Shown: in pieces, positions 1-64,000 of the stretch | How positions within the stretch are numbered: position 1 is the first letter of the stretch | How the letters are laid out: every line of letters starts with the position of its first letter | NCBI GenBank assembly: GCA_000722615.1 | Contig: JOKI01000016.1 | Location: forward strand, 1-64,000 | Direction of reading: 5' to 3' | Source of the DNA: Pseudorhizobium pelagicum | Lineage (GTDB): Bacteria; Pseudomonadota; Alphaproteobacteria; Rhizobiales; Rhizobiaceae | Length of the DNA: 64,000 bases | Notes under the pieces: generated by a model | The model's input: the letters and a program-made list of their open reading frames with translations, nothing else | Database searches by the model: none | Told to the model about the DNA's origin: nothing | Position numbers and translations under genes: made by a program

Positions 1-59
1 AGGAACAGCCGACGGTGCGGACGATAGTAGGCGGCGAATCGGCGAAGGATATCGGTCAT
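1..59 (-). CDS. start of an ABC exporter-like protein (partial, runs off the left edge)
   Basis: Only the first 20 codons lie in the window. They read MTDILRRFAAYYRPHRRLFL, which resembles the N-terminus of fused permease/ATPase ABC exporters, where a short Arg/Tyr-rich cytoplasmic stretch precedes the first membrane helix. The ATG at 59 follows the fhuB stop by about 30 bases on the same strand, so it may be the last gene of the iron-uptake operon. Exporters of this type do occur beside siderophore uptake genes. The family call rests on 20 residues and is tentative. Confidence 0.45.
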   Translation of the reverse strand, partial: MTDILRRFAAYYRPHRRLF

Positions 60-92
60 CTGTCCTGCTTTGATGGCGTCACCTCGGCGCAC

Positions 93-2084
93 TCACGCCG
101 GCGCCCTGCGGCTCAGCAGCCACAGGAGATAGGGACCGCTGATCAGGGCGGCGAAAAGCCCCAGCGGGATCTGATAGGGATAAATTACCAGCCGCGAAAG
201 CCAGTCGGCAGCAATCAGGATCGCCGCCCCGAGGATCAGCGATGCAGCAAGCTGATGCCCCGGCCGCTGGAACCCCGCGATCCGCGCAAGATGCGGCGCG
301 ACCAGCCCCGTCAGGCTGAGCGGCCCGACGATGAAGGAGCCCGCCGCCGTCAACAGCGCCGCAAGCACGGCAAGCGACAGCCTCGCCCTGGCGACGGAAA
401 GCCCGAGCGAACGCCCCACCTGCGCGCCGAGCGGCAGGAGCGCCAGCCAGCGCCCCGCAAACAGCAGCGGCAGGACCAGCAGGGCCAGCGCGGCCATCGC
501 AACGCCTGCCTGCAGCGGCCCGGCAGTGTTGGTCGACCCGGAAATCCAGGTGAGCAGGATGAAGCTGCGCATGTCCCCCTGCGCCAGCACCAGCGTGATC
601 AGCGCCATCGAAAGGGCGCCCAGCGCGACGCCGGCCAGGAGCACCCGCTCCGGCGAAAACCCGGTGCGCGCTGTCAGTGCCATGATCAGCAGAAAGCTCG
701 CGAGCGCCCCGAGCGCCATGCTGGCCAGCATGACCGGCAGGGAGGGAAACGCGACCAGGAACAGCGCCACCGTCAGCCCGGCGCCACCCCCGGCACTGAC
801 GCCCAGAACCTCCGGGCTCGCCAGCGGATTGCCGGTGATCCGCTGCATGATCAGGCCTGCTGCGGCCAGCATCGCCCCGGCGCCGCCCGCCGCGATCAGC
901 CGCGGCAGCCGGAACGGCAGGAGGCCATGGAGATCGCTGCCGAGACTGACCGTCAACCCGGCCTCGGTGGCGCCGACGACGGTGGCCAGCACGAGCAGCA
1001 CGGCAAGGAACATCACCAGCAGCATGATCCCCCTGCCCGGCCGCGACAGCCGCCGCCCGGGCAGGACGGCCGCGATCTTCGCCGTCAGAACGCTGCGCAC
1101 CCGCGGCAGAAGCAGGAGCAGCAGCGGCCCCCCGAGCAGCGCGGTCGCGGCGCCGGCCGGCGCGAGATCGGAGAAGCCCGGCCCAAGCAGCTGCATCAGC
1201 CCGTCGGCGACGAAGAGCACCCCGCCGCCAATGACGGCGGCACCACCGACCACCTCGCCCGTGGTGCGCGCCCCGCAGTAGCGGGCAAGCGCCGGCGCGA
1301 CGAGCCCGAGGAAGCCGATCACGCCGACGATCGCAATCACGGACGCCGCCAGCCACACCGCTAGCGCCAGCACCGTAAGACGGATGGCATGGATGGAAAC
1401 GCCCAGGCTGCGCGCGGCGGCATCGTCCAGCGACAGCACCCGAAGTGGCCGCATCAGCACCAGGGTCGCGATCATGCCGACGATCAGGCGGGGAAGCAGC
1501 GACAGCGCGCCGCTCCAGTCCTGCTGGCTGAGCGCGCCGGACCCCCAGATGAAGATCGACATGGCATATTCGCCGCGCGCCAGGACCACGGCCACGCTCG
1601 CCGCCGAGGCGACCATCGTCACGATCATGCCCGACAGCGCCACCGTCACCGGGTCCAGCTGCCGCCGCCAGCTGAGCGCCAGCACCAGCGCCAGAGCCCC
1701 GACGCCGCCGGCAAAGGCGGTCACTTCGCGCGGCAGGACCAGCAGGCTGGGCGAAAGGCCGAGCGCCACCGTCAGCGCCAGCTGCGCCCCGGCGGCAATC
1801 CCCAGGGTGGAGGCATCCGCGATCGGATTGCGCAGCACGTGCTGCAGCAAGGCACCCGAAAGTCCGAGCGCGGCCCCGGCGAGAACGGCGACGACTGCCC
1901 GCGGCATCAGGCTGTGCCAGAGAAGGATGGAGCGCAGCGCCTGCGCCGCGGCGGGCGGCCCGGGAACGGCTGGCATCAGCAGCACCAGCAGCAAGAGCAT
2001 CCCCAGGCATCCGGCGATGACCACCCCGCCACCGATGGCCAGCCTCTGCCGTGACGGTGCGGTCATTTCAGTCGTTGCGGGCAT
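93..2084 (-). CDS. fhuB: Fe(3+)-hydroxamate ABC transporter permease, fused double-length FhuB
   Basis: This 663-residue inner-membrane protein is two FecCD-type permease halves of about 330 residues each in one chain, the arrangement typical of FhuB. Each half carries the family pattern of a small Ala/Leu-rich helix set followed by a GxxLQ-type segment (for example ALLQHVLRNPIADASTLGI near residue 80, and a second copy GLIMQRITGNPLASPEVLGV near residue 410). It would form the whole channel for a ferric hydroxamate delivered by the upstream binding protein and powered by the upstream ATPase. The start overlaps the end of the binding-protein gene by 17 bases and follows an AAGGG sequence; an ATG at 2066 is the alternative. 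The substrate cannot be read from sequence. Confidence 0.9.
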   Translation of the reverse strand: MPATTEMTAPSRQRLAIGGGVVIAGCLGMLLLLVLLMPAVPGPPAAAQALRSILLWHSLMPRAVVAVLAGAALGLSGALLQHVLRNPIADASTLGIAAGAQLALTVALGLSPSLLVLPREVTAFAGGVGALALVLALSWRRQLDPVTVALSGMIVTMVASAASVAVVLARGEYAMSIFIWGSGALSQQDWSGALSLLPRLIVGMIATLVLMRPLRVLSLDDAAARSLGVSIHAIRLTVLALAVWLAASVIAIVGVIGFLGLVAPALARYCGARTTGEVVGGAAVIGGGVLFVADGLMQLLGPGFSDLAPAGAATALLGGPLLLLLLPRVRSVLTAKIAAVLPGRRLSRPGRGIMLLVMFLAVLLVLATVVGATEAGLTVSLGSDLHGLLPFRLPRLIAAGGAGAMLAAAGLIMQRITGNPLASPEVLGVSAGGGAGLTVALFLVAFPSLPVMLASMALGALASFLLIMALTARTGFSPERVLLAGVALGALSMALITLVLAQGDMRSFILLTWISGSTNTAGPLQAGVAMAALALLVLPLLFAGRWLALLPLGAQVGRSLGLSVARARLSLAVLAALLTAAGSFIVGPLSLTGLVAPHLARIAGFQRPGHQLAASLILGAAILIAADWLSRLVIYPYQIPLGLFAALISGPYLLWLLSRRAPA

Positions 2085-2967
2085 GCAGCAGCCCTTCCGT
2101 CAGCAGATCGGCAAAGCGTGCGGCCGCCGGCAGCGCGCCATAGGGATTGACCGAACCGAGCGTGAGCACGCGCCCTGCCCTCACCGGCGGCAGCGCGTTC
2201 CAGAAGGCGCTGGCCGACAGCGTCTCCGGCACGTCCGCCGGATGCGGCGGAATGAGGAGGATCCAGGCGTCCGGCATCGTCGCCAGCGTCTCGATGCCGA
2301 TCGGCGCCATCGCCGAATAGGCGGTGGCACCCGCCCATGCATTGTCCAGCCCGAGCCGCGCCAGCACCTCTGCGAACATGCTGTCGCTGCCGAAGACGCG
2401 GTAATGCCGCGCATCGCCGAGATTGATCGGCAGCATGGGCCGACCATCGCCGCCGGACGCGAGGATCTGCCGCTGGCGCTCCAGCTGTGCCTCGGTCGTT
2501 TCCACCAGCTGCCGGCCGGTCTCCAGACCAAGCCGCGCGCCCATGGCGCGGGCCGCCTCCGCCGCAAGAGCGAAAGGACTCTGACCCGGCACATAGACCG
2601 AATGCGTCTCCACCGGCGCGATGCGGCTCAGCGACGGCGCGCTCGAGGCGTAGAAGTTGGAGTTGAAGATCAGGTCAGGCCGGGCGTGGATCAGCGCCTC
2701 GAAATTGGCCGTGCCGCGCAGGCCGAGATCGCGGACCTCCGCCGGCACCGGCGGCGTCACCGCGACCTCGCGGAACTGCCGCAGCTCGGCACCGGCAACG
2801 ACATTTGCCTTCATCGCCAGCAGCGTTTCCAGGAGCGCCCAGTCGAGGGTCGCGACGCGCGGCCCCTGGACTGTCGGCGCGGCATGCATGGCAGTCGGCA
2901 CCGCAAGTACTGCGGACAGTCCCGCGAGAAGATGCCGCCGCGTCCATGGAGAGGGTGCAGCGCTCAC
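2068..2967 (-). CDS. fhuD: iron-siderophore ABC transporter substrate-binding protein (FhuD-like)
   Basis: This 299-residue periplasmic binding protein should carry the ferric siderophore from the outer-membrane receptor to FhuB. I chose the GTG at 2967 because it overlaps the ATPase stop as GTGA, and because the frame from there opens with a twin-arginine-like signal (WTRRHLLAGL, then a hydrophobic run ending near AMHA). The frame stays open upstream into the ATPase gene, but that part is antisense-like filler. The mature part opens with a VATLDWALLETLLAM segment and contains the RPDLIFNS motif usual in class III (FecB/TroA-like) binding proteins. Hydroxamate specificity is inferred from the fused permease next door. 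Confidence 0.85.
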   Translation of the reverse strand: MSAAPSPWTRRHLLAGLSAVLAVPTAMHAAPTVQGPRVATLDWALLETLLAMKANVVAGAELRQFREVAVTPPVPAEVRDLGLRGTANFEALIHARPDLIFNSNFYASSAPSLSRIAPVETHSVYVPGQSPFALAAEAARAMGARLGLETGRQLVETTEAQLERQRQILASGGDGRPMLPINLGDARHYRVFGSDSMFAEVLARLGLDNAWAGATAYSAMAPIGIETLATMPDAWILLIPPHPADVPETLSASAFWNALPPVRAGRVLTLGSVNPYGALPAAARFADLLTEGLLHARND

Positions 2968-3758
2968 AGCAGATAACTGACCGGTTGCCGGCGATTGGGA
3001 TGCCGGAACACCCCCATGCCGACGCCGAAGATGCGGGCCAGCGCCTCCTCCTGCATGATCTCCTCCGGCGTGCCGCTCATCAGCACGCGACCGCCGTTGA
3101 GGGCGGTGATCGTATCGCAGTAGCGGGCGGCCAGATTGATATCGTGCAGCACGACGATCACCGTCAGCCCGCGCTCCTCGGCGAGCGTGCGCACCAGCGA
3201 GAGGACGCCGGCCTGGTGGGCGAGATCGAGCGCCGAGGTCGGCTCGTCCAGGATCAGGCATCGGGCGTCCTGGGCCAGCATCATGGCAATCCAGGCGCGC
3301 TGCCTTTCGCCGCCGGACATGCCGTCAACCCGCCGGTCGGCGAAGGTCTTCAGATCTGTGCGGGCGATCGCCCCCTCCACCGCCCGCCGGTCGTCGGCGC
3401 CGAAGCGGCCGAGCGTCCCATGCCAGGGAAAGCGACCCAGCGTCACCAGTTCGCGCACCGTCATGCCGTCCGCACCGGGCGTGAACTGCGGCATGTAGGC
3501 GACGTGACGGGCAAAGGCGCGATTGCTCCACGCCCGTGCCGACCGGCCGTTCCAGGCAATCTCGCCGGAGCTCGGATCGATCTGCCGCGCGATGATCCTG
3601 AGCAGGCTGCTCTTGCCGGAGCCATTCGGCCCGACGAGCCCACAGACCCGTCCGGCACCGACATCGAGGTCGATGCCGGAGAGGATCGTCTTGCCGTCCG
3701 CCGCGAAGCCGATGCCTCTCAGCGACAGGAAACTCTCCGGCACGCCCTGCTCAACCAT
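2964..3758 (-). CDS. fhuC: iron-siderophore ABC transporter ATP-binding protein (FhuC-like)
   Basis: This 264-residue ATPase of the FepC/FhuC group drives import through FhuB. Visible motifs are Walker A GPNGSGKS (residues 43-50), the signature MSGGERQR (about 147-154), Walker B CLILDEP (about 167-173) and a switch histidine in VVLHDIN. The gene sits 12 bases after the receptor gene and its stop overlaps the binding-protein start by four bases, so receptor, ATPase, binding protein and permease form one operon. Confidence 0.92.
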   Translation of the reverse strand: MVEQGVPESFLSLRGIGFAADGKTILSGIDLDVGAGRVCGLVGPNGSGKSSLLRIIARQIDPSSGEIAWNGRSARAWSNRAFARHVAYMPQFTPGADGMTVRELVTLGRFPWHGTLGRFGADDRRAVEGAIARTDLKTFADRRVDGMSGGERQRAWIAMMLAQDARCLILDEPTSALDLAHQAGVLSLVRTLAEERGLTVIVVLHDINLAARYCDTITALNGGRVLMSGTPEEIMQEEALARIFGVGMGVFRHPNRRQPVSYLL

Positions 3759-3770
3759 GTATATCCTTGC

Positions 3771-5933
3771 CTACCACGTCTTGCTCAGCTTGAACGTCAC
3801 GGTGCGCGCCTCGCCGTAGCCGCAGGCCCCGACGCCGCCGCAGCTTTCGACATAGTCCTTGTCGAACAGGTTCGCGACATTGAGGGAGGCGGTCCAGTCG
3901 TTCTTCTGGTAGCGGATCGCCGCGTCGACGAGCGTCGCATCCGGCACCTTGAGCGTATTTGCCTCGTCGGCGAAGGATTCACCCTTGTAGCGCAGTCCGG
4001 CGCCGATGCTGAGCCCGTTGAGCGTCTCGTTGGTAAAGGCATAGTCCAGCCACAGCGAGGCCGTCACGTCGGGGACGATATAGGGCGTATTGCCAACCAG
4101 CGCCGGGTTCGGTGCGTTTTCCGTCACCTCGACATCCGCATAGGTGAAGGAGCCGAGCATGCGCCAGTTGTCGTTGAGGTTGACCTTGCCCTCGAGCTCG
4201 ACGCCCTGCGAGCGGACCTCCCCGAGCTGGTCCTGCCAGGGCGCAACGGCCACCGAGACGACGTTGTTCTGCTTGTTGATGTGGAAGACCGCGGCCGTGA
4301 ACGAGGCATCCAGGAAGCCCGGCTCGAACTTGACGCCCGCCTCGAACTGCTCTCCCTCTTCCGGCACCAGCGGTCCCTGCAGGCCCATACCCACCAGCGG
4401 GTTGAAGAAGGTCGCGGCGCTGACATAGGGCGTCACGCCGTTGTCGAACTCATAGGCAAGGCCGGCACGGCCGCTCCATGCCCCCTGCGAGCTGTCGTAG
4501 TCTTCGTTCGCCGCCAGCCGGTCGTCCATCTGCGTGTGGACGAAGTCGTAGCGGCCGTTCAGCGTGACGATCCAGCCGCCGCCGAAGCGGATCTGGTCCT
4601 GGGCGTAGAGGCCCAGCTGGTTCATCTTCAGCTCCTGGTCGTAGAGCGGGTTGAGGTTCGGCTGCGGCAGGCCGTAGACGGGATTGGTCGGGCTGATCGA
4701 ACTGGCGCCGAACAGCGAGTTCTGCACGTTGTCGAGCCGGTAGTAGCGGTAGTCGATACCGGCCCGCACGGCGTGTTCGGCGCCGCCCAGATCGAACCTG
4801 TTCTCGACCCGGTTGTCCCACGCCACCGTATCGGCCGACGTGTCGCCCTCGAACCCGATGCGGTTCAGCGCGTAGTAGCCGGGGTCTGCCGGATTGGTGG
4901 TGTTCACATAGAGATAGGGATACGGGCCGGTCTCGTATTTGTCCAAATGGCCGTAGCGGAAGTTGGAGGTGACGTTCCAGCCGTTGTCGAACGTATGATC
5001 GAACTCGAAGCCGATCATCTGCTGGTCGTATCGGCCCGTGTCGAGATCCGGCTCGCCGAAGAAGGCCTCGCGATCGATGCGCCCGAAGGGAGCGTCCACC
5101 ACCGTCCCGACATAGGGCAGGAAGCCGTTGCTCGAATGCACCTGGTCGAGCGCGCCGGCATAGCCCCACAGCGTCAGGCTCGTCGCATCGTCCGGCGCGA
5201 TCGTCAGCTGCGGCATCACGAAGCCGCGCAGGTCTTCGGAATAATCCGAATAATTGTCGCCGCCGGCGATCTTGCCGGTCAGGCGATAGCTCATCGTCCC
5301 GTCTTCGCGGACTTCATCGGAGAAATCGAAGCCGAAGAAGGCATTGCCGTTCGAGTTGATCCCCGTCTCGGTCAGGTAGAGCGGATCGTCGGTTGGCCGC
5401 TTGCGGATCATGTTGACGATGCCGCCGGCATTGGCGCCGCCGTAGAGAACCGACGCCGGTCCCTTCAGCACGTCGACCCGCTCCAGCATGAAGGGATCGA
5501 TCTGGAAGCCACCGAAGCCATAGCTGAACAGGTTCAGGTCATCGAAATAGACGCCGGTCTGCGTCGCGTTGAAGCCGCGGATGAAATACCAGTCGGTATC
5601 GGGGTCGCTGCCATAGGGCTGCGCCACCACACCCGGTGTATAGCGCAGGAGTTCGTCCACCTTGTTGGTGATGCCGCGGTCCTGGAATTCCTGCTGGCCG
5701 ATGACGGACACCGACTGCGGGATCTCGCTGAGCGGCGTGTTGCCTTTGGAGCCGGCCGACGAGGTCTTGGCAACATACCCCCTGACCGGCGCGACGGCGG
5801 ACGGACTGCCCTGCCCCTCAATCACGATCGTCTCGAGTTGCGTGTCCTGCGCCAGAGCCGGGACGGCTGCCGTCATCACCGCCATGGCCGCCCCTGCCTT
5901 CAACAGCACCTTCATCGCCTTCAAATCACTCAT
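3771..5933 (-). CDS. TonB-dependent siderophore receptor (FhuA/FoxA type)
   Basis: This 720-residue outer-membrane receptor begins with a signal peptide ending near AVPALAQ. A TonB-box-like stretch (LETIVIEG) follows, then a plug domain (about residues 60-170, with IPQSVSVIGQQ and the GPASVLYG motif), a 22-strand-type barrel and a terminal aromatic residue (TFKLSKTW). These features match the TonB-dependent siderophore receptor family, which imports ferric hydroxamates and similar chelates with TonB energy. It is the first structural gene of the iron operon, 142 bases after the AraC regulator. Met1 and Met7 are both possible starts. The actual ligand is unknown. Confidence 0.92.
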   Translation of the reverse strand: MSDLKAMKVLLKAGAAMAVMTAAVPALAQDTQLETIVIEGQGSPSAVAPVRGYVAKTSSAGSKGNTPLSEIPQSVSVIGQQEFQDRGITNKVDELLRYTPGVVAQPYGSDPDTDWYFIRGFNATQTGVYFDDLNLFSYGFGGFQIDPFMLERVDVLKGPASVLYGGANAGGIVNMIRKRPTDDPLYLTETGINSNGNAFFGFDFSDEVREDGTMSYRLTGKIAGGDNYSDYSEDLRGFVMPQLTIAPDDATSLTLWGYAGALDQVHSSNGFLPYVGTVVDAPFGRIDREAFFGEPDLDTGRYDQQMIGFEFDHTFDNGWNVTSNFRYGHLDKYETGPYPYLYVNTTNPADPGYYALNRIGFEGDTSADTVAWDNRVENRFDLGGAEHAVRAGIDYRYYRLDNVQNSLFGASSISPTNPVYGLPQPNLNPLYDQELKMNQLGLYAQDQIRFGGGWIVTLNGRYDFVHTQMDDRLAANEDYDSSQGAWSGRAGLAYEFDNGVTPYVSAATFFNPLVGMGLQGPLVPEEGEQFEAGVKFEPGFLDASFTAAVFHINKQNNVVSVAVAPWQDQLGEVRSQGVELEGKVNLNDNWRMLGSFTYADVEVTENAPNPALVGNTPYIVPDVTASLWLDYAFTNETLNGLSIGAGLRYKGESFADEANTLKVPDATLVDAAIRYQKNDWTASLNVANLFDKDYVESCGGVGACGYGEARTVTFKLSKTW

Positions 5934-5984
5934 CGTCTTCGTCTATCCCCGCCTCTGCCGCAGTCCCTGGCCGCACCTGAAAAC

Positions 5985-6011
5985 TAAAGATGAGCGGCTA
6001 ACTCATCTTTA
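5985..6011. promoter_or_regulatory. perfect 10-bp inverted repeat between the AraC regulator and the receptor gene
   Basis: Arms TAAAGATGAG (5985-5994) and CTCATCTTTA (6002-6011) are exact complements around a 7-base spacer, about 50 bases upstream of the receptor start. It could be an operator for the AraC regulator or an iron repressor. On the minus strand the stem is followed by GTTTTC, so a weak terminator for the AraC gene is the alternative. Confidence 0.5.
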
Positions 6012-6075
6012 TGATCCGGGCTTGAACGTATCTGCGACTTTTGAAGGATCCCGGCAAAATCTGCGGTTTTTCGCC

Positions 6076-6969
6076 TTATTTGTGCGCCCTGCGCCAATGC
6101 GCAGGCGTCGCCCCAGTCATCTGCCGGAAGATCCGCGTGAAATGGGCCTGGTCGGCAAAGCCCGTTTCCGCGGCCACATCGCTTAAGGACTTGTCATCGG
6201 ACAGGAGCAACTGCTGCGCGCGCTGGATGCGCATCCTCATCTGCCATTGATGGGGAAGGGTTCCCGTGGAGGCTTTAAACGCACGGCTGAAGTGGGACTG
6301 CGAAAGTCCGGTCAATCCGGCCAGCTCTTCAAGACGGATGCTGCGCAGGCAGTTGCTCTCCATGAATTCGAGCGCCCGCCTCAACTGCCAGGAGGCCAGG
6401 GCGCTGCGCTGCCGCGGCACCGCAGGACCGAGCTTCATCGCGTCGATGATCAGCGCCAGCGCCAGACTGTCACCGTAGAGATCGTGCAGGGGTCGCGCGG
6501 TGACGCATTCGGTTGCAATCAGCTGACCCAATGCGACGATCCTTGGGTCACTGAAGAGCAGGCGCGGTTCAGCAAGGCGCCTTGGATCAAGATCCTCACC
6601 AAGTCGCTGCAAAAGTGTCTGGGCGTCAAAATGCAGATCGAGATGACGCATGTATCGAACACCAATGACGTCAACCCAAAGATCCATCCCCGCCGGCACG
6701 TAGGATATCGGCCGTTGATAGGGATCATGCGGCAGAGCTGCGCCATTGGCGGTCATTTTCACCAACGGACGGTCATCGCCCTCCACATCCAGCAGAATGA
6801 ACAGCCGCGGATCCTGGGCAAGGTAGTAACCCCCGGCGTAATGCGTACATTGAACCTCGGTCAGGTCAGCGATGATGCCATTCCATTGGCGGCTGTGAAT
6901 CTTGCCCACCACCTTGAAGCCGTCGATACGATTGTTCATTCGGGGCTGAAATGTCACCGTGGAGGCCAT
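6076..6969 (-). CDS. AraC-family regulator of the adjacent siderophore receptor (PchR-like role)
   Basis: This is a 297-residue protein with a C-terminal AraC/XylS double helix-turn-helix (about residues 195-295), including LAGLTGLSQSHFSRAFKAS and the second helix pair SDVAAETGFADQAHFTRIFR. The N-terminal 190 residues are a ligand-sensing part I cannot assign further. It lies immediately upstream of the TonB-dependent receptor on the same strand. Known relatives (PchR, AlcR, RhrA) sense an internalised siderophore and switch on the cognate receptor and transporter; that role is inferred here from position. The inverted repeat at 5985-6011 is a candidate target. Confidence 0.85.
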   Translation of the reverse strand: MASTVTFQPRMNNRIDGFKVVGKIHSRQWNGIIADLTEVQCTHYAGGYYLAQDPRLFILLDVEGDDRPLVKMTANGAALPHDPYQRPISYVPAGMDLWVDVIGVRYMRHLDLHFDAQTLLQRLGEDLDPRRLAEPRLLFSDPRIVALGQLIATECVTARPLHDLYGDSLALALIIDAMKLGPAVPRQRSALASWQLRRALEFMESNCLRSIRLEELAGLTGLSQSHFSRAFKASTGTLPHQWQMRMRIQRAQQLLLSDDKSLSDVAAETGFADQAHFTRIFRQMTGATPAHWRRAHK

Positions 6970-7229
6970 AAAGTGGAGTAACAGGTGAAGCTTTCATGCG
7001 CGAGTGCGAGAACCGTGTCAATGGAAACACGCGTTGCTGGCCGCACCTGGCTGCGGCAACGCGCCCAGACGCGAGATCGGTCTCGACGGCGACGCGATTT
7101 TCCATGTGGTCCTGCGTTGCCATCTGGCCGGGCTCGATCTGGGGAACGACCGTGGCATTGGCCAGCCACATCGCATCGACGTCCGTTGGCTTGGGCTGGC
7201 CCGCCGTGCCTTGGGCAGCGTCAGCGATG

Positions 7230-7545
7230 GACTGCGGGGATTTCATGGTGGGGATCCGCTGACTGCGACGGTCTCGAAGGGATAGGAGAACGAGAGGTTG
7301 CGCTGTCCCTGGACGGTAGCGGTGAAGCCAACTCCGGCCATGGCTCGCGGCTCAACACAATTGTTTTGTGGACGCTGTCGGGAACCGAAGGCGCTACACG
7401 TCTTCAACTCGTTCATTCGGGATCCGTCGTGTCGAGGAAAGACCACGCGCATCAGGATCTGGGTACAGGTTGGAAGGCCTGCCCGGACCGGCCGGCGGGC
7501 GTGGCGGTCGAAGAGGACAATGCCGGCACGTTGAGCGACGTTGTT
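7230..7545 (+). pseudogene. remnant of an SRPBCC (AHSA1-like) domain protein
   Basis: In one frame from about 7352 to 7530 the DNA reads a stretch containing IVLWTLSGTEGATRLQLVHS and later GTGWKACPDRPAGVAVEED. This matches the end of AHSA1/SRPBCC domains, where a WTL..EGGTRL..HSGF block precedes a GWK...LD.LA helix. The upstream half is spread over other frames and has no usable start. The remaining sequence from 6970 to 7627 shows no intact gene on either strand. The MFS gene that follows has its own Shine-Dalgarno. Confidence 0.45.
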
Positions 7546-7627
7546 GGAGCCGGGTCGTGGGCTATGAGTACAAGGGGAGCCGCGCAACTGATGGGCGCGC
7601 CAGCCGAACCGTCGGAGGAGAAACAGC

Positions 7628-8842
7628 ATGCCTCAGGAGACCTATCGTTGGGTCATCGTTGCCGCTGGCGGCCTGCTCGGCTGCATGGCGATTGGATCAA
7701 TGTTCACGCTGCCGGTCTTGATCCGTCCAATCGTGGAGAATACCGGCTGGTCGGTGACGGGCATTTCCACAGCCATGACGATCGCCTTTGTCGCCATGGC
7801 GCTTGGCAGCATGGCGTTTGGCTCGCTTTCTGACCATATCGGCGCCCGACCCGTCGTCCTGATGGGATCAGGGGCCTTGGCGGCCAGCCTCGCCTGGGCC
7901 AGCCGCGCCACATCGATGCTGGAATTTCAGCTGATTTTCGGTCTCGTGGTCGGCCTGTCGATCGCAGCGATCCTACCGCCGTTGATGGCGTCGGTCATGG
8001 GCTGGTTCGACACCCATCGCAGCCTCGCCGTGTCACTCGTATCAGCCGGAATGGGCATGGCGCCGATGACTGTCTCGCCCTTCGCGGCGTGGCTCGTCTC
8101 CAACTATGACTGGCGGTTCTCATTGCTTGCAATTGCCGGTCTTGCCGCAATCACCATGATTCCGCTCGCCCTCCTCATCCGCCGGCCGCCGGCGCTTCCG
8201 GAGGAAGAGCGTTCGCCGATGCCGACGACTGGGGCACGTGCGCCGATGTCTGTTGGCGCGGCGTTGACGTCGTCGCCGTTCATCGTACTGATGCTGACCA
8301 ACTTCTTCTGCTGCGCCACCCATTCCGGTCCAATCTTCCATACGGTCGGCTACGCCGTAAGCTGTGGGATACCACTCGTCGCCGCTGTCACGATCTACAG
8401 TGTCGAAGGGCTTGCCGGGCTTGGGGGGCGGGTGGCGTTTGGCATCATGGGAGATCGATTTGGCGCCAAGAACATCCTTGTGCTCGGGCTGCTGGCCCAG
8501 GCAATTGTGGCGTTCTTCTTCTTCTTTGCACGTCAGTTGGAGAGCTTCTACGCCATCGCCGCCATGTTCGGCTTCATCTATGCCGGGGTCATGCCGCTTT
8601 ATGCGGTGCTGGCCCGGGAGAATTTCCCGCAGAGGATGATGGGAACCATTGTCGGAGGTACCGGCATGGCGGGCGGACTGGGCATGGCGCTTGGCCCCTG
8701 GGCGGGAGGCCTGGTCTACGACACCTTCGCGACCTACAGCTGGCTTTACCTCGGCGCCTGCGGCCTGGGCCTTGGAGCTTTCTTGATCGCGTTGACTTTC
8801 AGACCTTTCCCGCGAACGCAAGCGCAGGCAAACATCGCTTGA
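7628..8842 (+). CDS. MFS transporter, OFA/monocarboxylate-like
   Basis: This 404-residue membrane protein has about 12 hydrophobic segments in two halves. The cytoplasmic loop between helices 2 and 3 carries GSLSDHIGARPVV, the classical MFS signature, and the second half repeats it as FGIMGDRFGAKNIL. The overall pattern (N-terminal RWVIVAAGGLLGCMAIGS, long GMAPMTVSPFAAWLV helix) is that of the oxalate/formate and monocarboxylate transporter subgroup. A GGAGGAGAA Shine-Dalgarno lies at the right distance from the ATG. No metabolic gene adjoins it, so the substrate is open. Confidence 0.82.
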   Translation: MPQETYRWVIVAAGGLLGCMAIGSMFTLPVLIRPIVENTGWSVTGISTAMTIAFVAMALGSMAFGSLSDHIGARPVVLMGSGALAASLAWASRATSMLEFQLIFGLVVGLSIAAILPPLMASVMGWFDTHRSLAVSLVSAGMGMAPMTVSPFAAWLVSNYDWRFSLLAIAGLAAITMIPLALLIRRPPALPEEERSPMPTTGARAPMSVGAALTSSPFIVLMLTNFFCCATHSGPIFHTVGYAVSCGIPLVAAVTIYSVEGLAGLGGRVAFGIMGDRFGAKNILVLGLLAQAIVAFFFFFARQLESFYAIAAMFGFIYAGVMPLYAVLARENFPQRMMGTIVGGTGMAGGLGMALGPWAGGLVYDTFATYSWLYLGACGLGLGAFLIALTFRPFPRTQAQANIA

Positions 8843-8907
8843 AGGGCCGCACAGGCCGCCTCCGCCCCGTTTGTCTCCGACAACTGGATCATCAAGGGAG
8901 AAATGAC

Positions 8908-9078
8908 ATGAGCGACGCCTACCCGGCTTCGCCCTCCTCCCCCGCGACGTGACCCATGGCATCTGTCGGCGCGTCCATGGCACTTATCTGATCGCCTACC
9001 GCGTCGAAACCGAGGGTGATCATCGTCCATGTCCTGGATGGCGCCACCGGCTATGGCGCCATCCTGTTCAGTGATTAG
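8908..9078 (+). pseudogene. frameshifted ParE/RelE-type toxin remnant
   Basis: Two frames together give the C-terminal half of a ParE/RelE toxin. From about 8940 one frame reads RDVTHGICRRVHGTYLIAYR and continues VETE. A one-base shift near 9017 then gives VIIVHVLDGATGYGAILFSD and a stop at 9076-9078. ParE-like proteins end with an Arg-rich beta strand, G.YLI.YRV, and then a V.I..VLHGARD strand, so the order fits. No antitoxin gene is recognisable upstream and no frame is open through the whole toxin. Confidence 0.5.
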
Positions 9079-9203
9079 GTTCTGCCGGCCAGTCTGGGGC
9101 GATCTCACACGCACCGGGAGCGTTTTGCGGTTGCGGTATAAGTGCCACCATCTTGCCGCTGATATCGGGCCACTGCCTGCACAGTTTCACAGCCGCCAAA
9201 TAA

Positions 9204-9276
9204 TGAGCGAAACAAATCGCTTTTATCGCTCACATTATTGCCGCATAGTGGGCTATAAATATGGAGTTTATCGCCC
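9204..9276 (+). promoter_or_regulatory. paired inverted repeats upstream of and across the RBS of the first fic gene
   Basis: The outer repeat has arms TGAGCGA (9204-9210) and TCGCTCA (9226-9232). The inner repeat has arms GGGCTATAAA (9250-9259) and TTTATCGCCC (9267-9276), nine of ten bases pairing, around the loop TATGGAG. The loop holds the Shine-Dalgarno GGAG, and the right arm ends at the base before the ATG. The second fic gene in this window has the same layout, which suggests an operator, or an RNA hairpin controlling translation. Confidence 0.6.
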
Positions 9277-10389
9277 ATGGCTTGGAATTGGGAATTGGCG
9301 GGGTGGCCGAAGTTCAAGTGGAACCCCGAATTTCTGCGTGTCAGGGAGCAGGCATTCATGGAGAATGCGGCTATCGCCGTCGGCACCATGCGGCATCTGG
9401 GGAAAGACGACCGCGAGGAGGTCGTGATCGAGCTACTCAGCTCCGACGCATTGAGCACATCGGCGATTGAAGGGGAAGTCCTCGATCGCGATAGCGTGCA
9501 ATCGTCCCTTCGGCGGCAGCTTGGAATGTCCGCGGCCGCATTCCGCAGCAGGCCGGCCGAAGCTGGCATTGCCGAGATGATGGCGGACCTCTACCGCCAC
9601 CCGCATGACCCGATAACCGAGGAGCGGCTTTTCGAATGGCACCGGATGGTCATGAACGGCCGCCGTGACATTGTTGATATCGGCACCTATCGCCGCCATG
9701 GCGAACCGATGCAGATCGTCTCAGGAGCATTCGGCCGCCAGCGCGTGCACTTCGAAGCACCTCCATCCGATCACCTAGCGGCCGAGATGGGCAGGCTTCT
9801 GGACTGGCTGGAACAGACCTCTCCCGAAGGGTTGGACCCACTTGCCGCCCTCACCCGTGCCGGCATCGCTCATCTGTGGTTCGAGAGCATCCATCCTTTC
9901 GAGGACGGCAATGGCCGCATCGGTCGCGCGATCGCCGAAAGCGCCCTTGCAGGGGCGATCTCGACGCCAACCTTCAGCGCATTGTCGAAATCGCTGCTCA
10001 AACACCGCAAAGACTATTACGCCATGCTGGAAGCGGCGAGCACCACGCTGATGATCGACGAATGGCTCTCGTGGTTCGCGGATCGTGCTCTCGAGGCCCA
10101 GAGATCCGCGGAGGAACTGGTTCGCTTCCTGATCGAGAAAACGCGTTTCATGGACCGGCTGCGTGGCGCGTTGAACGAGCGACAGGAAAAAGTGCTGCTG
10201 CGGATGCTGGCTGAGGGGCCTGAAGGATTCACCGGAGGCTTAAGTGCCGGCAACTACGCGACGATTACCGGCGCTCCGCCTTCAACCACGACACGCGACC
10301 TCTCCGATCTGGTCGAGAAAGGCGCGCTGCTGCGCACCGGCGAACGCAAGGCAACACGCTACGTGCTGAATATCGCGAGCGACGCATAG
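9277..10389 (+). CDS. Fic-family protein with N-terminal DUF4172 and C-terminal winged helix
   Basis: This 370-residue protein has the Fic core motif HPFEDGNGRIGRA starting at about His206, the active site with which Fic enzymes transfer AMP (or another nucleotide moiety) to protein hydroxyls. The N-terminal MAWNWELAGWPKFKW block is DUF4172. An inhibitory helix motif TSAIEG lies at residues 61-66, matching the (S/T)xxxE(G/N) pattern whose Glu blocks ATP binding. The last 70 residues form a winged-helix-like segment with TITGAPPSTTTRDLSDLVEK. A paralogue lies at 47083-48189 on the other strand. Target proteins are unknown. The tail could let it bind the inverted repeats at its own start. Confidence 0.9.
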   Translation: MAWNWELAGWPKFKWNPEFLRVREQAFMENAAIAVGTMRHLGKDDREEVVIELLSSDALSTSAIEGEVLDRDSVQSSLRRQLGMSAAAFRSRPAEAGIAEMMADLYRHPHDPITEERLFEWHRMVMNGRRDIVDIGTYRRHGEPMQIVSGAFGRQRVHFEAPPSDHLAAEMGRLLDWLEQTSPEGLDPLAALTRAGIAHLWFESIHPFEDGNGRIGRAIAESALAGAISTPTFSALSKSLLKHRKDYYAMLEAASTTLMIDEWLSWFADRALEAQRSAEELVRFLIEKTRFMDRLRGALNERQEKVLLRMLAEGPEGFTGGLSAGNYATITGAPPSTTTRDLSDLVEKGALLRTGERKATRYVLNIASDA

Positions 10390-10444
10390 GCGATCCGGTC
10401 GAGCGGTAACACGGCGATCGGGGAGATCGTCGATCGGATTTCAC

Positions 10445-10720
10445 CCGAGGTTTCGGACACTGAAACATGCCAAGGATCTCGCCGTTCCAATGGTAACCGA
10501 GACGTGTGCTGCCGGCTGGGGTCAGGTCCTTGTCACCAGCGATCACCAAAGCGGGCCGGCCGTGCTTCCAACGCTGTTGTGCCGCAATGACGGGGAGCGG
10601 TCCGGGGCCGCAGTCTCCATGTCGGCGACGCCCGGCGCGGTGATGATGACGGCTGTCTTGATCCGCGGGTCAGAGAGGTCCGTGTCACGCGGATCGTTGG
10701 GATCTTGCCGACAACCCAAG
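10445..10720 (-). pseudogene. fragment of an alpha/beta hydrolase gene
   Basis: On the minus strand one frame contains DTDLSDPRIKTAVIITAPGV (about 10630-10690). The next frame, after a shift near 10545, contains VIAGDKDLTPAGSTRLGYHW. The pair resembles the lid-to-catalytic-Asp region of chlorophyllase/dienelactone-hydrolase-like proteins (DPRIKAAV...APG followed by ALVIAGDKD). No start codon, nucleophile elbow or continuous frame survives. The rest of the 10390-10807 gap shows only the leader of the LuxR gene. Confidence 0.45.
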
Positions 10721-10807
10721 AAGGGGTGCCTCAACTGGCGCGGCGCCATTAACTTGTTTTTAACATATGCGCACCATTTCTTGGCTTTCGTCAATCTGGA
10801 TTTCAAC

Positions 10808-11545
10808 ATGCCGTATCCGTCGGGTGCCCCTAGCAGCGCAGATCCACTCGGTCCCTATGTGGACCTGCAGTCGGTCCCTCGCTGGCGGCGTTTGACCGCG
10901 CATCCTTTCATCGAGCGCATGCGGCTTGCCGTCGCGTTCGATTATATCGCCGTGAGCGGGCTGGACATCGACGGCTACCGGTTCGGGCAGGCAGCCTCGA
11001 TCGATTCCGACTTTCCCCCCGCGTTTCTCGATGCTTATGCCGCCGACGGCTTGTTCACGAGTGATCCTTTTGTACTCGCAGCCAAGGGCGGAAGTGATGG
11101 CATCGTCATTGAAAGCGAGATCTGGAAGACACACGAGCCGGGCCAGCGACTGCTCTATCTGACGAGGACCTTCAAGGTTCAGAACCGGACGTTGTTCCCT
11201 GTGATGCGGAACGAGATCATGTACGGTTCGGTATGCTTCACGCGATCAACGCCGTTCGACGAGGACGAACTCAACTTCCTTTCGCTCGTGGCGGGGCCGA
11301 TCCATACCACGGTGACAGAGCCATTGATGAAACGTTTCGCCACGGGTGAGATGAAGCTGTCGAAAGGTGAACTGGCCTGCTTGTGGCAGGCCAGTCGGGG
11401 ACTGACCAGTGAAGAGATCGCCACTGCCACCGGCTATCAGCAGGAGACGGTCAACAGCTACATCAAGTCGGCGGTCAAGAAGCTGGGCTGCAGCAATCGC
11501 ACGCAGGCAATTGCTGAAGCTATCCGTCGCCGTATCATTCCCTGA
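10808..11545 (+). CDS. LuxR-family transcriptional regulator with autoinducer-binding-like domain
   Basis: This 245-residue protein has a C-terminal LuxR helix-turn-helix (about residues 178-240): LSKGELACLWQASRGLTSEEIA followed by TVNSYIKSAVKKLGCSNRTQAI. The N-terminal 165 residues resemble the autoinducer-binding domain (FLDAYAADGLFTSDPFVLAA), but not all acyl-homoserine-lactone contact residues can be placed. The frame is open further upstream; I chose the ATG at 10808 because residues before it have no family character. No luxI-type synthase lies in the window, so it is a LuxR solo. It precedes a convergent chemotaxis group, and rhizobial LuxR proteins of this size include motility regulators; that link is speculative. 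Confidence 0.8.
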   Translation: MPYPSGAPSSADPLGPYVDLQSVPRWRRLTAHPFIERMRLAVAFDYIAVSGLDIDGYRFGQAASIDSDFPPAFLDAYAADGLFTSDPFVLAAKGGSDGIVIESEIWKTHEPGQRLLYLTRTFKVQNRTLFPVMRNEIMYGSVCFTRSTPFDEDELNFLSLVAGPIHTTVTEPLMKRFATGEMKLSKGELACLWQASRGLTSEEIATATGYQQETVNSYIKSAVKKLGCSNRTQAIAEAIRRRIIP

Positions 11546-11552
11546 GGCTGTA

Positions 11553-11795
11553 TCAATGGAGCTGATCATTCGGCGTGATCGTCCGTCCCATCCCGCGCAG
11601 GCACGCCGCGATCTCCTCCAGATACTCCTCGCGGGAGCCGAAGTCGGCAAGAATTTTGCGCACCTGCGACGCCATCGGCTCATCCTGCGGCTCACCAATG
11701 CTGTAGCGCGTGCCGATCGCCCACATATCGCACCCTGCCGATAGCAGGGCGCGCACCAGGGCGATGATGTGCTCAGGTGGCTTCCGCGGCATCAT
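11553..11795 (-). CDS. 80-residue conserved-looking hypothetical protein downstream of cheW
   Basis: The frame gives a compact, mostly helical 80-residue protein containing PPEHIIALVRALLSAGCDMW and ADFGSREEYLEEIAACLRGM. I do not recognise a named family. I chose the ATG at 11795 (paired Met) because it overlaps the cheW stop by about 20 bases in the manner of a translationally coupled gene. The frame continues upstream only into cheW sequence. It is the last gene of a chemoreceptor-cheW-unknown set. No membrane segment or metal motif is visible. Confidence 0.6.
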   Translation of the reverse strand: MMPRKPPEHIIALVRALLSAGCDMWAIGTRYSIGEPQDEPMASQVRKILADFGSREEYLEEIAACLRGMGRTITPNDQLH

Positions 11796-12264
11796 GAAGT
11801 TCCGTCGCCTCGTGACCGCCCTGCTCAAGAAGCCTTGCCAGGTTCAGGAGACAGATCATCCCTGCTTCGTGGGCGATCATGCCTTCGGCATAGCGGGTCG
11901 CGATCTGCGTCGCCATCTGCGGAATAGGCTGTACGCTGTCCTCGCTCACCGTCAGAATATCGGAGACATTGTCCACTAGCAGGCCCACGATGGTTGGCCC
12001 TACTTCCGCAACGATGATGGCTGATCTCTCGGTCTCGGCACTAGGAGACATTCCGAGCCTTCCGGCGAGATCTACGATCGGGACGACTTCGCCTCTCAGG
12101 TTTATGACCCCAAGGACGTCCTTCGGAGCCTTGGGAATGGGTGTGCAGGCCACCCACCCCCGTATCTCGCGGACTTTCGTGGTTTCGACACAGAACTCCT
12201 GACCCCGAAGGCGAAAGGCAATGATGTCGAGGTTGTTTGAGCCGGTCTTTTGCATAGCAAGCAT
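11773..12264 (-). CDS. cheW: chemotaxis coupling protein CheW
   Basis: This 163-residue single-domain CheW couples chemoreceptors to the CheA kinase. Typical features are the opening strand LDIIAFRLRGQEFCVET, the central APKDVLGVINLRGEVVPIVD block (receptor and kinase contact surface) and the end strand GMICLLNLARLL. The ATG at 12264 overlaps the receptor stop as TGATG, so the two are co-translated; the frame extends 15 bases further upstream inside the receptor gene. No cheA, cheR or cheB lies in the window, so this CheW must serve a kinase encoded elsewhere. Confidence 0.92.
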   Translation of the reverse strand: MLAMQKTGSNNLDIIAFRLRGQEFCVETTKVREIRGWVACTPIPKAPKDVLGVINLRGEVVPIVDLAGRLGMSPSAETERSAIIVAEVGPTIVGLLVDNVSDILTVSEDSVQPIPQMATQIATRYAEGMIAHEAGMICLLNLARLLEQGGHEATELHDAAEAT

Positions 12265-14045
12265 CAGAAGTCTTCCCACTGCTGTGCTGCGGCGGCATTG
12301 CCGTTGAAGCCGCGGCTGACGCGCTGTTTCAACTCATTCACGGTTGCCGTAGCCGGTATCCTTCGGATCGTTTCCTGACGGGGCTGATGCCTGGTTTCCC
12401 GAGCGTCGAGGCTGAACTGGGAGAGCAGGTTGAACAATGCCTGCGCCTCCGTCGCCAGACTGTGGCTGGCTGCGTTGGACTGCTCCACCATGGCGGCATT
12501 TTGCTGCGTGCCCTGGTCGATCGTGTTGACGGCGACATTGATTTCGCGAAGCCCGACCGCCTGCTCGCGGGAACCCTCGACGATGGCTTCGACGTTCGTG
12601 TTGATCTCCTTCACCTGCGCAACGATCCTGGCGAGTGCCTGGCCGGTCTCGTCGACCAGACTGACGCCTGATCGCACCTGTTCACTGGAAAGGCTGATCA
12701 GCGTCTTGATCTCCTTGGCAGCCGCAGCCGAGCGCTGCGCCAGTTCTCGTACTTCCTGAGCAACGACGGCAAAGCCCTTGCCAGCCTCCCCGGCACGCGC
12801 TGCCTCGACCCCGGCGTTAAGTGCCAGCAGATTGGTCTGGAAGGCTATGTCGTCGATCACGCCGATGATGTTGGTGATCTCGCGGGAGGACTTCTCGATG
12901 GCTCCCATGGCGTCGATTGCTTTGGTGACGATCTCGCCGGAGTTCTCGGCACTCTTGCGGGCGTCCTTCACAAGACGACCTGCCTCGTCGGCACGCCGGC
13001 TGGAGTCGCCAACGGTCTGAGTGATTTCCTCCAAGGCCGCCGCGGTTTCCTCGACCGAAGCCGCCTGCTGCTCGGTTCGCTTGGAAAGATCGTCTGCCGC
13101 TGATTTGATCTCGGTAGAACCGGCAGCAATTGCCTGTGCGTTCTCTTGGATCGCACGCATGGCTTCGCGAAGCCGCTGGGCGGTCTGGTTGAAGTCCGTA
13201 CGCAACTGATCAAGGCTCGGAATGAAAGGCTGAGACAATTCCGAACAGAGATCGCCGGCTGAGAGCTGTTGCAGTCCACTTCCCAGCGCCAGAACGTTCT
13301 CGACACGGCCGGTAACGTCGGTTGCGAACTTCACAACCTTCATGACCTTGCCATCAGGACCAGCGATCGGATTGTAGGACGCCTGAATGTAGACCTTGTT
13401 TCCAGCGCGCCCGATCCGGGTAAATTCCTCCGAGAAGAACTCGCCGCCGCGAAGCCGCTCCCAGAAGCGTGCGTAGTCTTCGGTGCGCACATACGCCGGG
13501 TCGCAGAACATAGAGTGGTGCTTGCCGACGATCTCCGAATGTTGGTAGCCCATGGCGTTGAGAAAATTCTCATTGGCCGTGATGATGTCACCCATGGGCG
13601 TGAATTCGATCATCGCCTGGGCCCTGGAAAGCGCCGAGAGCTTGCCGGCGTCCTCAGATGCCTTGAGCTTCAGGGCCGTGATGTCGGTTGCGAACTTGAC
13701 CACCTTGTAGGGCTTGCCGCGCTTGAAGACGGGATTATAGGAGGCTTCGATCCAAATCTCGCGCCCGCCCTTGCCGATGCGGCGATACTGGCGCCGATCG
13801 AAATGTCCTTCCGACAGGCGTTGCCAGAACTCCTTGTATTCGGCGCCGGCGGCCTCGGCTGGGTCGACGAAGATGCGGTGGTGCTTGCCTTTGATTTCCG
13901 CCAGTTCATAGCCCATGACGGCGCAGAAGTTTTCGTTGGCGGTGAGGATGTTGCCCTTGAGATCGAACTCGATGATGGCCTGGGACCGCCCCATGGCTGC
14001 AAGCACCGCGGCTGCATCTGACGACGGAATGAATGATATTCCCAT
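12264..14045 (-). CDS. soluble methyl-accepting chemotaxis protein with two PAS domains
   Basis: This 593-residue receptor has no membrane segment. Two PAS/PAC units follow each other (about residues 8-125 and 130-250), each with a FxAVMGYEL or [11 protein letters not shown] core and a KVVKFATD(I/V)T end. A short HAMP-like linker and an MCP signalling domain come next, with the hairpin tip [20 protein letters not shown]. The C-terminus is QWEDF, which fits the xWxxF pentapeptide that tethers CheR/CheB. The ATG at 14045 follows AAGGAG by six bases; the longer frame upstream lacks family sequence. PAS domains suggest redox, oxygen or energy sensing, with cofactor unknown. Confidence 0.93.
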
Positions 14046-14374
14046 GTAAGCTCCTTGTGTGCTGCCCGTCATGCGGGAGCGTTCGCCGCTGCCTTGGGCT
14101 GCGGACGTTGAATGGACGGGTGCATGCAACGTCCGCGATGGCTGTGGCACGCGATGATCGAGATTTGGCTGTCGTTGGACAGGCATCGGCGTCTCGGCAT
14201 CCTGCCAGTGGCGCTCGGGGCAACCCCAGATATAGGGTTGATTTCTTAGCCGATGTTTAACGCATTTGTTTCAAGCCGAGCGAATGATGCATTATTGCGC
14301 AATTGCTCAATCAGAGGTCTCTGAAACATCGGTCGGCTCCGGACATGGAGCTCTTCGCGGATCGTGATAGATGA
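14046..14374. other. intergenic stretch with no recognised gene
   Basis: This stretch holds the leader of the chemoreceptor gene and, towards 14374, the boundary with the IS91 remnant. I see no coherent protein frame, RNA structure or repeat in it. Confidence 0.5.
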
Positions 14375-14842
14375 TCAAAACGCTGCATCTCTCTCGGTGC
14401 TGCTGACAATGAACTCGTGGATCGCGAGCGTCATGACCTGCTGCCGGTCGCAGCCGTCACGACGGTAGTCCTTGTAGTGGAAGGTGGTTCCCGTCTCGTC
14501 GAAGGCGATCAGGCAACTGTTCGAGATGGCGCCCCGGTGGGTATAGCGCGACGAATAGGCAAGCACCGCTTGGCCCGGCAAAAGGTTGACGTGGCATAAA
14601 GGACCCAACGCTTCCGGCGAACCGGCGACAGGTATCGTCCAAATTCCCGGCGGTCAGCAAGATGCGCAGCCGGACCGAAGAGGCAGCCTCCGATGATCGC
14701 GGAGTTGGAGCAGCCGCGTCAGGAACAAGCGTCGGAATAGCTTGCCAAGCACACGCACCGGCAGCGCACCGTCGTCACCCGCCGCCTCAGAGCGCCAAAG
14801 AAGCCCCAAGGAATAGGGACCAAGGCTCACAAACCTCGCCAT
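14375..14842 (-). pseudogene. IS91-family (Y2-type) transposase fragment with frameshifts
   Basis: The minus strand gives IS91/IS801-like transposase sequence across at least two frames. First comes LGKLFRRLFLTRLLQL (about 14700-14760). After a shift comes PFAGP, then AVLAYSSRYTHRGAISNSC and LIAFDETGTTFHYKDYRRDG. The SRYTHR..ISN block followed by DETG..F.YKDYR is a recognisable IS91 pattern. The catalytic N-terminal part and the C-terminus are missing. It marks past mobile-element activity just upstream of the HipBA genes. Confidence 0.65.
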
Positions 14843-15089
14843 CCAGATCCTCCAGTCCCCGTGTCCTGACGGTCAGGCTGGAATTTGTGCTGCCACACTA
14901 TGTTTGCAGGCGGCAAATCCAAGGCGGACATGACAATAGCCAATAAGACCCTCGACGATCTCTTTGCGTTCGAGCTCTACAGTTCAAAATCACGAGTAGT
15001 TCAAAATTGCGGTCACGAAAGTCCCTTATGACCAGAAAAATGAACAAATTTGACTTTGGCGCTCACACCGTGACAAGATGCCCATAATT

Positions 15090-15116
15090 ATGAACATAAA
15101 GCCGTAATATGTCCAT
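15090..15116. promoter_or_regulatory. candidate HipB operator
   Basis: Arms ATGAACAT (15090-15097) and ATGTCCAT (15109-15116) form an imperfect dyad, seven of eight bases pairing, just upstream of the hipB start. Further ATGAACA copies lie near 15041 and at 15121. HipB proteins repress their own operon by binding several such dyads, so this is a likely autoregulatory region. Confidence 0.45.
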
Positions 15117-15130
15117 TTGAATGAACAAAG

Positions 15131-15472
15131 GTGATAAGGTTGCCCCGAACGAGAAGCTATTCGCGCGTGACGCGCAAAGCGCTCACCATGCTTGGAAAGT
15201 TGATCCGAATAGGCCGGGTCGAACGCGGCCTGACGGCGCAGGAATTGGCCGACCGTGCCGGCATCAGTCGGACAACTCTTTCCAGTATCGAGAAAGGCGC
15301 AGCAGGCCCCGAGATCGGCATCGTCTTCGAAGTCGCTTCACTCGTTGGCGTGCGTCTGTTCGACTATGACGAACGCACCTTTCAGATTCACAACTCTCGC
15401 GTTGACGAAAAACTGACGCTGCTGCCCAAGAGCGTCCGGCACGCGGTGAAGGAGGTTGATGATGACTTCTAA
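15131..15472 (+). CDS. hipB: HipB-like helix-turn-helix antitoxin
   Basis: This 113-residue protein (from a GTG; an ATG at 15188 would give a 94-residue form) contains an Xre-type helix-turn-helix: LIRIGRVERGLTAQELADRA then GISRTTLSSIEKGAAGPEIG. It overlaps the downstream hipA-like gene by 17 bases, the usual antitoxin-first order of type II HipBA modules. Its expected jobs are to bind and neutralise the kinase toxin and to repress the operon. Which start is used is uncertain, as neither has a clear Shine-Dalgarno. Confidence 0.8.
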   Translation: MIRLPRTRSYSRVTRKALTMLGKLIRIGRVERGLTAQELADRAGISRTTLSSIEKGAAGPEIGIVFEVASLVGVRLFDYDERTFQIHNSRVDEKLTLLPKSVRHAVKEVDDDF

Positions 15473-16784
15473 GGCTGACGCCACAGAAGCCTTTGTCTGG
15501 ATTTGGCTACCCGGGGCAACCGAACCGGTGGTCGCAGGTCGCCTCGATCAGGATGGCGAGCGCCTGCTCTTTACCTATGGCGCCAGCTACCGCAGCCGAA
15601 AGAATGCCATTCCGATCTACGAGCCCGAACTTCCCCTTCAGGAAGGCGCGATCGCACCCATCAACGGCTTGCTGATGGCGAGCTGCATTCGCGACGGCTC
15701 GCCGGATGCCTGGGGTCGCCGCGTGATCATCAACAAGCTGACGGGGAGCAAGCCCGATGCTGAGGGCGTGCCGGAGATCAGCGAGCTCATCTACCTGCTC
15801 CAGTCAGGCTCCGACCGGATTGGAGCCCTTGATTTCCAGGCATCGGCAACAGAGTATGTCCCCCGCCGTGCCGCGCAAGCATCGCTGGACGAACTTATGG
15901 AAGCAGCCTCCCTCGTCGAGAAGGGCGTCCCTCTGCCCTCCGCACTCGACCAGGCTCTCAACCACGGCACCTCGATCGGCGGCGCGCGCCCTAAGGCGCT
16001 TATCAACGACGACACAAAGAGGTTCATTGCCAAATTCTCGGCGAGCAATGACACCTACAGCGTCGTGAAAGCTGAATTCGTCGCGATGAGGCTGGCAAGC
16101 GCCAGCGGGCTCGACGTAGCATCCGTGTCGATTGCCCATGCCGCGCAAAAGGACGTGCTGCTGATCGAGCGCTTTGATCGCCGGCATACAAAGGAGGGTT
16201 GGACGCGGCAGGCGATGGTCTCGGCGCTGACGATGCTTGGCCTTGATGAGATGATGGCCCGCTATGCGTCTTATGAAGATTTGGCAGAACTGATCCGCCA
16301 CCGCTTCACTGCCCCCAAGGATACACTCAAGGAGCTCTACGGACGGATTTGCTTCAACGTGCTGTGCGGCAATACCGACGACCATGCCCGCAACCATGCG
16401 GCGTTCTGGGACGGCAAGATGTTGACCCTGACGCCCGCCTATGACATCTGCCCGCAAAACCGCACGGGCACCGAAGCCACACAGGCGATGCTGATCAAGG
16501 GCGAGCGACGCGCGAGCACCCTGGCGACCTGCCTTGCGGCTGCGCCGGATTACCACCTGAAAGAGGCGGAAGCGGCCGCGCTGATGGAACAGCAGATCAC
16601 GACCATCGCCGAACAATGGCAGGCAGTGTGCGAGGAAGCCGAACTGACCCCGGTCGACCGCAAGTTCTTCGCCGGACGTCAGTTTCTCAATAGCTACGCT
16701 TCGGAAGGGCTCCATGGCCACAAGGCGCTGCACGCTGCATTTGGCGCCGCCCGGAAGGCGCTGATCGCGAGCGGAGATGCCTAG
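15456..16784 (+). CDS. hipA: HipA-like serine/threonine kinase toxin
   Basis: This 442-residue protein carries the HipA catalytic loop NTDDHARNHA (about residues 305-314) and the metal-binding YDICP motif near residue 329, plus a glycine-rich GTSIGGARPKALI segment that fits the HipA phosphate loop. The N-terminal subdomain includes the FTYGASY...PIYEPELPL block common to this family. Known HipA kinases phosphorylate glutamyl-tRNA synthetase or other synthetases and cause growth arrest; the target here is not deducible. All core motifs are intact, so the module looks functional. Confidence 0.88.
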   Translation: MMMTSKADATEAFVWIWLPGATEPVVAGRLDQDGERLLFTYGASYRSRKNAIPIYEPELPLQEGAIAPINGLLMASCIRDGSPDAWGRRVIINKLTGSKPDAEGVPEISELIYLLQSGSDRIGALDFQASATEYVPRRAAQASLDELMEAASLVEKGVPLPSALDQALNHGTSIGGARPKALINDDTKRFIAKFSASNDTYSVVKAEFVAMRLASASGLDVASVSIAHAAQKDVLLIERFDRRHTKEGWTRQAMVSALTMLGLDEMMARYASYEDLAELIRHRFTAPKDTLKELYGRICFNVLCGNTDDHARNHAAFWDGKMLTLTPAYDICPQNRTGTEATQAMLIKGERRASTLATCLAAAPDYHLKEAEAAALMEQQITTIAEQWQAVCEEAELTPVDRKFFAGRQFLNSYASEGLHGHKALHAAFGAARKALIASGDA

Positions 16785-16786
16785 AG

Positions 16787-16936
16787 ATGGGAAAACCGCA
16801 GCGGCTCAAAAAGGGCTTGGCCGTGGCCTCTACCGCTCAGAGCAAGTCGATACCGGACAACGACATCGACTCGTACGCGACCGGATCCGTCGGGAGTTCT
16901 GGCGCTGCCGAGGCAGTAGCTGAGCTGCAGATTTGA
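16787..16936 (+). CDS. possible 49-residue ORF directly after hipA
   Basis: An ATG two bases after the hipA stop opens a 49-codon frame starting MGKPQRLKKGLAVAS and ending EAVAELQI. A GGAG lies about ten bases upstream. The peptide has a basic start and a low-complexity Ser/Ala/Gly tail. I recognise no family. It could be a small third gene or chance. From 16937 to 17093 nothing is visible. Confidence 0.2.
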   Translation: MGKPQRLKKGLAVASTAQSKSIPDNDIDSYATGSVGSSGAAEAVAELQI

Positions 16937-17093
16937 AGGAAAGCTCCAAACAGGTCCTGCGCAACGAAGGCCTATTATCCGTAAGCCAGCGTCCTCACTA
17001 TTTCTGCGAGTACCCGACATCCTGCCACCGCATCGGAGGGCTCCCACAAGCAGCCGACGAATCTGAGTCTTTGTTGCAAACAGGAGGTTTGCG

Positions 17094-17913
17094 ATGGGTT
17101 TAGCGCTTTCAGCGCGGTTGGATTTCGACGGGGCCAGTTTGCGGCGTCTGGCTCGCCATACACGGGATGCCAATAAAGCGCGACGGCTTCTGGCGCTTGC
17201 ATCGATCTAGGTCCAGAGGGTCTGATCAATGGCAAGGCTTCGGGCAAGCCTTCTCTCCTGAACGACGAACAGCGAGCGGCCTTGGCGCAAGCGATCGAGC
17301 GCGGACCGACACCGTATCTGGATGGCGTCGTTCGTTGGCGTCTGTGTGATCTGGCGCAATGGATCCGGGAAGAGTTCCGCATCTCGGTGAGCCAGGAGAC
17401 GCTGGGTCGCGAAGTGCGTGCCATGGGTATCGCAAGCTCTCTGCTCGCCCAAGACATCATGCTCAGGATGCCGAAGCGGCTGAGGCTTTTAAAAAACTTC
17501 CCCGCCGCTGTGGCAAAAATCGTCGCCGGTCCCGCCTGGGCAAAGTGCTCGAAGTCTGGTTTCAGGACGAAGCTCGTATAGGCCAGAAGAACAAGATCAC
17601 CCGCTGCTGGGCCAAGCGGGGAACAAGGCCGTCCGCGCCACACGACCAGCGAACTCGGTCGGCTTATATCTTCGGTGCCATCTGCCCCAAACAGCGCAAG
17701 GCTGCCGCTCTCGTCATGCCGTGGTGCGACACCCATGCCATGAACCAGCACCTGATCGAGATATCCCGCAATGTCGCCGATAACGCACATGCCGTCCTCA
17801 TCAGGGACCAGGCGGGATGGCACATGTCCAACAATCTCGTCGTCCCAGAAAACATCACCATCCTGCCACTGCCGACTGCGCGCCAAGTGGTCGCTTTGAG
17901 CCGGATCGGGTGA
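17094..17913 (+). pseudogene. IS630-family transposase, internally deleted, frameshifted and 3'-truncated
   Basis: The frame begins MGLALSARLDFDGASLRRLA and stops at 17209-17211. In-frame homology resumes in another frame with PEGLINGKASGKPSLLNDEQ and continues to about 17430. A further shift then gives VLEVWFQDEARIGQKNKITR (the first DDE Asp region) and HAVLIRDQAGWHMSNNLVVP (second Asp region). The protein ends early, before the final Glu. An intact IS630 transposase has one frame of about 340 residues. The loss between LASI and GPEGL removes the DNA-binding middle. Confidence 0.75.
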
Positions 17914-18155
17914 TTTTTGGCTACGGTCGCGGGTACGAGCATGATGCTCCTCGCCGACTTCGATCGTCGCTTGAGTTATTTATTTCTTGAAGTGAACGCG
18001 AGGTGACACCGTAGCCGAACAGCTTTGCTCGAGCGGCTCATCAGAAGGAACCGCCGCGGCGTAAGCTGGGTTGATCACCAACAGCACAAAATTGAGCAAT
18101 TATTGCGGGAACTTCGTTCGGTGGACGTGGTTCGCCGACTAAGTCGGAGAGGAAC

Positions 18156-18368
18156 ATGACGTCGGAAGATCTAGAGCGTACCTGTCTCGCATTCGAGGAA
18201 GAGCACGGTATCGGGGCTTTTCTTGATGCTATGGCTGCCATCATGCAACGTCGACTGGCCCGCCAGGGATTTCAGGTGGAGTTCTTTGATGACGAGGCTG
18301 AACAACCACATCAAACGATAGAAACCTCGAGCCAATGTGAGCAGAGGTGTCTTAACGTCACGGACTAG
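18156..18368 (+). CDS. 70-residue hypothetical protein
   Basis: The ATG at 18156 is preceded by GGAGAGGAAC, a good Shine-Dalgarno. The product starts with an acidic helical part (TSEDLERTCLAFEEEHGIGA followed by FLDAMAAIMQRRLARQG) and ends in a polar tail. No family is recognised. It stands alone between an IS630 remnant and the ectoine locus; the flanking 17914-18155 shows nothing else. Confidence 0.45.
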   Translation: MTSEDLERTCLAFEEEHGIGAFLDAMAAIMQRRLARQGFQVEFFDDEAEQPHQTIETSSQCEQRCLNVTD

Positions 18369-18406
18369 CGGATGAGCGAAGTGATGGAAAATCGGGCTCC
18401 AGGCTT

Positions 18407-18874
18407 TTAGTCCCCGATCGGAAAACTGAAGCCCGCCTTTACGCGATCCATCACCACCATGGTCTTGAACCCCTTGATGTCGTGGTTCTCGTAGAAAAAC
18501 CGCCGGGTGAAGGCTTCGTAGTCCTCCATGTCCTTGGCAGTGATGACGAGGATGAAATCGGCATCGCCGGTTACGTAGTAGCCGATCATGACCTCCCGCG
18601 TGGCCCGGATTGCCGCCTTGAAGCGATCGACAATGTCTGCTCGCTCGCGTTCCAGTGACACGAGGACGATCATGGTGATGCCCCGCCCCACGGCTTTCGG
18701 CGAGACGATGGAGACATCTGCCTCGATCACTCCCCCTTCGCGCAGGCGCTTCAACCGCCGCTGGCAGGCGGTTGGCGAAAGATTGACGACCTGCGCCAGT
18801 TCTTCCGAGGTCAAACGGTTGTTCTTCTGAACGGCGGCGAGAAGAGCCAGGTCAACGCGATCCAGTGTCACCAT
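18407..18874 (-). CDS. doeX: Lrp/AsnC-family regulator of the ectoine catabolic genes (DoeX/AsnC)
   Basis: This 155-residue protein has an N-terminal AsnC helix-turn-helix (VDLALLAAVQKNNRLTSEEL then LSPTACQRRLKRLREGGVI) and a C-terminal RAM effector domain (GYYVTGDADFILVITAKDME). It is divergent from the dehydrogenase/aminotransferase pair with a 122-base shared promoter region. In known ectoine loci (doeX in Halomonas, asnC in Ruegeria) a gene of this family sits with the genes for diaminobutyrate conversion. The effector is probably an ectoine intermediate; that is inferred from those systems. Confidence 0.82.
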   Translation of the reverse strand: MVTLDRVDLALLAAVQKNNRLTSEELAQVVNLSPTACQRRLKRLREGGVIEADVSIVSPKAVGRGITMIVLVSLERERADIVDRFKAAIRATREVMIGYYVTGDADFILVITAKDMEDYEAFTRRFFYENHDIKGFKTMVVMDRVKAGFSFPIGD

Positions 18875-18996
18875 TGCAGAAATCCTGCGTCCTTGACGAT
18901 TAAAACTCTAAAATTCGGCATCTGGCGGCATGCCAACGCAGATATTCGATCATGCTCTGCGGGTAGGCTGATGTAAACACCGATGTGGAGTTCCCT

Positions 18997-20475
18997 ATGC
19001 AAAGCATTGCCGCTGCGGCTCTCAAGACGCTCTCGCGACTGGACCTGATCGAACGCCGCGCCTTCCTGAACGGCGTGTGGACCGCGCGCGATGAGGTCCT
19101 GGGTGTCAGCGACCCGGCAAACGGTGAGCGCCTCGCTGCGGTCGCGGTCTGCTCCCCTGCCGACGCCGACGCTGCAGTCGCCGCCGCCCGTCGCGCGTTC
19201 TTCGATTGGCGCGACAGGCTCCCGGCCGAGCGCGGCATGATCTTGCGCCTGTGGGCCAAACTAGTGCGGGACAATGCCCGGGACCTTGCAACCATCATGA
19301 CGTGCGAGCAGGGCAAGCCACTGGCTGAAGCACTGGGCGAGATGTCCTACGCCGCAAATTTCCTCGACTGGTTTGCTGCCGAAGGGGAGCGGGCCTATGG
19401 CGAAACCATTCCAAGCCATCTGCCCGGGAGTCACCTTTCGGTGCAGATGCAGCCGGTCGGCGTCACCGTCGCGATCACGCCGTGGAATTTCCCCGCCGCG
19501 ATGATCGCCCGCAAGGCGGGCGCCGCACTGGCGGCTGGCTGCACAATGATCGTCAAGCCTGCGCCCGAGACGCCGCTTTCTGCTCTCGCCCTTGCGAAGC
19601 TCGCCGAGGAGGCAGGCATGCCGGCGGGCGTCTTTCAGGTTCTCACCGGCGAGGCCGTACCACTTGCTCGCCGGCTTCTCGAGAATACCGAGGTCAGGGC
19701 GTTTTCCTTCACCGGCTCCACGGAAGTCGGCCGCATCCTGCTTACCCACTCCGCGGCGACAGTGAAGAAGGCGTCGCTGGAGCTCGGGGGGCATGCCCCT
19801 TTCATCCTGTTTGACGATGTCGATCTCGCCAGATCCGTGAGCGACTGCATCAGCGCCAAATTTGCGACGTCGGGGCAGGATTGCCTGGCCGCCAATCGAA
19901 TCTACGTTCAGCGCCGTGTCTACGATCGCTTCGTCGACGCGTTCGGGCTGGCGACCTCGCAGCTCAACGTCGGTCATGGTCTTGAACCCGGCACGGATAT
20001 CGGCCCGATGACGCGCCCGTCGGTCGTGGAAAAATGTCGCCAGCAGGTTTCCCAGGCGGTTTCGGCCGGCGCCCGTCTCGTCTGCGGTGGACAGGACAGC
20101 CCGCTGGGCGGCAATTTTGTCTCGCCGACGGTGCTTGCCGATGTCACCGACAACATGCTGATCGCACGGGAGGAAACCTTCGGTCCGGTCGCCGCCATCC
20201 TGCCTTTCGACGACGAAGCGGACGTGCTTGCCCGGGCCAACGCCACGGAAATGGGCCTTGCAGCCTATGTCTATACCAACGACCTGGGGCGCGCGATGCG
20301 CCTCACCGACCGGCTTGAATACGGGATGGTTGCTGTCAACACGCCAAAATTTACCGGCGCGCCGATCCCCTTTGGCGGATGGAAGCAATCCGGGCTCGGA
20401 CGCGAAGGCGCACGCCACGGACTCCTGGAATATCTCGAGGCAAAATACGTCTGCTTCGGCAACCTTGCTGCATGA
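18997..20475 (+). CDS. doeC: NAD(P)-dependent aldehyde dehydrogenase, aspartate-semialdehyde oxidation (DoeC/Ssd)
   Basis: This 492-residue enzyme of the GabD/succinate-semialdehyde dehydrogenase group shows the general base Glu in SLELGGHAPF (about residue 262), the nucleophile Cys in SGQDCLAAN (about 296) and the cofactor segment TPWNFPAAMIARK. The ATG at 18997 has GGAG seven bases upstream; a GTG at 18985 is the alternative. Next to doeD it would oxidise the semialdehyde made from diaminobutyrate to aspartate, the last step of ectoine catabolism. By sequence alone a succinate-semialdehyde role could not be excluded. Confidence 0.85.
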   Translation: MQSIAAAALKTLSRLDLIERRAFLNGVWTARDEVLGVSDPANGERLAAVAVCSPADADAAVAAARRAFFDWRDRLPAERGMILRLWAKLVRDNARDLATIMTCEQGKPLAEALGEMSYAANFLDWFAAEGERAYGETIPSHLPGSHLSVQMQPVGVTVAITPWNFPAAMIARKAGAALAAGCTMIVKPAPETPLSALALAKLAEEAGMPAGVFQVLTGEAVPLARRLLENTEVRAFSFTGSTEVGRILLTHSAATVKKASLELGGHAPFILFDDVDLARSVSDCISAKFATSGQDCLAANRIYVQRRVYDRFVDAFGLATSQLNVGHGLEPGTDIGPMTRPSVVEKCRQQVSQAVSAGARLVCGGQDSPLGGNFVSPTVLADVTDNMLIAREETFGPVAAILPFDDEADVLARANATEMGLAAYVYTNDLGRAMRLTDRLEYGMVAVNTPKFTGAPIPFGGWKQSGLGREGARHGLLEYLEAKYVCFGNLAA

Positions 20476-20488
20476 AAGGACTATCACC

Positions 20489-21892
20489 ATGTCTGTCAAC
20501 CTGGACCAAATCGCTGAAATGGACCGCAATTGCGTCCTGCACCCCTTCACGCACCTCAAGGACTTCGCCTCCGGCAAGATGGGCGATCCGACCATTGTCG
20601 AGACCGGCAAGGGCATCCGTATCCAGGATGCACATGGCAGGGAGCTGATCGACGGCTTTGCAGGCCTCTACTGCGTCAATGTCGGCTACGGACGAACGGA
20701 AGTCGCGCAAGCCATCTCTCGCCAGGCCTATCGCCTCGCCTACTACCACTCCTATGCGGCCCACACGACGGACGAGCTGGCAATCCTCTCCGACCGCCTG
20801 GTGAAGATGGCACCGGGCAAGATGAGCAAGGTGTTCTACGGAATGTCCGGCTCCGACGCCAACGAGACCCAGGCGAAGCTCGTTTGGTACTACAGCAACC
20901 TACGCGGCAAGCCGAACAAGAAGAAGATCATTTCCCGCGAACGCGGCTATCATGGCTGCAGCGTCGTCTCCGGCTCCATGACCGGCATGAGCTTCTATCA
21001 CGATCACATGGACCTGCCGCGCGCCGGCATACTCCATACCGGAGCACCGCACTACTATTGGGGGGCAGAAGCAGGCGAGACGGAACGGGAATTTTCAAAG
21101 CGCCGTGCGGAGGAACTCGAGGCCCTGATCCTGCGTGAGGATCCAGACACCATCGGCGCCTTCATCGCCGAGCCGGTCCTTGGTACCGGTGGCATCATTC
21201 CCCCTCCACAAGGCTATTGGGAAGACGTGCAGAAGGTTCTGAAGAACTACGACATTCTGCTCATCGCCGACGAGGTCATCACCGGTTTTGGACGCACCGG
21301 CTCGATGTTCGGGTCACAGCACTACGGCATCGAGCCGGACCTGATCACCGTGGCCAAGGGCCTGACCTCCGCCTATTTTCCGCTGTCGGGCGCGATCGTC
21401 GGCGACAAGGTCTACAAGGTGCTGGAAGAAGGAGCAGACCGCGTCGGCGCTTTCTCCCACGGCTATACCTATTCCGGCCATCCCATCGGCGCAGCGGCTG
21501 CAAACGCTGTTCTTGACATCGTCGAACAGGAGGACCTGCCGGGAAGTGCACGCGCGGTCGGCAGCTATTTCCAGGAGCAGTTGAAGGCGAAATTTGCGCA
21601 GCTTCCCATTGTCGGCGAAGTGCGCGGCGTGGGACTGATGGGCGCAATCGAATTCGTCGCGGATCGCGAGAAGAAGACGCGCTTCAAGCCCAACCTCACG
21701 GTCGGAGCACGCGTGTCGAAGGCGGCGCGCGAGCGCGGTCTCATCGCACGCGCCATGCCGCATGGAGACATTCTTGGCTTTGCGCCGCCGCTGGTCACGA
21801 CGAGGGCGGAGGTCGACGAAATCGTCGCCATCACCGAAGCCGCCGTTCGGGCCGTCATGGACGATCTGGTCCGCGCCGGCGAAACGCTCTGA
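20489..21892 (+). CDS. doeD: class III aminotransferase, diaminobutyrate transaminase (DoeD/Atf)
   Basis: This 467-residue fold-type I PLP enzyme has the cofactor-binding GSDANETQAK segment, the DEVITGFGRTG motif and the Schiff-base lysine in TVAKGLTSAYFPLSG (about residue 289). It begins 14 bases after the dehydrogenase gene. In the ectoine pathway this enzyme removes the terminal amino group of L-2,4-diaminobutyrate, using pyruvate or 2-oxoglutarate, to give aspartate semialdehyde. The close relatives act on omega-amino acids in general, so the specific substrate is assigned from context. A strong hairpin follows its stop. Confidence 0.86.
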   Translation: MSVNLDQIAEMDRNCVLHPFTHLKDFASGKMGDPTIVETGKGIRIQDAHGRELIDGFAGLYCVNVGYGRTEVAQAISRQAYRLAYYHSYAAHTTDELAILSDRLVKMAPGKMSKVFYGMSGSDANETQAKLVWYYSNLRGKPNKKKIISRERGYHGCSVVSGSMTGMSFYHDHMDLPRAGILHTGAPHYYWGAEAGETEREFSKRRAEELEALILREDPDTIGAFIAEPVLGTGGIIPPPQGYWEDVQKVLKNYDILLIADEVITGFGRTGSMFGSQHYGIEPDLITVAKGLTSAYFPLSGAIVGDKVYKVLEEGADRVGAFSHGYTYSGHPIGAAAANAVLDIVEQEDLPGSARAVGSYFQEQLKAKFAQLPIVGEVRGVGLMGAIEFVADREKKTRFKPNLTVGARVSKAARERGLIARAMPHGDILGFAPPLVTTRAEVDEIVAITEAAVRAVMDDLVRAGETL

Positions 21893-21898
21893 CGCTTT

Positions 21899-21930
21899 CT
21901 TGACCGGGCGCTTCCCGCCGCCCGGTCAAG
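21899..21930 (+). terminator. stem-loop after doeD
   Basis: Arms CTTGACCGGGCG (21899-21910) and CGCCCGGTCAAG (21919-21930) are perfectly complementary over 12 bases with an 8-base loop, seven bases after the doeD stop. No long U-run follows. A second hairpin (arms GCCTGCCT at 21959-21966 and AGGCAGGC at 21989-21996) lies just beyond. Confidence 0.7.
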
Positions 21931-22034
21931 CCTGTGCCGACGGTTACGATTGCGGCAAGCCTGCCTGTCCGGAGGGCAAACGCCTCTGAGGCAGGCATAG
22001 TGCTTCATCTTTTGCGCTGAAGCATGCATAATGT

Positions 22035-22072
22035 CATGAAACTGCACTCTCGAATAACGAGTCAATTTCATG
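22035..22072. promoter_or_regulatory. dyad overlapping the enuR start codon
   Basis: Arms CATGAAACTG (22035-22044) and CAATTTCATG (22063-22072) pair at nine of ten bases. The right arm includes the ATG of the MocR-type regulator. It may be an autoregulatory site. Sequence similarity to the dyad before eutB is limited to the CATG core and the nearby CAAT. Confidence 0.35.
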
Positions 22073-23518
22073 CGCCGCCAAGCCAATCCGCTCGTCACCG
22101 ATCCCGTGCCTTCGACAAGGCCTGTGGCCTGGCGACCAAGCCTCACGAAGCAAAAGGGGGTCACCAAGCACGCGGCGCTGACCGAGCGGATCATTGCCGA
22201 CATCGATTCCGGGGTGCTCAAGCCGATGGATCGCATGCCCACGCACCGGGATCTCGCGCGCCAACTCGATCTTTCCGTCCAGACCGTCAGCCTTTCCTAC
22301 AAGGAGGCGGAGCGGCTCGGCTTCCTCAGCGGCGAGATCGGCCGCGGTACATTCGTCAAGGCGCGCGTGACCGACCGCGCAGGGCGCATGATGCTCGATC
22401 ACAGCCCCAATGAAGTGCTCGATCTTTCCATCATCCGCGGTGTTTATCTCGATGAGCACGAAACGGCCTGCCGCGAGGTCTTCCGAGACATGGCCGAAAG
22501 CGACATCGCCAGCTTCATGCGTCCCTGCCGCCCGATTGCAGGACTTGATCGTCACCGCGAAACGGCGCGCCTCTGGCTGCAGCGATTCGGCGTCACCGCC
22601 GGCGCCGATCGCATCCTCGTCACCAACGGCGCTGCCCACGGCATCTTCCTTGCGCTCAGCTGCATCGTTCGCCCAGGCGACGTCGTGCTGTGCGAAAACC
22701 TGACCGACCATGGCATTATCGGCCTTTCCAACGTCCTCGGCTTCAGCCTCAAAGGGCTCCCCACGGACCATGAAGGGGTCCTGCCCGACGCGCTGGAGGC
22801 GGCCTGCGCTTCCGGCGGGGTCCGGGCGCTTGTCCTGATCCCGACGCTCAACAATCCCACGGGTCACGTAGCGGGCGCCGAACGTCGGACAGCAATCGCC
22901 GCCATTGCGGCACGTTACGGCATTTTCGTCGTCGAGGACGAGGTGTGCCGCCCGATGATCGACGAGCAGCTCCCGTCGATCGCCGAAATGCTGCCGGAGC
23001 TGGGCTTTTTCGTCACCAGTTTCACCAAGGCGGTGATCACGGGCCTTCGTGTCGGCTATCTGGTCGTCCCTCCCTCCTATTCGATCCGCGCCGCCTCCAT
23101 CCTACGCGTGTCGAGCTGGAGCGGCACCTACATGGCCGGCGAGATCGCGACACGCTGGATCGAAAACGGTACGGCGCAAAGGTTGCTCGAGATCCAGCGC
23201 AAGGAGGCCCGTGCGCGCCAGGCCATCGCAGCCGGCATCCTTGACGGGCACATTGCCTCCAGCCATCCGCTCTCGCTTTGCGCCTGGCTGAAAGTGCCGG
23301 CGCCGTGGACCGAGGACGGATTGGTGCGTGCGCTTGCCAATCTCAATGTCGCCGTCTCGCCATCGGAACCCTTCATTGCCGGTCCCGGCCATGGCGGCGG
23401 CATCCGCATTTGCCTTGGCGGGCGCCTGAGTCACGAGACTCTGACAAAAGCGCTGACGACGGTGCGCCAGACCTTCGAGCAATTGCCCCCCGTCTATGAC
23501 ATCGGCTCGATCAGCTAG
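22070..23518 (+). CDS. enuR: MocR-type (GntR/aminotransferase) regulator of ectoine genes, EnuR
   Basis: This 482-residue fusion has an N-terminal GntR winged helix (about residues 35-105, MPTHRDLARQLDLSVQTVSL) joined to a class I aminotransferase-like domain. The PLP lysine is in SFTKAVITGLRVGY (about residue 319), and NNPTG is present. EnuR proteins in ectoine-degrading Proteobacteria repress uptake and catabolism until an ectoine-derived inducer (N-alpha-acetyl-diaminobutyrate or diaminobutyrate) reacts with PLP. The position directly before eutB, and divergent-type dyads on both sides, fit that role. EnuR identity is from family plus context. Confidence 0.85.
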   Translation: MRRQANPLVTDPVPSTRPVAWRPSLTKQKGVTKHAALTERIIADIDSGVLKPMDRMPTHRDLARQLDLSVQTVSLSYKEAERLGFLSGEIGRGTFVKARVTDRAGRMMLDHSPNEVLDLSIIRGVYLDEHETACREVFRDMAESDIASFMRPCRPIAGLDRHRETARLWLQRFGVTAGADRILVTNGAAHGIFLALSCIVRPGDVVLCENLTDHGIIGLSNVLGFSLKGLPTDHEGVLPDALEAACASGGVRALVLIPTLNNPTGHVAGAERRTAIAAIAARYGIFVVEDEVCRPMIDEQLPSIAEMLPELGFFVTSFTKAVITGLRVGYLVVPPSYSIRAASILRVSSWSGTYMAGEIATRWIENGTAQRLLEIQRKEARARQAIAAGILDGHIASSHPLSLCAWLKVPAPWTEDGLVRALANLNVAVSPSEPFIAGPGHGGGIRICLGGRLSHETLTKALTTVRQTFEQLPPVYDIGSIS

Positions 23519-23536
23519 GCAGCCGGACGAAGATTG

Positions 23537-23566
23537 AATCATGACAATATAATAATTGACATGATT
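23537..23566. promoter_or_regulatory. candidate EnuR operator with overlapping promoter before eutB
   Basis: Arms AATCATGACAAT (23537-23548) and ATTGACATGATT (23555-23566) pair at 11 of 12 bases around the spacer ATAATA. A TTGACA that could serve as a -35 element (23556-23561) lies inside the right arm. The site is 17 bases before the eutB ATG, so a bound regulator would block transcription of the whole eut-ehu operon. Confidence 0.55.
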
Positions 23567-23582
23567 TTACTTCGCTCGCAAC

Positions 23583-24620
23583 ATGATAATCATGAAGAGC
23601 GGAAGCCTGTCCAAGTTGAGCGAAAACATCACTCTGCCGGTTGTGCTGGCAGATGTCGAGCAGGCAGCGGCACGTATCGCGGGCCGGGTGATACGGACGC
23701 CGCTCGTTGCCTCTGCCGCGCTGCTTCGGCGTGCAGGTCATCCCGTCCACCTCAAGCTTGAGACACGCCAGCCCATCGGTGCGTTCAAGCTGCGCGGTGC
23801 GATGAACGCCATCCTGTCGCTTGATGAAAAGGCCAGGCAGCGCGGCCTCGTCACCGCCTCAACCGGCAACCATGGCCGCGCCGTCGCCTATGCCGCCCGT
23901 GAACTTGGCATCCCCGCCACCATTTGCATGTCTTCGCTGGTTCCGGGCAACAAGGTCGAGGCGATCCGCGCGCTGGGCGCCGAGATCCGCATCTTCGGCC
24001 TGTCGCAGGACGATGCCCAGGAGGAGGTCGAGCGTCTTGTCCAAAGCGCCGGCCTGACCCCCATCCCGCCCTTCGACGACGTCGACGTGGTCGCCGGGCA
24101 GGGCACAATAGGCCTGGAAATCGTGGCGGACCTGCCGGACCTTGCCACCGTGCTCGTGCCCCTTTCCGGGGGCGGCCTGGCAGGCGGCATTGCCGTGGCG
24201 GTGAAAGGGCTAAGGCCGCAGGCGCGCATCATCGGCATCTCGATGGAGCGCGGTGCCGCCATGCATGCGGCCATCGCCGCCGGCGAACCTGTTGCGGTCC
24301 GCGAGGAGGAAACGCTGGCAGACTCGCTCGGCGGCGGTATCGGGCTTGCAAACCGCGTCACCTTCGCGCTCTGCCGCAACCTCCTCGATGGCGTTATCCT
24401 GCTGACTGAAGACGAAATCATTGCCGGTCTCCGGCATGCGGCGCGCGAAGAAGGAGAGGTCGTCGAGGGGGCGGGAGCCGTCGGCATTGCCGCCATTCTC
24501 GCGGGCAAGGTTGCGCTATCGGGACCAACCGCCGTCATCGTCTCGGGCGGCAATATCGACCCGAAGACACACCGGCAGATTGTCGGGGGAGCGGCCGGAT
24601 GGGCCACATCAGCATCCTGA
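23583..24620 (+). CDS. eutB: ectoine-utilisation threonine/serine dehydratase-like protein EutB
   Basis: This 345-residue fold-type II PLP enzyme has the cofactor lysine in PIGAFKLRGAMNA (about residue 69), the substrate loop STGNHGRAVAYAA and the phosphate-binding SGGGLAGGIAVA. It resembles threonine dehydratases. In ectoine loci EutB is proposed to help convert hydroxyectoine to ectoine, probably by eliminating water, together with the cyclodeaminase EutC. ATGs at 23583 and 23592 are both possible; the promoter is so close that the mRNA leader must be very short. It overlaps eutC by 22 bases. Confidence 0.86.
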   Translation: MIIMKSGSLSKLSENITLPVVLADVEQAAARIAGRVIRTPLVASAALLRRAGHPVHLKLETRQPIGAFKLRGAMNAILSLDEKARQRGLVTASTGNHGRAVAYAARELGIPATICMSSLVPGNKVEAIRALGAEIRIFGLSQDDAQEEVERLVQSAGLTPIPPFDDVDVVAGQGTIGLEIVADLPDLATVLVPLSGGGLAGGIAVAVKGLRPQARIIGISMERGAAMHAAIAAGEPVAVREEETLADSLGGGIGLANRVTFALCRNLLDGVILLTEDEIIAGLRHAAREEGEVVEGAGAVGIAAILAGKVALSGPTAVIVSGGNIDPKTHRQIVGGAAGWATSAS

Positions 24621-25612
24621 CGGAAGCAGATCTCCGTGACCTCGTCACGCTCGACGCTTCCGCCGTCGACTGTGTCGAACAGGCTTTCGCGGCGCTTGCC
24701 ACCAAACCGGTTGCCATGCCGCCGATCCTGCGCCTCGACATTCCCGAATTTCGGGGCGAGGTGGACGTCAAGACGGCCTACGTACCAGGCTTTGACAGCT
24801 TTGCCATCAAGGTCAGCCCCGGCTTCTTCGACAATCCGCAGCTCGGCCTGCCGAGCCTCAACGGGTTGATGATCCTGCTCAGCGCCAGGACAGGCCTCGT
24901 CGAGGCTCTGCTGCTCGACAACGGCTATCTGACCGATATCCGCACCGCCGCCGCGGGTGCTGTCGCGGCGCGGCATCTTTCACGGCAGGACGCCTGTACT
25001 GCCACGATCTTTGGCGCCGGCATGCAGGCCCGGTTGCAATTGCAGGCGCTGATGCTGGTGCGCCCGATCAGGTCGGCTCGCATCTGGGCACGCGATCACG
25101 CCAGGGCAAGCAAGCTTGCAGGTGACTTCTCTCTCGCGCACGGCATCGAGGTCACCGCCGTGGCCGATGCGCGCCAGGCCGCAAGCGGTGCCGACATCAT
25201 CGTCACCACGACACCGGCCGAAAAGCCGATCCTGATGGCGCAGTGGCTGGAGCCCGGCCAGCACCTGACGGCGATGGGATCGGACGCCGAGCACAAGAAC
25301 GAGATCGATCCGACCATCTTTGCGCGCGCGCTCTATATCGCCGACCGGATCACCCAGACCCGGATTCTCGGGGAATTGCACCACGCCATCAAGGCGGGGA
25401 CCGCACCGGCCGACCGACCGTACCCGGAGCTGGGAGCTGTTATTGCTGGCAGCGCGACGGGACGCACGGCTGCCGACGACATCACCTTTGCCGATCTCAC
25501 CGGGACTGGCGTGCAGGACACCGCGATCGCCAATCTCGCGTTGACCCGCGCAAAAGACGCCGGGCGCGGCCAGACCATCGAAAACACACTCAAAACGGGA
25601 GACGTGGCGTGA
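24599..25612 (+). CDS. eutC: ectoine-utilisation ornithine-cyclodeaminase-like protein EutC
   Basis: This 337-residue member of the ornithine cyclodeaminase/mu-crystallin family has a Rossmann motif FGAGMQARLQLQAL (about residues 137-150) and the family helix AFAALATKPVAMPP near the N-terminus. Its expected partner is EutB in processing hydroxyectoine. Gene order eutB-eutC-doeA-doeB matches sinorhizobial and Ruegeria ectoine operons. The stop overlaps the next start as GTGA. The usual upstream gene eutA is absent here. Confidence 0.86.
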   Translation: MGHISILTEADLRDLVTLDASAVDCVEQAFAALATKPVAMPPILRLDIPEFRGEVDVKTAYVPGFDSFAIKVSPGFFDNPQLGLPSLNGLMILLSARTGLVEALLLDNGYLTDIRTAAAGAVAARHLSRQDACTATIFGAGMQARLQLQALMLVRPIRSARIWARDHARASKLAGDFSLAHGIEVTAVADARQAASGADIIVTTTPAEKPILMAQWLEPGQHLTAMGSDAEHKNEIDPTIFARALYIADRITQTRILGELHHAIKAGTAPADRPYPELGAVIAGSATGRTAADDITFADLTGTGVQDTAIANLALTRAKDAGRGQTIENTLKTGDVA

Positions 25613-26787
25613 GCGTGACGCTGAACTTTACGCGCGAGGAATATGCCGAGCGTTTGTCCAAAACCCATCGCGCAATGGACAAGGCCGGAATCGATCTTCT
25701 CATCGTGACCGATCCTTCCAACATGCACTGGTTGACCGGGTATGACGGCTGGTCATTTTACGTGCACCAATGCGTGCTGGTGCCGCCTGGCGGCGAGCCG
25801 ATCTGGTACGGCCGCAGGCAGGATGCCAACGGCGCCAAGCGCACTGCCTATCTGGAACACGACAACATCATCGGCTACCCGGACCATTACGTGCAGTCGA
25901 CCGAGCGTCATCCGATGGATCTGCTGTCGCAGATCATCGACGAGCGCAAATGGTCCGGCCTCACGATCGGCGTCGAAATGGACAACTACTACTTCTCGGC
26001 AGCTGCTTTCGCCTCCCTCCAGAAGCATCTGCCCAATGCCCGCTTCACCGATGCGGCAGCGCTCGTCAACTGGCAGCGTGCGGTCAAAAGCCCGACCGAG
26101 CTGGACTACATGCGCAAGGCCGGCAAGATCGTCGAACTGATGCACAAGCGGATCCTCGACGTCACCGAACCGGGCATGCGCAAATGCGATCTCGTTGCCG
26201 AGATCTATGATGCCGGCATTCGCGGTACCCGCGAGTTCGGCGGCGACTATCCGGCGATCGTCCCGCTTCTTCCGTCGGGCGCCGACGCCTCCGCGCCGCA
26301 TCTGACATGGGACGACAAGCCGATGCGCACCGGCGAAGGCACGTTCTTCGAGATCGCCGGAGCGTACAAGCGTTACCACTGCCCGCTCTCGCGCACCGTC
26401 TTTCTCGGCAAGCCGACACAGGCCTTTCTCGACGCGGAAAAGGCGACGCTCGAAGGGATGGAGGCTGGTCTGGCCGCCGCTCGACCGGGCAACACCTGCG
26501 AGGACATCGCCAACGCCTTCTTCGCCGTCTTGAAGAAATACGGGATCACCAAGGACAACCGAACCGGCTATCCGATCGGTCTTTCCTATCCGCCGGACTG
26601 GGGCGAGCGCACCATGAGCCTGCGCCCGGGCGACCGCACGCAGCTGAAGCCGGGAATGACCTTTCACTTCATGACAGGGCTATGGCTTGAAGACATGGGG
26701 CTTGAGATCACCGAGAGCATCGCCATCACCGAAACCGGCGTCGAATGTCTGGCAAATGTGCCGCGCGAACTGTTTGTGAAGGCGTGA
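25609..26787 (+). CDS. doeA: ectoine hydrolase DoeA (EutD), M24 peptidase fold
   Basis: This 392-residue protein has a creatinase-like N-terminal domain (about 1-150, with TDPSNMHWLTGYDGWSFYVH) and a pita-bread M24 catalytic domain. DoeA opens the ectoine ring to N-acetyl-diaminobutyrate. Family members of this type lack some metal ligands of true aminopeptidases; I could not map all five. I chose the GTG at 25609, which overlaps the eutC stop by four bases; the longer frame upstream is inside eutC. The neighbour doeB supplies the next step. Confidence 0.9.
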   Translation: MSVTLNFTREEYAERLSKTHRAMDKAGIDLLIVTDPSNMHWLTGYDGWSFYVHQCVLVPPGGEPIWYGRRQDANGAKRTAYLEHDNIIGYPDHYVQSTERHPMDLLSQIIDERKWSGLTIGVEMDNYYFSAAAFASLQKHLPNARFTDAAALVNWQRAVKSPTELDYMRKAGKIVELMHKRILDVTEPGMRKCDLVAEIYDAGIRGTREFGGDYPAIVPLLPSGADASAPHLTWDDKPMRTGEGTFFEIAGAYKRYHCPLSRTVFLGKPTQAFLDAEKATLEGMEAGLAAARPGNTCEDIANAFFAVLKKYGITKDNRTGYPIGLSYPPDWGERTMSLRPGDRTQLKPGMTFHFMTGLWLEDMGLEITESIAITETGVECLANVPRELFVKA

Positions 26788-26791
26788 CGCA

Positions 26792-27805
26792 ATGTTGGAG
26801 ACCGCGCCCCGTCCTTCTGCAATCACACCGACGGTCGATTTTGACGCCAAGGGTGTGCAGCATGGCCATCTGCGGCTGCCCTACAGCCGCGACGACAGTG
26901 CATGGGGTTCGGTGATGATTCCGATCTGTGTCGTCGCCAACGGGGATGGGGCGACTGCTCTTCTCACCGGCGCCAATCATGGGGACGAATATGAAGGCCC
27001 GGCGGCTCTTTTCGAGCTGGCGCAGACGCTTGATCCGACCCAGGTCAAGGGGCGCATCATCATCGTGCCCGCTCTCAACTACCCGGCCTTTCGTGCCGGA
27101 ACGCGCACCTCGCCCATTGATCGCGGAAACCTCAACCGCAGCTTTCCTGGCCGGCCAGACGGGACGGTAACCGAGAAGATCGCCGATTACGTAGCGCGTC
27201 AGCTGATCCCGTTCGCCGACATCGTGCTCGACTTCCATTCCGGCGGAAAGACACTCGACTTCCTGCCCTATGCGGCGGCGCACGAGCTGCCGGACAAGCT
27301 GCAGGAGGCACGTTGTTTCCAGGCGGTCGCGGCATTCTCCGCGCCATACTCGATGAAGATGCTGGAGATCGATGCCGTCGGCATGCTGGACACGACAGCC
27401 GAAGAGATGGGCAAGGTCTTCGTCACCACCGAGCTTGGGGGCGCCGGCACGGCAAGTGCGCGCTCCATTGACATCGCGCGACGCGGGACGGGCAATCTCC
27501 TGCGGCATGCGGGAATCCTGAAGGGTGCTCCAGACGTGCGACCGACCCGCTGGCTGGACATGCCGTCGAGTGACTGCTTTACCTTTGCTGAGGATGACGG
27601 GTTGATCGCCTTTGCCTGCAATCTCGGCGATCCCGTCAACGAAGGTGACGTGATCGCCCGTGTGTACCCCGTCGGCAAGACCGGCATTGCCCCCATAAGT
27701 TACGCCGCCGCCATAGATGGTGTGCTTGCAGCCCGCCATGTCCCCGGCCTGATCAAGGCGGGCGACTGCCTTTCCGTCATCGCCACGGTCACGGAGCCAC
27801 CGTGA
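26792..27805 (+). CDS. doeB: N-alpha-acetyl-L-2,4-diaminobutyrate deacetylase DoeB (EutE)
   Basis: This 337-residue zinc hydrolase of the succinylglutamate desuccinylase/aspartoacylase family has zinc ligands in NHGDEYEG (His63, Glu66) and in LDFHSGGKT (about residue 149), and an NYPAFRAGTR substrate loop. The enzyme removes acetate from N-alpha-acetyl-diaminobutyrate to give diaminobutyrate, the substrate of doeD. It starts four bases after doeA. Confidence 0.9.
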   Translation: MLETAPRPSAITPTVDFDAKGVQHGHLRLPYSRDDSAWGSVMIPICVVANGDGATALLTGANHGDEYEGPAALFELAQTLDPTQVKGRIIIVPALNYPAFRAGTRTSPIDRGNLNRSFPGRPDGTVTEKIADYVARQLIPFADIVLDFHSGGKTLDFLPYAAAHELPDKLQEARCFQAVAAFSAPYSMKMLEIDAVGMLDTTAEEMGKVFVTTELGGAGTASARSIDIARRGTGNLLRHAGILKGAPDVRPTRWLDMPSSDCFTFAEDDGLIAFACNLGDPVNEGDVIARVYPVGKTGIAPISYAAAIDGVLAARHVPGLIKAGDCLSVIATVTEPP

Positions 27806-27870
27806 GCCGGCGAACCTCGTGAGACCCGAAAACGGGCCACGGAAAAACCGCCAACCAGAGGAGAACACAT

Positions 27871-28722
27871 ATGCATGTTTCAAAGCTTGTCGGGCTTTCC
27901 GCCCTTGCATTCAGCGCAACCGTCACGACTGCGGCGGCACTCACCGTCGAGGAGGTCAAGGAGCAGGGATACATTCGCGCAGCGACTGCCAATGAAGTTC
28001 CCTATTCCTACATGCAACCTGACGGCACCTCGGCGGGAATTGGACCGGATGTCGCCAATCAGGTGCTGAAATCGATGGGGATCGAGGAGGTCAACTGGAC
28101 CGTCACCCCGTTTGGCACACTCATTCCCGGGCTCAAGGCAAGGCGCTATGATTTTGTTGCGGCCGAACAGAATATCTCGCCGGAGCGCTGCAAGCAGGTT
28201 GCCTTTACGGAGCCGAACTCGTCCTATGGCGAGGGGCTTCTCGTCAAGAAGGGCAATCCCAAGGGGCTTACGACCTATGCCGATATCGCCAAGGATCCGT
28301 CGCTGACAGTCGCCGTGGTGTCGGGGGCCAACAATGTTGACTTCCTTCGCGCCGTCGGCGTCAAGGACGACCAGATCGTCTTCATCCAGGCCAATGCCGA
28401 CGCCATCCCTACCGTCCAGAGCAGGGTGGACGCCTATGCGGCCACCGAGTTGACCGTGTCGGAACTGGCAAAGGACCAGGATCAGGTCGAGCAGGTCTCG
28501 CCCTTCACGGATCCGGTCGTCAATGACCAGCCGGTGCGCAACTATGGTGGCTTCGCCTTCCGTCCGGAAGACAAGGAATTGCGCGACGCCTTCAATGCGG
28601 CACTGGTAGAGTTCCGCCAGACGGACGAGTACAAGGCGATCCTGGCAAACTACGGGCTGTCCGAGCAGAGCATTGCGGCTGCCGCCGACAAGCGCGTCGC
28701 GGATCTTTGCGCGGGTAACTGA
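27871..28722 (+). CDS. ehuB: ectoine/hydroxyectoine ABC transporter substrate-binding protein EhuB
   Basis: This 283-residue periplasmic binding protein of the polar-amino-acid type (family 3) has a signal peptide ending near TTAAAL. The mature part opens with EVKEQGYIRAATANEVPYSY, a typical ligand-pocket strand, and includes ISPERCKQVAFTEPNSSYGE. A strong Shine-Dalgarno (GAGGAG) precedes the ATG. It heads the transporter set ehuBCDA, downstream of the catabolic genes and on the same strand. Confidence 0.9.
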   Translation: MHVSKLVGLSALAFSATVTTAAALTVEEVKEQGYIRAATANEVPYSYMQPDGTSAGIGPDVANQVLKSMGIEEVNWTVTPFGTLIPGLKARRYDFVAAEQNISPERCKQVAFTEPNSSYGEGLLVKKGNPKGLTTYADIAKDPSLTVAVVSGANNVDFLRAVGVKDDQIVFIQANADAIPTVQSRVDAYAATELTVSELAKDQDQVEQVSPFTDPVVNDQPVRNYGGFAFRPEDKELRDAFNAALVEFRQTDEYKAILANYGLSEQSIAAAADKRVADLCAGN

Positions 28723-28729
28723 CAGGGAC

Positions 28730-28752
28730 GGCGCCCGGCTAAGCCGGGCGCC
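28730..28752 (+). promoter_or_regulatory. GC-rich intercistronic hairpin between ehuB and ehuC
   Basis: Arms GGCGCCCGGC (28730-28739) and GCCGGGCGCC (28743-28752) are perfectly complementary with a TAA loop, seven bases after the ehuB stop and without a U-run. Such stems after binding-protein genes usually protect the upstream mRNA or cause partial termination, so that the binding protein is made in excess over the permease. Confidence 0.65.
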
Positions 28753-28771
28753 CATGCAAGGGAGATCCTGG

Positions 28772-29437
28772 ATGGACTGGAGTGCCTATCTGCCGATGAT
28801 CCTGCAGGGTGCTGGCGTCACCATGACGATCACGCTTGCCTCGATTGTCGTCGGCGCGCTGCTTGCATTCGCCTTCGGCATCCTGCGCGTCGAAGGCGGG
28901 CCGGTACTATCGACCATTGCCCTTTGCTATACGGAGGTGTTCCGCGGCACGTCCCTGCTGGTCCAGCTATTCTGGTTCTACTATGCGCTGCCGCTGGTGG
29001 GCCTCAGCTTCGAGCCGGTCACCACGGGCATCCTGGTGCTTGCCGCCCACGTCGGCGGCTATGGCGCGGAGATTGTCCGTGGCGCACTCTCTTCGGTCTC
29101 CACCCAGCAGCTGGAGGCGGCAAGAGCCCTGAACTTTGACCGGTTTCAGACGCTGTTTCGTGTCTCCCTGCCCCAGGCCGTGGTCGAGATGATGCCAGCG
29201 TTTGGCAATCTGGCCATCGAAACGCTGAAGCTCTCGTCACTGGTGTCGTTGATATCGATCGCCGACCTGACCTTTACAGCGCAATCGATCCGCAATCTCA
29301 CCCTCGACAGCGCGAGCATCTACTCCATCACGCTTCTTTGCTATTTTGCCATGTCGCTGGTGCTGATGATCGCCATCCGGATCATCGAACACGTCGTCAG
29401 GCGGGGAGATGTCTTTCCTCGCTCGGCCCATTCGTGA
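28772..29437 (+). CDS. ehuC: ectoine/hydroxyectoine ABC transporter permease EhuC
   Basis: This 221-residue permease of the His/Glu/Gln/Arg type starts WSAYLPMILQGAGVTMTITL and contains the EAA loop VSTQQLEAARALNFDRFQTL, which docks to the ATPase. I chose the ATG at 28772, with AAGGGAG upstream; the longer frame starts inside ehuB or the hairpin. It pairs with EhuD. Confidence 0.9.
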   Translation: MDWSAYLPMILQGAGVTMTITLASIVVGALLAFAFGILRVEGGPVLSTIALCYTEVFRGTSLLVQLFWFYYALPLVGLSFEPVTTGILVLAAHVGGYGAEIVRGALSSVSTQQLEAARALNFDRFQTLFRVSLPQAVVEMMPAFGNLAIETLKLSSLVSLISIADLTFTAQSIRNLTLDSASIYSITLLCYFAMSLVLMIAIRIIEHVVRRGDVFPRSAHS

Positions 29438-29449
29438 GGACCTGACACC

Positions 29450-30142
29450 ATGATGTACGGCTATGAATGGGATACGACCACCTGGCTGACCTACACGATC
29501 TCCATCCTTCCGATCATCCTGATCGGCCTGACGGTGACCTTGAAAGCGGCTGCCGCGGGATTTGTCATTGCGCTCGTGCTTGGCCTTGTCTTCGCGCTTC
29601 TGCGCCGCAGCCGGATCAAGGCGATCTCCTGGACGGTCGCCTTTGTCGTCGAGTTCCTTCGCGACACGCCGCTTCTGGTACAGCTGTTCTTTCTCTATTA
29701 TGTACTGCCGAATTTCGGCATCGTTCTGCCGGCATTCCTGACCGGGGCGCTGGCGCTCGGCCTGCAATATGCCGCCTACACGTCCGAGGTCTACCGCGGT
29801 GGCATTGAAGCCGTGCATCATGGCCAGTGGGAAGCGGCCACGGCCTTGAATCTTACGCGCATGCAAGCCTATCGCGACATCATCATCCCGCAGGCCGTTC
29901 CTCGCATCGTACCGGCCATGGGCAATTACCTGGTGGCGATGATCAAGGAAACGCCGGTCCTTTCGGTCATCACCGTCATGGAGATGATGGGGCTCGCCAA
30001 CATGATTGGCGAACGCACCTTCGAATACCTCGTGCCGCTGACACTTGTCGGCCTGATCTTCCTTCTCCTGACGCTGATCTGCTCGGCCGGCCTCCACCGT
30101 CTGCAGAAGGCGCTTCCCAAAGCAGGAATCCCGTTGCGATGA
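29450..30142 (+). CDS. ehuD: ectoine/hydroxyectoine ABC transporter permease EhuD
   Basis: This 230-residue second permease has helices beginning [20 protein letters not shown] and an EAA loop in the segment [20 protein letters not shown]. It would form the heterodimeric channel with EhuC. It begins 12 bases after ehuC, and its stop overlaps ehuA as ATGA. Confidence 0.9.
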
Positions 30143-30918
30143 ACGAAAAGACAGATACACCCCTCATTGAGTTTTCCGACGTGACCAAACGCTTCGGTAT
30201 ACTTACGGTGCTGGACCAGTTCAATTTCAGCGTCGCCAAGGGGGAAAAGGTTACCCTGATCGGCCCATCCGGCTCGGGAAAATCCACCGTGCTGCGGATC
30301 TTGATGACACTTGAGCCATTCCAGGAGGGAAGGCTGACGCTCGATGGGACTTCCTACCATGAACCGGGCGGCCGGGGCCGTTTCCAGGCCTCCGAAAGGC
30401 ATCTGCGCCAGATCCGCAACCACGTCGGAATGGTCTTCCAGAGCTTCAATCTCTTTCCGCACATGACTGTCCTTCGCAATGTGGTCGAAGCCCCGGTGCG
30501 GGTACTTGGGATGCAGCGGGAGGAAGCCGAGGTGCGCGCGATCGAACTGCTCCAGATGGTGGGCCTGGCAGACAAGAAGGACCAGTATCCGGCACAGCTG
30601 TCGGGCGGACAGCAGCAGCGGGTGGCCATCGCCCGCGCGCTCGCGATGCGCCCGCAAGTCCTGCTCTTCGACGAGCCAACCTCAGCGCTCGATCCCCAAT
30701 TGGTGGGAGAGGTGCTTTCCGTCATTCGCGGCCTGGCGCACGAGCATGACCTGACGATGCTGCTCGTCACCCACGAAATGCGCTTTGCGCGCGAAGTGTC
30801 GGACCGCGTGTGCTTCTTCGACAAGGGACGCATCTGCGAGCAGGGCGCGCCGGAGGCGATTCTCGGTGCGCCGAAACATGAACGGACGCGCGAGTTCCTG
30901 TCATCGATACTGGGTTAG
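30139..30918 (+). CDS. ehuA: ectoine/hydroxyectoine ABC transporter ATP-binding protein EhuA
   Basis: This 259-residue ATPase of the polar-amino-acid group has Walker [10 protein letters not shown], signature [15 protein letters not shown], Walker [13 protein letters not shown] and the switch His in VTHEMRFA. The ATG at 30139 overlaps the ehuD stop; the longer frame upstream is antisense-like ehuD sequence. In S. meliloti ehuA comes first, whereas here it is last. Nothing recognisable lies from 30919 to 31098. Confidence 0.92.
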
Positions 30919-31098
30919 GGTCATGCCGCGCTCGCTAGCCCAGCAATGTCGCAGACAGTTTCGACGCCTTCACCGTGACCGGTAGCCAGGCCGTAGGCGT
31001 TGACCTTACGCAACGACGCCGGCCCGGAAGGCCGGGCGGGCTCGCCAGGCGGGGATGCGCTCTTGTCGGTTGTGGCCCTGTCTCGATGCGAAGGCGCC

Positions 31099-31515
31099 CT
31101 ATCCGGCAGCGTCCCGAACAGCTTTAGCCAGATCCAGGGTGCTGTGGTTTGTCAGCACCTTGTTCAACGACAGGACGATGCTGTCAGCCACGGTCTTGTG
31201 CATGGTGTCTCGTAGCTGGCCCAGCGTTTGGGGATCGGCGGCGAGGACCATCTTATCAAACTGGTGAGCGTGCTTCATCGAGTACAGCTCGTTTGCCAGC
31301 TGCTTGGCAAAGGTCGCTTCGTCTGTCTGGACGATGGTCTGCTCCGGTGGGCGAGATCCGGAGGGACCGTCGTCCTCCAGATTTTGCGGCGTTACGCGCC
31401 GTTCCTCAGCAAGGGTCAACGCATCCTTCACGCCATGACTGCGAAGCAGGATCGCCTGGTGGCCGTCCGCCACGACAACAAGGGTATTCTGGGGAATGAT
31501 AACGATATCTGACAT
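31099..31515 (-). CDS. host-attachment-family protein (PF10116-like)
   Basis: This 138-residue protein starts DIVIIPQNTLVVVADGHQAI and ends with HSTLDLAKAVRDAAG. It carries the FDKMVLAADPQTLGQLRDTM block typical of the small family first linked to Agrobacterium attachment to plant cells (AtsE/host-attachment proteins). The family resembles a release-factor eRF1 domain, and its biochemical role is unknown. I chose the ATG at 31515 because AAAGGAGA precedes it; the upstream extension is not family-like. It stands alone. Confidence 0.75.
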   Translation of the reverse strand: MSDIVIIPQNTLVVVADGHQAILLRSHGVKDALTLAEERRVTPQNLEDDGPSGSRPPEQTIVQTDEATFAKQLANELYSMKHAHQFDKMVLAADPQTLGQLRDTMHKTVADSIVLSLNKVLTNHSTLDLAKAVRDAAG

Positions 31516-31739
31516 ATGACGGTCTCCTTTGCTCAGGACCAACGGGACGGCTGCGCGATTGTTCCTCTTCGCCCAGATCCCACCCAAAGCAGCCGTTTTC
31601 GTCCTCCTCCCAGATACGTGAGCGTCGATGAGCAGCGTGCCCGGGTGACGGCCCGATCCGGGGTTGGGCGCATGGCCGGCCCATGGTATTGTTCCAGCGT
31701 CGCGAGGGGGAAAGGTTACCCAGAGCGGCCATCAGGTAC

Positions 31740-32104
31740 TATTGTCCTGAGACAGGCGCCGGACCTGCCTTGCAAGGCAAATCGACGAGGTGATCTGGTG
31801 TTTGGCCGCCAATGCCAGGAAACCGACCGGGTAAGGCCTTGAGCTTCTGCGAAAGCATTGATCTGCTTGAGGACATCCTCAGGAAGGGTGATGTTGATCC
31901 GCCGCCGTTTCCAAGCGGGAAGGCTCCGGTACGGCCTCGCCGTCCTCAAGCATGCCATCCACATGAAGGAGAAGAGCTTCTTCAGCCATCCGGCGGGCAT
32001 CAGCAAGGTCAGTTCCCGCAGTCACGACCTCCTTGAACATCGGGCAAGGAAACCCCGAAGTCGCCATCGGCGTCCTTATGGATCAGTGCGATATGACTGC
32101 GCAT
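31740..32104 (-). pseudogene. hicB: frameshifted HicB antitoxin gene
   Basis: From the ATG at 32104 the frame reads MRSHIALIHKDADGDFGVSL then PDV. After a shift, a second frame gives EVVTAGTDLADARRMAEEAL and LLHVDGMLEDGEAVPEPSRL. After another shift, a third frame gives RRINITLPEDVLKQINAFAE and AQGLTRSV, the ribbon-helix-helix end. These are the consecutive parts of a HicB-type antitoxin, including the HicB fold and the DNA-binding tail. At least two frameshifts separate them, so no full-length protein can be made. Confidence 0.7.
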
Positions 32105-32215
32105 GGGGCACCTCGGTTGGGATCGGTTTGCCTCTCAATGCTCTTAAGCGTACCCCTTGGTGGATCTCGCTTGGGATGCGGCACCGTCACGCGTCCGGGC
32201 TATTCAGGCTGCTTT
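32102..32215 (-). pseudogene. hicA: HicA toxin C-terminal remnant
   Basis: Immediately upstream of hicB on the same strand, one frame reads VTVPHPKRDPPRGTLKSIER followed by QT. This matches the C-terminal strand and helix of HicA mRNA interferases (VPHPKRD.P.GTLRSI.RQAG). The double-stranded-RNA-binding start of the protein and the active-site His region upstream are missing. The toxin is therefore dead, in line with the decay of hicB. Confidence 0.6.
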
Positions 32216-32235
32216 TTCTTTGCACATCAGTGGAA

Positions 32236-33759
32236 TCAACCGGCCCGGTCCCCGGATTCGTAAAGCCGCCTGTACTGTTCGCGAAGGACGTTCTTCTGCA
32301 CTTTGCCCATCGTGTTGCGCGGCAGCTCCTCAATGAAGATCACCTGCTTTGGTTGCTTGTACCGCGCGAGGCGATCCTGCAATCCCGTGAGGATGGCTCG
32401 TTCGTCTACCGACGCCCCTCTCTCCTTGACGACGAGTGCCGTGACCCCTTCTCCGAAATCGGGATGGGGAACCCCGATGACCGCGCTCTCGGCAACGCCA
32501 TCGATCTGGTCGATCTCGCTTTCGACCTCCTTCGGGTAGATGTTGTAGCCGCCTGAGATGACGAGGTCCTTGCCGCGCCCGACGATGTGGAGGTAGCCTT
32601 TCTCGTCGATCTTGCCCAGATCGCCAGTGATGAAGAAGCCGTCGGTCCTGAATTCGGCCTGGGTCTTTTCCGGCATTCTCCAGTAGCCGGTGAAGACGTT
32701 GGGGCCCTTGACCTCTATCATCCCCGTCTCGCCGTCGGTCAGCGGCTTGCCGCTGTCGGGATCGGTGACCTGCAGCGAGACCCCCGGCAGCGGGAAGCCG
32801 ACTGTACCGGCAATCCGGTCTCCGTCATACGGATTGGAGGTGTTCATGTTGGTTTCGGTCATCCCGTAGCGCTCGAGGATGAGATGGCCGGACTTGTCTG
32901 CAAATGCCTTGTGGGTTTCGGCCAGCAGAGGCGCCGAGCCGGAGATGAAGAGGCGCATCCTGGAGGCGACCGCCCGCGTCAAGCCCGCGTGCTGGGCAAG
33001 CCGCACGTAGAACGTCGGCACTCCCATCATCACCGTCGATGTCTGCATCAGCCGCAACACCTGCGTGGCGTCAAACTTGGGCAAGAAGTACATCGACGCC
33101 CCCGACAGCAACACGACGTTCGACGCGACGAACAGTCCGTGCGTGTGGAAGATCGGCAATGCGTGGATCAGGCGGTCATCGGCGGTGAAGTGCCAGTATT
33201 CGCGCAACGTCTGGGCATTCGACAGCAGATTCTCGTGCGTCAGCATGGCGCCCTTGGAGCGGCCCGTCGTGCCGGATGTGTAGAGGATGGCAGCCAAGTC
33301 GTCGGGGCCGCGCGCGACATCCTGAAAGGCGTTTTCCTCGTCCAGCCCTTGCAGAAGCGTTCCCCCGCCGCGCTCGTCCAGCGTCTCCACGCGGGCACCG
33401 TGATCGGTGGCGACCGGTACCAGTCCATCGCGCGCTGCAGGAGAACAGACCACAAGCGCCGGCTCCGCATCGCCGATGAAATAGTCCAGTTCGGCGAGGG
33501 TATAGGCGGTATTGAGTGGCAGATAGACCGCGCCCGCACGCAAGCAGGACAGGTATAGAAGAAGCGCCTCCGGGCTCTTCTCGACCTGCACCGCCACCCG
33601 GTCGCCGGGCTGAACGCCCAGTTGGATGAGTTTTCTGGCAAGGGCTGCCGACCCTGAGAGCATCTGATCATAGGTCCATTGCCTGCCATCGGCGGTGTCG
33701 ATGAAGATGCCTCCCCTGCTCGCGGCATTGCGGATGGCATCGAAGAGGTGATTGCTCAT
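32236..33759 (-). CDS. matB: malonyl-CoA synthetase MatB
   Basis: This 507-residue adenylate-forming enzyme has the AMP/phosphate loop ILYTSGTTGRSKGAML, the hinge motif FFITGDLGKIDEKGYLHIVG with RGKD, and the C-terminal lysine motif NTMGKVQK. The order with malonyl-CoA decarboxylase (overlap of four bases) and a TRAP carrier identifies it as MatB, which joins malonate to CoA using ATP. It is the last gene of the malonate operon. Confidence 0.92.
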   Translation of the reverse strand: MSNHLFDAIRNAASRGGIFIDTADGRQWTYDQMLSGSAALARKLIQLGVQPGDRVAVQVEKSPEALLLYLSCLRAGAVYLPLNTAYTLAELDYFIGDAEPALVVCSPAARDGLVPVATDHGARVETLDERGGGTLLQGLDEENAFQDVARGPDDLAAILYTSGTTGRSKGAMLTHENLLSNAQTLREYWHFTADDRLIHALPIFHTHGLFVASNVVLLSGASMYFLPKFDATQVLRLMQTSTVMMGVPTFYVRLAQHAGLTRAVASRMRLFISGSAPLLAETHKAFADKSGHLILERYGMTETNMNTSNPYDGDRIAGTVGFPLPGVSLQVTDPDSGKPLTDGETGMIEVKGPNVFTGYWRMPEKTQAEFRTDGFFITGDLGKIDEKGYLHIVGRGKDLVISGGYNIYPKEVESEIDQIDGVAESAVIGVPHPDFGEGVTALVVKERGASVDERAILTGLQDRLARYKQPKQVIFIEELPRNTMGKVQKNVLREQYRRLYESGDRAG

Positions 33760-35183
33760 GAGGTGGGCTCCGTATTCGCATGCTCGTTGATGACAGTCTT
33801 CCCGCGCGGCGAGACATCTTTGACCGGCACAAGGCTCTGATTGGGCTTGTCGGCCGGCACGAGGCGCCGGATCTGCGGCGTCGTCACCACTTCCCGCCTG
33901 CCCGCAAAGGCCTCGTGGTTGGCCTCGATCTCATCCAGTTTGTAAAGGTAGTTGACCATCAACCCGTGCGCCTGCCGCAGGGCCCTTGGCGAGCGGTCCC
34001 CCAGCACGTTCAGGCGCTCCAGCCGGGCACCGTTGCCGAGATGGAACCGTGCCACCGGATCCACCATACGGCCGGCGGAATCACGTGCTCTGAGGAAGTA
34101 CCATGCGGCAGCAGCCGCGAGCACCGGTTCCACGGCCGCTGCCTTCTGCCCATCGTCTGCCCAGCCTTCATCGTCGAGGACCGAAAGGACCGTCTTTGCC
34201 GAGGGAGAAAGGGCATCGGAGGCTTCGTTGCGGCGCTCACGCGCCAGCCAGGCGGCAAAGCCCGGAACCGGCGAGAGCGTGACGAACCGTTCCAGTTTCG
34301 GCAAATCCCGGCGCAGATCCTCAACCACCTGCTTGATCAGGAAGTTGCCAAAGGAAATCCCTCTCAAGCCCTCCTGGCAATTGGAGATGGAGTAAAAGAC
34401 CGCGGTTGTCGCCTCACCCGTTGCAACGAACACGCGATCCTGCCGCAGCAGGTCATCGATGCGCGAAGGAATGTCGCGCGTGAGCGCCACCTCGACGAAA
34501 ATCAGCGGATCATCCGAGAGCTGCGGATGAAAGAACGCAAAGCAACGGCGATCCTCAGGCTCCAGCCGGCGGCGCAGCTCGTCCCAGCCGCCGATGTCAT
34601 GGACGGCTTCGTAGCGAATGATCTTCTCGAGAATGTTGGCAGGCGTTGACCAACTGATGGGTCGCAGCACGAGGAAGCCCCTGTTGAACCAGGATCCGAA
34701 CAGATGCGAGAAATCGGCATCCACGGCAGAGAGATCGGGTCGCTCCTTGATCAGTGCGAGCAGGACCTCGCGCATCCGCACGAGGGTCTCGATGCCGTTG
34801 GGCGCCAAATTGAACCGACGGATCAGCTCCTGGCGCCGCGGTTCCGCCGCCAGGTGCAGTTCCAGGAGAGCCGAGGCATCCCTATCCCCGCGGTAACGGT
34901 CGATGGCTGTTTCGAGCCGCTGTGTGTCCGGCCCGAAGCGGTCGAGCAGCATGATCATGAAGTCACGCTTTTCTCCTTCGTCGAAGCTTTGCCAACGCTC
35001 GAGAATGTTTTTTGCCAGCGCCATGCCCGAGGCTTCACCGCGGCTCGACAGCAGGGTTTCGCACAGGGTGCCTGCACCACCTACGGGGTCATCCAGGTTT
35101 TCCCGCTGGTTGAGCGCGAGAAACCGTCGCCCTCTTTCAGTGATCGTCTGCAGCATGTCGGCCAGGAAGGAGGAGGTGTTCAT
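33756..35183 (-). CDS. matA: malonyl-CoA decarboxylase MatA
   Basis: This 475-residue enzyme has an N-terminal helical domain (about 1-170) and a GNAT-like catalytic domain with RRCFAFFHPQLSDDPLIFVE and the VFYSISNCQEGLRGISFGNF motif, both typical of malonyl-CoA decarboxylase. It converts malonyl-CoA to acetyl-CoA and CO2. I chose the ATG at 35183 because it overlaps the TRAP permease stop as ATGA; the frame upstream is permease antisense-like sequence. An unusual proline-poor tail of about 40 residues follows the conserved part. Confidence 0.92.
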   Translation of the reverse strand: MNTSSFLADMLQTITERGRRFLALNQRENLDDPVGGAGTLCETLLSSRGEASGMALAKNILERWQSFDEGEKRDFMIMLLDRFGPDTQRLETAIDRYRGDRDASALLELHLAAEPRRQELIRRFNLAPNGIETLVRMREVLLALIKERPDLSAVDADFSHLFGSWFNRGFLVLRPISWSTPANILEKIIRYEAVHDIGGWDELRRRLEPEDRRCFAFFHPQLSDDPLIFVEVALTRDIPSRIDDLLRQDRVFVATGEATTAVFYSISNCQEGLRGISFGNFLIKQVVEDLRRDLPKLERFVTLSPVPGFAAWLARERRNEASDALSPSAKTVLSVLDDEGWADDGQKAAAVEPVLAAAAAWYFLRARDSAGRMVDPVARFHLGNGARLERLNVLGDRSPRALRQAHGLMVNYLYKLDEIEANHEAFAGRREVVTTPQIRRLVPADKPNQSLVPVKDVSPRGKTVINEHANTEPTS

Positions 35184-36496
35184 TCGACAACTCCAAGCAT
35201 CTGGTTGGGCAGCCAAGTCGCAATTTCGGGAAATATGCAAAGGATGAGGATCGCCAGGAACATGACGAGGACATAGGGGAGCGAACCCCACAGGATATCC
35301 CTTGTCGGCACCGTCGGGGCGATCGCATTGATGACGAAGAGATTGAGCCCGATCGGCGGCGTGATCAGCCCCACCTCCATGTTGATGGTCAGTACGATCG
35401 CGAACCAGTAGGGATCGAACCCCGCCTGGGTGATGATGGGAAACAGCATCGGCGCCGTCATCACGATCACCGCCACCGGCGGCAGGAACATGCCGCAAAC
35501 GAGCAGGAAAACGTTGATGACCGCCATCAGCACCCAGCGGTTGACGTCCATGTCCGCGATGGCGGCGGCGACTGTCTGGGTGACGAAGAGCGATGACAGT
35601 GCAAAGGCAAAGAGTTCCGCTGCGGCCATGATCATCATGATCATCACGCTTTCGCGCATGGCCGAACCAAAGATGCCGCTGACGGCGCGGAAGCGGAAAA
35701 GTCGGTAGGCGATGATGACCACCAGCAGGGTCAGAAGTGCCCCCGCACCGGCAGCTTCCGATGGCGTTGCGATGCCACCGTAGAGGACGTAAAGGGTGCC
35801 GGCGATAATCAGCAGGAAAGGCAGGATCCGCGGCAGGCCAGCCAGGCGCTCCTTCAACGTGTAGCGAACGAAGCGCGCGTCGAACTCGTAGCCCTTCCGC
35901 TTGCAGTCGATGATCGCCCAGGCCATGAACATGACCGTGAGCATGATCCCCGGAAATACCCCCGCCATGAACAGGCGACCGATCGAGGTTTCGGTGGCGA
36001 TCCCGTAGACGATCAGCGTGACCGAGGGCGGGATGAGGATGCCAAGCGTGCCGCCTGCGGCAATGGAGCCGGTTGCGACGGAATTCGGGTAGCCGCGGCG
36101 CAGCATTTCCGGAATACCCATTTTGCCGATTGCCGCACAGGTCGCCGGCGACGATCCCGTCATCCCCGAAAAAACGGCACAGGCGCCGATGTTCGATAAA
36201 ACGAGCCCCCCTGGAACGCGGTTCAGCCAGCGATCGAGCGAGGTATAGAGGTCTGCGCCTGCGGGAGATGAGGCGACGGCCGCGCCCATCAGCACGAACA
36301 TTGGAATGGAGACATAGGCAAGGTTGGCGATGCCCGAGAACATGGTATCGCCAAGGATGTAGAAGATCTGCAGTCCATCCTGCAGGAAGAGGGCCACGAA
36401 AGCTGCAAGTCCGAGTGCGAAGGCGATCGGCATGCCGGTCGCGAGCAGCAGGAACAGGGCGCAGATGATCAGGAGTCCCGAAACCGTGACGTTCAC
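35180..36496 (-). CDS. matM: TRAP transporter large permease, malonate (MatM)
   Basis: This 438-residue DctM-type membrane protein with about 12 helices has hallmark segments GMTGSSPATCAAIGKMGIPE and the late LTINMEVGLITPPIGLNLFV. It starts at a GTG overlapping the small-permease stop. It forms the sodium-coupled channel for the substrate handed over by the periplasmic protein. The malonate assignment follows from the linked matA and matB. Confidence 0.9.
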   Translation of the reverse strand: MNVTVSGLLIICALFLLLATGMPIAFALGLAAFVALFLQDGLQIFYILGDTMFSGIANLAYVSIPMFVLMGAAVASSPAGADLYTSLDRWLNRVPGGLVLSNIGACAVFSGMTGSSPATCAAIGKMGIPEMLRRGYPNSVATGSIAAGGTLGILIPPSVTLIVYGIATETSIGRLFMAGVFPGIMLTVMFMAWAIIDCKRKGYEFDARFVRYTLKERLAGLPRILPFLLIIAGTLYVLYGGIATPSEAAGAGALLTLLVVIIAYRLFRFRAVSGIFGSAMRESVMIMMIMAAAELFAFALSSLFVTQTVAAAIADMDVNRWVLMAVINVFLLVCGMFLPPVAVIVMTAPMLFPIITQAGFDPYWFAIVLTINMEVGLITPPIGLNLFVINAIAPTVPTRDILWGSLPYVLVMFLAILILCIFPEIATWLPNQMLGVVE

Positions 36497-37059
36497 CGCG
36501 GATACTCCTTGACGTTGGATTGGTTCTGCGAAACGGCCGGAACGGCTGCGAGCGGATCATGAACGACCGCGTGCATGCCCGGCGTCGTGAGCACAAGGAT
36601 CTGGGCGACGTATTGCAGACAAAGCATGGCGAAACCGGCGGGCAGCGCGAGCAGCGGAATCCACAAGGGCGGCGCCCAGACGCTGGAATGCTTCCAGTTG
36701 CCGGCCCAGGCCTCGTGGAACTGGACCCAGGTGGCCGCCAGCATGATGACGCAGAAGATCAAGCCGAGCATTGCACCGACGAGGCGAAGACGGGCGCGGC
36801 TTTTGTCCGACAGAAGCAGTTCGATGACGTCCACCCCGACGTGCCCGCCCTTGAGAAGGACATAGGGCGCCCCGAGGAACATGGCCGCGGTTGCGGAAAA
36901 AACCACGAAATCTGTCTGCCAAATCGTCGCGACACGAAAGACGTAACGCATCAGGATCATCTGGCAGACGACCAGCATGGCAAGGATGATGAGGATGGTC
37001 GACAGGATCGCAAACAGGCGAGACAGGTTGCCTATCCATCGAATGTAGGCCTTGATCAT
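36493..37059 (-). CDS. matQ: TRAP transporter small permease, malonate (MatQ)
   Basis: This 188-residue DctQ-type protein has four hydrophobic segments; the motif MRYVFRVATIWQTDFVVFSA is characteristic. The ATG at 37059 follows AAGGAG; the ORF continues upstream only into the intergenic region. It pairs with MatM. Confidence 0.87.
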   Translation of the reverse strand: MIKAYIRWIGNLSRLFAILSTILIILAMLVVCQMILMRYVFRVATIWQTDFVVFSATAAMFLGAPYVLLKGGHVGVDVIELLLSDKSRARLRLVGAMLGLIFCVIMLAATWVQFHEAWAGNWKHSSVWAPPLWIPLLALPAGFAMLCLQYVAQILVLTTPGMHAVVHDPLAAVPAVSQNQSNVKEYPR

Positions 37060-37119
37060 TTCCGGCTCCTTCAGGGGGCATTGCGACGAGGCGCGCAGCT
37101 TGTGCGCGCCTCTCACTCG

Positions 37120-38127
37120 CTATTGCACGGCCAGAGCCTTCTCGATCAGCGCGTCTCCGCCCTCAACCTTTTCGGCAAAGTTCTTGTAGGAGGACTGCTT
37201 GGCCAGCTCGAGCCACGCGTCGTAGTCTTCCTTCGACATCTCCACGACCTCGACGCCGGCCTTCTTGTAGGTGTCGACCATGAGTTGATCGCCCTTGCGC
37301 ACTTCTTCGTCGAAGAAGGCTTCCGCCTTCTCTCCTGCAGCAAGGATCGCCTTTTGCTGTTCCGGCGTCAGGCGTTCGAAGACCTTCTTGGAGACGAGCA
37401 CCGGCTCATACATGAACCAGAGGGCATTCTCTCCGGGGGCGGTAAGGCATTTGGCATGCTCGAAGAGCCGGTAGGACACGAAGCTTGCCGACGAGGTGTT
37501 GGCTGCATCGAGCACGCCTGTCTGCATGCCGGTGTAGATTTCGGAGGACGGCATCGACGAGATCGACGCACCTGCTGCGACCAGCATCTCCTCGAACGCC
37601 GGACCCGCAGCGCGAATAACCTGCCCCTTCAACGTATCCGGCGACGTGATGCAGCCCTGTTTCGACGCAAAAGCGCCCGACAGCCACGCATCCGCAATCA
37701 CCATCGCACCCGCATCCTCGATGACCTTCTTGATGTCGGTCATGAACTCGGAATCGTTCAGGCGTTTGGCGCGGTCGAAGTTGCCGACCAGCCCCGGCAT
37801 CAAGGTGGCGGAGAATTCCGGATGGCGGCCGGAAGCGTAGTCGAGCGGAAAGGACGTCATGTCCAGCAGGCCACGGGTCACCGCATTCCACTGGTCGTTC
37901 GGCTTGTAGAGCGACGATCCGGGAAATATCTGAATCTCAAGGTCAACGTCGGCGGCAGCGACGTCACGGGCGATCATCTGCACCATCTCGTCGCGTATGT
38001 CGCCTTTGCCGCCGGGGAACTGGTGCGAAGCCTTCAGCACCGTCTGCGCCGTCGCCCCGGTGGCGACCGTACCCATCAGTGCGACGACCGCCGTCAGCGT
38101 TACTGCTTTTGTGCGAGTAAACATCAT
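37120..38127 (-). CDS. matP: TRAP transporter substrate-binding protein, malonate (MatP)
   Basis: This 335-residue DctP-type periplasmic protein has a signal peptide ending near ATGATAQ, then the mature LKASHQFPGGKGDIRDEMVQ, a conserved GMQTGVLDAANTSSASF segment and the family Arg region (GQVIRAAGPAFEEM). It would bind malonate. It is first in the operon matPQMAB, divergent from the GntR regulator. Confidence 0.88.
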   Translation of the reverse strand: MMFTRTKAVTLTAVVALMGTVATGATAQTVLKASHQFPGGKGDIRDEMVQMIARDVAAADVDLEIQIFPGSSLYKPNDQWNAVTRGLLDMTSFPLDYASGRHPEFSATLMPGLVGNFDRAKRLNDSEFMTDIKKVIEDAGAMVIADAWLSGAFASKQGCITSPDTLKGQVIRAAGPAFEEMLVAAGASISSMPSSEIYTGMQTGVLDAANTSSASFVSYRLFEHAKCLTAPGENALWFMYEPVLVSKKVFERLTPEQQKAILAAGEKAEAFFDEEVRKGDQLMVDTYKKAGVEVVEMSKEDYDAWLELAKQSSYKNFAEKVEGGDALIEKALAVQ

Positions 38128-38201
38128 TATCCTCCCGTTACTCCAACCCTCCCGTTGGATTAGAAAGAGTTGAAATCACCTTGCACACGAAGTCAACGAA
38201 T

Positions 38202-38211
38202 TTGTATACAA
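38202..38211. promoter_or_regulatory. MatR-type operator TTGTATACAA
   Basis: A perfect 10-base palindrome lies in the 116-base divergent region between matP and its regulator. In Rhizobium the MatR regulator is reported to bind a TCTTGTA/TACACGA palindrome; read on the minus strand this site is TCTTGTATACAAA, so it matches well. It is a good candidate for control of both the operon and the regulator. Confidence 0.65.
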
Positions 38212-38243
38212 GAACATTGAAACTGCATAATTGGACAAAGCCA

Positions 38244-38888
38244 ATGAGCGCGACATCGCAGACACTGCGGGATGAAATCGAAAACGGAATCGTGACCGGC
38301 GAATTTCCTCCTGGCGAGCGCCTGGACGAGGTCCAACTCGCGACCCGCTATGGCGTGTCGAGAACGCCCGTCAGAGAAGCCTTGATGCAGCTTGGCGCCA
38401 TCGGGCTGGTCGAGATGCGGCCGCGGCGCGGCGCCGTCGTGGCTGAACATGGTCCGGAGCGGGTTTTCGAAATGTTCGAGGTCATGGCCGAGCTCGAAGC
38501 TATGGCGGGTGGACTGGCTGCCCGCCGGCACGGTGACAACGACAAGGCCGCCATTCTAGCCGCGTTGGAGCAATGCCAAAACGCAGCCGAGAAGAACGAC
38601 ACCGATCAGTACTACTACGAGAATGAAATCTTCCACCGCGCGATCTACACGGCCAGCCATAGCGGCTTTCTGGAGGAACAGTGTGTCTCGCTGCACCGGC
38701 GTCTCCGCCCCTACCGACGACTTCAACTTAGGGTGCGCAACCGCATGAAGGTATCACTTGCGGAGCATTGTGAGATTGTGGATGCCATCACCGCCGGCGA
38801 TGCGCAAAAGGCGCGGCTTTTGCTTCGCCATCATATAGCGGTCCAAGGCGACCGGTTTGGCGACCTGCTCGCGACGTTGAGGCCTTAG
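38244..38888 (+). CDS. matR: GntR/FadR-family regulator of malonate genes (MatR/GtrA-like)
   Basis: This 214-residue protein has an N-terminal winged helix (about residues 5-70, YGVSRTPVREALMQLGAIGL) and a C-terminal FCD ligand domain with metal-binding type residues (FHRAIYTASHSGF, HCEIVDAITAGDAQKA). I chose the ATG at 38244, since the longer frame would start at a TTG within the operator region. The FCD half and 3' flank are duplicated at 46404-46972. Ligand is probably malonate or malonyl-CoA by analogy. Confidence 0.87.
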   Translation: MSATSQTLRDEIENGIVTGEFPPGERLDEVQLATRYGVSRTPVREALMQLGAIGLVEMRPRRGAVVAEHGPERVFEMFEVMAELEAMAGGLAARRHGDNDKAAILAALEQCQNAAEKNDTDQYYYENEIFHRAIYTASHSGFLEEQCVSLHRRLRPYRRLQLRVRNRMKVSLAEHCEIVDAITAGDAQKARLLLRHHIAVQGDRFGDLLATLRP

Positions 38889-38980
38889 GCAGATCTTGAT
38901 GCTGTCGACGGCTCCTCCGCCAGCACGCCCCTGGCGCGACGCGGTTGAAGAGCTTTCCTGGAAAGGTGCGGCGGGTGATC
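38415..38980 (+). repeat. direct repeat copy A (3' part of matR plus flank)
   Basis: About 0.57 kb here is near-identical (estimated above 90 percent by eye) to 46404-46972 and lies in the same orientation. The match starts at an internal ATG of matR, covers the FCD domain and runs about 90 bases past the stop. The two copies bracket the whole thiamine operon. Confidence 0.85.
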
Positions 38981-39354
38981 GCCTTCGGGTGCCATGTGGA
39001 GACCGGTGCGGTGGAACGTGAGCCAACCTCCCTTTTTTCAACTGGTCATGGTGAACGCTTCCAAGGAAGCAGAAGGCGGAGTGGGGCGGGCGAACTTATG
39101 CGTGATGGAGCAGAGGCAATAGCCCTGCGACTGCAGCGATCTGTGAGAGCAGGGCGCAAGTAGAGCAGAAATTTTCAAGGTCTATCCTTTGCTCACCGAG
39201 CGCATGGTGGAGCTTGCCGAGATCGGGGTTGCGGCCCATCCGCACGAGGACGTCCGAGGACGCTTTCGCAGCAGGGCCTCAAGGCAAAACCCGGGAAGCG
39301 TCTGATCCTTCGAAACGAGACCGCCCCCACACCATCGGGCTCGACGTGGTGACA
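38981..39354. other. non-coding stretch downstream of the matR repeat
   Basis: I see no coherent protein in this stretch on either strand. It follows the end of the duplicated segment and runs up to the PIN-like remnant. Confidence 0.4.
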
Positions 39355-39498
39355 TCTCTAATCGGTGAATGCCGTCACATGTCTCTCGTGGCCGTGGCTC
39401 AAGAGCACGGCCACGACTGTTTCCATGTGATCTGGCCGGGACTGAGCGGCGAGACCGACTGGGACCGGATGCCTCGGATCATTGCGGGGGACCGGTGA
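39355..39498 (+). pseudogene. PIN-like (DUF5615-type) toxin remnant
   Basis: The frame reads LIGECRHMSLVAVAQEHGHD followed by CFHVIWPGLSGETDWDRMPR and IIAGDR, then stops. This corresponds to the first half of small PIN-like proteins that start F.(I/V)DE.L...LV.VA.ERGH.A.HV...GL.G..DW.LM..I and continue F.TNN..DF. The TNN half is missing and the start is not clear. Between 39499 and 39702 nothing further is visible. Confidence 0.5.
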
Positions 39499-39702
39499 AG
39501 ATAAGAAGGAACGAGAATAATCCATAGGCCGCATCATTTTGTGTCAGCACGGCGCCGGAAATGGAGGAAAGCATCGCGCCGCCCCCGATCGCCAAAGTAG
39601 CGGCCGGCCCGGCGGCGCTGCCAGCCGACTGCGGCCCATAGCAACCACGTCCGCCGATCTCCCCACAAAGTGACGCATGCCCCGGTCAAGTGCCGAACGA
39701 CG

Positions 39703-40320
39703 TCAGGTTGCTTTGCTGGCAACCGGTCGGGTCGCGGCAATCCACTCGGTGCAACGCCGCTCCGGATCTGCATTTCGGGTGATGTCAGTGACGACGGCAG
39801 CACTGTCAGCGCCGCGGTCCAGTACGCCCGCGACCCGCTCGACGGTGAGCCCGCCGATGGCAACAAGCGGAATTCCGCTGATCCGCATCTTCCATTGGGC
39901 GATGCGATCAAGACCCTGTGGCGACCAGGGCATGGCCTTCAGGACGGTGGGATAAATCGGCCCCAAAGCGATGTAATCGGGCCGAACGGCGAATGCCGTT
40001 TCGAGTTCGGCCTCGTCATGAGTCGAAACGCCAAGCCTCATCCCTGCCTTTCGAATGGCAGCAAGATCGGCTGCCGCAAGATCCTCCTGGCCGAGATGGA
40101 TAAAATCGCAGCCTTCCTCGATAGCCATCTTCCAATGATCGTTGACCACCAGCTGGCATGCATGTGCCGCGCAGATCGCCTTGGCCGCGCGCAGCTCCTG
40201 CCGCAGCGGTGCCTGGGCGCTGTCCTTGATCCGGAGCTGCACGAGCCGGACCCCCAGCGGCACCAGTCTTGAGATCCACTCGGCGCTATCGACGATGAGA
40301 TAGAAGGGATCGAGTTTCAT
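39703..40320 (-). CDS. thiE: thiamine phosphate synthase ThiE
   Basis: This 205-residue TIM-barrel enzyme couples HMP pyrophosphate with thiazole phosphate. Key features are LVQLRIKD, the [20 protein letters not shown] diphosphate region and the [15 protein letters not shown] phosphate loop. It starts inside the end of thiG (ATGA overlap) and is the last gene of the thiCOSGE operon. The long upstream extension of the frame is thiG sequence. Confidence 0.9.
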
Positions 40321-41090
40321 GTAAACACCGCCTTTCCAATCACCGGCGTAGACGGAACCGCCATGTCCCGCGGTTCCAGAGGTACGGCACCGTAGGCCAT
40401 ATGGCCGGCGTTGATGGCCAGCGCGAAGGCTTCCGCCATCGCGGCCGGATCGCCTGCCCCCGCAACGGCCGTATTGAGCAGCACTGCATCGAAGCCAAAC
40501 TCCATGACGCTCGCCGCATGTGCCGGGCGGCCTATGCCGGCATCCACGATCAAAGGAACTTCGGGAAAACTGGCTCGAAACGCTTTCAGACCCGCAGGAT
40601 TGACCGGTCCCGTCGCCGATCCGATCGGCGCGCACCACGGCATCAGCACGCGGCATCCCGCATCCAGAAGCCGTTCTCCAACGACGAGATCGTCGGTGGT
40701 ATAGGGGAATACGTCGAACCCGTCGTCGCACAGGATGCGGGCCGCCTCGACAAGACCAAAAACCTCCGGCTGCAGCGTATCATGATGACCGATCACTTCG
40801 AGCTTGATCCAGTTCGTCGAAAACAGATCCCGCGCCATCTTCGCCGTCAGCACCGCTTCCTTGACGCTGTGGCATCCGGCGGTATTGGGGAGAACCCGGA
40901 CGCCAAGATCACGTATCAATTCGAAGAACGCACCACCGGGCTTGCCTCCCGCTGTTTCCCGGCGCAACGACACGGTGACGATCTCACTCTTCGAGCGTCG
41001 CACCGCCTCGGCAAGAGCAGCTGGCGATGGATATCCGGCCGTGCCGAGCAGCAGCCGGGATTTGACTTCACAGTCATAGAGTTTCAGCAC
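40317..41090 (-). CDS. thiG: thiazole synthase ThiG
   Basis: This 257-residue TIM-barrel enzyme forms the thiazole ring from DXP, iminoglycine and ThiS thiocarboxylate. The Schiff-base lysine sits in [11 protein letters not shown], and the phosphate-binding [11 protein letters not shown] loop is present. It begins just after thiS. All neighbours fit aerobic (ThiO-dependent) thiazole synthesis. Confidence 0.93.
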
Positions 41091-41091
41091 A

Positions 41092-41289
41092 TTAGCCTCC
41101 CTGCATGGGCGTCAGGATCTCGATCCGGTCCTGATGGTCGAGCGTGAATCCGGCGCGATCATCGCGGTGCACCAACTCGCCGTTGACAGCGGTGGCAAGC
41201 CAGTTTCCCTGGTAGTCGAGAAGCTCCAGTAGTTCGGCGAGCGTCGATGCGGGAAGGTCCTGTTCGTCGCCGTTGACGATAAACGTCAT
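41092..41289 (-). CDS. thiS: sulfur carrier protein ThiS
   Basis: This 65-residue ubiquitin-like protein ends in the required Gly-Gly (LTPMQGG), where the thiocarboxylate forms. It starts with [12 protein letters not shown] and lies between thiO and thiG. ThiF, which would adenylate it, is not in the window. Confidence 0.93.
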
Positions 41290-41306
41290 GGGGCAATCCT
41301 TTCATC

Positions 41307-44310
<3,004 letters not shown>

Positions 44311-44312
44311 AA

Positions 44313-45142
44313 TGATGCAAGGCTACGGTAGTCGGATTAGCAGGTCAAGCACGCGCGACCGAAAAGCTTCACGCAAACCTGTGGGGGGTTACGCGCTTAT
44401 CAGTGATGCTCATCGACGACGATGCAAATTGCCAGGGGGAGCTCCTTCATGCAGCAAAGGTCGGCCGGCCCGCCCGGGAGATCGTACGCGCGACCCCGGC
44501 CTGCAAACCCTTCGCAAGGGACTGCCTTGGTGAGCGAGGAACCCGGGTTGCCGGATTGGATGATTCGGAGCTGGCTGCTCTCCGTTCTGTCCCATCTGTG
44601 GATGCGAATACCTGACCCAGTCGTTCGAAGACGGCCCCATGCCGTTCATTCGAGGCGCCCAGTACGTCCTTGCGCCGTTCCAGCGGGCTGCAAATCAGTT
44701 GTCTTGCCAGGTCAGGTTCAAACGGCGGAGTTTCTTCGTCGTTGGGGTGGGCCCCAAACGCCAATGCTCCACGAAGGGCCATCTGTCGAAACACCGACCC
44801 ACCCGAAACCCAGTTGCTCGGCCGTGGGCGGCTTTTTCCCAACCCAGCCCCCGGCCGCCTGGGCAACAGTGGCCCAACGTTTCCCGACCAGCTTCACCGC
44901 TCACGCTTATACTCGCGGCTCAATATCCGCCTTGGCAATGACGCTCTCCGGATTCAGACGGAACACCTAAATTCGATTTCCATGAAGCCGGCGGCAGGCC
45001 AGAGAGTGGCAGCTCTTGGCGGACTTTCTGCCGCTCAACGCAACAGTGTTCCCACTCGCTGGACCGCTTGATGGTGAGGCGCCATGGTCGGCTGTGCAAC
45101 GTCAACCCGGGTTCCGGCGTCGATAGCACCGGAAATCGTTTG
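44313..45142. other. about 830 bases with no recognised gene
   Basis: Several short frames are open on both strands, but none has family character, a good ribosome site or clean codon use. It lies between the thiamine riboswitch and the SRPBCC gene and probably holds decayed sequence. Confidence 0.5.
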
Positions 45143-45586
45143 CTACCCGGCGATCTCCGGCTGAACCAGCCGCACTAACTTGTCCAGCGAGTCCTGCCAG
45201 CCAAGGTAGCAGCCTTCGCGCGGAATCAGGTCCGGGATCCCGGTCTGCTCGATGGTGACCTCCGTGCCCACTGAGACTTTCGCGAAAGCCACTGTGACCA
45301 GCATCTCGCCGGGCAGGTTGGCATCGTCAAAGCTGTCTGTGTAGACCAGCCGTTCACCAGGGACGAACTCCCGATAGGTTCCGCCAAAGGAGTGGCTTTC
45401 TCCCGTCGTGAAGTTGCGGAAGGACATCCGGTGCGCGCCGCCGACCCGCGCGTCGAATTCGTGGACGGTGCAGAGGAACCCGTAGGGCGGCAACCAACTG
45501 GCGAGCGCGTCAGGCTCGACGAAGGCGCGGAAGACCTTTTGCGGACTGGCGGCAAAGACGCGATGAAGCTTGACTGTGCTAGGCAT
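45143..45586 (-). CDS. SRPBCC (AHSA1-like) domain protein
   Basis: This is a 147-residue START-like protein. It opens VKLHRVFAASPQKVFRAFVE with LASWLPPYGF, then GGAHRMSFRN, and ends with EGCYLGWQDSLDKLVRLVQP, the GW..SLD.L helix of AHSA1 domains. The ATG at 45586 follows AAGGAGAA. The frame is open further upstream, but that part is a different, decayed gene (DJ-1/PfpI). Such proteins bind hydrophobic ligands; no function can be named. Confidence 0.8.
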   Translation of the reverse strand: MPSTVKLHRVFAASPQKVFRAFVEPDALASWLPPYGFLCTVHEFDARVGGAHRMSFRNFTTGESHSFGGTYREFVPGERLVYTDSFDDANLPGEMLVTVAFAKVSVGTEVTIEQTGIPDLIPREGCYLGWQDSLDKLVRLVQPEIAG

Positions 45587-45689
45587 GATGTTCTCCTTTC
45601 TGACTTTTCTTTCCGTTCGGCCCAAGGACGTCCCAGTCGGCGCGATCCAGACAGGCGTGTTTGAATTTTTTGCCACGCCCTGCCGTTTT

Positions 45690-46403
45690 AACGCGCTACC
45701 GCCGCCCATTGATACTCGAGCTGCATCGCCACCATATCCGGTACGCGGGCCGTGGCGGTGGGCGACAGCCTCGAGGGTCTGCTCCAGCACATCGGCCGGC
45801 CGCGCATCCTGCGCCGACGCGACGATCTGCCTGTTTGGCGCAGCATCGGAATCGGGCAGGATGCGGATGCCGTTGGCGCTGGTGATCGCCTCGCCGGACG
45901 CTGAATCGATGCGCACGCTCGACCGATTGCTGCGCGACCAGGTGTCTGCGGCAAGTGCCAACGACACTTCATCAACGCGGTTGTTGATCAGCAAGTCCAG
46001 TTCCTCCCACGTCCAGAAGGACAGACGATTGGCAAGCACGGTCAAGGCGAAGGGCCGCGTCAGCCGGAACGCCTGGCTGGCATGGGGCGCGTCCCAACTG
46101 GTCACGCCAAGCCCTGCCGCAACCTGTTGCGCTTTCGGGCGGCCGGCGATGGCTTCGATCAGCGTGAGCATCATCGGCATGGAAGCCGAGATGCCGGTGG
46201 TGGTGGTCACCGCATCATCCGATACCATCCGCCTGTCGGGCACATAGTCGATGGTGGGGCTGCGCCCGAGCATCTCGCGAAGGTAATTCCAGTGTGTCGT
46301 GGCCCGCCTGTTGTCGAGGAGCCCAGCCGGCGGGACCACCTTTACTCCGGCGCAAATGCCGATAATCCGCGCTCCCTTCGCGGCCTGCGATCGGGCGGTC
46401 CAA
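45690..46403 (-). pseudogene. DJ-1/PfpI-family gene, N-terminus cut off by the repeat junction
   Basis: The frame reads ARSQAAKGARIIGICAGVKV, including the nucleophile-elbow Cys of DJ-1/PfpI glutaminase-like proteins, then RRATTHWNYLREMLGRSPTI and a VTTTTGISASMPMMLTLIEA segment. Upstream the homology stops at 46403, where matR-like DNA begins, so about 100 residues are missing. At the 3' end a shift near 45720 moves the last residues (MVAMQLEYQ) to another frame. Relatives are isonitrile hydratase-like or GlxA-type regulators. Confidence 0.6.
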
Positions 46404-46880
46404 ATGCGGCCGCGGCGCGGCGCCGTCGTGGCTAAACACGGTCCGGAGCGGGTTTTCGAAATGTTCGAGGTCATGGCCGAGCTCGAGGCTATGGCGGGTG
46501 GACTGGCTGCCCGCCGGCACGGTGAGAGCGACAAAGCCGCCATTCTTGCCGCTGTGGAGCAATGTCAACATGCCGCCGAGAAGAACGGCACCGATCAGTA
46601 CTACTACGAGAATGGAATCTTCCATCGCGCGATCTACACGGCCAGCCACAGCGGATTTCTGGAGGAACAGTGTGTCGCGCTGCAACGTCGTCTCCGCCCC
46701 TACCGACGACTTCAACTCAGGGTGCGAAACCGCATGAAGGTATCACTGGCGGAGCATTGTGAGATTGTGGATGCCATCACCGCCGGCGATGCGCAGAAGG
46801 CGCGGCTTTTACTTCGCCACCATATAGCAGCGGTCCAAGGCAACCGGTTTGGCGACCTGCTCGCGACGTTGAGGCCTTAG
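46404..46880 (+). pseudogene. truncated second copy of the MatR-type regulator (FCD domain only)
   Basis: From an ATG at 46404 the frame encodes 158 residues that match residues 58-214 of the malonate regulator, with one extra Ala and few changes (VAKHGPERVFEMFEVMAELE). The DNA-binding domain is missing, and the fusion point with the DJ-1/PfpI remnant is sharp. The frame is intact, so a ligand-binding fragment could still be made, but no Shine-Dalgarno is obvious. Confidence 0.75.
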
Positions 46881-46972
46881 GCAGATCTTGATGCTGTGGA
46901 CGGCTCCTCCGCCAGCATGCGCACAAAGCGACGCGGTTGAAGAACTTTCGTGGAAAGGTGTGGCGGTGGATC
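46404..46972 (+). repeat. direct repeat copy B (3' part of matR plus flank)
   Basis: This is the second copy of the segment at 38415-38980, in the same orientation, including the sequence after the stop (GGCAGATCTTGATGCTGT shared by both). The left edge coincides with the break in the DJ-1/PfpI gene. Confidence 0.85.
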
Positions 46973-47082
46973 TCCCTCGAACATCGTGCGGCTGCGCAAT
47001 GGGGCCGCCTGAACAAGCTGTTCGCAGCCTAGCAAAGAAGCCCAATAGAGATTTTGATGAAATTCATTCGATTTGCACCAGA

Positions 47083-48189
47083 CTATTTCTGCCATGCCAG
47101 AGAGTAGCGGGTATGTCGAAGTTCGCCCGTGCGTGTGAATGCACCGATCTCGACAAGCTGCTGAAGGTCGCGTGTCGCTGTGGCGCGAGATGTACCTGTG
47201 ATCGAGATGTAATTTTCTGCACTCAGGCCACCCTTGAAGCCTGATGTGCCTTCCTTGAAGATGCGCGCGACCACCTTTTGCTGCCGCTCGTTCAGTCGGT
47301 TTCGAAATCGGTCGTAGAATTTCGCTTTTTGAATGAAGAAATTTATTCGATCCAGCGTCGCCCGTTGAGCCTCCAGGATAGTTTCTGAAAAGAAAATGAT
47401 CCAGTCGGTGATATCGAGCGTGCGTTGGTGTCGCTCAAGCTCGGAGTAATAGGCCTTCCGGCTCTTCTCGATCGTGAAGGCGAGTGAAATGAGGCTTGGT
47501 TGCCCAATGTTTTGTGCCAGGGATTTCTCGGCGAGCGCGCGCCCAATTCGGCCGTTCCCATCCTCAAACGGATGAATGCTTTCAAAGTAAAGATGGCCTA
47601 CTGCTGCGCGTGTCAAAGCTTGAAGCGGCGTTCGGCCATTTGGCCCGGATTGATTGAACCAGGCGATGAAGTTCTCCATCTCAGCGTGAACCTGGCGAGA
47701 TGGGGGAGCCTCAAAATGGATTGCGGGCTTATCCAGTCGACCTGACACGATCTGCATGGCGTCTTCATGCTCACGGTAAGCGCCAATCGTCTCAATGTAT
47801 CGATTTCCGGCCATCAGCATTGAATGCCAATGGAACAGGCCCTCGTGGCCCAGCGGGCTATGCCAGCTCCGATAGACATCCGCCATCATCTCGGCGATCC
47901 CCCGCTCTTGGGGGCGTACCTGTCTGTCATCGGCGTTGAGCCCAAACTGCCGGCGGAGTGATGATTGGACACTTACCCGATCAAGAAATTCCCCCTCGAT
48001 CTCTGATGTCTTGACCGCTTCGTCGCTCAGCAACTCAATGCGGAGTTGGTTGCTGTCATCCTCGTTGAAATGGCGAACGGCACCAATAACCTCGCCGGCC
48101 GACTGCAGGAATTTCCGCTCCAACAATGTCAAGCTTGGAGCGTCGTACCTAAAGTTTGGCCAATCAGCGTTTTGCCAGTTCCATGTCAT
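47083..48189 (-). CDS. Fic-family protein, second copy (DUF4172, Fic core, winged helix)
   Basis: This 368-residue paralogue of the Fic protein at 9277-10389 has DUF4172 N-terminus MTWNWQNADWPNFRYD, inhibitory motif TSEIEG, core motif HPFEDGNGRIGRALAE (from about His205) and a C-terminal winged-helix part with SITGTSRATATRDLQQLVEI. All catalytic residues are present. Its start codon lies directly behind an inverted repeat that encloses the Shine-Dalgarno. No toxin or antitoxin partner adjoins it. Nucleotide transfer to an unknown protein, held in check by its own Glu, is the expected activity. Confidence 0.9.
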   Translation of the reverse strand: MTWNWQNADWPNFRYDAPSLTLLERKFLQSAGEVIGAVRHFNEDDSNQLRIELLSDEAVKTSEIEGEFLDRVSVQSSLRRQFGLNADDRQVRPQERGIAEMMADVYRSWHSPLGHEGLFHWHSMLMAGNRYIETIGAYREHEDAMQIVSGRLDKPAIHFEAPPSRQVHAEMENFIAWFNQSGPNGRTPLQALTRAAVGHLYFESIHPFEDGNGRIGRALAEKSLAQNIGQPSLISLAFTIEKSRKAYYSELERHQRTLDITDWIIFFSETILEAQRATLDRINFFIQKAKFYDRFRNRLNERQQKVVARIFKEGTSGFKGGLSAENYISITGTSRATATRDLQQLVEIGAFTRTGELRHTRYSLAWQK

Positions 48190-48236
48190 GAGTTATAGCC
48201 AGCTCCTCTATAACTCATCATTATTGCAATGATGAG
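48188..48236 (-). promoter_or_regulatory. overlapping inverted repeats at the start of the second fic gene
   Basis: Arms ATGAGTTATAG (48188-48198) and CTATAACTCAT (48208-48218) are perfectly complementary; the nine-base loop, read on the minus strand, is AGGAGCTGG and contains the Shine-Dalgarno. A second perfect repeat has arms CTCATCATT (48214-48222) and AATGATGAG (48228-48236) and overlaps the first. The arrangement parallels that of the first fic gene. Confidence 0.65.
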
Positions 48237-48428
48237 CTATTGCAAGCCCATCTATCGCTCAGCACCAGGGGCCCGATCGAAACCATGGTCACGTCAGCGA
48301 TTTCAGTCGGCCGCAGGATACCGTAGGCATCAGGTAGTCGGTTGCATCGTTCATCCGACGCGCGGTTTGGTGTTCGTAAGATCTCCGTCGTCTCGATGAT
48401 GGCGGCAGACAACCATGCTTCGATGCAC

Positions 48429-49556
48429 TTAAAGATGGCGGGCGATGACGATACGCTGCACGTCGCTGGTTCCCTCATAGATCTGGCAGATGCGCACATC
48501 GCGGTAGATCCGCTCGACGGGATAGTCCGCCATATAGCCGTAACCGCCATGGATCTGTATGGCATCGGAACAGACGCGTTCGGCCATCTCCGACGCAAAG
48601 AGCTTGGCCATCGATGCCTCCGACAGACACGGCATTTGAGCCTCGCGCAGCGAAGCTGCGTGCCAGACGAGTTGCCTTGCCGCCTCTATCTGGGTGGCCA
48701 TATCGGCAAGACGAAAGGCCACCGCTTGATGATCGACGATGGGACTGCCGAAGGCGGTCCGTTCGCGGGCGTAGTCGCGCGCGGCACTGAATGCCGCCTG
48801 CGCCATGCCGACGGCCTGAGCTGCGATGCCGATCCGCCCTCCTTCCAGATTGGCAAGCGCGATGCGATAGCCGTCGCCTTCCTCTCCGAGCCTCAACTCG
48901 ATTGGAATCCGCATGTCGTCAAAGGCGATCTGGCAGGTGTCAGAACCGTGGATCCCGAGCTTCTCCTCAACGCGCACGACCTGGTAGCCAGGCGTGTCCG
49001 TCGGGACGATGAAAGCGGAAATCCCTCTCTTCCCGGCGTCGGGATCGGTGACGGCAAAGACAATGATCATCTGCGCATTCTTGCCGGACGTGATGAACTG
49101 TTTGGTTCCGTTGATGACGTAGTGGTTGCCAATTCGTCGCGCATGGGTTCTTAAGTTCGATGCGTCGGAGCCGGCCTGTGGCTCGGTCAGGGCGAAGCCG
49201 CCAATCCACGCGCCGCACGCAAGACGCGGCAGGAAATCCTGTTTCTGCGCCTCTGTTCCGAATTTGAGGATCGGCACGCAGCCGACCGAGCTATGGACGC
49301 TCATGATGGTCGAGCACGCCCCGTCGGCCGCAGCAATCTCCTCAACCGCAGCCGCGTAGGCAAGTGTTCCGGTATCGGACCCTCCATACACCTCCGGCAC
49401 CAGCATGCCCAACAGACCGAGCGTCCCCATTTCCTGCAGTTCGTCTCGCGGAAAGCCCCTTTCCCTGTCCCTTCTGGCAGCGCCGGGCGCCAGCCGCTCC
49501 TGAGCGAACCGACGCGCCATCTCGCGAATCTGCTGTTGAAGGTCGGAAAGGATCAT
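48429..49556 (-). CDS. acyl-CoA dehydrogenase
   Basis: This 375-residue flavoprotein has the standard three-domain layout: N-terminal helices, the [15 protein letters not shown] sheet motif and a C-terminal helical domain with [17 protein letters not shown] and the catalytic Glu in YEGTSD (about residue 361). That Glu position is the one used by short- and branched-chain acyl-CoA dehydrogenases, not by isovaleryl-CoA dehydrogenase. It is divergent from an AraC regulator and near the leucine operon, so an isobutyryl-, 2-methylbutyryl- or short-chain acyl-CoA is a likely substrate. Between 48237 and 48428 nothing else is seen. Confidence 0.88.
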
Positions 49557-49748
49557 TTGCTCTACCCCGGTGACGGCACTTGACGACGACCGCCGTCGAT
49601 GGGCTACCGCCGATGCACGGCATCACGCCGTTTTCCCTTGCCGGATACCTGTGAGATCGGCCGTCGCGAAATCTAGGCCGTTTTCTTCTTGCAAGCGATG
49701 ACGAAACTGATCCATCCTGCCGGACAGTTTTACCATAGCAGGTGGATC

Positions 49749-50750
49749 ATGTCAGACCTGGAACGACATATGATCGCCCCCAGTTTTGTCGAGGAGGCGC
49801 TTGATTGCCTGCGTCGCAGTGGACGCCCGACGCAGCCGCTCCTGGCGAGGCTCGACCTGCCGCCGGTTGTCAGGCAGCCGGTTTCGGCGCAGACATTTGG
49901 CCAGTTGTGGCTTGCGATCGCGGCGGAGCTGGATGACGAGTGCTTCGGTCTCGGCGCCCGTCCAATGCAGCGCGGGAGCTTTACTCTGCTGTGTCACTGC
50001 GTCTTGCATGCCGCCACGCTGGAGCAGGCGTTGCGCCGGGCACTGCGCTTTCTCAACGTGGTGTTGGGTGCTCCTACAGGCCGGCTTGTGGTCGGCGACG
50101 CGACCGCCCAGATCGAGCTGAATGATACGCAGGAGCCTCGGTCGGCCTTCGCCTATCGTAGCTACTGGATCATCCTGCACGGACTGACCTGCTGGCTCGT
50201 GGGACGACGCATTCCCATCCGCCTGGTGGAATTCCGCTGTTCCGAGCCGAGTGGCGGCGAAGACCACAGGCTTTTCTTCGGCGCCCCGATCCGGTTCAAT
50301 CAACCCGTCAGTCGCCTCGGTTTCGACAGTGCCTTACTGGCATTGCCGATTTCGCGCAGCAACCAGGCTCTAAAACAGTTCCTGCGCGCAGCGCCTGCCA
50401 ACATTCTTCTGCGCTACCGCTACGACGCCGGCACCGCAGCCGCCGTGAGGCGACGCCTGAGTCAGAAGGCGCCGCCCAATTGGGCCAGCTTCGCAACTCT
50501 GGCGGGCGACATGCGCATGTCGCCGTCGACACTTCGCCACAGGCTCTACGACGAAGGGCAGAGCTACGCCAGGATCAAGGACGAAATCCGCCGCGACCTT
50601 GCCTGCACCATGCTGACAACGACGCGTCAGACAGTCGGTGACATTGCAGCACATCTCGGCTACTCCGAACCGAGTGCCTTCTACCGGGCCTTCAAGAAGT
50701 GGGTCGGCGTCAGTCCCGAGACATTCCGGAAACTCCAGGGATCGGCCTAG
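49749..50750 (+). CDS. AraC-family regulator with arabinose-binding-like N-terminal domain (PF12625 type)
   Basis: This 333-residue protein has a C-terminal AraC double helix-turn-helix (about residues 235-330): FATLAGDMRMSPSTLRHRLY and then QTVGDIAAHLGYSEPSAFYR. The N-terminal part (GQLWLAIAAELDDECFGLGA) belongs to the type shared with OruR and other catabolic regulators. I chose the ATG at 49749, since the frame before it is short and not family-like. It lies between the divergent acyl-CoA dehydrogenase and the bkd operon and probably activates one or both. Confidence 0.85.
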   Translation: MSDLERHMIAPSFVEEALDCLRRSGRPTQPLLARLDLPPVVRQPVSAQTFGQLWLAIAAELDDECFGLGARPMQRGSFTLLCHCVLHAATLEQALRRALRFLNVVLGAPTGRLVVGDATAQIELNDTQEPRSAFAYRSYWIILHGLTCWLVGRRIPIRLVEFRCSEPSGGEDHRLFFGAPIRFNQPVSRLGFDSALLALPISRSNQALKQFLRAAPANILLRYRYDAGTAAAVRRRLSQKAPPNWASFATLAGDMRMSPSTLRHRLYDEGQSYARIKDEIRRDLACTMLTTTRQTVGDIAAHLGYSEPSAFYRAFKKWVGVSPETFRKLQGSA

Positions 50751-50871
50751 ATCAGGACTTCGGGTGTCGCGCCTCGTCGACGCCGTCGCTATGGCAAAAC
50801 TGGCCGAAAATCTCGAGGCAGTTCTGTCATGGCTTGCCATTGTCGCCAGGACTACCATCCTTGTCCATTGA

Positions 50872-52146
<1,275 letters not shown>

Positions 52147-53160
52147 ATGGCCAGAATGACGATGATCGAAGCGATCCGCAGCGCCATGGACATTGCCATG
52201 GGTCGCGATGACGACGTGGTCGTTTTCGGGGAGGATGTGGGTTATTTCGGCGGCGTCTTCCGCTGCACACAGGGGCTGCAGGCAAAGTATGGCAAGACGC
52301 GCTGCTTTGATACGCCCATCAGCGAGTCGGGCATCGTCGGCGCCGCGATCGGCATGGCTGCCTATGGGCTAAGACCCTGTGTCGAGATCCAGTTTGCCGA
52401 CTACATGTACCCCGCCTACGATCAGCTGACGCAGGAAGCCGCCCGTATCCGCTATCGATCCAATGGTGACTTCACCTGCCCGATCGTGGTGCGCATGCCA
52501 ACCGGTGGTGGCATTTTTGGCGGTCAGACCCATAGCCAGAGCCCCGAGGCGCTGTTTACCCACGTCTGCGGCCTGAAGGTCGTCGTGCCCTCCAACCCCT
52601 ACGACGCCAAGGGGCTGCTCATTGCGGCGATTGAAGACCCTGATCCGGTGATCTTCCTGGAGCCAAAGCGGCTCTACAACGGACCTTTCGACGGCCATCA
52701 CGAGCGCCCGGTGACGGCATGGTCGAAACATGATCTCGGTGAGGTCCCGGATGGCTACTACGCCATCCCGATCGGCAAGGCGGACGTTCGCCGCCCCGGC
52801 TCGGCCGCGACAGTGGTCGCCTATGGCACGATGGTTCACGTGGCCCTGGCGGCTGTAGCCGACACGGGCATCGACGCTGAAGTCATCGACCTTCGCAGCC
52901 TCATGCCGCTCGATCTCGACGCCATCGTCACATCGGTTTCCAAGACGGGGCGCTGCGTTGTCGTGCACGAGGCAACGCTGACCTCGGGATTTGGCGCAGA
53001 GATCGCGGCCCTGGTGCAGGAATTCTGTTTCTACCATCTGGAAGCGCCGGTCATGCGCGTCGCCGGATGGGACACGCCCTACCCGCATGCCCAGGAGTGG
53101 GACTATTTTCCTGGTCCGGCGCGGGTCGGTCGTGCGCTGATCGAGGTTCTGGAGGCCTGA
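52147..53160 (+). CDS. bkdA2: branched-chain 2-oxoacid dehydrogenase E1 beta subunit
   Basis: This 337-residue transketolase-like subunit opens TMIEAIRSAMDIAMGRDDDV with the GEDVGYFGGVFRCTQGL pyrimidine-domain motif and ends with the DTPYPHAQEWDYFP block common to BCKDH beta chains. It starts directly at the alpha-chain stop. Together with alpha, E2 and E3 it completes the complex. Confidence 0.93.
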   Translation: MARMTMIEAIRSAMDIAMGRDDDVVVFGEDVGYFGGVFRCTQGLQAKYGKTRCFDTPISESGIVGAAIGMAAYGLRPCVEIQFADYMYPAYDQLTQEAARIRYRSNGDFTCPIVVRMPTGGGIFGGQTHSQSPEALFTHVCGLKVVVPSNPYDAKGLLIAAIEDPDPVIFLEPKRLYNGPFDGHHERPVTAWSKHDLGEVPDGYYAIPIGKADVRRPGSAATVVAYGTMVHVALAAVADTGIDAEVIDLRSLMPLDLDAIVTSVSKTGRCVVVHEATLTSGFGAEIAALVQEFCFYHLEAPVMRVAGWDTPYPHAQEWDYFPGPARVGRALIEVLEA

Positions 53161-53162
53161 GC

Positions 53163-54431
53163 ATGGGCGAGTTCACGATCAAGATGCCGGACGTGGGAGA
53201 AGGTGTCGCCGAGGCCGAGCTGGTGGAGTGGCTGGTCGCGGTGGGCGATCCCGTGCGCGAGGATATGGCGGTTGCGGCGGTGATGACCGACAAGGCTACC
53301 GTGGAAATCCCCTCCCCCGTCAGCGGAACCGTCGTCTGGCTTGCCGGTGAGGTGGGTGACACGCTGTCGGTGAAGGCGCCGCTGATGCGCATCGAGACAA
53401 GCGGCATTGATGACACGCCGGTGCCGCCGGACACGCCGCAGGAAAAGGGCGCGCCGGTCGACAGCATGACAGCTGCCGAAACGCCCAAAGAGCCGGCGGC
53501 CTGCGCTCCCTTATCACCGCCCGCCCTCTCCCCGGCCCGCCTGCCGCCTGCCGCCCCCGGCAAGCCCTTGGCTGCACCCTCTGTCCGACTGTTTGCGCGA
53601 AACAACGGCGTTGATCTCCGGCAGGTGCGTGCAAGCGGCCCGGCGGGCCGCATCCTGCGGGAAGATGTCGAACACTACCTTGCGGCCGCAACAGATGCCA
53701 CGTCCGCGCGGCAGCCCCTGGCGATCAAAACGGCTCAGGAAGCAGTCAAGCTTACCGGGCTTCGTCGCCGCATCGCGGAAAAAATGGTGCTGGCCACCAC
53801 GCGCATCCCCCATATCACCTATGTGGAGGAAGTCGACGTCACCGCCGTGGAGGACCTGCGGGCGACGATGAACCGCGATCGCAAACCCGACCATCCCAAG
53901 CTCACCCTGTTGCCGTTTTTGATGCGGGCGCTCGTCAAGGCCGTTGCCGAGCACCCGCAGATCAACGCGACGTTCGACACCGAGGCAGGTCTCCTTACCC
54001 GTTTCAGTGCCGTCCACATCGGCATCGCCACCCAGACGCCTGCCGGGCTCACCGTGCCGGTGGTCAGACATGCCGAGGCGCGCAGCATCTTCGATTGCGC
54101 CGCCGAGATAGGCCGGCTGGCGGAGGCGGCGCGGTCAGGCACAGCCACTCGTGACGAGCTTGGCGGCTCGACCATCACCATCAGTTCGCTGGGCAGGCTT
54201 GGCGGGATCGTCTCGACCCCGGTCATCAATCTCCCGGAGGTCGCAGTCGTTGCGGTCAACAAGATTGCCATCCGCCCGATCTGGGATGGAACTCAGTTCG
54301 TTCCTCGCAAGATGATGAACCTCTCGTCGAGCTTCGACCACCGCATCATTGATGGCTGGGATGCCGCGACCTTCGTTCAGCGCCTGCGAACGCTGCTGGA
54401 AACGCCCGCCCTGATCTTCATGGAAGGCTGA
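53163..54431 (+). CDS. bkdB: branched-chain 2-oxoacid dehydrogenase E2 (dihydrolipoyl acyltransferase)
   Basis: This 422-residue protein has one lipoyl domain (Lys44 in MTDKATVEIPS), an Ala/Pro-rich linker, a peripheral-subunit-binding domain (RLFARNNGVDLRQVRASGPA, about 145-180) and the acyltransferase core ending with the active-site SFDHRIIDGWDAA. The ATG at 53163 follows the beta-chain stop by two bases. The longer frame upstream is beta-chain sequence. Confidence 0.93.
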   Translation: MGEFTIKMPDVGEGVAEAELVEWLVAVGDPVREDMAVAAVMTDKATVEIPSPVSGTVVWLAGEVGDTLSVKAPLMRIETSGIDDTPVPPDTPQEKGAPVDSMTAAETPKEPAACAPLSPPALSPARLPPAAPGKPLAAPSVRLFARNNGVDLRQVRASGPAGRILREDVEHYLAAATDATSARQPLAIKTAQEAVKLTGLRRRIAEKMVLATTRIPHITYVEEVDVTAVEDLRATMNRDRKPDHPKLTLLPFLMRALVKAVAEHPQINATFDTEAGLLTRFSAVHIGIATQTPAGLTVPVVRHAEARSIFDCAAEIGRLAEAARSGTATRDELGGSTITISSLGRLGGIVSTPVINLPEVAVVAVNKIAIRPIWDGTQFVPRKMMNLSSSFDHRIIDGWDAATFVQRLRTLLETPALIFMEG

Positions 54432-54434
54432 CCC

Positions 54435-55829
54435 ATGAAAGACATCACCTGCACACTGCTTGTGATCGGCGCCGGACCCGGAGGCTATGTCTGCGCCATC
54501 CGGGCCGGCCAGCTTGGGATCGACACGGTGATCGTCGACGCGGGAAGGCCAGGCGGAACCTGCCTGACGGTCGGCTGCATTCCATCCAAGGCACTGATCC
54601 ACGCCGCGGGTGAGTTTGACGCCCTCAAGCGTATGGCGTCGGGCAAAAGCGATCTGGGGATCCGCGCTGCGAATGCGACCATTGATCTTGGCATCACCAC
54701 CGCCTGGAAGGACGGCATCGTCGCGCGACTCAGCAGCGGTGTGTCCAGTCTCCTGCACAAGGCACGGGTGAAGATCATCCATGGCAAGGCACGCTTTCGC
54801 GACGGCAAGACGGTGGAGGTCGAAACCGAAACCGGGCTGCAGATCATTCGCGCCGAAAGCGTGGTCATCGCGACCGGTTCTGAGCCGGTCGAGCTTGCCG
54901 CATTGCCGTTTGGCGGGCCGGTGTTGTCGTCGGCCCAGGCGCTTTCGCTGACGCAGCTGCCGAACAGGCTGGTGGTCGTCGGTGGTGGCTACATCGGACT
55001 GGAACTGGGGACGGCATTTGCCAAACTGGGCAGCCAGGTCACTGTGGTCGAGGCGATGGCGCAGGTCCTGCCGGCCTATGACCGCGAACTGGTTCAGCCC
55101 GTCATGCGCAGAGTGAGCGAACGCGGCATCAAGGTCATGACCACGTCCAAGGCGATCGGGCTCTCCCCCCGGGGCGACGCGCTGGTGGTGGAGGAAAGGG
55201 GGGAACGGCAGGAACTTCCGGCGGACCGTATCCTCGTCACTGTCGGCAGGCAGCCGCAGGTGACCGGGTTCGGGCTGGAAGACCTCGATCTCGACCGCGC
55301 CGGTCCCTTTTTGCAGATCGATGATCGCTGCCGGACATCGATGCGCGGCGTCTATGCCATCGGCGACGTCACCGGCGAACCGATGCTGGCCCATCGGGCC
55401 ATGGCGCAGGGAGAAATGGTGGCCGAAATCGTCGCAGGGCGAAACCGCGGGTGGGATAGCCGCTGCATTCCCTCGATTTGCTTCACCGACCCGGAAATCA
55501 TCAGTGCCGGCCTTTCCCCCGATGACGCCCGCAGTCAAGGCATCGAGGTCAAGGTCGGGCATTTTCCTTTCGCCGCCAACGGAAGGGCGATGACAATGGA
55601 TGACGAGGACGGTTTCGTGCGGGTCGTGGCGCGTGCCGATTCCCATCTGGTGCTGGGGTTGCAGGCGGTCGGCGCGGGCGTATCGGAGCTTACGGCTGCT
55701 TTCGCACTGGCAATCGAGATGGGTGCACGGCTGGAGGACATCGCAGGCACGATCCATGCGCATCCGACACGAAGCGAGGCCGTCCATGAAGCTGCGCTGC
55801 GGGCGATGGGGCAGGCTCTGCACCTTTGA
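54435..55829 (+). CDS. lpdA: dihydrolipoyl dehydrogenase E3
   Basis: This 464-residue flavoprotein has the FAD motif VIGAGPGGYVCAIRAGQ, the redox pair in GGTCLTVGCIPSK (Cys43 and Cys48), an NAD motif VVGGGYIGLELG and the C-terminal active-site HAHPTRSEAVHE. It reoxidises the E2 lipoyl group. It follows E2 by three bases, so all four subunits are co-transcribed. Confidence 0.94.
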   Translation: MKDITCTLLVIGAGPGGYVCAIRAGQLGIDTVIVDAGRPGGTCLTVGCIPSKALIHAAGEFDALKRMASGKSDLGIRAANATIDLGITTAWKDGIVARLSSGVSSLLHKARVKIIHGKARFRDGKTVEVETETGLQIIRAESVVIATGSEPVELAALPFGGPVLSSAQALSLTQLPNRLVVVGGGYIGLELGTAFAKLGSQVTVVEAMAQVLPAYDRELVQPVMRRVSERGIKVMTTSKAIGLSPRGDALVVEERGERQELPADRILVTVGRQPQVTGFGLEDLDLDRAGPFLQIDDRCRTSMRGVYAIGDVTGEPMLAHRAMAQGEMVAEIVAGRNRGWDSRCIPSICFTDPEIISAGLSPDDARSQGIEVKVGHFPFAANGRAMTMDDEDGFVRVVARADSHLVLGLQAVGAGVSELTAAFALAIEMGARLEDIAGTIHAHPTRSEAVHEAALRAMGQALHL

Positions 55830-55873
55830 TCTTCGAGGTGCTTTTGCCGCTAGCTGTTGGGAAGGAACGGCGA

Positions 55874-57037
55874 ATGACAGACCTGGATTTCGGATTGAGT
55901 GAAGCGGCGGTGGCCGTTGGCGCCGCCGCACAGCGCTTCGCGCGCGAGCGCATCGCACCGATCGCCGCTGAAATCGACGCCAACGATCGTTTCCCGATCG
56001 AGCTTTGGCCGGCCATGGGCGCTCTGGGGCTCCATGGCATCACTGTTGCGCAAGAGGATGGCGGGTTGGGACTAGGCTACCTCGATCATGTCGTCGCCTG
56101 TCAAGAGATCAGCCATGCGTCAGCCTCCGTTGGTCTGTCCTACGGAGCCCATTCCAACCTGTGCATCAACCAGATCGCGCGCTGGGGCTCGACCGACCAG
56201 AAGATCCGCTACCTTCCCCGCCTCATTTCGGGGGACCATGTCGGCAGCCTGGCAATGTCGGAGACGGGCGCCGGATCCGACGTCATCTCCATGCGTCTGC
56301 GCGCCGACAGCGTCGGTGGCGGATTCCGGCTGAACGGCACCAAGTTCTGGATCACCAATGCGCCCTATGCGCAAACGCTGGTCGTCTACGCCAAGACGGC
56401 GGCCGAGGCGGGTTCGAAAGGGATTACCGCCTTCCTCGTCGATAAGGACTTTGACGGCTTTGCAATCGGACAGAAGATCGACAAGGTCGGCATGCGCGGT
56501 TCTCCGACCGCCGAACTCGTCTTCAACGATTGCTTTGTGCCGGAGGAAAACGTGCTGGGCGGGCTAAATGGCGGTGTCCAGATTTTGATGTCCGGCCTTG
56601 ACTACGAGCGTGTGGTGCTGTCCGGCATCCAGCTTGGTATCATGCAGGCCTGCCTGGATGTGGTCGTGCCTTATGTGCGACAGCGGCAACAGTTCGGCAG
56701 GCCGATCGGCAGTTTTCAGCTGATACAGGCGAAAGTGGCCGACATGGTGGTGGCGCTGAATTCAGCCCGCGCCTATGTCTACCAGGTGGCGCGGGCCTGC
56801 GATGCCGGCAAGACGACCCGGCAAGATGCCGCCGGCGCGATACTCTATGCCTCTGAGTGCGCCGTAAGGGTGGCCGAACAGGCGATCCAGGCCCTCGGCG
56901 GCGCCGGCTACACGAAGGATTGGCCGGTGGAGCGGCTTTGGCGCGACGCCAAGCTGCTCGATATCGGCGCGGGCACCAACGAGGTGCGCCGGATGTTGAT
57001 CGGCCGTGAAGTGATCGGCGCGGGAGGCCACGGCTGA
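55874..57037 (+). CDS. ivd: isovaleryl-CoA dehydrogenase
   Basis: This 387-residue acyl-CoA dehydrogenase has its catalytic Glu in [15 protein letters not shown] (about residue 245), the position unique to isovaleryl-CoA dehydrogenase, while the usual C-terminal position reads GAGTNEVRR without it. The opening [20 protein letters not shown] and [14 protein letters not shown] block also fit. I chose the ATG at 55874, preceded by GGAAGGAAC. It oxidises the BCKDH product isovaleryl-CoA to 3-methylcrotonyl-CoA. Confidence 0.92.
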
Positions 57038-58632
57038 TGCCCCCGATCCGTACCATGCTTGACCGCAACGGCGATGTCTTCAAGGCCAATGCGGCGCACA
57101 ATCGCACGCTGTGCAAAGCGTTGCGCTCGAAAGTGGAGACGGCTGCGCGCGGAGGATCGCAAAGTCACCGCGAGCGGCATCAGTCGCGCGGCAAGCTCCT
57201 GCCGCGCGACAGGGTTCAGCGGCTCCTCGATCCCGGTGCCCCATTCCTGGAAGTCGGACAGCTTGCGGCGGAGGGAATGTATGGGGGACAAGCGCCCGGT
57301 GCGGGCATCATCACCGGCATCGGGCGCGTGTCTGACCGCCAGTGCATGATCGTCGCCCACGACGCCACGGTGAAAGGGGGCGCCTACTTCCCGATGACGG
57401 TGAAGAAGCATCTGCGGGCGCAGGAGATTGCCTGGGAGAACCGTCTGCCGTGCATCTATCTGGTGGATTCCGGCGGCGCCAACCTGCCGCATCAGGCTGA
57501 GGTCTTCGCCGACCGGGATCATTTCGGCCGGATCTTCTATAACCAGGCCCAGATGTCGGCCGCAGGCATTGCCCAGATTGCCTGCGTCATGGGAAGTTGC
57601 ACCGCAGGCGGCGCCTATGTTCCGGCAATGTCGGACGAGACGGTCATCGTGCGCAATCAGGGCACGATCTTCCTCGGCGGGCCGCCGCTGGTGAAGGCGG
57701 CGACCGGCGAGGTGATTTCCGCTGAGGAATTGGGGGGCGCCGAGACCCATGGCCGCAGGTCGGGGGTCGTCGATCATGTCGCGGAAAATGACGAACATGC
57801 GCTGATGATCGTCGGCGACATCATGGCCACCCTCCCCCGGCCGACGGGAGCGGGTATCGAGTTGGCTGCGCCGAGGCCTCCGCTGCTTGAGCCGGCCGAC
57901 ATCTACGGCATCATTCCGCAGGATGTGCGCATCCCCTATGAGGTGCGGGAGGTGATCGGCCGACTTGTCGACGGCTCCGCGTTTCAGGAGTTCAAGCCGC
58001 TGTATGGATCGAGCCTGGTGTGCGGATTTGCGCACATATGGGGCATTCCGGTTGCCATTCTTGCAAACAACGGCGTGCTGTTTTCGCAAAGTGCATTGAA
58101 GGGCGCGCATTTCATTCAGCTGGCGTGTCAGCGCCGCATCCCGCTCTTGTTCCTGCAGAACATTTCCGGATTCATGGTCGGCGGCAAATACGAAGCTGAA
58201 GGCATTGCCAAGCATGGCGCAAAACTGGTGACGGCGGTCGCGACGGCGTCGGTTCCCAAAGTCACGGTGATGATCGGCGGCAGTTTCGGAGCCGGCAACT
58301 ATGGCATGTGCGGCCGCGCCTACCAGCCGCGCTTTCTGTTTTCGTGGCCCAATGCCCGAATTTCCGTCATGGGTGGCGAACAGGCGGCGGCTGTTTTGGC
58401 CTCCGTCCACCGCAACGCCGAGAGCTGGAGCCCGGCTGAGGCGGAAGCGTTCAAGGCGCCGATCCGGCAAAAATACGAGGATGAGGGCAATCCTTACTAT
58501 GCGACGGCGCGCCTGTGGGACGATGGTGTTATCGATCCCATCCAGACCCGTGATGCCTTGGGTCTCGCCTTTGCCACGACGCTGAACGCGCCGGTTCCAG
58601 AGCGCGCGCAGTTCGGCCTGTTTCGGATGTAG
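57037..58632 (+). CDS. mccB: methylcrotonoyl-CoA carboxylase beta (carboxyltransferase) subunit
   Basis: This 531-residue carboxyltransferase begins with [20 protein letters not shown] and carries [38 protein letters not shown] and [20 protein letters not shown], the two acyl-CoA-binding oxyanion regions. It starts at the ivd stop (TGATG). With the biotin subunit it carboxylates 3-methylcrotonyl-CoA to 3-methylglutaconyl-CoA. Geranyl-CoA carboxylase is the alternative but the neighbours favour leucine. Confidence 0.92.
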
Positions 58633-58646
58633 CGCAGGAGGGGGCA

Positions 58647-60502
<1,856 letters not shown>

Positions 60503-60506
<4 letters not shown>

Positions 60507-60958
60507 TGGCCGGACGCCTTTTCGAGGACTGGACCGTCGGAGATCGGGTCGTCCACGAGATCCGTCGCACGGTGACGGAAACCGACAACCTGCTCTTCAC
60601 GACCATGACCCACAACCCGCAGCCTTTGCATCTCGATGTCGAGGCGGCCAAGGCAAGTGAATTTGGCCAGCTCCTCGTTGTCGGCACGTTCACCTTTTCG
60701 CTGATGGTCGGACTTTCCGTCGGCGACACCACGCTCGGCACGCTGATCGCCAACCTCGGCTATGACAAACTCGTCATGCCCAGGCCGGTCTTTATCGGCG
60801 ACACCATGCGTGCCGAAACCGAGGTTGTCGGTTTGAGGGAAAGCGGGTCAAGGCCAACGGCCGGCATCGTCACCTTCCGCCATGAACTCTTCAACCAGCG
60901 CGGCGACATTGCCTGCCAGTGCCTGCGCACGGCCCTCGTGCACCGGAGGTCACCATGA
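60503..60958 (+). CDS. MaoC-family hydratase, probable 3-methylglutaconyl-CoA/itaconyl-CoA hydratase
   Basis: This 151-residue single hot-dog protein has a TETDNLLFTTMTHNPQPLHL segment, where the MaoC hydratase Asp/Asn and His lie, and the AKASEFGQLLVVGTFTFSLM helix. In a leucine operon with no crotonase-type liuC, it is the natural candidate to hydrate 3-methylglutaconyl-CoA. The equivalent gene in Mycobacterium tuberculosis (Rv2499c) stands in a similar operon. The exact substrate is inferred. Confidence 0.8.
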
Positions 60959-61788
60959 GGCTGCGCTCGCTGCTGTTCGTGCCCGGCGACCGGCCGGAGC
61001 GGATGAAGACGGCGCTCCAGCGCGGGGCCGACGCGTTGATCATCGATCTGGAGGACGCTGTGGCCTTGCAAAGCAAGCCAATGGCGCGGGAGATGACCGC
61101 AGCGTTCCTGCGCTCGGCCAAACGCCAGGCCAAGCTTTTCGTTCGCGTCAATGCGCTCGACAGCGGTCTGCTTGACGGCGATCTCGCGGCGGTTGTCGCC
61201 GCAGGACCTGACGCGCTCGTTCTGCCCAAGGCAGAGGGCGCCGCAAGCGTTCAGGCCTTGTCAGCAAGAGCGCCCGGCATCCCGATCTTGCCGATCGCGA
61301 CGGAAACGCCGTCGGCGATCTTCGAGATTGGCAGCTACCGCGCTGTCGGCAACCTGATCCTCGGTCTCACCTGGGGGGCGGAGGACCTTCCCGCTGCCAT
61401 CGGCGCCAGGAGTGCGCGCGAGCCGGATGGGCGTCTCACGCCGCCCTACGAGATGGTGCGATCGCTGACGCTGTTTGCAGCCCATGCCGCCGGCGTCGAA
61501 GCCATCGACACAATCTATCCGGCCTTTGGCGATCTGAAAGGGGCGTCAGCCTATGCGGCACGCGCCCGAAGAGACGGCTTCACCGGCATGATGGCGGTGC
61601 ATCCGACACAGGTTTGCGTCATCAATGAAGCCTTCACTGCCACAGCAGAGGAACTGGCCGAAGCACAGGCCATCGTCAACGCATTCACAGCCAATCCAGA
61701 TCAGGGAGCGCTTGGCTTCCACGGTCGCATGATCGATGCGCCGCACCTCAGGCAAGCCAAACGGCTGCTTCAGTCCGTCGAAAAATGA
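60955..61788 (+). CDS. CitE-like HpcH/HpaI lyase, probable HMG-CoA/citramalyl-CoA lyase
   Basis: This 277-residue TIM-barrel protein of the CitE-like family begins LRSLLFVPGDRPERMKTALQ with metal-site motifs LIIDLEDAV, ATETPSAIFEI and LGLTWGAEDLPAAIG. The ATG at 60955 overlaps the MaoC stop and follows GGAGGT. The operon has no HMGL-type HMG-CoA lyase, so this enzyme may cleave HMG-CoA to acetyl-CoA and acetoacetate, as described for Rv2498c, which also acts on citramalyl-CoA from itaconate. Confidence 0.82.
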   Translation: MRLRSLLFVPGDRPERMKTALQRGADALIIDLEDAVALQSKPMAREMTAAFLRSAKRQAKLFVRVNALDSGLLDGDLAAVVAAGPDALVLPKAEGAASVQALSARAPGIPILPIATETPSAIFEIGSYRAVGNLILGLTWGAEDLPAAIGARSAREPDGRLTPPYEMVRSLTLFAAHAAGVEAIDTIYPAFGDLKGASAYAARARRDGFTGMMAVHPTQVCVINEAFTATAEELAEAQAIVNAFTANPDQGALGFHGRMIDAPHLRQAKRLLQSVEK

Positions 61789-61884
61789 CCACCCGCCCGC
61801 TCCGTAGACGGCGGTGACGCTGTGTCGGCGGCTTTCGGCCTCCCGCGTTGCAGCAGTCGTGGGCTTCCATTTGTTGCCTCGACG

Positions 61885-64000
61885 TCAGGACCGCGGACCG
61901 TCTGCGAGGCTTTGCACCAGGAGTTCGAACGTCACACCCACGGGATTTTCACCTTTCTTGAGACGCCCCGTGTAGACCTCTCCGTCCACATCGACCACTG
62001 CGGCGTCAACAAGCGCACGGACACCGTGTGGTCCCGCCACGACGACACCATCTTGCATAACAACCTCGGTCGCGGTGCACCGAACCTGCCGGCCATCCTC
62101 AAAAACAGGCATGTAGATGCTTCCAAGGCCATGGATGCGGGCCTTTTCGATGCCGAATTCGACGCAGGTCTGTTCGACAGCCGTGCAGACATCCTCATCC
62201 GGTCGCAAACGCAGGTAAACGCCGTCTCCTCGACAGCCATCCCCTTGCGCCGAGAACAAGGTGAAGTTTGTCTCGATGTCCAGGACCGACTGCCAGATCG
62301 CAGATACGCTTCCGTGGCCACGAACCGTCACCGGCTCGACGACGATGCTGTCGAACGGAAGAACATGCCCCATCCGTGGCCGGCCCTCGCCGACGTCCCA
62401 AAGCCCGTGGCAATGGAGGAAGACAGCACCATCCCTTTCACCGAACGTTGCCGTTGCGGAGATGAATCGGGCACCGGCTTCCGGCGCCAGCGTGGCACTG
62501 TACCATGCGGCGTGTTCGTGGTCATGCGATAATGCCGGCAGGACGTAACGGAATGGTGCGCAGGTGCCGCCATCAAGGGTCACGACACCGGCGCGGCAGC
62601 CCGCCTCGGCGAAGATCCTGGCCACTCCCGCCATGACTGTTTCGCCCGGCTGCAACTGCCCGCCGACGGGCGTCAGTGGCGTCTGGACCACCTCGCGCCG
62701 AACCGGATGCCTTGGCCCCGGATGCGCCAGCGTGCCGAATCGCGCGGTTTCTTCGTTACCCTGCTGTCGTGCCAGATCCCCGCGTCGCTGCAGTTCCTCG
62801 CGGATCATCTTCTTGGTGATCTTTCCGTAGGCGGATTTCGGCAAAGCATCCCAGAACACGATGCGCTTGGGCAGCTTGTAGCGCGCCATCTTGCCGTCGA
62901 GAAAGGCGAGCAGCTCGGCTTCCGTCACCGCAAGCTTTGCGACGCAAACAGCGACCCCCACCTCGCCCCAAAGCGGATCTGGCATCCCCAGCACCGCCAC
63001 CTCCGTAATCCCCGGATGGCTGAGGATCTTTTCCTCGATCTCGCGCGGGTAGACATTGGACCCCCCCGAAATATACATGTCCGACGCGCGCCCAGTGATG
63101 TAGAGGAAGCCTTGCGCATCGACATGACCAAGGTCGCCGGTCCGGAACCAGCCATTGCGGAAGGCCTTTTGGTTGGCTTCGTCGTTCTCGTAATAGCCTG
63201 CAAAGACTGCCGGTCCGGTGCAGCAGATTTCGCCTGTCTGGTTTGCACCGACCTCCTCGCCCGCATCGTTCTGGATCGACACCTGCATGCCGGTGCGCTC
63301 GAATCCGCAAGTCCCGATTCTGGCATGATCGCCATCTTCGCACGTATGCAGTGCAGGCGGCAGGACGGTGATTGCACCCGTCACTTCACCGAGCCCAAAA
63401 TACTGCACCAGCACAGGCCCCAGGACCTGTAGCGCCCGTTTCTGGTCCTCGCGGTACATCGGGGCGCCCGCGTATATCACATAGCGCAGCGAGGCGTGAT
63501 CATGGGCATCCACCGACGGGTGCTCAACCAGCATCTTCAGGATTGTCGGCACCGTGAACATCGTGGAAACCCGCCACTTTTCCACAAGCGCCCAGGCAGC
63601 CTCGATATCGAATTTCTCGCTTGGCAGCAGCACGGTGGTCACGCCTCTGGCCACCTGCGTCAGTTGATGTACGCCCGCCCCATGAGACAGGGGCGCCACC
63701 ACGAGAGAGGCGTCATCGGAGCTGAGACCGGGCATCAGGTCGCACAGATGGTTGTTGACGACATAGGCCATCTGCCCGTGCGTCAGGACCGCCGCTTTTG
63801 GCCGGCCCGTGGTGCCCGATGTGAAAAAGAACCAGCACGGATCATCGCGGTCGACGGCGGCTTCAAGCGGTTGTGATCCGGCGTGGTCTTCCACGAGCTG
63901 TTCGTAGGATGCCCCGAAATCTGCCGCGCCGATCGCGATGACGAAGGCAATTTGCGGGTTTGTCCGGGTGACTGCGGCTGCATGGTCTGGAAAGGAAGCA
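61885..64000 (-). CDS. acyl-CoA ligase fused to a C-terminal PPC/DUF296-like double domain (5' end outside window)
   Basis: The visible 705 codons are open to the right edge. The first ~430 residues are the main part of an acyl-CoA synthetase: WFFFTSGTTGRPKAAVL, FRTGDLGHVDAQGFLYITGR and the C-terminal SAYGKITKKMIREEL. About 270 further residues follow in the same frame and look like two PPC (DUF296) units. The first contains GAVFLHCHGLWDVGEGRPRM and GHVLPFDSIVVEPV (HxH and GH metal-type positions), the second YLRLRPDEDVCTAVEQTCVE and a VDVDGEVYTGRL end. It converges on the leucine operon. The acid it activates is unknown. Confidence 0.82.
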   Translation of the reverse strand, partial: ASFPDHAAAVTRTNPQIAFVIAIGAADFGASYEQLVEDHAGSQPLEAAVDRDDPCWFFFTSGTTGRPKAAVLTHGQMAYVVNNHLCDLMPGLSSDDASLVVAPLSHGAGVHQLTQVARGVTTVLLPSEKFDIEAAWALVEKWRVSTMFTVPTILKMLVEHPSVDAHDHASLRYVIYAGAPMYREDQKRALQVLGPVLVQYFGLGEVTGAITVLPPALHTCEDGDHARIGTCGFERTGMQVSIQNDAGEEVGANQTGEICCTGPAVFAGYYENDEANQKAFRNGWFRTGDLGHVDAQGFLYITGRASDMYISGGSNVYPREIEEKILSHPGITEVAVLGMPDPLWGEVGVAVCVAKLAVTEAELLAFLDGKMARYKLPKRIVFWDALPKSAYGKITKKMIREELQRRGDLARQQGNEETARFGTLAHPGPRHPVRREVVQTPLTPVGGQLQPGETVMAGVARIFAEAGCRAGVVTLDGGTCAPFRYVLPALSHDHEHAAWYSATLAPEAGARFISATATFGERDGAVFLHCHGLWDVGEGRPRMGHVLPFDSIVVEPVTVRGHGSVSAIWQSVLDIETNFTLFSAQGDGCRGDGVYLRLRPDEDVCTAVEQTCVEFGIEKARIHGLGSIYMPVFEDGRQVRCTATEVVMQDGVVVAGPHGVRALVDAAVVDVDGEVYTGRLKKGENPVGVTFELLVQSLADGPRS

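Follow-up and report, generated by a model that had tools for sequence, protein, structure and literature searches.

A gene at the edge of the window (the whole 64,000-nucleotide stretch of Pseudorhizobium pelagicum DNA analyzed here) joins an acyl-CoA ligase to two PPC units, and raises two questions: whether its single frame encodes a genuine fusion protein, and what a PPC-family protein might do behind a CoA ligase. In the open-reading-frame analysis of the window, the minus-strand frame from 61885 to 63999 has no internal stops. On the minus strand, the full gene starts with an ATG at contig position 64317, beyond the window edge, which cuts off the 5' part; its stop codon is at 61885. The ligase portion comprises residues 1 to about 512 of 810, and the PPC portion the last 278 residues (61888–62721), which hold two PF03479 units. 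The gene has the following features:

61885..64000, minus strand: fused gene, acyl-CoA ligase plus two PPC units (810 residues, the first 106 or so lying beyond the window)
62785..64000, minus strand: PRK07470-type acyl-CoA ligase part (AMP-binding and AMP-binding_C), from Pfam and NCBIfam profiles
63796..63822, minus strand: sequence motif TSGTTGRPK, the ATP-binding loop of adenylate-forming enzymes
62809..62841, minus strand: sequence motif PKSAYGKITKK, the C-terminal lysine motif
62722..62784, minus strand: linker between ligase and PPC, with a stop and a new start in two sister species
62251..62676, minus strand: PPC unit 1, with HxH...GH and D-x-E-T-N-F, from profile and alignment
62365..62415, minus strand: HCH-x13-H, a putative metal site of three histidines, all of them invariant across the alignment (66 of 66 sequences)
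61888..62223, minus strand: PPC unit 2, with GxGS and two invariant Glu, HxH being lost, from profile and alignment

A Pfam scan of the part within the window returned AMP-binding, AMP-binding_C and PF03479 (PCC). The latter was matched in two stretches with an E-value of 3.5e-10 and scored 40.6 bits, where the cut-off is 25 (39.9 bits for the full-length protein); in a six-frame search of the individual units, unit 2 scored 26.7 bits, above the cut-off, and unit 1 scored 22.0 bits, just below it. Both PF03479 matches of the genome are inside the fused gene. The NCBIfam profile NF005676 (PRK07470 acyl-CoA synthetase) gave 776.4 bits for the window part and 950.9 bits for the full-length protein (cut-off 774), the latter covering model positions 20–539 of 544. 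By profile this is the same ligase as the PRK07470 synthetase, with a PPC part of 278 residues added behind it. The sequence-only reading had described a ligase that passes in one frame through a complete C-terminal lysine motif into two PPC units, the first with an HxH...GH pattern, and the profile matches, PKSAYGKITKK and HCH...GH at 62365–62415 bear out each element of that description.

Members of the PF03479 family (DUF296), such as the archaeal AF0104 and PH0802, the bacterial stand-alone proteins and the plant AHL proteins, have one complete unit, whereas the protein described here has two complementary ones, which are linked and fused to a CoA ligase. An AT-hook was not found: Pfam scans of the fused protein returned no such family, and its 810 residues contain no RGRP, the AT-hook core.

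Conservation of the fusion and of the ligase-PPC pair

In a genus-wide search of 57 genomes, 27 gave a match to the PPC part. Twenty-two of these are of the close type, comprising the window's genome and 21 others with 57–70% identity; the remaining five are of a distant type, in which ligase and PPC are separated by a gap the size of an SDR gene, and in L067 this gap does hold an SDR gene. In 20 of the 22 close-type genomes, the window's included, ligase and PPC share one unbroken frame, connected by a short, stop-free linker of near-constant length. In the other two (G223 and G224) the ligase ends at a stop and the PPC starts in another frame, with the two genes overlapping. A tree of 29 loci places the two separate copies among the fused ones. 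At least two changes are needed to explain this tree, such as a fusion followed by a single re-split; independent fusions are improbable but conceivable. The pN/pS ratio over 36 pairs of nine fused genes was 0.079 for the ligase, 0.213 for the linker (19 codons) and 0.118 for the PPC part, and shows that the junction is under purifying selection in the nine genes compared.

Among the loci fetched, fused frames are confined to the window's genus (27 loci from 20 genomes, several loci repeating a genome); the same set contains 101 loci with a separate upstream ligase gene, repeats included, and 10 with no same-strand ligase within 1.5 kb upstream. The gene is a genuine fusion, and its two parts are elsewhere separate proteins encoded by neighboring genes. 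The separate genes in relatives outside the genus might be taken to mean that the single frame arose from faulty sequencing or assembly, and the sequence-only reading had regarded a stop between the parts in relatives as a sign of one. Because split copies nest among fused ones and the frame is unbroken in nearly all close-type genomes, with the linker free of stops and hardly variable in length, the probability of such a fault is negligible, and the stop represents the normal separate-gene state. The TAG reported for L044 is the regular stop of the gene, and the SDR gene that comes next follows it in the same frame.

The association of the two proteins was analyzed in class, family and genus samples, each searched once with the PPC part and once with the ligase at a threshold of E 1e-150 that was fixed before the first ligase search. 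Within these samples, whose genomes are related to one another and so not independent, the two-unit PPC and the ligase occur in eight and eight of 142 class genomes (identical genomes, each from a different family), in 38 and 39 of 199 family genomes (38 in common, with G162 having only a ligase, of 58% identity), and in 27 and 27 of 57 genus genomes (again identical). The PPC of the class sample is tandem in three genomes, including that of the window, and encoded by adjacent PPC-N and PPC-C genes in five; the other seven class genomes positive for PF03479 carry single PPCs or, in the case of G385, a partial match, and such a ligase is absent from them. In the phylum sample, some match was found in 37 of 398 genomes, a count to which single PPCs contribute, as do genomes already covered by the other samples. 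A ligase lies within 1.5 kb in 23 of the 25 two-unit loci fetched from it, another pair in G605 being left out; at L190 the ligase is about 2 kb downstream (in the wider stretch L208), and a search of about 6.5 kb to each side of L173 (wider stretch L207) revealed none. The two-unit PPC and the PRK07470-type ligase are nearly inseparable.

The pair occurs as three neighboring genes (ligase, PPC-N, PPC-C) in the five class genomes and at L189 and L191 of the phylum sample, as two genes (ligase and tandem PPC, often with an SDR gene between them) in most loci read, and as one gene in the window's genus. Paracoccus denitrificans PD1222 (L035) is one of the strains with separate genes. Separate neighboring genes, a possibility that had been raised from the sequence of the window, are found in both two-gene and three-gene form.

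Some individual arrangements deviate from these states. On an Agrobacterium plasmid (L038:9894-10854), a split PPC pair immediately adjoins a cassette in which a tandem PPC gene is already present. The tandem PPC gene of G605 (L207:6515-7327) has no ligase within about 6.5 kb on either side, and this genome carries its split pair on another contig. In G162 (L205:2459-6461), the 58% identical ligase is placed between amidase-like and glyoxalase/dioxygenase-superfamily genes without a PPC, which possibly reflects a different pathway for that ligase family.

Motifs and fold of the PPC units

An alignment of 66 PPC proteins, 20 of them fused, revealed as invariant H103, H105, H119, Y74, S75 and W108, together with D148, T151, G200, S201, E219 and E266 (PPC numbering). 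E150 is invariant in 34 diverse PPC sequences with identities down to 30%, and occurs in 65 of the 66 in the larger set. The motifs are divided between the units: HxH..GH is present in 64 of 64 N units and in 0 of 64 C units, and GxG[SA] in 5 of 64 N units and 61 of 64 C units, these counts covering 64 of the 66 sequences, since the script could not place the unit boundary in two. All five single PPCs have HxH..GH plus a loop that reads GxGA (three) or AxGA (two). In a profile search against solved sequences, PH0802 (2dt4) aligned across both units, with its start on unit 2 and its HxH part on unit 1. The parsimonious reading of these alignments is a composite site to which each unit would bring the half that the other lacks, and the complementary motifs suggest one shared putative metal site.

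PPC-family proteins are known as trimers. The relatives from PF03479 with a PDB entry carry names of DNA-binding or hypothetical proteins. A structure model of the PPC part, of low confidence and computed from a two-row alignment, predicts the PPC fold, and its unit 1 matches solved PPC proteins; in this same low-confidence model, acetolactate decarboxylases are the only proteins that stand above background after the PPC proteins. Acetolactate decarboxylase was also tried as a relative by sequence, and profile comparisons of tandem and single PPCs with five of its homologues gave no support. The hhalign probability for PF03306 against PPC was 0.1%, and PF03306 had no match in the source genome at E 0.001. 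The His motif of alpha-acetolactate decarboxylase (PF03306) is located in the C-terminal half of that enzyme, whereas here it is in the first unit. A scan of viral contigs for relatives gave five pattern-matching stretches, none of them a relative.

A further enzyme with shared traits is PTD012/C11orf54 (DUF1907), a 3-dehydro-L-gulonate decarboxylase that belongs to another family and is likened to the PPC part by description, not by sequence. PTD012 is reported to hold zinc on three histidines in an acetolactate decarboxylase-like structure, and a domain fusion together with this fold supported its identification as the missing 3-dehydro-L-gulonate decarboxylase (PMC12435205). The fusion partner in that case is a dehydrogenase, while that of the PPC part is a CoA ligase.

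The cassette and its neighbors

Thirty-four loci, picked for the presence of a PPC, were read with up to 9 kb of flank. The cassette genes found in them are the PRK07470-like ligase (33 loci), an IclR regulator (32), a TRAP transporter belonging to either of two kinds (31), an SDR (30) and a PRK07516-type thiolase (24); L039 has only the PPC, and L071 starts at a contig end. The order in the window's genome is SDR, TRAP permease, TRAP solute-binding protein (SBP), IclR, thiolase and ligase-PPC. On the plus strand, at about 50.9–61.8 kb, an operon encodes E1 alpha, E1 beta, E2, E3, acyl-CoA dehydrogenase, MCC beta, MCC alpha, MaoC and CitE, as named from the open reading frames without a profile scan.

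The proximity of this operon had led the sequence-only reading to connect the fusion with branched-chain or itaconate-type metabolism, by way of its BCKDH, acyl-CoA dehydrogenase, MCC, MaoC and CitE genes. The two gene groups do end only 96 bases apart in the window, but they are convergent, tail to tail, and MCC and CitE are found near the cassette in one of the 34 loci, which is the window itself. The leucine-type operon is outside the cassette. The leucine or itaconate link was rejected because of the convergent strands and the non-conservation of the neighbors, and a function of the PPC part in such a pathway with MCC, MaoC and CitE is very improbable.

Identification of the SDR from profiles was abandoned, as the SDR profiles are too alike to rely on; the P. 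denitrificans SDR scored best with the meso-2,3-butanediol dehydrogenase profile, at 244.8 and so below the cut-off of 270. In five stretches from five genomes (L147–L151), an SBP 81–87% identical to 4oan adjoins a ligase of another kind (PRK08162 in L151, the one scanned), and three of the genomes with these SBPs (G581, G603 and G640) have the PPC and a PRK07470-type ligase at another site. Because the ligase beside the nearest SBPs differs in kind, the acetolactate clue from 4oan is kept as a weak one; the stretches suggest that ligases of two kinds may act on one and the same imported acid.

Proposed function of the PPC part

The PPC part, a little-studied protein, resembles a metal-dependent enzyme more closely than the DNA-binding protein of its family name. 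We propose an enzyme module that processes an imported short acid in two steps, in which the PPC part would be a metal-dependent lyase that makes or uses the compound handled by the ligase, its two units sharing one site; to this proposal we give an even chance of being correct. The TRAP transporter of the same operon would import a short organic acid, which oxidation by an SDR could convert to a 3-oxo acid. The PPC part would have a 2-hydroxy-3-oxo acid or a similar beta-keto acid as its substrate, and a fold and chemistry akin to those of acetolactate decarboxylase and PTD012, with unit 1 supplying the three-histidine metal site (HxH-x13-H) and unit 2 the GxGS loop and two glutamates. The ligase part is predicted to activate a short organic acid to its CoA ester, and the PPC step may precede or follow this activation. 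The SDRs and the thiolase would carry out neighboring oxidation and cleavage steps, and the fusion would hold the two catalytic sites together.

A different role for the PPC part would be that of a non-catalytic sensor or regulatory domain, whose ligand would be the acid or its CoA ester and whose function would be control of the ligase. The close genetic linkage to the ligase would suit a regulatory subunit, and the names of the PDB relatives of PF03479, DNA-binding or hypothetical, agree with this role. Catalysis is nevertheless favored over sensing because His, Glu, Asp, Tyr and Ser residues are invariant: the three His, the two Glu, Tyr-Ser and D-x-E-T are retained in 34 sequences down to 30% identity and have the look of an active site, and 32 of the 34 loci already contain a gene for an IclR regulator. 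The sensor is therefore unlikely, although it deserves serious attention, and the enzyme-like partner that the sequence-only reading had listed as one option gains support from the same residues. DNA binding by the PPC part is scarcely credible, as it is backed by annotation names such as 'PPC domain-containing DNA-binding protein', whereas the fused protein lacks a detectable AT-hook family or RGRP core, is joined to a metabolic enzyme and keeps the His cluster.

The PPC part could also be an enzyme of another class, namely an esterase or thioesterase that acts on the ligase product, either as a hydrolase or as an editor of CoA esters. G208 has a second, paralogous cassette (L206:5188-8705) with IclR, thiolase, a 57% identical ligase and TRAP genes, in which an alpha/beta-hydrolase gene after the ligase takes the usual place of the PPC. 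This replacement fits an enzymatic role for the slot and also favors a hydrolase, but a single such cassette was seen. PTD012 is reported to hydrolyze p-nitrophenyl acetate, yet the same article gives decarboxylation as its verified activity in metabolism (PMC12435205). We regard a hydrolase as rather improbable.

The lyase proposal can be extended, more tentatively, to two-unit PPCs in general, which would be metal-dependent lyases of 2-hydroxy-3-oxo (beta-keto) acids in which a His unit and a Glu/GxGS unit share one site; their partner across the phylum would be one CoA-ligase subfamily, to which they would be fused in this genus as a two-step catalyst. This would give a PPC-family protein a clear metabolic role, and would suggest that the single PPCs, in which both half-sites are retained, are enzymes too. 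PPC/DUF296 proteins span archaea to plants, and the solved ones that we found are named hypothetical or DNA-binding. The family now has a near-inseparable metabolic partner, a fusion series of three, two and one genes, split motifs of a putative active site and a possible fold neighbor with known chemistry, and the question of PPC function becomes testable on one operon in a laboratory strain. The fusion itself is a new arrangement of known parts; the near-inseparable pair and the case for an enzyme are the more interesting result. A literature search, mostly outside subscription journals, found no paper that joins DUF296/PF03479 with acyl-CoA synthetase, acyl-CoA or acetolactate decarboxylase, and none on 4OAN.

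Elsewhere in the window, at 41307–44108 on the minus strand, a frame of 933 residues combines ThiC (398 of 420 profile positions) with a DAO-type, ThiO-like FAD oxidoreductase. This join may be a frameshift instead of a real fusion, as the end of ThiC seems to be read in another frame.
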